The translations under genes were made by a program, and so were the position numbers. Positions 1 through 37,770 of a stretch of DNA of 37,770 nt are shown here, piece after piece (the first letter of the stretch is position 1; each line of letters begins with the position of its first letter). A model generated the notes under the pieces. It was not told where the DNA came from and made no database searches. It worked only from the letters and a program-made list of their open reading frames with translations. Location of the stretch: NCBI GenBank assembly GCA_003551495.1, contig PUMT01000149.1:1-37770 (forward strand), read 5' to 3'. The stretch is from Bacteroidota bacterium (lineage in GTDB: Bacteria; Bacteroidota; Bacteroidia; Bacteroidales; PUMT01).

Positions 1-2
1 AG

Positions 3-323
3 ATGGGCGGTGACTGTGATGTGATAATTCGCAAAGGTTATCCGGCTCTTGAAAACCACCCCCTGTTCACCGAAGCTGCTGCACATTTATCAAAGCAGTA
101 CCTTGGAAAAGGAATGGTAAAGGAACTTGATATAAGAATGACAACAGAGGACTTTGCTTATTTTGCAAAGAAATATCCTGCCGTTTTTTACCGTACCGGC
201 ACCGGTATGCCCGAAAAAAAGCTGCATACCCCCTATTTTGATATAAATGATGAAATTATTGAAAATGCCATGGGGAACCTTGCATGGCTGGCATATAATT
301 TTACAGGCGGAGAAGTTGGGTAA
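3..323 (+). CDS. M20 family amidohydrolase/peptidase, C-terminal fragment (cut by window edge)
   Basis: This is the last 106 residues of a metal-dependent amidohydrolase of the M20 family, probably the M20D branch that includes N-acyl-amino-acid and aminobenzoyl-glutamate hydrolases. The frame is open to the window edge, so the first ATG seen is internal and the real start lies upstream. Visible family marks are the TTEDFAYF motif (local residues 47-54), which carries an acidic residue of the active site, and LHTPYFDINDE (74-84), whose histidine is the usual C-terminal metal ligand. The metal-binding N-terminal half is outside the window, so the substrate cannot be judged. The stop is TAA. 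About 140 non-coding bases separate it from the ferredoxin gene. Family assignment is firm; subfamily is inference. Confidence 0.85.
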   Translation: MGGDCDVIIRKGYPALENHPLFTEAAAHLSKQYLGKGMVKELDIRMTTEDFAYFAKKYPAVFYRTGTGMPEKKLHTPYFDINDEIIENAMGNLAWLAYNFTGGEVG

Positions 324-360
324 CCCTTCAGGTTCATTAAAAAATGCGATAAGTCAGTTT

Positions 361-387
361 TTTGTTGAGCTATTTTTTATATTTTTG
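361..387 (+). promoter_or_regulatory. Possible Bacteroidota promoter for the ferredoxin gene
   Basis: TATTTTTG at 380-387 fits the Bacteroidota -7 box TAnnTTTG. A TTTG at 361-364 could be the -33 box, but the spacing is only 15 bases, shorter than the usual 17-23, so this is weak. The box lies about 80 bases before the ferredoxin start. Confidence 0.3.
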
Positions 388-465
388 CCTTTTAATAATC
401 TCTATTCTAAAACAGAATTAACGGGAAAAGATCATTGAAATTTCTAACTAAAAACCTGATTTGAA

Positions 466-633
466 ATGGCTTACGTAATTAATGAAGATTGCACAGCTTG
501 CGGTAGCTGCATAGATGAATGTCCTGTTGAGGCAATATCTGAAGGGGACATTTACAAGATTGACCCCGAAACATGTACTGATTGTGGTGCATGCGTGGAT
601 GTTTGTCCTGTTGATGCAATTCATCCGGAATAG
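466..633 (+). CDS. 2[4Fe-4S] ferredoxin
   Basis: A 55-residue bacterial-type ferredoxin, a small cytoplasmic electron carrier. It has two complete CxxCxxCxxxCP cluster motifs: Cys9, Cys12, Cys15 and Cys19, followed by Cys37, Cys40, Cys43 and Cys47, with the usual two-fold internal symmetry (each ends in CPV-x-AI). Length matches clostridial-type 2[4Fe-4S] ferredoxins. The start ATG at 466 gives MAYVINEDC, the standard N-terminus of the family. It stands alone between the M20 gene and a strong bidirectional terminator, so it is probably monocistronic. Such ferredoxins serve pyruvate:ferredoxin oxidoreductase and hydrogenases in anaerobes; the actual partner cannot be read here. The identification itself is essentially certain. 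Confidence 0.95.
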   Translation: MAYVINEDCTACGSCIDECPVEAISEGDIYKIDPETCTDCGACVDVCPVDAIHPE

Positions 634-654
634 TTCGGCAGCAAGTTGTCATAT

Positions 655-684
655 AAAAAAGTCCCCTGAAACGGGGACTTTTTT
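655..684. terminator. Bidirectional Rho-independent terminator
   Basis: The stem GTCCCC (661-666) pairs with GGGGAC (673-678) around a six-base loop. An A-run (655-660) lies on the left and a T-run (679-684) on the right, so the hairpin has a U-tract in both directions. It sits between the ferredoxin (plus) and fhs (minus), which converge, and can end both transcripts. Confidence 0.9.
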
Positions 685-721
685 ATTTATGAAACAAGGT
701 TAAATAACATATCCCGGATGA

Positions 722-2395
722 TCAGGATAACCCGGTGATATTGCCTTTATTATCAATGTCTATTGACTCGGCTGCAGGCGAGGAGGATAAACCGGGCATC
801 CGCATTATGTTGCCTGTTATCGGAATGACAAATCCGGCTCCTGATGCTATTTCAATTTCCCTGACGGTTACCACAAAATCCTTTGGGCGTCCAAGCAGTT
901 TTGGATTGTCTGACAAGGAGTTTTGCGTCTTTGCAATACATACAGGTAACTTGTCTAGACCCAGGGCTTCAATCTTCTTCATATCTTTTTTGGCCTTTGC
1001 GGTAAAGTCAACTGCATTAGCTCCATAGATCTTTTTGGCAATCGTTTCAACTTTTTTCACAATATCCCATTCCCATTCGTACATAGGAGTGTATTTCGTT
1101 TTACAGCTTTCAGTAATCTGCACAACACCGTGTGCCAGATCTGTCGCCCCGTCTCCTCCTTTTCCCCATACGTCGGCTACAATTGCCTCAATACCTTTCT
1201 CCCGGCATTTTTCCTGAACAAGCTTCACCTCTTCATCTGTATCGGTAAAAAACTTGTTAATTGCCACTACCGCATCAATGTTAAACCTCTTAATATTTTC
1301 AACATGTTTTTCAAGGTTGGCCAATCCCCTTTCAAGTGCTTTCAGGTTGGGTTCTTTCAGTTCCTTTATACCTGCGCCTCCATGGTATTTCAGCGCCCTG
1401 ATGGTAGCCACGAGCACAACAGCTTTCGGAGATAGTCCGGAATAACCGCATTTAATATCGAAAAACTTTTCAGCCCCCAGATCGAATCCAAAACCTGCCT
1501 CGGTAACAACGTATTCAGAAAGCGACAATCCCATACGCGTTGCAATCAATGAATTGGTTCCCTGTGCAATGTTCGCGAAAGGCCCCCCGTGAATAATTGC
1601 CGGGGTGTTTTCGATTGTTTGAACCAGGTTAGGTTTAACTGCATCTTTCAGAAGGGCTGCCATTGCACCATTTGCTTTCAAATCCCTTGCAAATACAGGC
1701 TTCTTGTCAAATGTAAACCCAACAAATATGTTACCCATCCTCTCTTTCAGGTCATCAAGGTCTTTCGCCAGGCAAAGAATTGCCATTATTTCAGAAGCAG
1801 CCGTGATATTGAATCCTGCTTCACGGGGAACTCCGCCCATAGATCCGCCAAGGCCCACAACAATATGGCGAAGCGAACGGTCGTTCATATCCATCGAGCG
1901 CTTCCACACTATTGTTCGTGGGTCCAGACAAAATCCATTTCCGTTGTTGTGGTGTATACAATTGTCTATCATAGCAGCAAGCAGGTTATTTGCCTTTTCC
2001 ACAGCAGCAAAATCACCTGTAAAATGGAGGTTTATATCTTCCATGGGAAGCACCTGGGAATAGCCTCCTCCTGCTGCCCCTCCCTTGATCCCAAAAACAG
2101 GTCCAAGTGAAGGTTCCCTCAAAACTACAGTGCATTTTTTACCTATCTTATTCAGAGCCTGTGCAAGGCCAATGGAAGTTGTAGTCTTTCCTTCTCCGGC
2201 TGGAGTAGGAGACATGGCGGAAACAAGTATCAGGTTGTTCTTCCCGGATTTTTCCTCATCAATATAACTTAAAGGTATTTTTGCCTTGTACTTGCCGTAA
2301 TGTTCAAGATCTCCTGAAGGAATACCCAGTTGGGAAGCAATCTCATCAATATGCTTCATTTTAGCCGAAGAGGCAATTTCAATATCTGACTTCAT
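722..2395 (-). CDS. fhs: Formate--tetrahydrofolate ligase
   Basis: The enzyme joins formate to tetrahydrofolate using ATP, giving 10-formyl-THF for one-carbon metabolism in the cytoplasm. The protein has 557 residues, the usual family length. It carries the signature nucleotide-binding segment TPAGEGKTTTSIGL at residues 64-77 and the conserved KRSMDMNDR segment in the first half. The ATG at 2395 gives the normal N-terminus beginning about 60 residues before the P-loop. The gene is transcribed toward the ferredoxin gene and shares its terminator. gldB lies 121 bases upstream on the same strand, and I see no TAnnTTTG box between them. GcvH, encoded about 23 kb away, feeds the same THF pool, but the two are not linked genetically. 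No odd features. Confidence 0.97.
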   Translation of the reverse strand: MKSDIEIASSAKMKHIDEIASQLGIPSGDLEHYGKYKAKIPLSYIDEEKSGKNNLILVSAMSPTPAGEGKTTTSIGLAQALNKIGKKCTVVLREPSLGPVFGIKGGAAGGGYSQVLPMEDINLHFTGDFAAVEKANNLLAAMIDNCIHHNNGNGFCLDPRTIVWKRSMDMNDRSLRHIVVGLGGSMGGVPREAGFNITAASEIMAILCLAKDLDDLKERMGNIFVGFTFDKKPVFARDLKANGAMAALLKDAVKPNLVQTIENTPAIIHGGPFANIAQGTNSLIATRMGLSLSEYVVTEAGFGFDLGAEKFFDIKCGYSGLSPKAVVLVATIRALKYHGGAGIKELKEPNLKALERGLANLEKHVENIKRFNIDAVVAINKFFTDTDEEVKLVQEKCREKGIEAIVADVWGKGGDGATDLAHGVVQITESCKTKYTPMYEWEWDIVKKVETIAKKIYGANAVDFTAKAKKDMKKIEALGLDKLPVCIAKTQNSLSDNPKLLGRPKDFVVTVREIEIASGAGFVIPITGNIMRMPGLSSSPAAESIDIDNKGNITGLS

Positions 2396-2516
2396 ATTAA
2401 AAAACAGTTTAAGTAATTATCCATAAATTAATTGTGTTAATATAATTGTCTTTTTGTCAAACAAAAGCAGCCTGAAACCGTGTTGTGAAACCCACGGACA
2501 AATTTCCGGAAGCCAA

Positions 2517-3584
2517 TCAAGGCCTGTATCTTGCTTCATTCAATATTTTCTGGTAATCATGGTTATTCATAAACTCCTCAAGTGTAACGTCTGGGTTCCT
2601 TCTCATATATGATTCGGCAATCTGCCATCCAAGCCACACCACAGCTCTTGCAGGAGATTCCCTTGTGAACTCTGAAGTAAAGGGGCCATCATTTATAAAC
2701 CTGCTGATATCTCTCTTGTTTGTAGAAAACAAAAGGCGGTTCTCAACAAGGTAAGTCCACATCACATCTTCGTTATTCCGGCACCATTCAAGCTGCGGAC
2801 TGGTAAAACCGGTTATCAGCGTATCATGTTGATCTGGCAGCATCATCTTTTTAAAATACATAATGCGGCCGTGATATATCATATTGGATATCAAATTGTC
2901 AACACTGTCTGCATATTCAAATTCAGTCAATGCCCAGGCTTTCATGCAGTCTGATACTACCTTGCCAGGGTGCATTTTCATTTGCTTGTACCTGGGTATA
3001 TGAAGCTGATCATAAAACTTATGCCCTTCCCCAAGATACTTGTCAAGCCCAATTGCAAGAATGCTCTCAGATGTTGCAATTGACTGGTTAAACCCTGCAA
3101 TAAAGGTATAAACAGCCGGAACGGTATAGCCGGGGAAAAAGTATTTGTATCTCCTGAAAGCCTCTGAAAGTCCTGATTCAATATCCTCCAGATCCGGGAA
3201 CACCTCTTTTACCTCCATCTGCAACTGATGTATATCATAGTCAGTCAGAAAGCTTCTCAGATTACTTTCGTATGCAGGTGAACCGGGATTGCCAATTCTT
3301 ATAATGAGATTATTATATATTTCAAAAAAATCGCCATACTTCTCCTGCAAATTTTTAACCTCCTCATCAATATTTTCCAGATCAAGATTTAACAGATCTT
3401 TTTCCAGGCGCTTTATCTCAATATTTGCTTCAATACCTGATAGATCCACCCTGCTTCTGTCAGAGGGAGCACAGGAAAAAAACAGAAAGGCAAAAACAAA
3501 TGGCATTACAAATAATGAACCAGGAAAGAGAATCTTTTTATGCAGGATAAATCTTTCAATTACGAAAAAACCTCTCATACTCAC
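2517..3584 (-). CDS. gldB: GldB-like gliding-motility lipoprotein
   Basis: A lipoprotein of the Bacteroidota GldB family, needed for gliding and type IX secretion in Flavobacterium; its biochemical role is unknown. The 355-residue product has a basic, hydrophobic N-terminus ending in a lipobox-like FLFFSC with Cys38 as the likely acylation site, so the mature protein would be membrane-anchored on the periplasmic side. The C-terminal segment SPARAVVWLGWQIAESYM (about 315-332), followed by a TLEEFM motif, is characteristic of GldB. The start could be Met1 or Met3. In flavobacteria gldB is often near nadE; here nadE lies about 1.3 kb away on the opposite strand with an outer-membrane protein gene between. 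SprA is encoded in the same window, supporting a gliding/T9SS role. Family call is from recognised motifs; function is by analogy. Confidence 0.85.
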   Translation of the reverse strand: MSMRGFFVIERFILHKKILFPGSLFVMPFVFAFLFFSCAPSDRSRVDLSGIEANIEIKRLEKDLLNLDLENIDEEVKNLQEKYGDFFEIYNNLIIRIGNPGSPAYESNLRSFLTDYDIHQLQMEVKEVFPDLEDIESGLSEAFRRYKYFFPGYTVPAVYTFIAGFNQSIATSESILAIGLDKYLGEGHKFYDQLHIPRYKQMKMHPGKVVSDCMKAWALTEFEYADSVDNLISNMIYHGRIMYFKKMMLPDQHDTLITGFTSPQLEWCRNNEDVMWTYLVENRLLFSTNKRDISRFINDGPFTSEFTRESPARAVVWLGWQIAESYMRRNPDVTLEEFMNNHDYQKILNEARYRP

Positions 3585-3671
3585 CCGTTAATAGTTTCAA
3601 ATGGTTATACAAATGAACATAAAATTTGATTAATCTCACGCTTTTCACCTAAAGAATGTTAAAAAATATAT

Positions 3672-3701
3672 CAAACATAATTGAAAAATTATTTCTGGCA
3701 A
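3672..3701 (-). promoter_or_regulatory. Bacteroidota-type promoter upstream of gldB
   Basis: On the minus strand, TTG (complement of 3699-3701) is followed after 19 bases by TATGTTTG (complement of 3672-3679). This fits the Bacteroidota -33/-7 pattern. The -7 box lies about 88 bases before the gldB start. Supported by pattern match only. Confidence 0.5.
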
Positions 3702-3831
3702 GGTATATGCAAATTTTATTTAATTTTGTGTACGTAAAACATAATTAAACGGTTGCATCAGCAGGCAATATTGCTGCAACCATACCCCTGAATATTTGCC
3801 TGAGAGATAATTTGCAAACCAGTATCTGATT

Positions 3832-4488
3832 ATGAGAAAACACTTTTTACTGATATTGTTTCTGACCGTTACATCCGGTGCCCTTTCCCAGGGAATACGT
3901 TTTAGTGTGATCACTGAACCTCAGCTTGGCTGGCTGAAGTCAAATACTCAAGGTGTCAGCAATGAGGGCGTTGCCGCAGGATTCAGCGCAGGAATGAAAG
4001 CCGATTATTTTTTCAACCCAAACTATGCTTTTTCCACAGGTATTACTATAGGAAACATTGGTGGCAAGCTGCTGTTTGAAGATGGTATGGACATTCAGTT
4101 CGACCAGGGCACTCATCAGGTTGCACCCGGAAGCACGGTTAAGTACAACCTCAGGTATGTTAATGTCCCCATAAGTATGGAGTTCATTTCAAGGGAGATA
4201 GGTTATACTACAATTTTTTCCAACCTGGGATTCGGAACACATTTCAATATAAGGGCAACAGCAGACGAAAGCCAGGCCGGACTAAAGGATGCCGGGATCT
4301 CCGATGAGATTAATTTATTCAGTATGTCATATCATATCGGTGCCGGTGTTTACTATTCACTGGGGGGACAGACAGGATTGATAGCGGGACTTAATTACCG
4401 CCATCATTTTGTTGACCTGATCAGCAGCAAAAGTGATTACAATGCTTTATCCCATTCTGTTTCCGTAAGATTGGGAGTACTTTTTTAG
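3832..4488 (+). CDS. Outer-membrane beta-barrel protein (OMP_b-brl_2 / PorT-like)
   Basis: A 218-residue protein with an N-terminal signal peptide (MRKHFLLILFLTVTSGALSQ, probable cleavage after ALSQ). It then shows alternating hydrophobic/polar strands with many Gly and aromatic residues, ending in VSVRLGVLF with a terminal Phe, as expected for an outer-membrane barrel of about eight strands. This matches the broad Bacteroidota family often annotated as porin family or PorT family. I do not see enough to call it the true T9SS component PorT/SprT. It sits between gldB (divergent) and nadE. A TAATTTTG -7-like box lies at 3721-3728, but no -33 box is visible at the right distance. Specific function unknown. 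Confidence 0.75.
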   Translation: MRKHFLLILFLTVTSGALSQGIRFSVITEPQLGWLKSNTQGVSNEGVAAGFSAGMKADYFFNPNYAFSTGITIGNIGGKLLFEDGMDIQFDQGTHQVAPGSTVKYNLRYVNVPISMEFISREIGYTTIFSNLGFGTHFNIRATADESQAGLKDAGISDEINLFSMSYHIGAGVYYSLGGQTGLIAGLNYRHHFVDLISSKSDYNALSHSVSVRLGVLF

Positions 4489-4613
4489 CCTTTTTTAAAA
4501 AAAGAAAAGCTGAAGAAATTGTTTGCCGGAAAAAAGATGAATAAAAAGGGAAGTTCCCTCACCTTCGGGAGATAAAAAATGGAGGTTACATTTGGTATTT
4601 CACTGTAACTCTA

Positions 4614-4631
4614 ATAATTTATACAGATGAA
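4614..4631 (+). repeat. 18-base direct repeat, copy 1
   Basis: ATAATTTATACAGATGAA, identical to 4854-4871 and exactly 240 bases upstream of it. In this copy the ATG (4627-4629) opens a four-codon frame, ATG AAT CGT CCA TGA, so it looks like a decoy or relic of the nadE start. Confidence 0.85.
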
Positions 4632-4635
4632 TCGT

Positions 4636-4688
4636 CCATGACGATATTTTCAATATCTTCACAAAATTCAATGAAAATATTGTCATGG
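4636..4688. repeat. 17-bp inverted repeat (RNA hairpin candidate)
   Basis: The left arm CCATGACGATATTTTCA (4636-4652) pairs with the right arm TGAAAATATTGTCATGG (4672-4688) over all 17 positions. One pair is G-T, which would be G-U in RNA. The loop is 19 bases. There is no U-tract after the right arm, so it does not look like a standard terminator for the upstream gene. It lies inside the 240-base unit bounded by the direct repeats. Confidence 0.85.
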
Positions 4689-4853
4689 TAAGATGCATAA
4701 GGCCAATAACTTAATAAATATATTTTCTTATGAATTCCCCATGATTCTTAAGACTCATAAAAAGACATGAATAAATGTGGGGAATCCATCGGATTGAAAA
4801 GCAATAGTTCAAAGTCAATATTAGGTGAAATATTGATAAACAATTTACTAAAC

Positions 4854-4871
4854 ATAATTTATACAGATGAA
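4854..4871 (+). repeat. 18-base direct repeat, copy 2, overlapping the nadE start
   Basis: ATAATTTATACAGATGAA, identical to 4614-4631. The ATG at 4867-4869 is the nadE start codon, so the repeat covers the last 13 bases of the leader and the first codons. Confidence 0.85.
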
Positions 4872-6522
4872 AATAGCGCTTGCCCAGTTAAATTATCATG
4901 TAGGTGACCTGGTTACAAATACTACCGATATTGTTCTGAATATAAAGAAAGCCCAGCAATTCAATGTTGATCTTTTAATATTTTCGGAATTGTCGGTTTG
5001 CGGCTACCCGCCGCTTGATTTGCTGGACTACCCCGGATTTGTAAAAAAGTGTCTGGAATCAGTCGAAAGCATTGCCCGGATATGCACTGATATTGGAGTT
5101 ATTATTGGCAGCCCTTCATTCAATGAAAATGAAAAGGGGAAAAACCTTTATAATTCTGCCTTTTTCCTGTATGACGGCAATATTCAAAGTGTCCATCATA
5201 AAACACTTTTGCCTGACTATGATATTTTTGATGAGTGCCGTTATTTTGAACCCAACAATGAGTTCAGGATAATCGATTTTAAAGGGAAAAAAATCGGCAT
5301 TGCAATATGTGAAGACTTTTGGTTCAGTCAACCCGTTGCTAACAGTTTTGGGAGAACTCTCCTTTACAGGGAATCTCCAATGGACAAGCTTATGGAACTT
5401 AATCCCGATTTTGTTGCAGGTCTGGTGGCAACACCATTTGCAGCTTCCAGAATAGAGGCCAGGAAGGAGGTATATATGAAAAACTCCGAAAAATACGGTA
5501 TTCCCCTGTTTGTGGTAAATCAGACAGGCGCCAACAGTGATCTTGTTTTTGAAGGCGGCTCTCTTGTAATTAACCAAAAGGGAGAAGTATTTGACAGACT
5601 GGCCTTTTTTGAAGAGGATTTTCAGATATATGAACTTGACGAAGTAACAGATACCAGGGCACACGGATTAAAATTAAATATAAAGGACCCGGTTGATATG
5701 ACATTCCAGGCACTTGTGCTTGGGGTAAGGGACTTTTTCTACAAGTTGGGTTTTAAAAAGGCAATAATAGGACTCTCCGGGGGAATAGATTCAGCCGTGA
5801 CAGCTGTTATTGCAGTGAAGGCACTGGGACAGAAAAATGTTGAAGCACTGATCCTGCCTTCACGTTACACAGCCAGGGACTCCCTTGAGGATGCAGTCAA
5901 GCTGGCAGAAACACTTGGGATCGGATATCACATTATTGAAATTGACCGGCTGTTTGATCTCTATACCGAACTTTTAAACCCTCTCTTTAACAATTTGCCT
6001 GAAGACAACACCGAGCAGAATATTCAGGCACGTATCAGAAGCAATATTCTGATGGCCTGTTCCAATAAGTTCGGAAGTGTGCTGCTTAACACATCCAACA
6101 AAAGTGAATCTGCTGCAGGATATTCAACACTTTACGGCGATATGTGCGGCAGCCTTTCTGTTCTGGGAGATGTTTACAAAACAAGGGTATATGAAATTGC
6201 AGGGTATATTAACAAAAATACAGAAATAATTCCTGAAGGGATAATTTCAAGGCCTCCTTCGGCAGAACTTAAAGAGGATCAGAAAGACTCGGATGATCTG
6301 CCTGAATATGATCTTCTTGATAAAATACTTTACCAGTATATTGAACTGAACCGTTCAGCAAGTGAAATTAAGGAAGCGGGACTTGACCCGTCATCAGTTG
6401 ACAAAACCATATCACTTGTAAATAACTCCGAGTACAAACGATACCAGTCTCCTCCGGTCATAAGGGTGTCGGAAAAGGCATTTGGATATGGAAGGAAAAT
6501 ACCGCTTGTAGGAAAGTTTTAA
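4867..6522 (+). CDS. nadE: Glutamine-dependent NAD+ synthetase
   Basis: Catalyses the last step of NAD biosynthesis, amidating deamido-NAD+ with ammonia drawn from glutamine. The 551-residue protein is the two-domain form. The N-terminal nitrilase-like glutaminase domain carries the triad Glu41 (in FSELSVCGYPP), Lys112 (in HHKTLLPDY) and Cys148 (in GIAICEDFW). The C-terminal synthetase domain carries the ATP-binding SGGIDS loop near residues 303-308 and the conserved NKSESAAGYSTLYGDMCG segment. Length is normal for the family. The start ATG lies inside an 18-base repeat copied 240 bases upstream. A Crp/Fnr-type regulator follows 136 bases later. The separate ammonia-only form seen in some bacteria is excluded by the complete glutaminase domain. 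Confidence 0.97.
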   Translation: MKIALAQLNYHVGDLVTNTTDIVLNIKKAQQFNVDLLIFSELSVCGYPPLDLLDYPGFVKKCLESVESIARICTDIGVIIGSPSFNENEKGKNLYNSAFFLYDGNIQSVHHKTLLPDYDIFDECRYFEPNNEFRIIDFKGKKIGIAICEDFWFSQPVANSFGRTLLYRESPMDKLMELNPDFVAGLVATPFAASRIEARKEVYMKNSEKYGIPLFVVNQTGANSDLVFEGGSLVINQKGEVFDRLAFFEEDFQIYELDEVTDTRAHGLKLNIKDPVDMTFQALVLGVRDFFYKLGFKKAIIGLSGGIDSAVTAVIAVKALGQKNVEALILPSRYTARDSLEDAVKLAETLGIGYHIIEIDRLFDLYTELLNPLFNNLPEDNTEQNIQARIRSNILMACSNKFGSVLLNTSNKSESAAGYSTLYGDMCGSLSVLGDVYKTRVYEIAGYINKNTEIIPEGIISRPPSAELKEDQKDSDDLPEYDLLDKILYQYIELNRSASEIKEAGLDPSSVDKTISLVNNSEYKRYQSPPVIRVSEKAFGYGRKIPLVGKF

Positions 6523-6658
6523 ACAGGCTGCTTCGGCTTAATACAATGAAAAAAACTGAATATTATAAGATTTTTACACAAAGCTGAGGCTTACATAAGG
6601 AATATACATAAATTTGCATTTTCTTAACCCGGGGTGAGGGATAACTTTTTTTCAGGCC

Positions 6659-7360
6659 ATGCAGAATACTTTATATATATGTGATAATTGCATTGACAAC
6701 CGTTTGTCAATCTTTAATTCCCTTTCAGTCAGGGAAAAAGAGATCCTGTCGCGTGATCACAAATGCCTGGAGTACAAAAAAGGGGATATTATTTACCTGG
6801 AAGGTGAAAAGCCCACCGGCTTGCTTTGTCTTTCATCAGGAAAGGTTAAAATTTACAAGGAGGGAATAGGCGGAAGGGAACAGATAGTTCGAATGGCTAA
6901 ACCTGTTGGGTTTATTGGATACAGGGCACTTTTTGCAGAAGAAAACTATATGGCATCTGCCGTTGCAATAGAAGATTCCAAAATATGTGTGATTAACAAA
7001 AATATGCTTTTCCAGGTTCTCAGAACCAACAGCGGTCTTTCGCTGAATATTATCAAATCATTTGCAAGTGAACTGGGTTTCTCAAACAGTCGCACTGTCA
7101 CACTTACACAGAAGCATATACGTGGCAGACTGGCTGAATCACTTATTTTTCTAAAAGAAACATACGGGCTTGAAGAAGACGGCAAAACCATTAAAGTTTA
7201 CCTCTCAAGGGAAGATCTGGCAAGCCTTTCAAATATGACAACCTCCAACGCAATCAGGACATTGTCAAACTTTGCATCGGAGAATGTTATTTCAATTGAC
7301 GGCAGGAGAATAAAGATAATTAACCCTGACAAGCTCGAAATAATAAGTGAAAGAGGGTAA
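6659..7360 (+). CDS. Crp/Fnr-family transcriptional regulator
   Basis: A 233-residue DNA-binding regulator. Residues about 20-130 form a cyclic-nucleotide-binding-like beta roll (EYKKGDIIYLEGEKPTGLL, then GREQIVRMAKPVGFIGYRAL), followed by the dimerisation helix. A C-terminal Crp-type winged helix-turn-helix follows, with LSREDLASLSNMTTSNAIR at about 181-199. Cysteines are at 8, 11, 36, 57 and 110. The N-terminal Cys8-x2-Cys11 pair recalls FNR, but the full four-cysteine FNR pattern is not obvious, so oxygen sensing by an Fe-S cluster is not supported. A TAAATTTG -7-like box lies at 6609-6616 without a clear -33 box. The gene converges with the alanine racemase gene, leaving one base between the stops. 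Its target genes are unknown. Confidence 0.9.
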   Translation: MQNTLYICDNCIDNRLSIFNSLSVREKEILSRDHKCLEYKKGDIIYLEGEKPTGLLCLSSGKVKIYKEGIGGREQIVRMAKPVGFIGYRALFAEENYMASAVAIEDSKICVINKNMLFQVLRTNSGLSLNIIKSFASELGFSNSRTVTLTQKHIRGRLAESLIFLKETYGLEEDGKTIKVYLSREDLASLSNMTTSNAIRTLSNFASENVISIDGRRIKIINPDKLEIISERG

Positions 7361-7361
7361 A

Positions 7362-8873
7362 TCAGCCTCTCACAAAGACACGCCTGACCCTGCGCGAAAC
7401 TCCGGTAAGAACCTCATATGGAATTGTTTCCAGAACATCTGCCATTTTAATGATATTATTACTCTCTCCGAACAATATTACCTCATCGCCTTCGCAGGCA
7501 TCAATCCCTGTTATATCTATAATGCATGAATCCATGCATATATTTCCTATGACCGGGACAGGTTTGCCTTTCACAATCACCTCCCAGTTCCCGTTTCCAA
7601 GCTTCCTGTTCAATCCGTCAGCATAACCTGCAGCACCAACAGCAATCTTCTGAGGCCTGCTTACCCTGTGTTTCCTTCCATACCCCACTGAATCGCCTGG
7701 CTGCAGATGTTTGATCCGGCTAATTCTGCTTTTGAGAGTACACACATTTTGCAAAGTGTTATTTTCCAAAGCACTTACACCATACATGCCTATACCAAGC
7801 CTGATCATGTCAAATCCGTAACCGGGGAATCTTTCAATCCCGGGAGAATTGAGAATATGTCGCAACACCGGATAGCCAAGCCCCTTTTCAATCCTGTCCG
7901 ATAGCCCGGCAAACTTCCCAAACTGCTCCAAAGTAAATTCATCATGCTGTGGCTCATCTGCAACAGAAAGATGTGAAAAAACGGATCTGACAGTAATTCT
8001 TTCGAGTTTCTTGCATTCTTCAATAAGCCTGTCAACTTCACAGGGCAAAAAGCCAAGGCGGTGCATTCCGGTATCGAGTTTCAGATGTACGGGATAATTT
8101 TCAATGCCTTTATTTTGAAGTACTCTGTTAAAAAGTGTCAGTCCCCTGAAACTGAAAAGTTCCGGTTCAAGATCATAATCTGTTAACCGAAAAAATGAAT
8201 CAGGATCAGGACTCATAACAAGAACAGGAAGTTTAATCCCGGCTTCCCTAAGTTCCACTCCTTCATCTGTATATGCAACGGCAAACAGATCTGCCTGATG
8301 GTCTTCAAGGAAAAAGGGGATATCAAATGAACCAATACCATAACAAGAAGCCTTTACAACAGCAATGAGCTTTGCGGGTGTTTCAAGACAGCTTCGGAAA
8401 TATTCAACATTTTCTCCAAGACTGTTCAGGTTTACTTCAAGAACTGTATTATGGGTTTTATTTTGGAGCTGTTGCAATATTTGCTCCATTTCATCACTGG
8501 GATGCCCGCATATAAGTATCGCTTCATTTTTGAATTTCCCGGTTGTGAAATTATTTGCAAAACCGGCCGGGGACAGGTGGTGCTCAACTTTTGCCCTTAA
8601 AGGGACTGAAGTCGGTGTGTTGCGCATCCCGGCCAATACCAGTCTTTTGATACCTTTATCATTTAAAAAAGCGGCAACTTTTTGCCACCAGTTTTTATTG
8701 TAACCTGAAAGCCGGTCAGGCTCAAACAATACTACAGTTTTTTCAGCATACATTCTCTGCCGGGAAAGCAATTCAAGAGAGGCGAAAACAGAAGACACAT
8801 CGGGGTAATGCCTGTTTAGCAGAACAGTGCAATTGTTAATGCCTTCCTGCTGTTCAATTTTAAATTCAGCCAT
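7362..8873 (-). CDS. alr: Alanine racemase with a remnant MurF C-terminal domain (truncated MurF-Alr fusion)
   Basis: A PLP enzyme converting L-alanine to D-alanine for peptidoglycan. Counting from the TTG at 8903 (513 residues), the PLP lysine is Lys184 in AVVKASCYG and the second catalytic base is Tyr408 in DSVGYGRKHRV. MHRLGF (280-285) and GNICMDS (453-459) are also conserved. The first 150 residues are not racemase: INNCTVLL, then NEAILICGHPSDEMEQIL, match the last domain of the MurF half of the Bacteroidota MurF/Alr fusion. The MurF substrate and ATPase domains are absent, and the DSYN motif expected near 28-33 reads NRHYP, so ligase activity is not expected. I prefer the ATG at 8873 (503 residues, MAEFKIEQQEGINNC), which starts at the domain boundary; the longer frame needs a TTG. 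It diverges from the gene at 9034. Confidence 0.9.
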   Translation of the reverse strand: MAEFKIEQQEGINNCTVLLNRHYPDVSSVFASLELLSRQRMYAEKTVVLFEPDRLSGYNKNWWQKVAAFLNDKGIKRLVLAGMRNTPTSVPLRAKVEHHLSPAGFANNFTTGKFKNEAILICGHPSDEMEQILQQLQNKTHNTVLEVNLNSLGENVEYFRSCLETPAKLIAVVKASCYGIGSFDIPFFLEDHQADLFAVAYTDEGVELREAGIKLPVLVMSPDPDSFFRLTDYDLEPELFSFRGLTLFNRVLQNKGIENYPVHLKLDTGMHRLGFLPCEVDRLIEECKKLERITVRSVFSHLSVADEPQHDEFTLEQFGKFAGLSDRIEKGLGYPVLRHILNSPGIERFPGYGFDMIRLGIGMYGVSALENNTLQNVCTLKSRISRIKHLQPGDSVGYGRKHRVSRPQKIAVGAAGYADGLNRKLGNGNWEVIVKGKPVPVIGNICMDSCIIDITGIDACEGDEVILFGESNNIIKMADVLETIPYEVLTGVSRRVRRVFVRG

Positions 8874-8958
8874 AAAGGTGAAATAATTTCTGCGGGACAA
8901 CAACTGCCGGCTTATAATAATCTACATTAAAAGCAGGATAATTTATTCACATAATTGT

Positions 8959-8974
8959 TACCTTTGCAAAGGTA
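8959..8974. promoter_or_regulatory. Palindromic overlapping divergent -7 boxes
   Basis: TACCTTTGCAAAGGTA is a perfect 16-base palindrome. Read on the plus strand it gives TACCTTTG (8959-8966); on the minus strand it gives TACCTTTG (complement of 8967-8974). Each is an exact TAnnTTTG -7 box. It lies between the alanine racemase gene (minus, about 90 bases away) and the gene at 9034 (plus, 60 bases away), so it could start both transcripts. A clear -33 TTG is not visible on either side. Confidence 0.55.
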
Positions 8975-9033
8975 CATGAATTTCTTTTATCCGGAAGTAC
9001 ACACATACGGATGAAGCTAAACCTGATAATCAA

Positions 9034-9813
9034 ATGTCTTCAAAAAATTATGAAATAAAGTTGTCACGCAAACTCAGGGAACTGGAGCTGGTTATGAAAA
9101 ATATAACTGAATCAGCTAATCCTGATAATATCGACATTGACATTGCACTTGAAAAAACAAGGGAGATCTATTCAATGCTTCTTATTATCAGAAATGACAG
9201 CAGCAAAAAAGAGGATGAGAAAAGGGAGGGGGATGAAGAAAAGTCTCCTGTGCCTGCAGACCCTGAAGTTACCGAAAGTGAAGCCGGCCGTTTTTTTGAA
9301 GTAGAAAACAGGATCCCGGGTATCTCCGACAAGGAAAAAAAAGACCTGGAGATTGAAGAAGAAAGTGAAACACAATTGGAAGAACCTGACAGGAAGGAGT
9401 CCGGTGAAAAAGATAAAGAAGAGGAGAATATGCGTAAAGACGAAGATACGGGAAGTGAAAATGGCAAAAAAAGGAAAGCGGATATACTGGCGGACAAGTA
9501 TACTGATTCACAAAACCATGTTAACGAGGCTCTTGCTGAGAAAAGAAAGGGCGACAACATTACCAGCCGTTTGCAGAACCGGCCTATCAGAGACCTCAGG
9601 GACTCCATAGGACTGAACGAAAAATTCCTTTTTATCAGAAAACTTTTCGGCAACAATCCGGATACATACAATCAGTGTATTGATTTTCTCAATAATGCAT
9701 CATCTTACCAGGAGGCTGAGGATTACCTGAAAGAAAGTTTCAGCTGGGATGAAGACAATGAAATTGCTGAAAAGCTTTTTAATCTTGTAAAACGCAAGCA
9801 TCAGAAAGAATAA
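9034..9813 (+). CDS. Conserved Bacteroidota protein with acidic linker, function unknown
   Basis: A 259-residue protein, probably cytoplasmic (no signal or membrane segment). It has three parts. Residues 1-55 are helical with heptad-like hydrophobics (KLSRKLRELELVMKNI). About 56-150 is an extremely charged Glu/Lys/Asp-rich, likely disordered linker. About 150-259 is a folded C-terminal part containing DILADKYTDSQNHVNEALAE, RPIRDLRDSIGLNEKFLFIR and a helical tail. The C-terminal part resembles a hypothetical protein I recall as common in Bacteroidales beside rsmI or murF/alr; no function is known to me. It starts 60 bases after the palindromic promoter shared with the racemase gene and ends 10 bases before rsmI, so the two are probably co-transcribed. 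Confidence 0.8.
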   Translation: MSSKNYEIKLSRKLRELELVMKNITESANPDNIDIDIALEKTREIYSMLLIIRNDSSKKEDEKREGDEEKSPVPADPEVTESEAGRFFEVENRIPGISDKEKKDLEIEEESETQLEEPDRKESGEKDKEEENMRKDEDTGSENGKKRKADILADKYTDSQNHVNEALAEKRKGDNITSRLQNRPIRDLRDSIGLNEKFLFIRKLFGNNPDTYNQCIDFLNNASSYQEAEDYLKESFSWDEDNEIAEKLFNLVKRKHQKE

Positions 9814-9823
9814 AATAAATCAG

Positions 9824-10498
9824 ATGGGCAAACTGGTAATCGTACCCACTCCTATAGGGAACCTGGGGGATATAACATACCGCTCTGTTGAGACCCTGAA
9901 AAAAGCTGATATCATACTTGCTGAAGATACAAGGAAAACGGGAGTTCTTCTTGCTCATTACGGCATTGAAAAAAAAGTAATTCCCCACCATAAATTTAAT
10001 GAGCATAAGACAGTATTAAAAATATCTGAAATAATTAAGAGCGGAAAAACCGTTGCCCTGGTTTCAGACGGAGGCACGCCGGGCATTTCCGATCCGGGAT
10101 TTCTGCTTGTGCGAACTTCTGTTGAAAATGGTATTGAAGTGGAATGCCTTCCCGGAGCATCGGCATTCCTGCCTGCACTTATTGACTCAGGATTGCCAAC
10201 TGACCGGTTCTGCTTTGAAGGTTTTCTGCCCCGGAAAAAAGGAAGACAAAAAAGGCTAAATGAGCTTGCTGAAGAGAAAAGAACCCTCGTTTTTTACGAG
10301 TCACCCCACAGGCTGATAAAAACCCTTGTACAAATTTCAGAGGTGTTTGGCTCTGAAAGACAAGCTTCTGTTTCAAGAGAGCTGACAAAAGTGTTTGAAG
10401 AAACTGTACGCGGAAGCCTCTCGACTCTTGTGAATCATTTTGAAAATTCTCCGCCCAGAGGCGAAATTGTTATTGTAGTGGCAGGAAGGGATAAATAG
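9824..10498 (+). CDS. rsmI: 16S rRNA (cytidine-1402-2'-O)-methyltransferase
   Basis: Methylates the 2'-O of C1402 in the 16S rRNA P-site region using S-adenosylmethionine. The 224-residue protein is a tetrapyrrole-methylase-fold enzyme. VPTPIGNLGDITYR (7-20) and LAEDTRKTG (32-40) are the family signatures, and VSDGGTPGISDPG (80-92) forms the SAM-binding loop. FYESPHRL in the second half is also conserved. It is shorter than the E. coli protein (about 286), lacking the C-terminal extension; this is the usual Bacteroidota length. It follows the acidic conserved protein by 10 bases and converges with the DEAD-box helicase gene, leaving three bases between the stops and no visible terminator. Confidence 0.96.
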   Translation: MGKLVIVPTPIGNLGDITYRSVETLKKADIILAEDTRKTGVLLAHYGIEKKVIPHHKFNEHKTVLKISEIIKSGKTVALVSDGGTPGISDPGFLLVRTSVENGIEVECLPGASAFLPALIDSGLPTDRFCFEGFLPRKKGRQKRLNELAEEKRTLVFYESPHRLIKTLVQISEVFGSERQASVSRELTKVFEETVRGSLSTLVNHFENSPPRGEIVIVVAGRDK

Positions 10499-10501
10499 CG
10501 A

Positions 10502-11710
10502 TTAAGCGGGATTTTTACGCGGCCTGCCCCTGCCGCGTTTTTTTTCAGGGACTTTCTCTTTTTTTTCCCCTTCTGAAATATTTCCTGGCAAAGGAATTTT
10601 GTACACTTCTGACCCTATAAACCTCTCAATATTCCGGAATTTTCTCCTCTCTTCATGATTTATAAAAGTCAGGGCTACCCCGCTGTTTTTAGCACGGGCA
10701 GTCCTTCCCACACGGTGTACATAATCCTCTGCATCATGAGGAACATCGTAGTTTATTATTAAATCGATATTTTCAATATCTATACCCCTTGATACTATAT
10801 CAGTAGCTATGAGTATCTGGAACTTCCTGTTTTTAAAATCGTTTATTACCTCTTCCCTCTCTTTCTGTTCCAGGTCGGAATGCATTGCATTGACGGTAAA
10901 ACCATCACTTTTAAGTCCGTTATACAGGACTTTCACATTCTTTTTTGTTGATGAAAAAATCAGAATGCTTTTAATATCCTGCTTCCCGTTCAGTAACTCT
11001 CTGACAAGCTCTCTTTTTTGACTATCGTCAACATAATATGCACCCTGAAGAACTTTTTCCGGTGGTTTGGCCAGACCAATATTGATCTCGGCCGGGGATT
11101 TCAAAACCTTTTTGGCCATTTGCCTTATTTTTGGAGGCATTGTAGCTGAAAACAGCAATGTCTGACGTTTACGGGGAAGAAAATCAATAATTTGCATAAT
11201 GTCGTCATAAAAACCCATGTCCAGCATTCTGTCAGCCTCATCCAGAACAAGAACCTTCAGGTTATCCGGCTTCAAATGCCCAAGTATAAGCAATGAAATA
11301 AGCCTGCCGGGTGTTGCAACTATTATATCAACGCCGCTTTGCACAGCTTTTTTCTGCTTTTCCCATACATCGCCGGCTCCTCCTCCATATACGGGTGCCG
11401 AACTGAATGGAAGGTAATAGGCAAACCCCTGTAGTTGCTGATCAATTTGCAGTGCCAATTCTCTTGTAGGTACAAGTATCAGACTGAAAGTCCCTTTATG
11501 ATCAGGCTTTTTCAACAAAAGCTGCAGCAGCGGCAAAATAAATGCTGCAGTTTTGCCGGTACCTGTTTGCGCACACCCTATAAGGTCGTCTCCCTTGAGT
11601 ATTACAGGTATGGCCCTTTCCTGAATAGGTGTGGGTTCATCAAAACCCATTGCAGATATCCCCTCAAGTATAGGTTGATCGAATGAAAAATCACTGAAAT
11701 CCAAATTCAT
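10502..11710 (-). CDS. DEAD-box ATP-dependent RNA helicase
   Basis: An RNA-unwinding ATPase of the RhlE/CsdA-like group, likely acting in ribosome assembly or RNA decay. From the ATG at 11710 (402 residues), the Q motif (MGFDEPTPIQ, 21-30), Walker A (AQTGTGKT, 47-54), DEAD (157-160), SAT (188-190) and HRVGRTAR are all intact. The C-terminal tail after about residue 375 is strongly basic and ends in KRGRGRPRKNPA, with an AT-hook-like GRGRPRK, probably for nucleic-acid contact. A frame start at 11722 would need TTG; the ATG giving MNLDFSDFSF is the normal family N-terminus. A 242-base leader region without a gene precedes it, with a TAAATTTG -7-like box (complement of 11846-11853). Exact subfamily not certain. 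Confidence 0.94.
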   Translation of the reverse strand: MNLDFSDFSFDQPILEGISAMGFDEPTPIQERAIPVILKGDDLIGCAQTGTGKTAAFILPLLQLLLKKPDHKGTFSLILVPTRELALQIDQQLQGFAYYLPFSSAPVYGGGAGDVWEKQKKAVQSGVDIIVATPGRLISLLILGHLKPDNLKVLVLDEADRMLDMGFYDDIMQIIDFLPRKRQTLLFSATMPPKIRQMAKKVLKSPAEINIGLAKPPEKVLQGAYYVDDSQKRELVRELLNGKQDIKSILIFSSTKKNVKVLYNGLKSDGFTVNAMHSDLEQKEREEVINDFKNRKFQILIATDIVSRGIDIENIDLIINYDVPHDAEDYVHRVGRTARAKNSGVALTFINHEERRKFRNIERFIGSEVYKIPLPGNISEGEKKEKVPEKKRGRGRPRKNPA

Positions 11711-11952
11711 ACGTACAAACAAGGTTAATTAAACTAATTTTCAAAAAGTTATTGTAGTATGTCAATTAAGTTCATCTCTTTTTGTCTGCCAAAGGCTGAT
11801 GGGGCTTTCATATAGTTATATTTCTGTTACAGCAACATCAAATTGCAAATTTAGGTCAATTTTTTACATCCGGAAAAATATATAAAAAGCTTTCCGCTTT
11901 GTATAAAAAAATTAACCTGGTGAAATTTCAAAAAACCCTGTTCTGATTATCC

Positions 11953-13479
11953 TTAAAAAGGGGCGCGCTGATTGTCGTCATCGAATGAGGTTTTGGGAGG
12001 GAAGCCGAAGTTGCCGGCATTGTCATCATCATCTTCCTGGTTCATCTTTGACCCCAGTGTAATAGAAGATGGGCTGCCCGATTCAAATACAGGAAGTTCT
12101 TCATCCAGTTCCACAAAAGAGGCGGATTCCGACTGGAACTTCAGTTTCACATCGCCAATCCTTCCGTTCCTGTGTTTTGCAATAATTATTTCAGCTATAC
12201 CTATATTTGAGTTGCCTTCTTCATCTTCAAGAAATCCGTAATACTCCGGCCGGTGAATAAAAAGAACCATATCGGCATCCTGTTCAATTGCCCCCGATTC
12301 ACGAAGGTCTGAAAGCTGAGGCCGCTTGGTCCCCCCCCTTGTCTCGACAGCCCTGTTAAGCTGTGAAAGTGCAATAATGGGTATATCCAGTTCTTTGGAA
12401 ATAGCCTTTAATGAACGTGATATAACGCTCACTTCCTGCTCCCTGTTTCCCCTTGTTTCAGCAGTTCCGGTCATAAGCTGCAGGTAGTCGATTATTATAA
12501 GACCAACATCATGCTGAAGTTTTAGCCTCCTGCATTTTGCCCTTAATTCATATATTGAAATTGCCGGGGTATCGTCAATAAATATTGGTGCATCAACAAG
12601 GTTCTTGATCTTTATTTCCAGCTGTTCCCATTCCCAGTCCTGTAACTTGCCATTCCTGATTCGCTCTGCAGGAAGTTTGGTTTCACTCACGATAAGCCTG
12701 TTCACAAGCTGAAGTGAAGACATCTCCAGTGAAAAAATAGCAACCGGCCGGTTATGCTCTACAGCAATATTCCTTGTCATGGAAAGCACTAAGGCTGTTT
12801 TGCCCATGGAAGGGCGTGCGGCAATAATTATCAGATCCGACTTTTGCCATCCGGATGTTATCCGGTCAATTTTTGTATATCCGGAAGGCACTCCACTTAG
12901 ATGATCTTCCCTTTTGCCGGATTCTTCAATCTGATGAACTGCCTCCTTGATAAGTGTGTTGATTTTTAATGCTTCCTTTTTAATATTGCCTTCTGCAATA
13001 TTGAAAAGTTCGGTTTCAGAATAATCCAGAAGATCGTCAACGTCAGTACTTTCATCAAATGCCCTGTTTTGTATCTCAGTTGAAATCCTGATAAGCTCAC
13101 GCTGAATATACTTTTGTGCAATTATCCGTGCATGATACTCAATATGGGCTCCGGATGCCACACGGCTTGTTAGCTGGGTAATATAAACGGCACCGCCTAC
13201 TGATTCCAGCTCTTTCCTTTTTCTGAGCTCTTCAGTAACAGTAAGTATATCAATAGGCTTCTCCTTTGATGAAAGCTCAAGTATAGCCGAATATATCTTC
13301 TGGTGTGAATTATTGTAAAAACTTTCAGGCTTGAGAAGATCGATAACCGCAATAAGGGCATCTTTTTCAAGCATAATTGCCCCCAAAACCGTTTCTTCCA
13401 GTTCAACCGCCTGAGGCGGAACTTTTCCGTAATCTGTTAGTGCTGAACGGCTCCTGTATTTTTCCGGCTGAGCTGGCAT
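11953..13479 (-). CDS. dnaB: Replicative DNA helicase
   Basis: The hexameric helicase that opens the replication fork. The 508-residue protein has the N-terminal DnaB domain (PPQAVELEETVLGAIML, about 21-37), a linker, and a RecA-like ATPase domain with Walker A ARPSMGKTAL (221-230) and Walker B ending in Asp331 (VGLIIIDYLQLM). No intein interrupts it, although dnaB is a frequent intein host. The C-terminal tail after about 460 is acidic and low-complexity (NQEDDDDNAGNFG), as in other Bacteroidota. The start ATG has an AGAAGGGAT ribosome-binding stretch a few bases upstream. A TAATTTTG -7-like box lies at the complement of 13508-13515 without a clear -33 partner. The gene diverges from ispE. 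Confidence 0.97.
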   Translation of the reverse strand: MPAQPEKYRSRSALTDYGKVPPQAVELEETVLGAIMLEKDALIAVIDLLKPESFYNNSHQKIYSAILELSSKEKPIDILTVTEELRKRKELESVGGAVYITQLTSRVASGAHIEYHARIIAQKYIQRELIRISTEIQNRAFDESTDVDDLLDYSETELFNIAEGNIKKEALKINTLIKEAVHQIEESGKREDHLSGVPSGYTKIDRITSGWQKSDLIIIAARPSMGKTALVLSMTRNIAVEHNRPVAIFSLEMSSLQLVNRLIVSETKLPAERIRNGKLQDWEWEQLEIKIKNLVDAPIFIDDTPAISIYELRAKCRRLKLQHDVGLIIIDYLQLMTGTAETRGNREQEVSVISRSLKAISKELDIPIIALSQLNRAVETRGGTKRPQLSDLRESGAIEQDADMVLFIHRPEYYGFLEDEEGNSNIGIAEIIIAKHRNGRIGDVKLKFQSESASFVELDEELPVFESGSPSSITLGSKMNQEDDDDNAGNFGFPPKTSFDDDNQRAPF

Positions 13480-13660
13480 ACTGATCCCTTCTTTTGAAAA
13501 TTTTATTCAAAATTATAAAAATAGTTATCTTTTACTGAATAAAATTTCATTTTGTTTTTAACCGGCAAATGTTGAAAAAAGTCCTATTTTTGTTGAAAAC
13601 AAGGCGGGGTATCTGCCGGCAAGGCTTTTTTTTGTTATCCCCGGAGAATTTATAAAGTTA

Positions 13661-14488
13661 ATGCTTCTTTTCCCTAATGCCAAGATAAATATCGGGCTGA
13701 ATGTTGCCGGTAAAAGGCCGGACGGCTTTCATGACATTGAAACTGTTTTTTATCCGGCCGGGCTTTGCGACATTCTGGAATTAACGCCCGGAAGCAACAA
13801 TTCACAACCCGGTTTTAAGGCAACCGGGTTGCCGGTTGATTCCCCCGGTGAAAAAAACCTCTGTGTAAAAGCCTTTCAGGAAATGTCCCGGCTTTATAAC
13901 CTTCCAGGAGTAAACATTCACCTTCACAAGGTAATTCCGATTGGTGCGGGACTTGGGGGAGGTTCTTCAGATGCTGCATTTACAGTAAAGGGATTGAACA
14001 ATATGTTTGGTTTGAATATTGACACTGCCGGCATGAAAAAAATTGCAGGTAAAACCGGCAGCGACACCCCGTTTTTCATTTTAAACAAACCTGTACTGGC
14101 TTCAGGAAGGGGGAATGTTTTCAGGGATATTGAGCTCTCCCTGAAAGGTTATTACATCCTGATAGTTTATCCCGGAATTAAAATTGATACTGCGTGGGCT
14201 TATTCAAAGGTAAACCCCATCAAGCCCCATAACCCTATAAAAGAACTAATTAAACTTTCGCCTGAAAAATGGCAGGGACGGATTGTGAATGATTTTGAAG
14301 AAGTGGTCTTCAGGTCATATCCTGAAATTGAAGCTGTCAAAAAAACGCTGCTTGAAAACGGGGCTGTTTATGCTTCAATGTCAGGAAGCGGGTCGGCCTG
14401 TTATGCACTTTTTGAAAACCCGGCTGCCGGTGTGATAAGGGGGCTTTTACCGGACTGCTATATATGCGAAGGGGAAGCCTTTTATTAG
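13661..14488 (+). CDS. ispE: 4-diphosphocytidyl-2-C-methyl-D-erythritol kinase
   Basis: Phosphorylates CDP-methylerythritol with ATP in the non-mevalonate isoprenoid pathway. The 275-residue GHMP kinase shows FPNAKINIGLNV near the N-terminus with the conserved active-site Lys8, the glycine-rich ATP loop PIGAGLGGGSSDAA (93-106) and the C-terminal MSGSGSACYALF motif. Length is normal. It diverges from dnaB; a TATTTTTG -7-like box lies at 13585-13592. Its stop codon lies in the loop of a hairpin (14472-14496), and it converges with the biotin carrier gene. No odd residues noticed. Confidence 0.96.
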   Translation: MLLFPNAKINIGLNVAGKRPDGFHDIETVFYPAGLCDILELTPGSNNSQPGFKATGLPVDSPGEKNLCVKAFQEMSRLYNLPGVNIHLHKVIPIGAGLGGGSSDAAFTVKGLNNMFGLNIDTAGMKKIAGKTGSDTPFFILNKPVLASGRGNVFRDIELSLKGYYILIVYPGIKIDTAWAYSKVNPIKPHNPIKELIKLSPEKWQGRIVNDFEEVVFRSYPEIEAVKKTLLENGAVYASMSGSGSACYALFENPAAGVIRGLLPDCYICEGEAFY

Positions 14489-14496
14489 GGCTTCCC
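14472..14496. terminator. Hairpin spanning the ispE stop codon
   Basis: GGGAAGCC (14472-14479) pairs perfectly with GGCTTCCC (14489-14496). The nine-base loop contains the ispE TAG (14486-14488). Downstream plus-strand sequence is TGTTTCT, a weak U-tract. It may end ispE transcription and also lies just past the end of the convergent biotin carrier gene (14502). Confidence 0.5.
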
Positions 14497-14501
14497 TGTT
14501 T

Positions 14502-14837
14502 CTACTCAATCTCGGCCATTAACTGGTCCTTTTTAAGTTTCCTGCCTTCCTTTACATTTAGTTTCCTTATTTTGCCGTCAGAAGGAGATGTAATTATGTT
14601 CCGCATCTTCATTGCTTCGAGCAGCATAAGCGGTTCTCCTTTTTTAACTGACTGCCCTTTTTTTACATAGAGCTTGACAACGGTTCCCGGAATAAAGGTG
14701 TAAATTTTCTTCTCATCCTTTTTTTCCCAGAATTTGCGGGTTTCATATTTCTTGTTCAGATAAGTCTTGTATTTCGTGCCCTCTATCATTAAAGTCCGGC
14801 ACCTCTTTTTCTTGCCTTCACAACCATTATCCTTCAT
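14502..14837 (-). CDS. Biotin carboxyl carrier protein (acyl-CoA carboxylase/decarboxylase)
   Basis: A 111-residue protein carrying covalently bound biotin that shuttles CO2 between half-reactions. The biotinyl domain occupies the C-terminal 70 residues, with the EAMKM motif at 74-78 and Lys77 as the biotinylation site; a second half, SPSDGKIRKLNVKEG, completes the hammerhead fold. The first 45 residues are short, basic and not Ala/Pro-rich. An alternative start at Met17 (14789) is possible. It lies 29 bases downstream of the carboxyltransferase gene and is surely co-transcribed with it. The missing partner is a biotin carboxylase, which is not in the window. Confidence 0.9.
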   Translation of the reverse strand: MKDNGCEGKKKRCRTLMIEGTKYKTYLNKKYETRKFWEKKDEKKIYTFIPGTVVKLYVKKGQSVKKGEPLMLLEAMKMRNIITSPSDGKIRKLNVKEGRKLKKDQLMAEIE

Positions 14838-14866
14838 AAGAACAAATTGGATTTTTTTAAAAAAAA

Positions 14867-16411
14867 TTAAAACGGAGGAATACCGTGTTTCTTATTAGGC
14901 AGGAAAACCGATTTGCTTCCTGAAACATCAATAGCATGCAGAATAAGCTTTCGTGTTTCTTCGGGTTCTATCACCGAGTCAACGTAACCCCTTGCTGCTG
15001 CAACATAGGGATTTGCAAATTTTTCCTTGTACTCCTTCACTTTTTGTTTTCTCATCTTATCCGGATCATCGGCTTCCATAATATCCTTGCGGAAAATAAT
15101 ATTTGCCGCTCCTTCCGGTCCCATTACAGCAATCTCTGCCGTTGGCCATGCAAAAACAAAATCGGCCCTTAAATGCCTTGAAGCCATGGCAATATAACCA
15201 CCACCATATGCTTTCCTGAGAATAACAGTGATCTTTGCGACAGTTGCTTCACTATATGCATACAGAACCTTGGCTCCGTGCCTTATAACACCCATGTGTT
15301 CCTGATCAACTCCAGGCAGGTATCCGGGCAGATCAACAAGAGTTATAATGGGTATATTGAATGCATCACAGAACCTGATAAACCTGGCAGCCTTGTCAGA
15401 AGAATCTACATCAAGCACTCCTGCCAGGACCAGGGGCTGGTTTGCCACAAATCCGATTGTCTCCCCGTTCATTCTGCCGAAACCAATAACTATATTGGCC
15501 GCCCAAAACTCCTGGATCTCGAAAAAGTCCGAATCGTCAACAATCCCCTTTATAACGTCCCTGACATCATAAGGCTGGCGGGGATCGCCCGGCACTATTT
15601 CAGATACCCTGTACTCCGATTTTGGCTCTTTAGGTTCAAAAGCCTTGGCCTTCCTGATATTGTTCCATGGAATAAAGGAAACCAGCTTTTTGATCTGCTC
15701 AAAACACTCGGCTTCGCTTTTGGCATAAAAATGTGCATTACCGGTTATTTCGCTGTGAACTTTTGCTCCACCAAGATCCTCCATTGATATTTCCTCACCG
15801 AGTACTGTCTTTATAACCTCGGGTCCTGTTATGAACATCTTGGAAATCTTGTCAACCACAAACACAAAGTCAGTCAGCGCAGGAGAATAAACCGCCCCCC
15901 CGGCACATGGTCCAAGAATAACGGATATCTGGGGGATCACACCCGAGGAAAGAGTGTTCCTGAAAAAGATCTCCCCATAACCCGCCAGGGAATTTACGCC
16001 TTCCTGAATACGTGCACCGCCGGAATCGTTAATCCCGATAAGAGGAACTTTCAGCTTCAAAGCATGGTCCATTATCTTGGTGATCTTGCGGGCATGCATC
16101 ATCCCCAAAGAACCGCCGGCCACGGTAAAATCCTGAGCGAAAATACAAACAGGAGCACCGTAGATAGTCCCGGTTCCTATTATAACACCATCACCATGAA
16201 GAATCTTCTTGTCCATATTAAAATCCCTGGCCTCATGCTCCACAAAAAGGTCGTATTCATGAAATGAATCAGGATCGAGAAGAGATACAATCCTTTCACG
16301 GGCTGTAAGTTTCCCCATGGCTGCCTGCTTCTCAATTGCTTTTTCTCCCCCTCCTTTCAATACCTCTTCCCTTTTCTTGTGCAGCTCAAGAATTTTTCGT
16401 TTTAATCCCAT
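14867..16411 (-). CDS. Acyl-CoA carboxylase carboxyltransferase subunit (propionyl-CoA carboxylase beta / methylmalonyl-CoA decarboxylase alpha type)
   Basis: Transfers the carboxyl group between biotin and an acyl-CoA, most likely propionyl-CoA/methylmalonyl-CoA. From the ATG at 16411 (514 residues, MGLKRKIL) it has the two crotonase-like carboxyltransferase domains. Seen are GKLTARERIVSLLD near the N-terminus, the oxyanion loop NDSGGARIQEG, GPCAGGAVYSPAL, and in the second half DLPGYLPGVDQE and MASRHLRADFVFAWP. A longer frame from TTG at 16417 is less likely. The next gene encodes the biotin carrier. Neither a biotin carboxylase (acetyl/propionyl-CoA carboxylase type) nor the membrane sodium pump subunit (decarboxylase type) is adjacent, so the direction of the reaction cannot be decided from the sequence. 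Confidence 0.93.
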   Translation of the reverse strand: MGLKRKILELHKKREEVLKGGGEKAIEKQAAMGKLTARERIVSLLDPDSFHEYDLFVEHEARDFNMDKKILHGDGVIIGTGTIYGAPVCIFAQDFTVAGGSLGMMHARKITKIMDHALKLKVPLIGINDSGGARIQEGVNSLAGYGEIFFRNTLSSGVIPQISVILGPCAGGAVYSPALTDFVFVVDKISKMFITGPEVIKTVLGEEISMEDLGGAKVHSEITGNAHFYAKSEAECFEQIKKLVSFIPWNNIRKAKAFEPKEPKSEYRVSEIVPGDPRQPYDVRDVIKGIVDDSDFFEIQEFWAANIVIGFGRMNGETIGFVANQPLVLAGVLDVDSSDKAARFIRFCDAFNIPIITLVDLPGYLPGVDQEHMGVIRHGAKVLYAYSEATVAKITVILRKAYGGGYIAMASRHLRADFVFAWPTAEIAVMGPEGAANIIFRKDIMEADDPDKMRKQKVKEYKEKFANPYVAAARGYVDSVIEPEETRKLILHAIDVSGSKSVFLPNKKHGIPPF

Positions 16412-16586
16412 AAACAAAACATTTTGTTAAAAAATAAGGTGCTTGATTGATAATTTGCTATTAAACTATTTACCGGTTTTAATTAATGCAACATTACGAA
16501 ATCAATTCTATTAAAAAAAATTTTATTTTTGATTAATTGGTCATGGCAATACTAACTAACTGATAAAGCGGCATAAGCATTCAGCC

Positions 16587-17684
16587 CTATTTGGGGGCAA
16601 GCCTGTAGAGCATATAACCCACAAAAGCATAAAGTATATTGGGTATCCATACTGCAACTAAGGGACTGAAGAGTCCGCTAATCGAAAACATCTCGGTAAA
16701 TCGCATGAACAATATATATGAAAAACTAAGCAATATGCCCAATCCAATATGGAAACCGGTTCCCTCACGGACTCTCCTTGATGACAGGGTCATACCTATT
16801 ATCGTAAGTATGTATGTTGAAAAAGGAAAAGCAAATCTGCTGTACCTTTCAATAAGGTAGAACTCTATATTTTCATCACCTCGCATCTTTTTTTCCTCAA
16901 TAAAATCTTTCAGTTGTGAAAGGCTCATTGCCTCCACAAACCTGTCGCGCATCCTGAAATCATCAGGGTGTAAAACAAGAGTTGTATCAAGCGTCCGTCC
17001 ATGTTCAATAGTTTCACCCATATCCCCTTCAAATTGCCTGATAAAATAGTTTCTAACCGTCCATTTCCCGGAAGTTGAATCCCAACGGGCATAATCAGAG
17101 ATAAGTTTGGATACCATGCGTCCATCCTCGAATTTCTCAATTGAAAAATTATACGCAATATCCGATGAGAAGCTGTAGCTTGAAAGGTAAACATATATAC
17201 CGGGGAGTATCTGCTTGTGTATATCCCTTTGTCCGAAACGTTGAGGTGTGCCCCTGAAATAGACTTCCTCAAACTCGAGGCGTTTTTGGTTTGCACCAGG
17301 CAGAACCTGGTCGGTCATAACAAAAGAAAAAAGGGCAATTACAGTTGCCGAGATCAGGTATGGCAGAAGCAGGCGGCGAAAGCTTACACCATTGCTCAGT
17401 ATTGCTATGATCTCCGAACTGTAAGCCATTTTGGAAGTAAAGTAGATCACAGCAATAAATGTGAACAGGGAGCTGAAAAGTATGGCAAAATAGGGGATAA
17501 AGTTCAGGTAATAGTCGAATATGATCTCGTTTACGGGGGCTTCGTTTTCAATGAACCTGTGGAGTCTTTCCGCAAAATCAAAAACAACCGCAATACTCAC
17601 TATAAGGATTATGGAGTAAAAATATGTTCCAAGAAATTTCCTGATAATGTACAGGTCAAGAATTTTCAGTCCCGGCTTGCTCAT
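16587..17684 (-). CDS. LptF/LptG (YjgP/YjgQ) family lipopolysaccharide export permease
   Basis: An inner-membrane subunit of the Lpt ABC machine that moves lipopolysaccharide to the outer membrane. The 365-residue protein has the family layout: three N-terminal membrane segments (YFYSIILIVSIAVVFDFAER and following), a large periplasmic beta-jellyroll about residues 115-265, then three more membrane segments ending in YAFVGYMLYRLAPK. I chose the ATG at 17684 because it overlaps the tgt stop as ATGA, a typical translational coupling; the longer frame from 17723 would intrude 43 bases into tgt. E. coli LptG has 360 residues, so length fits. LptF and LptG are hard to separate by eye; the single-copy tgt-linked gene in Bacteroidota is usually called LptG. 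Confidence 0.9.
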   Translation of the reverse strand: MSKPGLKILDLYIIRKFLGTYFYSIILIVSIAVVFDFAERLHRFIENEAPVNEIIFDYYLNFIPYFAILFSSLFTFIAVIYFTSKMAYSSEIIAILSNGVSFRRLLLPYLISATVIALFSFVMTDQVLPGANQKRLEFEEVYFRGTPQRFGQRDIHKQILPGIYVYLSSYSFSSDIAYNFSIEKFEDGRMVSKLISDYARWDSTSGKWTVRNYFIRQFEGDMGETIEHGRTLDTTLVLHPDDFRMRDRFVEAMSLSQLKDFIEEKKMRGDENIEFYLIERYSRFAFPFSTYILTIIGMTLSSRRVREGTGFHIGLGILLSFSYILFMRFTEMFSISGLFSPLVAVWIPNILYAFVGYMLYRLAPK

Positions 17685-18811
17685 AATCTGGTATTTAATT
17701 TTGGGATAATTGAGCTCTTCCACTTGCCGAACTCTCCCGATTCAATTTTTTCCCTGGCACTGTTAACAAGCCATATATAAAAACCAAGATTGTGTATGCT
17801 TGCAATAACGGCACCCAGGATCTCATTGGAAACGATTAAATGACGCAAGTATGACCTTGAATATTGTGTGCCAATAATTGTGGTTGCATCCGGATCAACC
17901 GGTGAAAAATCGTCCTTCCACTTACGGTTCTTTATGTTCATCACGCCCTGTAATGTGAAAACTGTGCCGTTCCGGCCGTTCCGAGTCGGCATCACACAGT
18001 CGAACATATCTACTCCCCTTTCAACGGCTTCCAGTATATTTACCGGAGTACCAACTCCCATAAGATAACGTGGCTTATGTTCAGGCAACACCTTATTGAC
18101 ATGCTCAATCATTTCATACATTATATCAGCAGGCTCTCCGACCGAAAGTCCGCCAATAGCAATACCAGGCGAATCAAACCCTGCGGCAAAATGAGCCGAT
18201 TCTGTTCGCAGGCCGGCATAGGTGCCTCCCTGCACAATCGGGAAGAAAACCTGATTTTCCGCATAGAGCGGAACTGTGTTATTGAATCGGTCCCATCCCC
18301 TTTTAAGCCACCTGTGGGTTAGTTCCATCGATTTTTTTGCATACCCGTAATCACAGGGATAGGGAGTACATTCATCGAATGCCATAATAATGTCAGCTCC
18401 GATTAATCGCTGGATATCAACTACATTTTCAGGGGTAAACATGTGTTTTGATCCGTCAATATGTGACCGGAAAACTGCGCCCTCTTCACTCAGCTTTATG
18501 TTATCAGCAAGAGAAAAAACCTGGTATCCCCCACTGTCGGTCAGGATTGGCTTCTGCCACCCGGTGAATCCATGAATTCCGCCTGCCTGGCGGATAATTT
18601 CAATCCCCGGCCTGAGGTAGAGATGATATGTATTAGCAAGGATGATACTTGCCTTTATACTGTTTTCAAGTTCGTGGAGACTGACACCTTTAACACTGCC
18701 GGCCGAGCCTACGGGCATAAAAACGGGAGTTTCAATAATACCCCTGCCGGTTTCAATAATACCTGACCTGGCATTTGTGTCTTTATCAAAAGATTTTACC
18801 CTGAAAAACAT
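17681..18811 (-). CDS. tgt: tRNA-guanine(34) transglycosylase (queuine tRNA-ribosyltransferase)
   Basis: Exchanges guanine-34 of GUN-anticodon tRNAs for preQ1 on the way to queuosine. The 376-residue TIM-barrel protein keeps the catalytic aspartates Asp92 (in LTDSGGYQVFSL) and Asp271 (in GVDMFDCVMPTRNGRNG). The canonical zinc site CxCxxC before YSRxYLRHL is missing: the equivalent positions are Ala309, Thr311 and Gly314, and only the later His340 (SIHNL) remains. I recall that Bacteroidota Tgt proteins often lack these cysteines, so this may be lineage-typical rather than damage. The start ATG at 18811 gives the normal N-terminus. A TAACTTTG -7-like box lies at the complement of 18839-18846. 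The stop overlaps the lptG start (ATGA). Confidence 0.95.
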   Translation of the reverse strand: MFFRVKSFDKDTNARSGIIETGRGIIETPVFMPVGSAGSVKGVSLHELENSIKASIILANTYHLYLRPGIEIIRQAGGIHGFTGWQKPILTDSGGYQVFSLADNIKLSEEGAVFRSHIDGSKHMFTPENVVDIQRLIGADIIMAFDECTPYPCDYGYAKKSMELTHRWLKRGWDRFNNTVPLYAENQVFFPIVQGGTYAGLRTESAHFAAGFDSPGIAIGGLSVGEPADIMYEMIEHVNKVLPEHKPRYLMGVGTPVNILEAVERGVDMFDCVMPTRNGRNGTVFTLQGVMNIKNRKWKDDFSPVDPDATTIIGTQYSRSYLRHLIVSNEILGAVIASIHNLGFYIWLVNSAREKIESGEFGKWKSSIIPKLNTRL

Positions 18812-18960
18812 CCGGACGGGTTTAAAAATTTAGATTCACAAAGTTATTTATAATATGCATTAAATTTACATACTTTAAACTTAACGGTTATAAATATGAG
18901 TGTTCCGGGGATCTGCCTTAAGTCTGTTACAAATAAATACTGCAGGTTAACAGAAAAAGA

Positions 18961-19019
18961 ATTCACAATGGTAAAAAAACAGTTCCGCCTCTGACTTTTG
19001 TATTTGATTTATTGTGAAT
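18961..19019. repeat. 9-base inverted repeat pair, 50 bases apart, around the glycosyltransferase promoter region
   Basis: ATTCACAAT (18961-18969) and ATTGTGAAT (19011-19019) are exact reverse complements, start to start 50 bases. The right copy lies between the putative -33 and -7 boxes of the downstream operon. They contain TCACA and TGTGA, which resemble Crp-type half-sites, but the spacing is not that of one Crp site. Confidence 0.45.
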
Positions 19020-19033
19020 GTTTCATAAACTTG
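19003..19033 (+). promoter_or_regulatory. Possible promoter of the glycosyltransferase-sigma factor-rsmG operon
   Basis: TTTG at 19003-19006 is followed after 19 bases by TAAACTTG (19026-19033), which differs from the TAnnTTTG consensus at one position. The ATG at 19058 would lie about 18 bases after a start site near 19040. Confidence 0.35.
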
Positions 19034-19057
19034 CGGCTTTTCCAATACATCTTTCAA

Positions 19058-20197
19058 ATGTTTTTATCAAACTACTTTCATTTAACTGTTCATGAGGCAA
19101 TTATTGTTTCAGTCCTTTTGGTATCATTCCTCGTTCAGCTTGTCTATTGGCTCGGAATTTATTCACGCATTATTCGCCGTCCTGCAGAAAATGAGGGAAA
19201 AGATGATATCCCCGTATCGGTAATTATTTGTGCAAGGAATGAAGCTGAAAATCTCCGGAAGCACCTTCCTGCAATCCTGGAGCAGGATCACACCAGCTAT
19301 GAAGTTGTAGTTGTTAACCATTGCTCTGAAGACGAAACTGAAGATATCCTCGAAAGTCTTAAGAAAAAATATTCACATCTGCGTTCAACACTCATACACA
19401 ATAACAGTAGTTCAGATCACGGCAAAAAGCTTGCCCTTACATTAGGCCTAAAAGCAGCAAAAAATGAATGGGTTTTACTTACCGACGCCGATTGCAGGCC
19501 AGCCTCCTGTAAATGGATCAGCGTTATGCAAAAACATTTCATCAATGAAAAAAGCATAGTGCTTGGTTATGGAAAATATGCGCAATCGCGAGGTTTTCTG
19601 AACAAAATTATCAGAATGGATACATTGTTCACCGGAATCCAGTATCTGTCTTTTGCAATGGCAGGATTCCCCTATATGGGCGTTGGACGTAACCTTGCTT
19701 ACAGGCGTTCACTTTTTTTCGGGAATAAAGGTTTTGCTTCACACCTTAAGCTAAAGTCTGGTGACGACGACCTGTTTGTCAACGAAACGGCTCAAAAAGC
19801 CAACACCACCGTTGAATACAGCCATCCTGCCCACACAATTTCAATTCCGTCCGCAACATGGGGCGAATGGATACAACAGAAAAAAAGGCACCTTACAACC
19901 GGTTTTTATTACAGAAAAAGGATCAAGTGGCTTCTGGGGGGTGAAATCTCAAGCCGCCTGCTTTTTTACATGTCCGTGATTTATATTGCAGCCGCATCGT
20001 CACTGCACTTTTTTGCTTTATTGCTGCTTCTTTTGAGGTTGTTAATACAATTGTTAATATTAAAATTTGGTGCCATTCGCTTAAATGAAAAAAAATTATT
20101 ATTAATTTCGCCTCTGTATGATATTTTTATCCCAATAATAAATATGACACTTTCTATAGCCAATTACTTTAGCTCAAGGAGAAATAAATGGAAATAA
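19058..20197 (+). CDS. Membrane-anchored family 2 glycosyltransferase
   Basis: An integral inner-membrane glycosyltransferase that probably transfers a sugar to a surface glycan or lipid. From the ATG at 19058 (379 residues) there is one N-terminal membrane segment (IIVSVLLVSFLVQLVYWLGI, about 15-34), then a GT2 catalytic domain. The domain has VSVIICARNEAENL, the DxD-type LLTDADCRP, the catalytic acid segment KSGDDDLFVNE and a QQKKRH segment in the place of the usual Q/RxxRW. Two or three C-terminal membrane helices follow, with a Leu-rich stretch (FFALLLLLLRLLIQLLI). A longer frame would need TTG at 18998 and would include the putative promoter. It overlaps the sigma-factor gene by 10 bases. 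The sugar and acceptor are unknown. Confidence 0.88.
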   Translation: MFLSNYFHLTVHEAIIVSVLLVSFLVQLVYWLGIYSRIIRRPAENEGKDDIPVSVIICARNEAENLRKHLPAILEQDHTSYEVVVVNHCSEDETEDILESLKKKYSHLRSTLIHNNSSSDHGKKLALTLGLKAAKNEWVLLTDADCRPASCKWISVMQKHFINEKSIVLGYGKYAQSRGFLNKIIRMDTLFTGIQYLSFAMAGFPYMGVGRNLAYRRSLFFGNKGFASHLKLKSGDDDLFVNETAQKANTTVEYSHPAHTISIPSATWGEWIQQKKRHLTTGFYYRKRIKWLLGGEISSRLLFYMSVIYIAAASSLHFFALLLLLLRLLIQLLILKFGAIRLNEKKLLLISPLYDIFIPIINMTLSIANYFSSRRNKWK

Positions 20198-20787
20198 ACG
20201 CCAACCTTTCAGAAAAAGCAAAACATGATTACCGGCTGGTACTGAAAGCTATTGAAGGTGACCAGAAATCCTATGCAGAATTGCTTGACAGATACAGGGA
20301 TGCTATTTACTTCATGCTGCTTAAAATGGTAAACAATGCCAATGATGCTGAGGACCTGACGATAGAGGCATTTGGAAAAGCTTTCAAGAATATTCATCAA
20401 TACACTCCCAATTTTGCTTTCAGTACCTGGCTTTTCAAGATCGCAACCAACAACTGTATCGATTTTATGAGAAAAAAGAAGGGTAATCCCGTTTCAGTTG
20501 ACCCCCCCGGGGAGGAATACGAAAACCCTTCCCAGTTCCTTCCATCAACAGACCTTGATCCTGAAGAAACAATGATAACCCAGCAGAAAGTAGAATTGAT
20601 GCGCACAGTTGTAACCAAATTGAAGCCCCGCTACAGGAATCTTATTGAACTGCGATATTTTAAAGAATACTCATACGAGGAAATTTCAACCGAACTCAAA
20701 CTCCCCATAGGCACTGTTAAAGCGCAGCTGTTCAGGGCAAGGGATCTGCTTTACAATATCCTCAAAAGCAGCGGGAAAACTCTCTGA
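20188..20787 (+). CDS. ECF-type RNA polymerase sigma factor (sigma-70 family)
   Basis: A 199-residue alternative sigma factor. Region 2 is at about 28-95 (YAELLDRYRDAIYFMLLKM, then NANDAEDLTIEAFGKAFKNI and FSTWLFKIATNNCIDFMRKK). A linker with the acidic STDLDPEE follows, and region 4 is at about 135-190 (LKPRYRNLIELRYFKEYSYEEIS, then LPIGTVKAQLFRARDLLYNIL). Its ATG lies inside the end of the glycosyltransferase gene, so the two are translationally coupled, and rsmG follows 10 bases after its stop. No anti-sigma factor gene adjoins it, unlike FecI/FecR pairs, so it is not a typical iron-transport ECF. Targets unknown. Confidence 0.93.
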   Translation: MEINANLSEKAKHDYRLVLKAIEGDQKSYAELLDRYRDAIYFMLLKMVNNANDAEDLTIEAFGKAFKNIHQYTPNFAFSTWLFKIATNNCIDFMRKKKGNPVSVDPPGEEYENPSQFLPSTDLDPEETMITQQKVELMRTVVTKLKPRYRNLIELRYFKEYSYEEISTELKLPIGTVKAQLFRARDLLYNILKSSGKTL

Positions 20788-20797
20788 CCCATTCTTC

Positions 20798-21424
20798 ATG
20801 CATCTTATCAAAAAATATTTTGACTTTCTCAGCCAAAAACAAATTGATCAGTTTAACAGGGCGGAAGAACTTTACAGGTACTGGAATAATAAGATAAATG
20901 TAATTTCGCGTAAAGATATTGAGAACATTCGTTTACACCATTTCCTCCACTCACTTGGAATTGCAAGGCTGGTGTTTTTCCGGAACGGGACCACTGTTCT
21001 TGATATAGGTACAGGCGGTGGATTCCCGGGAATACCACTGGCAATAGTTATGCCTGAAGCAAATTTTATCCTGGTTGACTCAATCCGCAAAAAAATTAAA
21101 GTGGTTAAGGAAATTGCCACTGAACTCGGTCTTGAAAATGTTACGGCTGTTCATTCAAGGGCTGAGGATCTTAAAGATCAATATGATTTCATTGTATGCC
21201 GGGCGGTTTGTAAATTCCCTGACTTTGTTAAGCTGACCTCAGGGATGATCAAAACTTCGGGCAAAAACAGAATACCCAACGGCATACTTTACCTTAAAGG
21301 TGGCGATATCCGTAACGAAACAGAGCCTTTCAGACAAAATATTACTGTGTATGAACTGTCCGCTTTTTTTGAGGAGGAGTTCTTTAAAACAAAGAAACTG
21401 GTTTACCTCCCTGCTGAGAGTTGA
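20798..21424 (+). CDS. rsmG: 16S rRNA (guanine-527-N7)-methyltransferase
   Basis: Methylates G527 of 16S rRNA with S-adenosylmethionine; loss in other bacteria gives low-level streptomycin resistance. The 208-residue Rossmann-fold protein has the SAM motif VLDIGTGGGFPGIPLA (67-82), INVISRKD in the N-terminal helical part (33-40), and DFIVCRAV near 130, equivalent to the SRA motif. Length is normal. It is the third gene of an apparent operon with the glycosyltransferase and the sigma factor. The rpmH promoter follows directly. Confidence 0.95.
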   Translation: MHLIKKYFDFLSQKQIDQFNRAEELYRYWNNKINVISRKDIENIRLHHFLHSLGIARLVFFRNGTTVLDIGTGGGFPGIPLAIVMPEANFILVDSIRKKIKVVKEIATELGLENVTAVHSRAEDLKDQYDFIVCRAVCKFPDFVKLTSGMIKTSGKNRIPNGILYLKGGDIRNETEPFRQNITVYELSAFFEEEFFKTKKLVYLPAES

Positions 21425-21443
21425 ATATATTCCAAAAATTGTT

Positions 21444-21474
21444 TTTGCAATATCTGCAAAAAACATTAGTTTTG
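21444..21474 (+). promoter_or_regulatory. Bacteroidota promoter of rpmH
   Basis: TTTG (21444-21447), 19 bases, then TAGTTTTG (21467-21474): an exact match to the -33/-7 pattern. The -7 box is 47 bases before the rpmH ATG. It lies just after the rsmG stop, so rpmH is probably transcribed on its own at high level. Confidence 0.7.
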
Positions 21475-21521
21475 CGGTCTGATTTTTTAAAACAAGTAAA
21501 ACCTAATATAACTTAATTATA

Positions 21522-21677
21522 ATGAAGCGGACATTTCAGCCATCAAACAGAAAAAGGAAAAACAAACACGGTTTCAGGGAAAGGATGTCAACTGTTTCTG
21601 GCCGCAAAGTCCTTGCCCAGAGAAGGGCAAAAGGGCGCAAAAAACTTAGTGTTTCTGACGAACCCAGGCACAAGTAA
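21522..21677 (+). CDS. rpmH: 50S ribosomal protein L34
   Basis: A 51-residue, very basic protein of the large ribosomal subunit. It begins [20 protein letters not shown] and continues with [20 protein letters not shown], the full L34 signature, followed by a short Bacteroidota tail [11 protein letters not shown]. In many bacteria rpmH sits near oriC with rnpA and yidC; here neither is present, and the gene is followed by convergent pepD after only three bases. A strong lineage-type promoter precedes it. Confidence 0.97.
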
Positions 21678-21680
21678 CCC

Positions 21681-23135
21681 TTACTTTTCCGGAATGTTCT
21701 TAAGCGTTTCCAGCAGGTAGTTCCAGAACTTTTCAACCGATTCTATATGTACTTTTTCATCGGGTGAGTGAGGATTGATTATTTCGGGCCCGAATGAAAT
21801 CATATCAATATGCGGATAGATACCACCGAGCAAACCGCATTCAAGTCCTGCATGAACAGCTTTTATCTCGGGTAGCTTTCCGTACATTTCCCGGTAAACA
21901 TCCTTCATTATCCTGAGTATCTCAGAGTCCATGTTTGGTTTCCATCCCGGATAGGCTCCGGCAAATTCAACTTTTCCACCAGCCAGCCTGAAAACGGATT
22001 CAATCATATTTGCCAGATCGTCCTTTGCTGAATCGACCGAACTGCGCATAAGGCATTGCAGGGATATTTTGTCTCCCCCGGAGGTGATACTTGCAAGGTT
22101 GGTAGAGGTTTCCACCAGTCCGGGTATAGAATCGCTCATCCTGATAACACCATTGGGACATCCGTAAACCGAGAAAATAAGCCTTTCCTGTGTTGCTGAA
22201 TCAAAAAGTGAGCCGGGCAAACCGTTTTTTTCAAAGGTAAAGGCAAGATCAGGCTCTGTGTTGGAAAACTCTTTCCTGAAAACCGATTCATATTCGCGTA
22301 CCGATTTTTCAAAATCTTTTGCAACTGAAGAGGGTACTGCAACAACTGCTTCCGCTTCACGCGGGATGGCATTCCTCATTCCCCCGCCTTCAACAGAAGC
22401 TATCCGGATGCCGTATTCATCTGAAGCATACTTCAGGAAACGGAAAAGAATCTTGATCGAGTTTGCGCGTCCAAGGTGAATATCCATTCCCGAATGTCCT
22501 CCCTTGAGTCCGGACACTTTTAATTTAAAGGGCAGTACATTGTCGGGCACAGCCACCACACTGAGGGGTAAACTGATATTTGCATCCATCCCCCCTGCGC
22601 AACCCACATAAAGTTCACCGTCTTCTTCAGAATCAAGGTTTATAAGTATGTCCCCATCCAAAAGCCCCTCCTTTAAACCAAATGCTCCGGTCATCCCGGT
22701 CTCCTCATCTACTGTAAGCAATGCCTCAAGCTTTCCGTGAATTGCATCATCCGACTCCATTACTGCAAGAACTGCTGCAACGCCGATACCGTTATCGGCT
22801 CCCAGTGTTGTGCCTTTTGCAGTAACCCATTCCCCGTCAATGTATGCATTGATCGGATCTTTTTCAAAATCGTGTTTAACATCACTGTTCTTCTGGGGGA
22901 CCATATCCAAATGGCACTGAAGTATCACCCCTTTACGGTCTTCCATACCGGGGGTGGCAGGTTTTTTTAAAATCACATTGCCTGTTCCATCAACAATGGT
23001 TTCAAATCCATGCTCTTTTCCGAAGTTTTTCACATACTCCACGGCAAGCTGCTCTTTTTTTGAGGGCCTTGGTATTTGGGTAAGTTCATGGAAATATCTC
23101 CATAATGAACGGGGTTGCAGATCTTTTATATCCAT
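21681..23135 (-). CDS. pepD: Aminoacyl-histidine dipeptidase (peptidase D, M20C)
   Basis: A zinc dipeptidase that hydrolyses Xaa-His and other dipeptides in the cytoplasm. The 484-residue protein has every expected M20 residue: His75 and Asp77 (in QCHLDMVPQ), the bridging Asp114 (LGADNGIGVA), the catalytic Glu144-Glu145 (TVDEETG), Asp168 (NLDSEEDGEL) and the C-terminal ligand His456 (PHSPDEKVH). The lid domain lies between about 185 and 375. Length equals E. coli PepD (485). It converges with rpmH and diverges from the AbgT transporter gene. The shared 218-base region contains a TTCCGG-CAAT-CCGGAA inverted repeat (23181-23196). I found no TAnnTTTG box for it. Confidence 0.96.
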   Translation of the reverse strand: MDIKDLQPRSLWRYFHELTQIPRPSKKEQLAVEYVKNFGKEHGFETIVDGTGNVILKKPATPGMEDRKGVILQCHLDMVPQKNSDVKHDFEKDPINAYIDGEWVTAKGTTLGADNGIGVAAVLAVMESDDAIHGKLEALLTVDEETGMTGAFGLKEGLLDGDILINLDSEEDGELYVGCAGGMDANISLPLSVVAVPDNVLPFKLKVSGLKGGHSGMDIHLGRANSIKILFRFLKYASDEYGIRIASVEGGGMRNAIPREAEAVVAVPSSVAKDFEKSVREYESVFRKEFSNTEPDLAFTFEKNGLPGSLFDSATQERLIFSVYGCPNGVIRMSDSIPGLVETSTNLASITSGGDKISLQCLMRSSVDSAKDDLANMIESVFRLAGGKVEFAGAYPGWKPNMDSEILRIMKDVYREMYGKLPEIKAVHAGLECGLLGGIYPHIDMISFGPEIINPHSPDEKVHIESVEKFWNYLLETLKNIPEK

Positions 23136-23180
23136 TTTATCCTCCCTGATTTTTTAAGAAAGTTGTTTAACTACAGTTTA

Positions 23181-23196
23181 TTCCGGCAATCCGGAA
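23181..23196. repeat. Short inverted repeat between pepD and the AbgT gene
   Basis: TTCCGG-CAAT-CCGGAA, a perfect 6-bp stem with a 4-base loop. The flanking CAGT/ACTG extends the pairing with a small bulge. It could be an operator or a hairpin in the pepD leader; nothing decides this. Confidence 0.5.
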
Positions 23197-23288
23197 ACTG
23201 ATCAAGCCTAGAATGTATTAATTCATTTGGATTTAGAATTCATTTTGTTATTATTGCTTTATTTTTTATAAATGGGAAAATGTAAATT

Positions 23289-23318
23289 TTTGTCTTTTTG
23301 CAAAATAAATTATTTTTG
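23289..23318 (+). promoter_or_regulatory. Bacteroidota promoter of the AbgT-family gene
   Basis: TTG (23290-23292, preceded by T), 18 bases, then TATTTTTG (23311-23318). The ATG at 23354 is 35 bases past the -7 box. Full match to the lineage pattern. Confidence 0.65.
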
Positions 23319-23353
23319 GCTTTTCAGAATTTTTAATGTAAACATATAAAATA

Positions 23354-24877
23354 ATGGCAAATAATAAAGAAAAAAGCGGTATTTTCAAAAAGATACTTGA
23401 CAGGGTAGAGTATGTTGGCAACAAGCTCCCTCAGCCTGTAACCCTTTTTGCAATGCTGATGGGACTGATTCTGATACTGTCCTGGATCTTCGGCAGTCTG
23501 GGTGTTAGTGTAGAGCACCCTGCTCCTGATATTACGGAGCGCATTAAAGCTATCAATCTTCTGGATGCGGAGGGGATAAGGAGAATAATGACAAATATGG
23601 TTGACGTGTTTGCGCAGTTCCCGCCGCTTGGTCTTGTACTTGCGGTAATGCTCGGAATAGGAGTAGCAGAACGAAGCGGTCTGATAACCGTAGCCCTCAA
23701 AATATTTGTGAGCAAAGTCCCCAATTCGCTGATAACCTTTTCAGTAGTTGTTGCAGGGATGTTCAGTTCTGTTGCCGTTGATGCCGGCTATGTCGTTCTG
23801 ATACCTCTGGGTGCAGCAATATTTATGGGGATGGGGAGACATCCCATTGCCGGACTTGCAGCAGCTTTTGCCGGTGTGTCGGGAGGTTTCGGGGCAAATG
23901 TCATACCTACAGGACTGGACCCCCTGATTGCTTCTTTCACGCAACCTGCTGCACAAATAATAGACCCTACATATACCGTTAACCCCCTTTCAAACTTCTA
24001 CCTTCTTGCAGCATCAGTTCCGCTTGTCGGTCTTGCAGGCACCTGGGTAACCGAAAAGATAATTGTTCCCAGACTTGGATCATATGAGGGGGACAGTGTT
24101 TACGAAGAAGATGAGATTTCTCCCCTCGAGAAAAAGGGCCTTAAGTGGGCACTTGTTTCGATAGCACTTTTTCTTGGACTTATAGCACTTGCAATAATCC
24201 CCCAAAATGGTGTATTAAGGGACGTGGACGGAAGTCTTAACCCCTTCTACAACTCTATAGTTCCGCTTATGCTTATACTGTTCTTCATAGCCGGACTGGT
24301 TTATGGAATTATAACAAAATCGATCAAGGGGGACAAGGATGTGGCCAAAATGACAGGCGATTCGATGGCAACTATGGGCGGTTATATAGTACTTGCATTT
24401 GTGGCAGCACAGTTTGTAGCATACTTCAACTGGTCGAACCTGGGACTGATCGTTGCCGTAAGCGGTGCATCCGGACTTGAAAGTATAGGGTTCACCGGCA
24501 TACCGCTTCTGGTTGCTTTTATTATAGTTAGTTCATTTATCAACCTTCTTATTGGAAGTGCATCTGCAAAATGGGCTATAATGGCTCCAATATTTGTTCC
24601 CATGCTCATGCTTATGGGTTACTCGCCCGAAACAGCCCAGGCAGCTTACAGGATAGGCGATTCATACTCCAATATTCTTACACCGCTGCTACCTTATTTC
24701 CCGCTGGTAATAACCTTTGCACAAAAATATGACAAGAATGCCGGACTGGGAACTATCATATCTACAATGCTGCCCTATGCCCTTCTCTTTGCCGCGGTAA
24801 GGATCCCGATGTTTGTAATATGGATTTTACTTGGACTTCCGCTGGGTATAGAGGGACCGATATATTACACGCCCTGA
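23354..24877 (+). CDS. AbgT-family transporter
   Basis: A 507-residue inner-membrane protein with roughly a dozen hydrophobic segments. The AbgT family is known for p-aminobenzoyl-glutamate uptake in E. coli and for sulfonamide efflux in MtrF/YdaH. Family features seen are NKLPQPVTLFAMLMGLIL near the N-terminus, FPPLGLVLAVMLGIGVAERSG, SVAVDAGYVVLIPLGAAIF, a GLAAAFAGVSGGFGANV hairpin region, and in the second half LIGSASAKWAIMAPIFVPM. It diverges from pepD, which suggests uptake of peptide-like substrates, and an M20 amidohydrolase is encoded at the left window edge. The true substrate is not readable. A short alternative label such as YfcC-like is less fitting than AbgT. Confidence 0.88.
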   Translation: MANNKEKSGIFKKILDRVEYVGNKLPQPVTLFAMLMGLILILSWIFGSLGVSVEHPAPDITERIKAINLLDAEGIRRIMTNMVDVFAQFPPLGLVLAVMLGIGVAERSGLITVALKIFVSKVPNSLITFSVVVAGMFSSVAVDAGYVVLIPLGAAIFMGMGRHPIAGLAAAFAGVSGGFGANVIPTGLDPLIASFTQPAAQIIDPTYTVNPLSNFYLLAASVPLVGLAGTWVTEKIIVPRLGSYEGDSVYEEDEISPLEKKGLKWALVSIALFLGLIALAIIPQNGVLRDVDGSLNPFYNSIVPLMLILFFIAGLVYGIITKSIKGDKDVAKMTGDSMATMGGYIVLAFVAAQFVAYFNWSNLGLIVAVSGASGLESIGFTGIPLLVAFIIVSSFINLLIGSASAKWAIMAPIFVPMLMLMGYSPETAQAAYRIGDSYSNILTPLLPYFPLVITFAQKYDKNAGLGTIISTMLPYALLFAAVRIPMFVIWILLGLPLGIEGPIYYTP

Positions 24878-24905
24878 TCCTCTGGCAGATAACAGGCAAC
24901 ACCTC

Positions 24906-24944
24906 AAAAAGCTCAGCCCCCGCCGGTTAACCGGCGGGGGCTGA
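24906..24944. terminator. Terminator hairpin with a 16-bp perfect stem
   Basis: Bases 24913-24944 form a perfect palindrome centred on GTTAAC, with a GC-rich 16-bp arm (TCAGCCCCCGCCGGTT). On the minus strand it is followed by GCTTTTTGAGG, a five-U tract, so it can terminate gcvH. On the plus strand, after the AbgT gene, no U-run follows, but the strong hairpin can still protect that mRNA's 3' end. Confidence 0.8.
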
Positions 24945-24977
24945 TTCAAAGAGTACGGTATCTCCTTCCCCCTTCCC

Positions 24978-25358
24978 TTATGACTCAATAAGCTCTTTGT
25001 ATTCTTCAGCTGAAAGCATTTCGTCAAGCTCTGACTTGTCGCTCATGGCTATTTTTATCATCCATCCATCGCCGTATGGATCCTTGTTTACAATATCGGG
25101 GGTCTCTTCGAGCTTTTGATTAACTTCCTTTACTTCTCCCGATAGGGGCATGAACATGTCTGAAACTGTTTTCACCGCTTCAATTGTTCCAAACACCTCA
25201 TCTTTGTCAAGGGTTTCCCCTTCTGTTTCGATCTCAATAAAAACTATGTCACCCAGCTCCCCCTGGGCAAAATCAGTTATGCCTGCAACGGCAGTATCAC
25301 CTTCAACACGAATCCATTCGTGATCTTTTGTATACTTCAAATCCTTGGGTATGTTCAT
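24978..25358 (-). CDS. gcvH: Glycine cleavage system H protein
   Basis: The lipoyl carrier of the glycine cleavage complex, moving the aminomethyl group between the P and T proteins. The 126-residue protein has the normal layout: KYTKDHEWIRVEGDTAVAGITDFAQGELGDIVFIE, summarised here by its first motif KYTKDHEW (8-15), then the lipoylation motif GTIEAVKTVSDM with Lys63. PDIVNKDPYGDGWMIKI follows in the C-terminal half. It lies 150 bases downstream of sprA on the same strand; the order ruvA-sprA-gcvH is known in Flavobacterium. A TACTTTTG -7-like box (complement of 25405-25412) suggests it may also have its own promoter, though no -33 box is seen. Confidence 0.97.
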   Translation of the reverse strand: MNIPKDLKYTKDHEWIRVEGDTAVAGITDFAQGELGDIVFIEIETEGETLDKDEVFGTIEAVKTVSDMFMPLSGEVKEVNQKLEETPDIVNKDPYGDGWMIKIAMSDKSELDEMLSAEEYKELIES

Positions 25359-25508
25359 GACAAATTCAATTTTATTTAAAAATAAAGATCTGGTTTTATT
25401 GATTCAAAAGTACAATTTCTCCAGATAAAAAGTCTGTATTTTACATCAAAAATTTACAAATTTCAGTCTTTCAGCCGCGAATAACCTTAAAATAATATTT
25501 TATATAAC

Positions 25509-28500
25509 CTATTGTATTAAGGTAAATCTCAGGCTAAAGCCTATATTGGTATTGGTTGTGGGATATGAAAGGCTTACTATGGGCCTGTTAATTGCCCTGT
25601 CCATAAAAAATCTCACATCAACCCGGTTGCTTATTACATAATCGGCAGAAGCCTTTATGGAATAGATTGTCTGGCCTGCAGTTGGCTGAACGCCATCTTC
25701 AGCAAGCTTCCGGATCACAGTAAGATTTTCCCTCATTGAAAAATCTGCCCTCACATTCAGATCGCTCCTCAATTCCCTCTGGCCGTCCCTTGTACGGTAA
25801 ACAATCTGTAAATCCCTGAACCTGTACCCCATCCCTATAGATATCTCTTCACTTCTGATCTCCGATATCTGGTTGTTGGCAAAACTAAGCGAAACTGTTC
25901 GTGATTTGTTGAACTGAGCTCTTGTAGTAAGGTTGTTGTTCCATGTTATATCAATATTTATAAGCGGGTTGAACTGCTCATTTATCACAACAGATGATAT
26001 GTTGTAGCGGGGCATAAAATTCTCCTGCATCTTGTCCCTTACATAGCTGAAACCGTCATCTTGCTCAAGATAGCTGAAGTTGGTCATATAGCTTGAAATA
26101 CTGTAGGTTGACCTGAAAGCATGGTTTATATTGGCTGATTGTACAAGCCTTTCTATCAAAGGTATTCGCGCCAGTCCGTCATACGTTATCCTCCAGTTGG
26201 GCCATGGTATAAGGGGAAAGTTTTTAAGGCTTACCCCGGCAGGGTCGAATCCTCCGTATGCCGCAAGGAAAGAGGGTATAAGCACATCCTGGGACAGGCT
26301 CCCATATCCGTCAGGGAATCCGTCACTACCGGTTTCTCCGGGATCATAGCTTCCTGCCCGGCCTCTTCTGTCAGCCAGCCTTTCAGCAACAACAATCCTG
26401 TAATCCTTAAAGTTGCTGAAGGCCTGAGAATAATAGCCATTTCTGCTTGAAACCCTTTCGAAGGCCGTCCCCAGGGAAATAAAACTCATACTGAAGTTCC
26501 CTGATGTCATCCGGCTGGAGGATTTGAATTCACCATGCCTGTCAGCCACAAAATACTCGCTGCTGTTTTCCCCGAAAGTGCGGCTTGCTGTAAGATCTAT
26601 CCGCAATCCGTTAACAGGCTCGATCGTACTCCTGAGGTTAAAGGTATTACTGTAAGTCATTAAGAATGGTTCATTAAGGGTAGTGTCTGTTGTAAGCCAT
26701 CCTCTTTCGATCGCCCTGTAAGGGAAATCTGCGTCCTGGTAACCGAAAATGAACGGAAAACCGGGTGCAAAAACATTATTGATCCGTTCCTGGCCCATAA
26801 TACTCGTGCCCGGGAGATATCCGGGCAAAAGGGTGCCTTCCGACTGTGAAAATGATACGCTTATATTCCTTACAGCCATCAGAAGCCTGGCCCCGCTCAG
26901 TGCAATCTGCCTCATTGCGGTTTGTCTTACCTCAACCGTACCTTCAACAATAATAGTAGCCCCCTCAACATCCCTGTCAGGTGTGAAGTTCAACCTCCTG
27001 TTGCTGACTATTTCGGTGCTTCCCCTGACCGGCCTGCCACTGCTGTCCAGAACCCTCACAGAAACTTCTTCTGTCGATAATCCGTGGTTAACCGAAAAAG
27101 GCTCACCCGCAGTCATATTTACATTCTCTCTTTCATGACGCACCCTTCTCTGCTGGGGTTGCTGATCATCCCGGCCTCCAGATCCCCGCCTCCTGTTTGC
27201 TTCACTCAGAAATTCCGATTTATTGTACAGGTTGACCAGGTTGAACTGGGTATTCATTTGGGCGGTATTACTGTTCCGGATCCTGTTTCCGAGGTTTATA
27301 TCAACTGTATCCGGAAGTATCGGACCTGTATCCCACCCATATGTGGTGTTGTAGCGCACAGTAGAAGATATCCAGTTCAGGGCCGGGATTTTGTTGATCG
27401 GAAGAGTGTAGGTCAGATTTGCGCTATGGTGATACCTTGTGTTGCGGCCGAAATTCCTGAGGTTCACAAGAACCGAATCTTTCCAGGCATCGTATCCGTG
27501 CGGGTCTTTTTTCCTGTCCACAATACCCTCAGGCTCATCGATCCGTGCAGTATTGTTCGCTGAAAACTCAAGCCGCAGTTGCCGTGTAAGGTCAAAATTG
27601 ACATCATAATACCTGTTCCACATAAAGTCCTTTTGATATGAAGGAATTATCAGGAAATCGGGATTGTTGATGTTCCTTTTCTGCATTGCATTGTAGTGGC
27701 GGTCAATATCGCTCCTGAAAGAAATGTAGGATGGAAGGTAATAAAAATTGAAGTCCCTTATGATCCTTAATGATGGACTGCTCAATATATCCCAGTTACT
27801 GAACGGTGCAACATTTTCCGTCCTGGGTGAATAGGAGTAGTTCAGCGACCCCCTGTAAAATCTTTGAATATTGTATTCGGTATTGATATTTCGGTAATAT
27901 GATTCATTATAGGCCAGACTGAGTGACCAGTTTGATATGCTGTAAAACCTGGAGGGACTCTCCTGCGGTGAGATCTGCATATTGCTCAGGTTCATGCTTC
28001 TGCGGCGTGAATAATCTATCGACAGGTCTCTTATTGAATCGCGCTCCGATCTTGTCGCAGCCCTGTCAAGAGCATCCTTCAATGGCACATCCGGATCGAG
28101 CGGATTGAACTGAGGCAGTATATAGCCTTCCGAAAACCCAAAATAGAGAGGCATCCTGATCCCGAAATGGTCGGGGAAAAACCTGCCAAACTCGAAATTT
28201 GAAGATATATCATACTGATAAAGCTGCTCCTGGCTCCGTTCGTTCACTTTTTTTTCTATACTTCCAAAACCGGGAGTTACCGAGGAACCGGCCACGGTTA
28301 TATTTCCGAAATCCGAAAGCCTGGTTGACATACGCAAATTACCTGCCCATCCGCCCTCCTGATTAAAGTCTGTCAGCCTCAGTTCATTAACCCATACCTC
28401 TCCCGATTTGGGCAAACCGTCATCACTGCCGAATGGGTTATTATCCATTGACGGGTTCCTTATCCCTATCATGATAGTCCTGATATTGCTGAGGTTCGGA

Positions 28501-31500
28501 TTACCAACAACTTTCACCCTGTTGTCGCCGTCCATCTTTGAAAAAACAGTTCCTGTAGTTACACCTGAACCCGCCTGGTTAAGCATCTCATTCCTGAGCT
28601 GTTTAACCTGGTGAAATATTTCCAGCTCTACATTAAGGCGGTTTTCTTCTGGCCATACTATCCGGCGGTGTTCCACATTGTCGTTGTTGTACCTTCCCGG
28701 TGGTGTTACCCTGAGAGGTATTTCATATTCATAGTAATTATTCCTGTAGTCGGTTCCCATCCTTATGAAAACTGTAAGCTCGTTATCCTGCAAAGACTCC
28801 CCGGGCAGAGCGGCTGCATGGACTTCCATCTGTATCCTCCTGTACTGGCGAATATCCAGATTAACATTTCTGAAAGCAGCCCTTGCAATTCCGTCCTCCA
28901 GATCCTGCACCTTAAGCAGCATTGATTGTTCATTGAGTTGCTGCAACTGTGGATTTTCCGGATCTATTACCCTGTCAATGCCGGGAGGCAAGACGTAGTT
29001 GACAGGAGTTTTGCTTGCATTTTCCTCGATATTGACAGCTGAAATATCAAAATACCCTTCTCCGGTTTCCGGCGGGTCTATACCTTCGGGGTCGTCGACC
29101 AGGAGCTCATTGTACCTTCTCCACTCACTCCTTACCAGATCAAGTTTAGCAAACCTCATGATAACAGGCTCCTCGAATCCGGTAAGGAACATTCTCATAA
29201 ACCGGATGGATTTGAAGTCCTGTATAGGGCCTATCCGGTCTTCAAAATCTGATAAAGGGATCCTCACCTGGTACCAGTTAACAGACGACTGCTCACCGTT
29301 TGGGAATTTCACGGTAGTCCGTACCGAGTCAACAACATAATTTTCGCCTACCCTCATATCTTCCGGACGTATGCTGATCCTGTACTGGTAATAAGCCTCA
29401 AGCTTGTTCAGTGTGTTGTCGCGGCTTATATCTTCGGTATTGGGAAGTGAGGTGGCAGAAGTAGGGTAAGGTTCGGGTGACTGACCAGATGTAGGTGAGT
29501 TGCCTTCCATGCCGTTGTAGTACTTGTAGCGTGTGAGGATGTCAGCCTCTTTTTCATCCCACTGCCTGCCCCTGAAGTACCTGTAATTGTCTGTTGAAGG
29601 ATCTTCAAAGGCAAGTTCAAAAGCACGGGAGCCCTCCCCATGTATCTGTGCAATTTCATCAAGGTAGTCGCTGAAAAATGATCGCTCATCCTCGGTTCTG
29701 AGCCCGTCCAGACCTACATCCTGGTATTGCCTTGCTTCGGGGTTGTTGTCAAATGCGTTGACAAGCGATTGCTGTGTCGGCACTCTCCCCCATGCGGTAG
29801 TATCTACATTAACAACATCTGCAGTTGGCGGCAGACCGTTCTCGAAACTTTTACGTCCATCCTTCAGAATGTCCTCCGAAACGTTGCCAAGGTTTATATA
29901 AAGATCTCCCCCGGAATGTTCTTCATCGTAAACAAACGGGTCCATCAGCCAGAACTCCACATACTCAATATTGGCAGTTTCAAAATCTGTTGTATGCAGG
30001 GAACGCATTATCCCTCCCCATCTTGAGGCGGGATCATTCATATAGCCGTCTGAATCAACACCTGCTGAATAGGTTGATGGTGATGCATCATAATTGTAAG
30101 GGCCCCTCTCATTGGGATAAAATGCAAGGTTAAGAACAGGTATGTTGGTAGGAATGCCCCTTGGTGTTTCCCTCTCAGGAAACAGTTCGTTTTCGAAAAC
30201 CTCCCGCACAAAATGGTTGGACTGCAGGTCGGGATTATTTCTTATGTGATCAGGTGTTGCCGAGGTGTTTCTTAAAAAAAGCGGGTCAATAATGTACCAT
30301 GCCAGTCGTGCCCGGTTGAACCCATATGCAAGGTCGTTTGTCAATGAAGCTTCGGGGAAAAGCGCCTGTCCGTCGGGTGTGCTGGATATTACCCATGCTG
30401 TAGGCGACTTGAGGTCGATAGTTGTTTTGGTGGCTTCAAAGTCATCAATATAAGAAACACCTGCACTCCCCAGGGCGCGTGAATGTCCCGGTATGAGATG
30501 TGCAAATTCGCCCTGGAAAGAAATGGTTGAAGGGCCGGAAGTGTTCAGAAGTGGTATTCTGTCAACAAGACTGGTAAGAAATCCTGATTCTGCCCTGTAG
30601 GAGGTATTGAGTCCCCAGATGGTATTGGAAATCGATTCTTCCCCGTAAACTACCTTTTGTGTCAGCGGGCGTTCTGTCATATTGAGTATTGTAGCGCCAA
30701 TATTGAAATTGTCTGACACCTGGTAATCAAGGTGGGAGCCGATAAGTGTCCTGGTTTGAAGATCAAACAATTGCTGGCTCTCAAGGGATATCCTGATGGG
30801 AGCACCGGAATCGAGCAGCCCCTGATTTATAATCTGCACCCTGCCCAAAGAATAATCCACCGTATAATCAATATTTTCTACCAGCTCTATTCCCCCGGCA
30901 GTAACTTTGACCGACCCCCTCGGCACATTCATTGCATCCAGGGATATCTCGGAACCGGAAGAAGACCTGTAATGGCCTGAAAGCAGGAATTTATTCTTTT
31001 CAGCTATCTGCCTTGCCCTGGTCTTTGTTGAATCATAAAGCTCCTGGAAAACAAACCTGTCAGCCACAGCATCGTCACCTATCTTTTCCCGCAGGTGTGA
31101 TCCGAATGGCTCAAGCACGGGGAAAACTATACGGCCGTTTGCAGGTTGTATCGTAACTCCCTCTATAAAATCGAATACCCCGTCAGGGTAAGGTTCCAGT
31201 TGGGAATTCAGATTGTCGAGGTTCATTACCTGGAGCAGTGTTTTATCTCCTGTTGCACCATCAGGCAGATAATTGATAGCGTTCCCGGTATTGTCGTCAA
31301 TATAAAGGATATCGAGATGAAAATCCTGGCGTTCCACCTGCCATGCATCGATTGCGTATATGTTTTTCATCATCAGGTCCCATGTAGGCAACCTGGGAGA
31401 AAGGCTGGTGCCTTTAAGAAGCTTGACTACCAGAGCTTCGGGGGCACTTACCCCATCAGTTGAAAACTCCCCCACCTGATATGTTTCACCATCAAGTGTA

Positions 31501-32921
31501 TATTCAAATGCAACTGCCAGTACCTCGTCGGCATTCAGGGCACTGTTGAGAGAAATATAGCCCAGTTGTTTGTTGAAAGTGTATTCGCGTGAAGAAAGCC
31601 GTCTGGCATTTTCAATAACTTCGTAATCTGTGCCTATTGAGAAGTCGGGTATTGCCTGAAGGGTTGTTGTAACCTGGTTAATATTCCTGATCTCCCCGTA
31701 GGTGGTTATCATCTGCTCATAAAGGTCGTTAAGTTCATTCCTTGGATAATTCCCCTGCAGCGAAAAGTCCCTTGAAAAGTTGCCGTCAGAATAGATATTA
31801 TTTTCGTCCTCGGCCAGGTCAACAAAAGCCACAATATTTCTGGAATCGTCAAAATTGCTTGTTTTGTTGGTAATCCAAACCTCCAGTCTCGTTATATTGA
31901 TACCGGTTCTTATAACAGGCAGATTTCTGAGCGTCTCCTCATAAGTATCCCTGAAGTATTTTGAAAGGAAAAAATGCCTGTTTGCATCATAATCATCGGC
32001 AAAAACTTCAAACTCTTTTCTGTGGGCGCCTCCCCTTACTTCAATCACTGATGATTCACCTTTTTGCTGGGAAAATACGTTGGTAACGGAAAGCCTTCCG
32101 AACTGAAGCTCCGTTTTTATTCCAAAAAGACTCTGGCTTCCTGTGATAAGTGTACCGGGAAGAGGCAGGGTAACATTTCCGGCTTCAATTCTTCTTACAA
32201 TTTCATCTTCGGTACCGGTATATTCCAGTCTGGTCTGGTTTTCAAAATCGAAAGTTGCCTCGGTATTGTAATTGACTCCCAGCTTAAGCTTGTCGCCTAC
32301 CGTTCCCGTTACATTCATCTGGATCTTTTCCTGAAAGTCAAAAGTGGTTGTTCTTCTGAGCTCTTCCTGAATATCAGGCCGCTCATTTTCCATAATGTTT
32401 ACCCCAAAAATAAGCTCGGCAGAGCCCTGTGGCTGAATATCCACCACATTGCTTCCGAATATCTGGTCTATTGACTCACCTCCTATATTTAATATGTCAA
32501 TCAGTGATTCTCCTGCTTCAGGAGTGCTGCCCCTCGACCTGCTCTGCCAGTATTTACCCAGTTGCTGATCCATTTTATAATTCCTGTACTCCTGAAAAGT
32601 CATCACCGAAGGTCTTCCTACCCTCAGGTTCCCGGCCTGCCGGTAAAAAAGATATTTGTTCAGCAACGGATCATATTCGGTTACAACTGAAAAGGGAGAA
32701 GGAAGGCTGAGGGGCCTGGAGGGCGGATTAAGCAATGAAAGTGATGGATTGAAACCGGTATTCAGATAGTGTTGACCTTCCTGTGTTGGGAAACCATACC
32801 CAGCTTCCCCTGAGTTTTCGTTAGCTGTAACATTGAGCGGAAGCAACAGAAAAATGAAAATTCTGAATGACACCCATTTAAAATACTTTACATCCCCAAC
32901 CTGCCAGATACAATTATTCAC
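25509..32921 (-). CDS. sprA: Type IX secretion / gliding motility outer-membrane translocon SprA (Sov)
   Basis: SprA forms the giant 36-strand outer-membrane barrel through which T9SS substrates leave the cell. The 2470-residue protein is in the usual size range. After a hydrophobic export signal (FRIFIFLLLPLNVTANE) come the SprA N-terminal motifs, for example TFDFQEKIQMNVTGTVGDKL and TGSQSLFGIKTELQFG. Near the C-terminus are DKMQENFMPRYNISSVVI and FNPLINIDITWNNNLTTRA, both typical of the family, and the chain ends in a beta-strand, GFSLRFTLIQ. The start is GTG at 32921, directly overlapping the ruvA stop (TAGTG), with AGAAGG seven bases upstream. A second GTG at residue 17 would give a more compact signal peptide. 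It is continuous, with no frameshift seen. gcvH follows. Confidence 0.96.
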   Translation of the reverse strand: MNNCIWQVGDVKYFKWVSFRIFIFLLLPLNVTANENSGEAGYGFPTQEGQHYLNTGFNPSLSLLNPPSRPLSLPSPFSVVTEYDPLLNKYLFYRQAGNLRVGRPSVMTFQEYRNYKMDQQLGKYWQSRSRGSTPEAGESLIDILNIGGESIDQIFGSNVVDIQPQGSAELIFGVNIMENERPDIQEELRRTTTFDFQEKIQMNVTGTVGDKLKLGVNYNTEATFDFENQTRLEYTGTEDEIVRRIEAGNVTLPLPGTLITGSQSLFGIKTELQFGRLSVTNVFSQQKGESSVIEVRGGAHRKEFEVFADDYDANRHFFLSKYFRDTYEETLRNLPVIRTGINITRLEVWITNKTSNFDDSRNIVAFVDLAEDENNIYSDGNFSRDFSLQGNYPRNELNDLYEQMITTYGEIRNINQVTTTLQAIPDFSIGTDYEVIENARRLSSREYTFNKQLGYISLNSALNADEVLAVAFEYTLDGETYQVGEFSTDGVSAPEALVVKLLKGTSLSPRLPTWDLMMKNIYAIDAWQVERQDFHLDILYIDDNTGNAINYLPDGATGDKTLLQVMNLDNLNSQLEPYPDGVFDFIEGVTIQPANGRIVFPVLEPFGSHLREKIGDDAVADRFVFQELYDSTKTRARQIAEKNKFLLSGHYRSSSGSEISLDAMNVPRGSVKVTAGGIELVENIDYTVDYSLGRVQIINQGLLDSGAPIRISLESQQLFDLQTRTLIGSHLDYQVSDNFNIGATILNMTERPLTQKVVYGEESISNTIWGLNTSYRAESGFLTSLVDRIPLLNTSGPSTISFQGEFAHLIPGHSRALGSAGVSYIDDFEATKTTIDLKSPTAWVISSTPDGQALFPEASLTNDLAYGFNRARLAWYIIDPLFLRNTSATPDHIRNNPDLQSNHFVREVFENELFPERETPRGIPTNIPVLNLAFYPNERGPYNYDASPSTYSAGVDSDGYMNDPASRWGGIMRSLHTTDFETANIEYVEFWLMDPFVYDEEHSGGDLYINLGNVSEDILKDGRKSFENGLPPTADVVNVDTTAWGRVPTQQSLVNAFDNNPEARQYQDVGLDGLRTEDERSFFSDYLDEIAQIHGEGSRAFELAFEDPSTDNYRYFRGRQWDEKEADILTRYKYYNGMEGNSPTSGQSPEPYPTSATSLPNTEDISRDNTLNKLEAYYQYRISIRPEDMRVGENYVVDSVRTTVKFPNGEQSSVNWYQVRIPLSDFEDRIGPIQDFKSIRFMRMFLTGFEEPVIMRFAKLDLVRSEWRRYNELLVDDPEGIDPPETGEGYFDISAVNIEENASKTPVNYVLPPGIDRVIDPENPQLQQLNEQSMLLKVQDLEDGIARAAFRNVNLDIRQYRRIQMEVHAAALPGESLQDNELTVFIRMGTDYRNNYYEYEIPLRVTPPGRYNNDNVEHRRIVWPEENRLNVELEIFHQVKQLRNEMLNQAGSGVTTGTVFSKMDGDNRVKVVGNPNLSNIRTIMIGIRNPSMDNNPFGSDDGLPKSGEVWVNELRLTDFNQEGGWAGNLRMSTRLSDFGNITVAGSSVTPGFGSIEKKVNERSQEQLYQYDISSNFEFGRFFPDHFGIRMPLYFGFSEGYILPQFNPLDPDVPLKDALDRAATRSERDSIRDLSIDYSRRRSMNLSNMQISPQESPSRFYSISNWSLSLAYNESYYRNINTEYNIQRFYRGSLNYSYSPRTENVAPFSNWDILSSPSLRIIRDFNFYYLPSYISFRSDIDRHYNAMQKRNINNPDFLIIPSYQKDFMWNRYYDVNFDLTRQLRLEFSANNTARIDEPEGIVDRKKDPHGYDAWKDSVLVNLRNFGRNTRYHHSANLTYTLPINKIPALNWISSTVRYNTTYGWDTGPILPDTVDINLGNRIRNSNTAQMNTQFNLVNLYNKSEFLSEANRRRGSGGRDDQQPQQRRVRHERENVNMTAGEPFSVNHGLSTEEVSVRVLDSSGRPVRGSTEIVSNRRLNFTPDRDVEGATIIVEGTVEVRQTAMRQIALSGARLLMAVRNISVSFSQSEGTLLPGYLPGTSIMGQERINNVFAPGFPFIFGYQDADFPYRAIERGWLTTDTTLNEPFLMTYSNTFNLRSTIEPVNGLRIDLTASRTFGENSSEYFVADRHGEFKSSSRMTSGNFSMSFISLGTAFERVSSRNGYYSQAFSNFKDYRIVVAERLADRRGRAGSYDPGETGSDGFPDGYGSLSQDVLIPSFLAAYGGFDPAGVSLKNFPLIPWPNWRITYDGLARIPLIERLVQSANINHAFRSTYSISSYMTNFSYLEQDDGFSYVRDKMQENFMPRYNISSVVINEQFNPLINIDITWNNNLTTRAQFNKSRTVSLSFANNQISEIRSEEISIGMGYRFRDLQIVYRTRDGQRELRSDLNVRADFSMRENLTVIRKLAEDGVQPTAGQTIYSIKASADYVISNRVDVRFFMDRAINRPIVSLSYPTTNTNIGFSLRFTLIQ

Positions 32922-33499
32922 TACAACCTTCTTAACGCGTTCTTAACAAGACTCTCAACAGTATGGCCGTCATTCTCAGACAACAGACGGCTGATTGCTT
33001 TTTCAACAGAAGCTTTCTGAAAACCAAGCGCAACAAGTGCAGAAAGGGCCTCGTCCCTGACACTGGTTCCGGCAGGGGAAACAATCCCCTCTCCTGCCGT
33101 TTTGCCCAGTTTATTCTTCAAATCAACTATCACCCTTTGGGCTGATCTTAACCCGATTCCCTTTACACTTTTCAGGGTGTCGGCATTCCCTTCCAGGATT
33201 GCCTTCTCTATCTCGGCCGGAGACAATGAAGATAACATCATCCGGGCAGTATTGGCACCTATACCTGAAACTGTTATAAGCAGCCTGAACAATTCTCTTT
33301 CTTCAGTATCTGCAAATCCGAAAAAAAGATGAGCATCCTCCCGTACCACCTGGTGAATAAAGATTTTGGCTTCATCCCTGCCCGACAGGGTGGTATAGGT
33401 ATTAAGTGAAATATTCACAAAATAGCCTGTTCCCTTATTGTCAATTACAAGGTTTGCAGGTGTAAGCTCAACAATCCGGCCGGTTATATATTCGTACAT
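32921..33499 (-). CDS. ruvA: Holliday junction branch migration protein RuvA
   Basis: Binds four-way DNA junctions and loads the RuvB motor. The 192-residue protein has the OB-fold N-terminal domain (MYEYITGRIVELTPANLVID), two helix-hairpin-helix motifs (VSGIGANTARMMLSSL about 75-90 and VKGIGLRSAQRVIVDL about 110-125), and the C-terminal RuvB-contact domain (DEALSALVALGFQKASVEKAI). Length is normal. ruvB and ruvC are not adjacent. Its stop overlaps the sprA GTG by one base, so the two are translationally coupled; this gene pair is a conserved Bacteroidota arrangement. No clear promoter box was found in the 126 bases immediately upstream. Confidence 0.97.
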   Translation of the reverse strand: MYEYITGRIVELTPANLVIDNKGTGYFVNISLNTYTTLSGRDEAKIFIHQVVREDAHLFFGFADTEERELFRLLITVSGIGANTARMMLSSLSPAEIEKAILEGNADTLKSVKGIGLRSAQRVIVDLKNKLGKTAGEGIVSPAGTSVRDEALSALVALGFQKASVEKAISRLLSENDGHTVESLVKNALRRL

Positions 33500-33624
33500 T
33501 TACAGTGGCTTTAAGGCGTTTTTAATGAGGCTAAAAATACATAAAAAAAAACAGCAAAAGCATTATCAGTTTTTTTAATTTCTTATTTCAAAATCACATC
33601 TGAATCCTGTGCCGGCAAGAACAG

Positions 33625-33655
33625 TTTGATTATTCTCAGTTATGTTTTATATTTG
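33625..33655 (+). promoter_or_regulatory. Bacteroidota promoter of the proline dehydrogenase gene
   Basis: TTTG (33625-33628), 19 bases, then TATATTTG (33648-33655): an exact consensus match. The start site would be near 33662. This places the TTG at 33626 inside the -33 box, which rules it out as a translation start and supports the ATG at 33710. Confidence 0.7.
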
Positions 33656-33709
33656 ATAACTAACCCTTATTTTTCCGGGTTTTTTATTAAAACATCATAC
33701 GAAAAAGAG

Positions 33710-34888
33710 ATGAATTTGTTCCAAAATACGGAGACTGCTTTTCAGTATAAAACCAACAGGGAACTAAAAAAGGCACTATTTCTCTTCAGGGCTATGTCAA
33801 AACCCTGGATAGTCAGACCCGGAAGTATTTTTGCCATTGCCGCCCTGAAAATCGGCCTTCCCCTTGGCTGGGTAGTCAAACCAACAATTTTCAGTCATTT
33901 CTGCGGGGGGGAGGACATTGACCAAAGCCTTAAAGTGACCAAAAAGCTATCAGGATTCAATGTGAAAACTATATTGGACTATTCTGTCGAAGCCAAGAAG
34001 GATGAGAAAGAGATCAGTGCGGTTCTCAGTGAAACGCTCAAAACAATAGAGGTTGCTTCGGGGAATCCGGATATACCGTTTGCAGTATTCAAACCGACAG
34101 CCTTTGCTCCTGTAACCCTTCTGACAAAAGCATCTGCCGGAGACACCCTTTTACCCTCTGAAGAAGAGGGTTTGAAAAAGTTCCGGAAACGTATATATAC
34201 TCTTTGCGAAACTGCAAGCCGCCTGGATGTGCCAATTCTAATAGATGCTGAAGAATCTTTTTACCAGGATATAATTGACCGGGTTGCAGGGGAAATGATG
34301 GAGCAGTTCAACAAAAAAAAGGCGATAGTGTTCAACACACTGCAAATGTACCGTCATGACCGCACACAGTTTCTTTCAAATTGTTTTGAGAAGGCGGTTA
34401 AAGGAGGTTATTTTGCAGGAATAAAACTGGTGAGGGGTGCCTACCTGGAAAAGGAGCGGTTAAGGGCAGGGAAAATGGGGTATCCTTCTCCCGTTCACCC
34501 CGACAAGGAGAGTACAGACCGTGCATATGACAATGCATTGAGTTTCTGCATTGAAAATATGGACAGGATATACCTGTTCAATGGAACGCATAACGAGAAA
34601 AGCTGCCTGCATATGAATGAAGAGATGAAAAAGCATAATATTGCAAATAACGATCAAAGGGCATATCATTCACAGTTATACGGAATGAGCGATCACATAA
34701 GTTTCAATCTTGCAGCCGGAGGTTACAATGTTGCCAAATACCTCCCATACGGGCCAGTGAATCAGGTTTTGCCATACCTCATCCGCAGGGCTGAAGAGAA
34801 CAGGGCGGTAGCCGGACAAACTGGAAGGGAGCTCATGCTGATAAAAACAGAAATGAAAAGAAGAAAGCAATTAAAAAACAAAACTTAA
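33710..34888 (+). CDS. Proline dehydrogenase
   Basis: An FAD enzyme oxidising proline to pyrroline-5-carboxylate and passing electrons to the respiratory chain. The monofunctional 392-residue protein is a TIM barrel with the expected motifs: VLIDAEESFYQ-like (here PILIDAEESFYQD), KLVRGAYLEKER in the second half, and the C-terminal YLIRRAEEN that binds the substrate carboxylate. The ATG at 33710 (MNLFQNTETAFQYKTNRELK) is preceded by an AAAAAGAG stretch and by a consensus promoter that excludes longer starts. The gene for pyrroline-5-carboxylate dehydrogenase is not adjacent. A small membrane protein gene and then NADP-type glutamate dehydrogenase follow, a plausible proline-to-glutamate-to-oxoglutarate route. 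Confidence 0.93.
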   Translation: MNLFQNTETAFQYKTNRELKKALFLFRAMSKPWIVRPGSIFAIAALKIGLPLGWVVKPTIFSHFCGGEDIDQSLKVTKKLSGFNVKTILDYSVEAKKDEKEISAVLSETLKTIEVASGNPDIPFAVFKPTAFAPVTLLTKASAGDTLLPSEEEGLKKFRKRIYTLCETASRLDVPILIDAEESFYQDIIDRVAGEMMEQFNKKKAIVFNTLQMYRHDRTQFLSNCFEKAVKGGYFAGIKLVRGAYLEKERLRAGKMGYPSPVHPDKESTDRAYDNALSFCIENMDRIYLFNGTHNEKSCLHMNEEMKKHNIANNDQRAYHSQLYGMSDHISFNLAAGGYNVAKYLPYGPVNQVLPYLIRRAEENRAVAGQTGRELMLIKTEMKRRKQLKNKT

Positions 34889-34898
34889 CCGAACAATC

Positions 34899-35384
34899 AT
34901 GACAATTGACAACAACAGGAAATCGATTTCGATCAGGCTCAGGAAACTTATGGCAATGCTTTTGGCAGGGGCATTGATAATTATTGTCTATTTTACAGAC
35001 ATTCTCCATTCACCAGAGGGATGGTTCACCAAGCATCACCTTGCAGGGCTGATCCTGCTCATTTATATACTTTACTACATATTTGACTATATGCTGGAGC
35101 AAAACTATATATACTATACAGATTCAGGAGATAAAATAATGTTCCGTTATTATTCACTTAGGCCCCTTGAAAGCTCTCAAAATTCTATTGAAATTGCAAA
35201 GTCTGATTTTCACGATTTTAAAGTCATCCGATCATTCTTTAACCTGAAAGAAAAAATTGTCCTGTATCAGGCCACAAGGAGGGGTATTGCCAAATACCCT
35301 CCTATAAGCATCACAGCTCTCAACAAAACGGAAAAGGAAAAACTCTTCAATTCGCTCAACAGGGTAAAAGGCGTTCCCGCATGA
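34899..35384 (+). CDS. Small two-helix membrane protein, function unknown
   Basis: A 161-residue protein that I do not recognise. It starts 10 bases after the proline dehydrogenase stop and is probably co-transcribed. A short basic N-terminus (NRKSISIRLRKL) leads to two hydrophobic segments at about 18-34 (MAMLLAGALIIIVYFTD) and 49-63 (LAGLILLIYILYYIF). A cytoplasmic-type soluble domain of about 95 residues follows, rich in beta-strand pattern (YIYYTDSGDKIMFRYYSL, then KIVLYQATRRGIAKYPPISI), which could be a small PH-like or PilZ-like fold; this is a guess. No catalytic motif is visible. Confidence 0.7.
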   Translation: MTIDNNRKSISIRLRKLMAMLLAGALIIIVYFTDILHSPEGWFTKHHLAGLILLIYILYYIFDYMLEQNYIYYTDSGDKIMFRYYSLRPLESSQNSIEIAKSDFHDFKVIRSFFNLKEKIVLYQATRRGIAKYPPISITALNKTEKEKLFNSLNRVKGVPA

Positions 35385-35483
35385 AAAACATATTATAAAA
35401 CATAATTTTAACAGCTTTCTTTAATGAGAAACCTGTTATACCGGCATTAAAACCCGTGCAGTTTTTTATATGAGTAAAATCAT

Positions 35484-35513
35484 ATTGTAGCCTGCGCTTT
35501 TGTAATACTTTTG
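35484..35513 (+). promoter_or_regulatory. Bacteroidota promoter of gdhA
   Basis: TTG (35485-35487), 18 bases, then TACTTTTG (35506-35513). The predicted start site near 35520 gives a leader of about 65 bases before the ATG at 35586. An upstream in-frame TTG at 35511 overlaps the -7 box and so cannot be the start. Confidence 0.65.
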
Positions 35514-35585
35514 CTAAAGTTGCAACGGCAGCTACTTAAGAGGAAAATACTAAACCTATTGTTTTATCTTTTAAACACAATTAAT

Positions 35586-36923
35586 ATGAACGTAGATAAA
35601 TTAATGATCGACCTGGAGAAGAAACATCCGGGTGAGGTAGAATACCTTCAGGCAGTCAGGGAAGTACTCGAATCTATCGAGGAAATTTACAACCAGAATC
35701 CTCAGTTTGAGGCAGCAGGAATTATTGAAAGGCTTGTTGAGCCTGACAAGATTATAGCTTTCAAGGTACCATGGGTTGATGACCAGGGGCAGGCACATGT
35801 TAACCTTGGTTACAGAGTCCAGTTCAACAATGCAATCGGCCCTTACAAGGGAGGAATCCGTTTTCACCCAAGCGTAAACCTAAGCAGTCTGAAATTCCTG
35901 GGCTTTGAGCAGATATTCAAGAACAGTCTTACAACCCTCCCCATGGGAGGCGCAAAGGGAGGATCTGACTTCAACCCCAAAGGCAAGTCACAGCATGAAA
36001 TAATGCGCTTCTGCCATTCTTTCATGTTGCAGTTGTGGAAAAACCTTGGCCCCGACACCGATATCCCTGCAGGTGATATTGGAGTAGGCGGACGTGAAGT
36101 TGGATACATGTTTGGGATGCACAAAAAGCTCACAGGCGAACATACAGGAGTATTTACAGGTAAGGGAAGAAACTGGGGCGGCAGCCTTATCAGGCCTGAA
36201 GCAACCGGTTTCGGTGCAGTCTATTTTGCTGAGGAAATGCTTAAAGCTCAGGGTGAGACCCTGGAAGGCAAAATTGCCACAGTATCAGGTTTCGGAAATG
36301 TTTCCTGGGGTGCAATTACCAAGCTGAACCAGTTGGGCGCAAAGGTTGTAACCATTTCCGGACCTGACGGTTACATTTACGACCCCGATGGAATCAGCGG
36401 AGAAAAGATTGACTACCTTCTTGAACTGAGGGCTTCGAATCAGGATATTGCCAAGCCATATTCATATGAGTTCTCCAACGCTCAGTTCCATGAAGGCAAA
36501 CGCCCATGGGAAGTTAAATGCGACCTTGCTTTCCCCTGTGCTATACAGAACGAGCTTGACGAAAATGATGCCAAAAACCTGATTAAAAACGGCTGTAAAG
36601 TTGTTTCTGAAGGTGCAAATATGCCCTGTGTACCTGAGGCAATTGACCAGTTCCTTGAAAACAAGGTTCTTTACGGCCCCGGGAAGGCTGCAAATGCAGG
36701 CGGTGTGGCAACATCAGGACTTGAGCAGACACAAAATGCAATGAAGCTGAGCTGGCCTGCTGAAGAAGTAGAAGAAAAGCTTCACCGGATTATGGTCAAT
36801 ATTCATGATGCTTGTGCTAAATACGGTAAAGAGGAAGACGGATATATCAATTACATGAAAGGGGCTAACATTGCAGGTTTCATGAAAGTTGCAAATGCAA
36901 TGCTTGACCAGGGTGTTATATAG
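35586..36923 (+). CDS. gdhA: NADP-specific glutamate dehydrogenase
   Basis: Interconverts glutamate with 2-oxoglutarate and ammonia. From the ATG at 35586 it has 445 residues, the standard size of the hexameric small GDH family. Seen are the substrate-binding GPYKGGIRFHPSVNLSS (85-101), the catalytic Lys124 in PMGGAKGGSDF, RPEATGFGAVYF leading the Rossmann domain, and the dinucleotide loop SGFGNVSWGA. The NADP preference is inferred from resemblance to the E. coli/Bacteroides GdhA type. The longest frame would add 25 residues from TTG at 35511, but that start overlaps the promoter -7 box. A clean terminator follows. It may also work in ammonia assimilation rather than only in proline breakdown. 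Confidence 0.96.
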   Translation: MNVDKLMIDLEKKHPGEVEYLQAVREVLESIEEIYNQNPQFEAAGIIERLVEPDKIIAFKVPWVDDQGQAHVNLGYRVQFNNAIGPYKGGIRFHPSVNLSSLKFLGFEQIFKNSLTTLPMGGAKGGSDFNPKGKSQHEIMRFCHSFMLQLWKNLGPDTDIPAGDIGVGGREVGYMFGMHKKLTGEHTGVFTGKGRNWGGSLIRPEATGFGAVYFAEEMLKAQGETLEGKIATVSGFGNVSWGAITKLNQLGAKVVTISGPDGYIYDPDGISGEKIDYLLELRASNQDIAKPYSYEFSNAQFHEGKRPWEVKCDLAFPCAIQNELDENDAKNLIKNGCKVVSEGANMPCVPEAIDQFLENKVLYGPGKAANAGGVATSGLEQTQNAMKLSWPAEEVEEKLHRIMVNIHDACAKYGKEEDGYINYMKGANIAGFMKVANAMLDQGVI

Positions 36924-36945
36924 TTTTGGTTAATGGTTATATGGG

Positions 36946-36978
36946 AAAAAGGCTGTCCATTAAGGGCAGCCTTTTTTT
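36946..36978 (+). terminator. Rho-independent terminator of gdhA
   Basis: The arm AAAAAGGCTGTCC (36946-36958) pairs with GGGCAGCCTTTTT (36964-36976), including one G-U, around the five-base loop ATTAA. It ends in a run of seven T. It lies 23 bases after the gdhA stop. Confidence 0.9.
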
Positions 36979-37107
36979 ATATAATACCTGTAATTATTAG
37001 TTTAAAAAAACCTATTTTTGAAAGTGCCTTAAGCCCATACTTATTTAAAAGCTAATTTAATTACCGGTCAGTAATGAAAATCTGATTAATTAAAATACCT
37101 GACAGCT

Positions 37108-37770
37108 ATGAAAAAGAATATCTCCCAATTGATTTTTATTCTGTTATTATTTTTTTTAACTCCTGAATTATTTTCACAGCAATTTGCCCGGGCAGAACCT
37201 GAAAAAACCGGGCTTTCCAGTTCCCATTTAAGGGCACTGGCTGACACTGTAGAGAACTGGACAGAAACAGGCGAAATTACAGGAGCAGTGGTTTTGATAA
37301 TAAAGGACGGTTACATAGTGCTTAATGAAGCAATGGGATATGCCGATACAAAGAGAGGTATAAAAATGGAAACCGATCATATTTTCCGTTTAAGGTCAAT
37401 GACAAAGCCTTTTGTAGGTACTGCAATACTAATGCTGGCAGAAGAGGGGAAACTTTGCACGGAAGATAAGGTGTCAATGTATATTCCATCATTCAACAAA
37501 GAAGATAAAAAAGATATTACCATATACCAGCTCCTCACCCATACATCCGGTATAAGGGGGTCAATTTTCTCAAGCACGGGATCACCCTTTGAAACATTAT
37601 GGGAAGCTGTGGAAAATATCGGTAATGAAGGAACCCTGGCTTTCAGTCCCGGCACTTCATATAGCTACAGCGACCCCGGCTCAAGCACTCTCGGTGCAAT
37701 TATTGAATCTGTTACAGGAAAGCCCGCTGAATATTTCATATATGAACGTATTATCGGGCCGGCAGGACTG
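37108..37770 (+). CDS. Secreted serine hydrolase of the beta-lactamase/class C family, 5' part
   Basis: The first 221 residues of a penicillin-binding-protein-like serine hydrolase; it runs off the window. It has a signal peptide (KKNISQLIFILLLFFLTPEL, probable cleavage near FSQ at 22-24), so it is exported. The catalytic SxxK is Ser97-Met-Thr-Lys100. LLTHTSGI (142-149) is the usual segment before the lid, and Tyr187-Ser-Asp is at the place of the YxN motif, with Asp instead of Asn. The third motif (HxG/KTG) is beyond the edge. Such proteins are esterases, D-amino-acid amidases or peptidases more often than true beta-lactamases. A TATTTTTG -7-like box lies at 37013-37020. Confidence 0.85.
   Translation, partial: MKKNISQLIFILLLFFLTPELFSQQFARAEPEKTGLSSSHLRALADTVENWTETGEITGAVVLIIKDGYIVLNEAMGYADTKRGIKMETDHIFRLRSMTKPFVGTAILMLAEEGKLCTEDKVSMYIPSFNKEDKKDITIYQLLTHTSGIRGSIFSSTGSPFETLWEAVENIGNEGTLAFSPGTSYSYSDPGSSTLGAIIESVTGKPAEYFIYERIIGPAGL

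Follow-up and report, generated by a model that had tools for sequence, protein, structure and literature searches.

A gene in the window (the whole 37,770-nucleotide stretch of DNA analysed) encodes what is best read, from its sequence, as a complete, ordinary PLP-dependent alanine racemase with about 140 added N-terminal residues derived from MurF. The MurF half of an ancestral MurF/racemase fusion was probably redundant and catalytically dead. An in-frame deletion spared only its C-terminal domain, which is probably kept as a passive structural appendage. The source genome (G000) is a draft in 275 contigs and is probably metagenome-assembled.

The open frame 7362–8903 on the minus strand is real. 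The ATG at 8873 is the likely start, because the eight codons that begin there agree with the beginning of the full-length fusion carried by a relative of the same genus (G001). In particular, 20 of the 24 bases are identical between the window (ATGGCTGAATTTAAAATTGAACAG) and G001 (ATGGCTGATTACAAAATAGAACAG). A TTG at 8903 was also considered as the start and was dropped on the basis of this match. The features of the locus are collected in Table 1.

Table 1. Features of the racemase locus in the window.
Feature	Position	Strand	Remarks
CDS, MurF C-terminal remnant plus alanine racemase, 503 aa	7362..8873	-	Start codon ATG at 8873; stop codon at 7362
Surviving 5' end of the former MurF half, MAEFKIEQ (G001: MADYKIEQ)	8850..8873	-	First eight codons
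MurF C-terminal domain remnant, residues about 9-142	8448..8849	-	Profile matches; NDSYNSD, LSD and KG[SA]R lost
Alanine racemase N-terminal (barrel) domain, residues 147-367	7773..8435	-	Pfam
Alanine racemase C-terminal domain, residues 377-499	7377..7745	-	Pfam
PLP lysine K174	8352-8354	-	In racemase barrel domain
Catalytic tyrosine Y398	7680-7682	-	In racemase C-terminal domain
Deletion junction, with about 319 codons fewer than in G001	8844..8861	-	Short imperfect repeat ATTGAACAG / ATGGAGCAA
Palindrome TACCTTTGCAAAGGTA, formed by a pair of divergent, overlapping -7 boxes of Bacteroidota type (TAnnTTTG)	8959..8974	.	Perfect, 16 bases
Divergent neighbour (MSSKNYEIKL..., no Pfam match)	9034..9813	+	Orthologues adjoin the racemase gene in G001, G002 and G006
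Convergent Crp/Fnr-type regulator	6659..7360	+	Family by inspection; orthologues adjoin the racemase gene in G001 and G002

The racemase half is complete, as the initial annotation had stated. Both Pfam alanine racemase domains (PF01168 and PF00842) match within residues 147–499, at 1.6e-51 and 3.2e-40, and the alanine racemase model TIGR00492 matches over its full length at 295.2 bits, against a curated cut-off of 168. The motifs VVKASCYG and VGYGRKH align with VVKAFSYG and IGYARAH, K174 and Y398 are invariant in the racemase alignment, and 78 of the 84 highly conserved columns are kept. The roles of this lysine and tyrosine, like those of the P-loop and the carbamylated lysine of Mur ligases, are established. 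The protein shares the complete fold, the PLP lysine and the catalytic tyrosine with the TIGR00492 racemases, and differs from them in its extra N-terminal residues. A second alanine racemase paralogue (L123:1478-2629, G000:C70; 384 aa, 29% identical) lies elsewhere in the source genome and is also present across most of its family.

The N-terminal extension is the C-terminal domain of MurF. A profile search with the N-terminal 152 residues, as the initial annotation had suggested, aligns them with positions 319–468 of 822 in NCBIfam NF008897 (bifunctional MurF/Alr; 7e-19) and with positions 291–418 of 418 in the MurF model TIGR01143 (9e-4). A profile built from the C domains of 53 intact fusions of the order, selected by the P-loop GSNGKT, matches the extension at 2.5e-18, and none of the shuffled controls passed the threshold. 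The window protein scores below the membership cut-offs of both families: 561.7 bits versus 804 for NF008897, over profile positions 319–821 only, and 18.3 bits versus 288.6 for TIGR01143, in the C-terminal part only. The remnant aligns to an intact reference fusion over residues 326–459. This intact fusion aligns with the solved MurF structures 4cvk and 1gg4 over nearly the whole MurF length, whereas the remnant lacks their ligand motifs and the ATP-binding middle domain. Both AlphaFold models, of the full protein (mean pLDDT 34.7) and of the N-terminal 152 residues (55.4), are of too low confidence to be used; in a Foldseek search, no hit fell below 0.001 and the leading hits included no Mur ligase.

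The ligase motifs are gone from the remnant. All 53 intact fusions have a lysine at the carbamylation position, and NDSYN, TNIGxAH and KG[SA]R are nearly always present. In the window protein, NDSYNSD reads LNRHYPD, an alteration already noticed in the DSYN motif, and KG[SA]R reads CGHP; 9 of the 26 conserved C-domain columns are kept. The P-loop, the carbamylated lysine and TNIGxAH are absent together with the whole middle domain. No MurF N-terminal or middle domain was found elsewhere within the window, and every match of a Mur_ligase_M search of the source genome is assigned to another gene. The earlier description as a non-catalytic Mur domain agrees with these losses, and the remnant presumably performs no chemistry and binds no MurF substrate.

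The tree and the neighbouring genes make the gene an orthologue of the MurF/Alr fusion (NF008897/PRK11930), in descent and not in function. It has the same racemase half, the same C-domain position and the neighbours of the same-genus fusions. It differs in having neither the N-terminal nor the middle domain of MurF, and none of the ligase motifs that were compared.

The codons that follow the first eight match G001 about 319 codons downstream. The minus-strand TAnnTTTG box lies 101 bases from the ATG in the window, 102 in G001 and 109 in G006. The retained first codons, the jump and the promoter spacing together show one in-frame internal deletion, which removed the N-terminal and middle domains of MurF and left the promoter, the leader and the start codon. 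The initial annotation was correct in proposing a settled domain loss and not a frameshift, and the promoter-like palindrome that it noted upstream consists of two divergent boxes. Its statement that no MurF relic remains upstream does not hold, since the first eight MurF codons survive with the start codon and the promoter. As the palindrome would be a shared divergent promoter, the two genes may compete for polymerase. Farther away, the window carries gliding/type IX secretion genes, namely GldB (2517-3584) and a 2470-aa SprA homologue (25509-32921).

Relatives in the same genus retain other stages of decay. Between the orthologues of the regulator and the divergent gene, the locus holds an 824-aa frame in G001 and a 702-aa frame in G002. 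The MurF half of G001 is full-length and degenerate: the lysine at the carbamylation position is replaced by glutamate, TNIGxAH reads TGTELIL, NDSYNSD reads YDRYCPD, and the P-loop is reduced to GKT. In G002, the carbamylation lysine is replaced by histidine, the P-loop reads GNAGVE, and the C domain is absent. The racemase tree groups the three genomes (99/98), with the source genome and G001 as sisters (100/98) and G002 basal. The R and PD of the altered motif are common to the source genome and G001, so the decay would be older than their split. The degenerate halves of G001 and G002, with their placement in the tree, indicate that the ligase died before the deletions: it decayed first, and different pieces were deleted later in different species. 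The G001 fusion (L008:523-2994) still scores 822 bits, versus the NF008897 cut-off of 804, despite having largely lost the MurF catalytic motifs. The model calls this degenerate protein bifunctional, which is a likely misannotation and a warning for annotation.

Across the order, which its named near relatives suggest to be Bacteroidales, the racemase orthologue is present in nearly all of about 390–400 genomes, usually as a fusion of 810–890 aa. As a rule, the fusion is full and its motifs are intact. Racemases that carry the C domain only occur in four families: that of the window, f18 (G032, L116), f77 (G091, L141; G194, L142) and f99 (G212, L143). Same-genus relatives of the latter three (G113, G296 and G358) have frames of 826–830 aa. 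NDSYN is lost in these forms too: DTNLY, NSENN or NNENN, and DKRAF stand in its place in f18, f77 and f99. The C-only forms start at residues 326–330 of the reference fusion, that is, within four residues at the border where the middle domain gives way to the C-terminal one; the start codon of the f77 and f99 forms falls on the Met of the conserved AMRLE. On the tree, the C-only label needs three changes, of which well-supported branches force two; its branches do not separate f18 from f77. Comparison of gene structures across related genomes, as initially proposed, thus confirms the domain loss and shows that the window's case is not unique: the C-only architecture arose in at least two, and probably in four, families. 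The cut at one domain border is thus a repeated route from a fused to a single enzyme.

Other lineages have lost other parts. The C domain is lost, and the N-terminal domain with all or part of the middle domain kept, in G002 and in G257 and G393 of family f41. In the f41 proteins (L145, L146), the P-loop and the carbamyl-lysine are retained, whereas the middle domain is incomplete and the C domain missing; the fused MurF of this family follows a different route of decay. Full-length but degenerate fusions are present in G069 and G397 (f55), and racemase-only orthologues in f9, f11, f91 and perhaps f62. The counts leave out short frames explained by contig ends (G287, G348, G109, G144, G170) and short frames near a contig start (G176, G282, G241). 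A literature search under several names, with most subscription journals outside its scope, found no paper on the MurF-Alr fusion. MurB/MurC of Verrucomicrobium and MurC/Ddl of Chlamydia likewise place two cytoplasmic cell-wall enzymes on one chain (PMC4803751), but both halves are kept there, whereas the window protein has lost one.

Almost every genome of the order has a stand-alone MurF that shares about 25% identity with the fused one. Therefore, the fused MurF is a second copy. The source genome has the stand-alone murF that the initial annotation had proposed to look for. On contig C73, L006 encodes the C-terminal half of a stand-alone MurF, with motifs intact and cut by the contig end; on C33, L002 (13635-14999; L130) encodes a full-length MurF (369 bits versus the cut-off of 288.6). 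MurF genes of the L002 type (L131, L132, L133) are 84–88% identical within the genus, 67% in G041 of another family, and about 30% identical to the other MurF genes of the order; the type may have spread horizontally, and it is the only intact MurF found in G001. Among the other C-only genomes, G212 has a 437-aa stand-alone MurF, G032 has two pieces at contig ends, G091 has a 548-aa membrane-type MurF relative, and G194 has the same gene in two frames. MurF-like ligases of 525–548 aa with N-terminal membrane helices (L173, L174, L175, L176, L177) are found in f77, f55 and f26 genomes that are without the usual stand-alone MurF, and adjoin a ddl gene in L176 and L177.

Loss of the fused MurF is tolerated because nearly every genome, that of the window included, has another MurF. 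Most genomes with an intact fusion also have a second MurF; redundancy therefore permits the loss but does not on its own cause it. The initial picture of a fusion breaking apart holds in that MurF has been lost from the fusion. MurF was not split off as a gene, because the stand-alone MurF is an older separate gene across the order; the fused half decayed and was then deleted in place.

The remnant is relaxed but not free of constraint. The truncated architecture is common to G091 and G194, so their divergence is most simply later than the truncation. In this pair, the sole clean one for dN/dS and from a family other than that of the window gene, the C domain has dN 0.081, dS 0.354 and a ratio of 0.23, versus dN 0.015, dS 0.170 and a ratio of 0.09 for the racemase. 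The domain evolves faster than the racemase and is still constrained; simple counts reject neutrality of the C domain at 2e-5, and counts that allow for a strong transition bias do so at 0.003 to 0.02. Between the source genome and G001, the C domain has a dN/dS of 0.55/1.88 and the racemase one of 0.25/2.71, values near saturation in which the constraint may partly predate the deletion. In most degenerate lineages, the identity of the C domain falls 2.6 to 4.4 sd short of what is expected.

On these comparisons of genes and genomes, the fused MurF half probably first became redundant beside another MurF, then lost its catalytic residues, and was finally cut in frame to its C-terminal domain. 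The leftover folded unit beside the racemase would stay because it does no harm, or is of slight use as a passive cap or spacer, and because a second event would be required to remove it fully. A passive structural role is our best guess and is compatible with the constraint seen. The keeping or losing of whole domains fits selection for foldable pieces. The C domain is lost in G002, G257 and G393, and at least three families have racemase-only orthologues, which argues against a general need for it; that sister lineages can do without the domain speaks against an essential role.

It is somewhat unlikely that the domain is a roleless relic, a neutral intermediate toward a MurF-free racemase in which constraint reflects avoidance of misfolding only. 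The racemase-only orthologues of f9, f11, f91 and probably f62 would be the end point of such a course, and the remnant does evolve much faster than the racemase. However, it outlived the split of G091 and G194 with a dN/dS of about 0.23, and all four C-only cases retain the whole domain, not fragments.

The initial annotation had also suggested that the remnant docks a separate MurF. As a docking or regulatory module, it would bind this MurF, or Ddl or a ligand, and couple D-alanine supply to precursor synthesis. Each C-only genome does contain another MurF gene, whole or in pieces, and some constraint on the remnant remains. An analogy is offered by the MurC/Ddl fusion of Chlamydia trachomatis, whose Ddl activity reportedly requires the fused structure (PMC4803751, citing McCoy and Maurelli 2005). 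The idea is nevertheless very improbable, as none of the four lineages keeps the motifs that contact MurF substrates, sister lineages, some with a racemase only, can do without the domain, and it evolves fast. That a chimera or collapse in the draft of 275 contigs removed the MurF half is hardly credible, given that the deletion keeps the frame, falls on a domain border and leaves the promoter, the start and the neighbouring genes in place, the junction repeat of about nine bases is shorter than assembly words, the C domain itself has lost catalytic motifs, and two independent f77 genomes have the same architecture.

These related genomes form a natural replicated series, from full fusion to dead ligase, to one domain, to none. 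The series makes two questions testable: why two MurF genes, one of them racemase-fused, persist in most of the order, and whether a dead domain beside an enzyme is kept for structure. We think it unlikely that the MurF C domain has been repeatedly recruited as a working part of the racemase, as a dimer stabiliser or a sensor of cell-wall metabolites; if it has, independent lineages would have converged on a new two-part enzyme, MurF_C-Alr.
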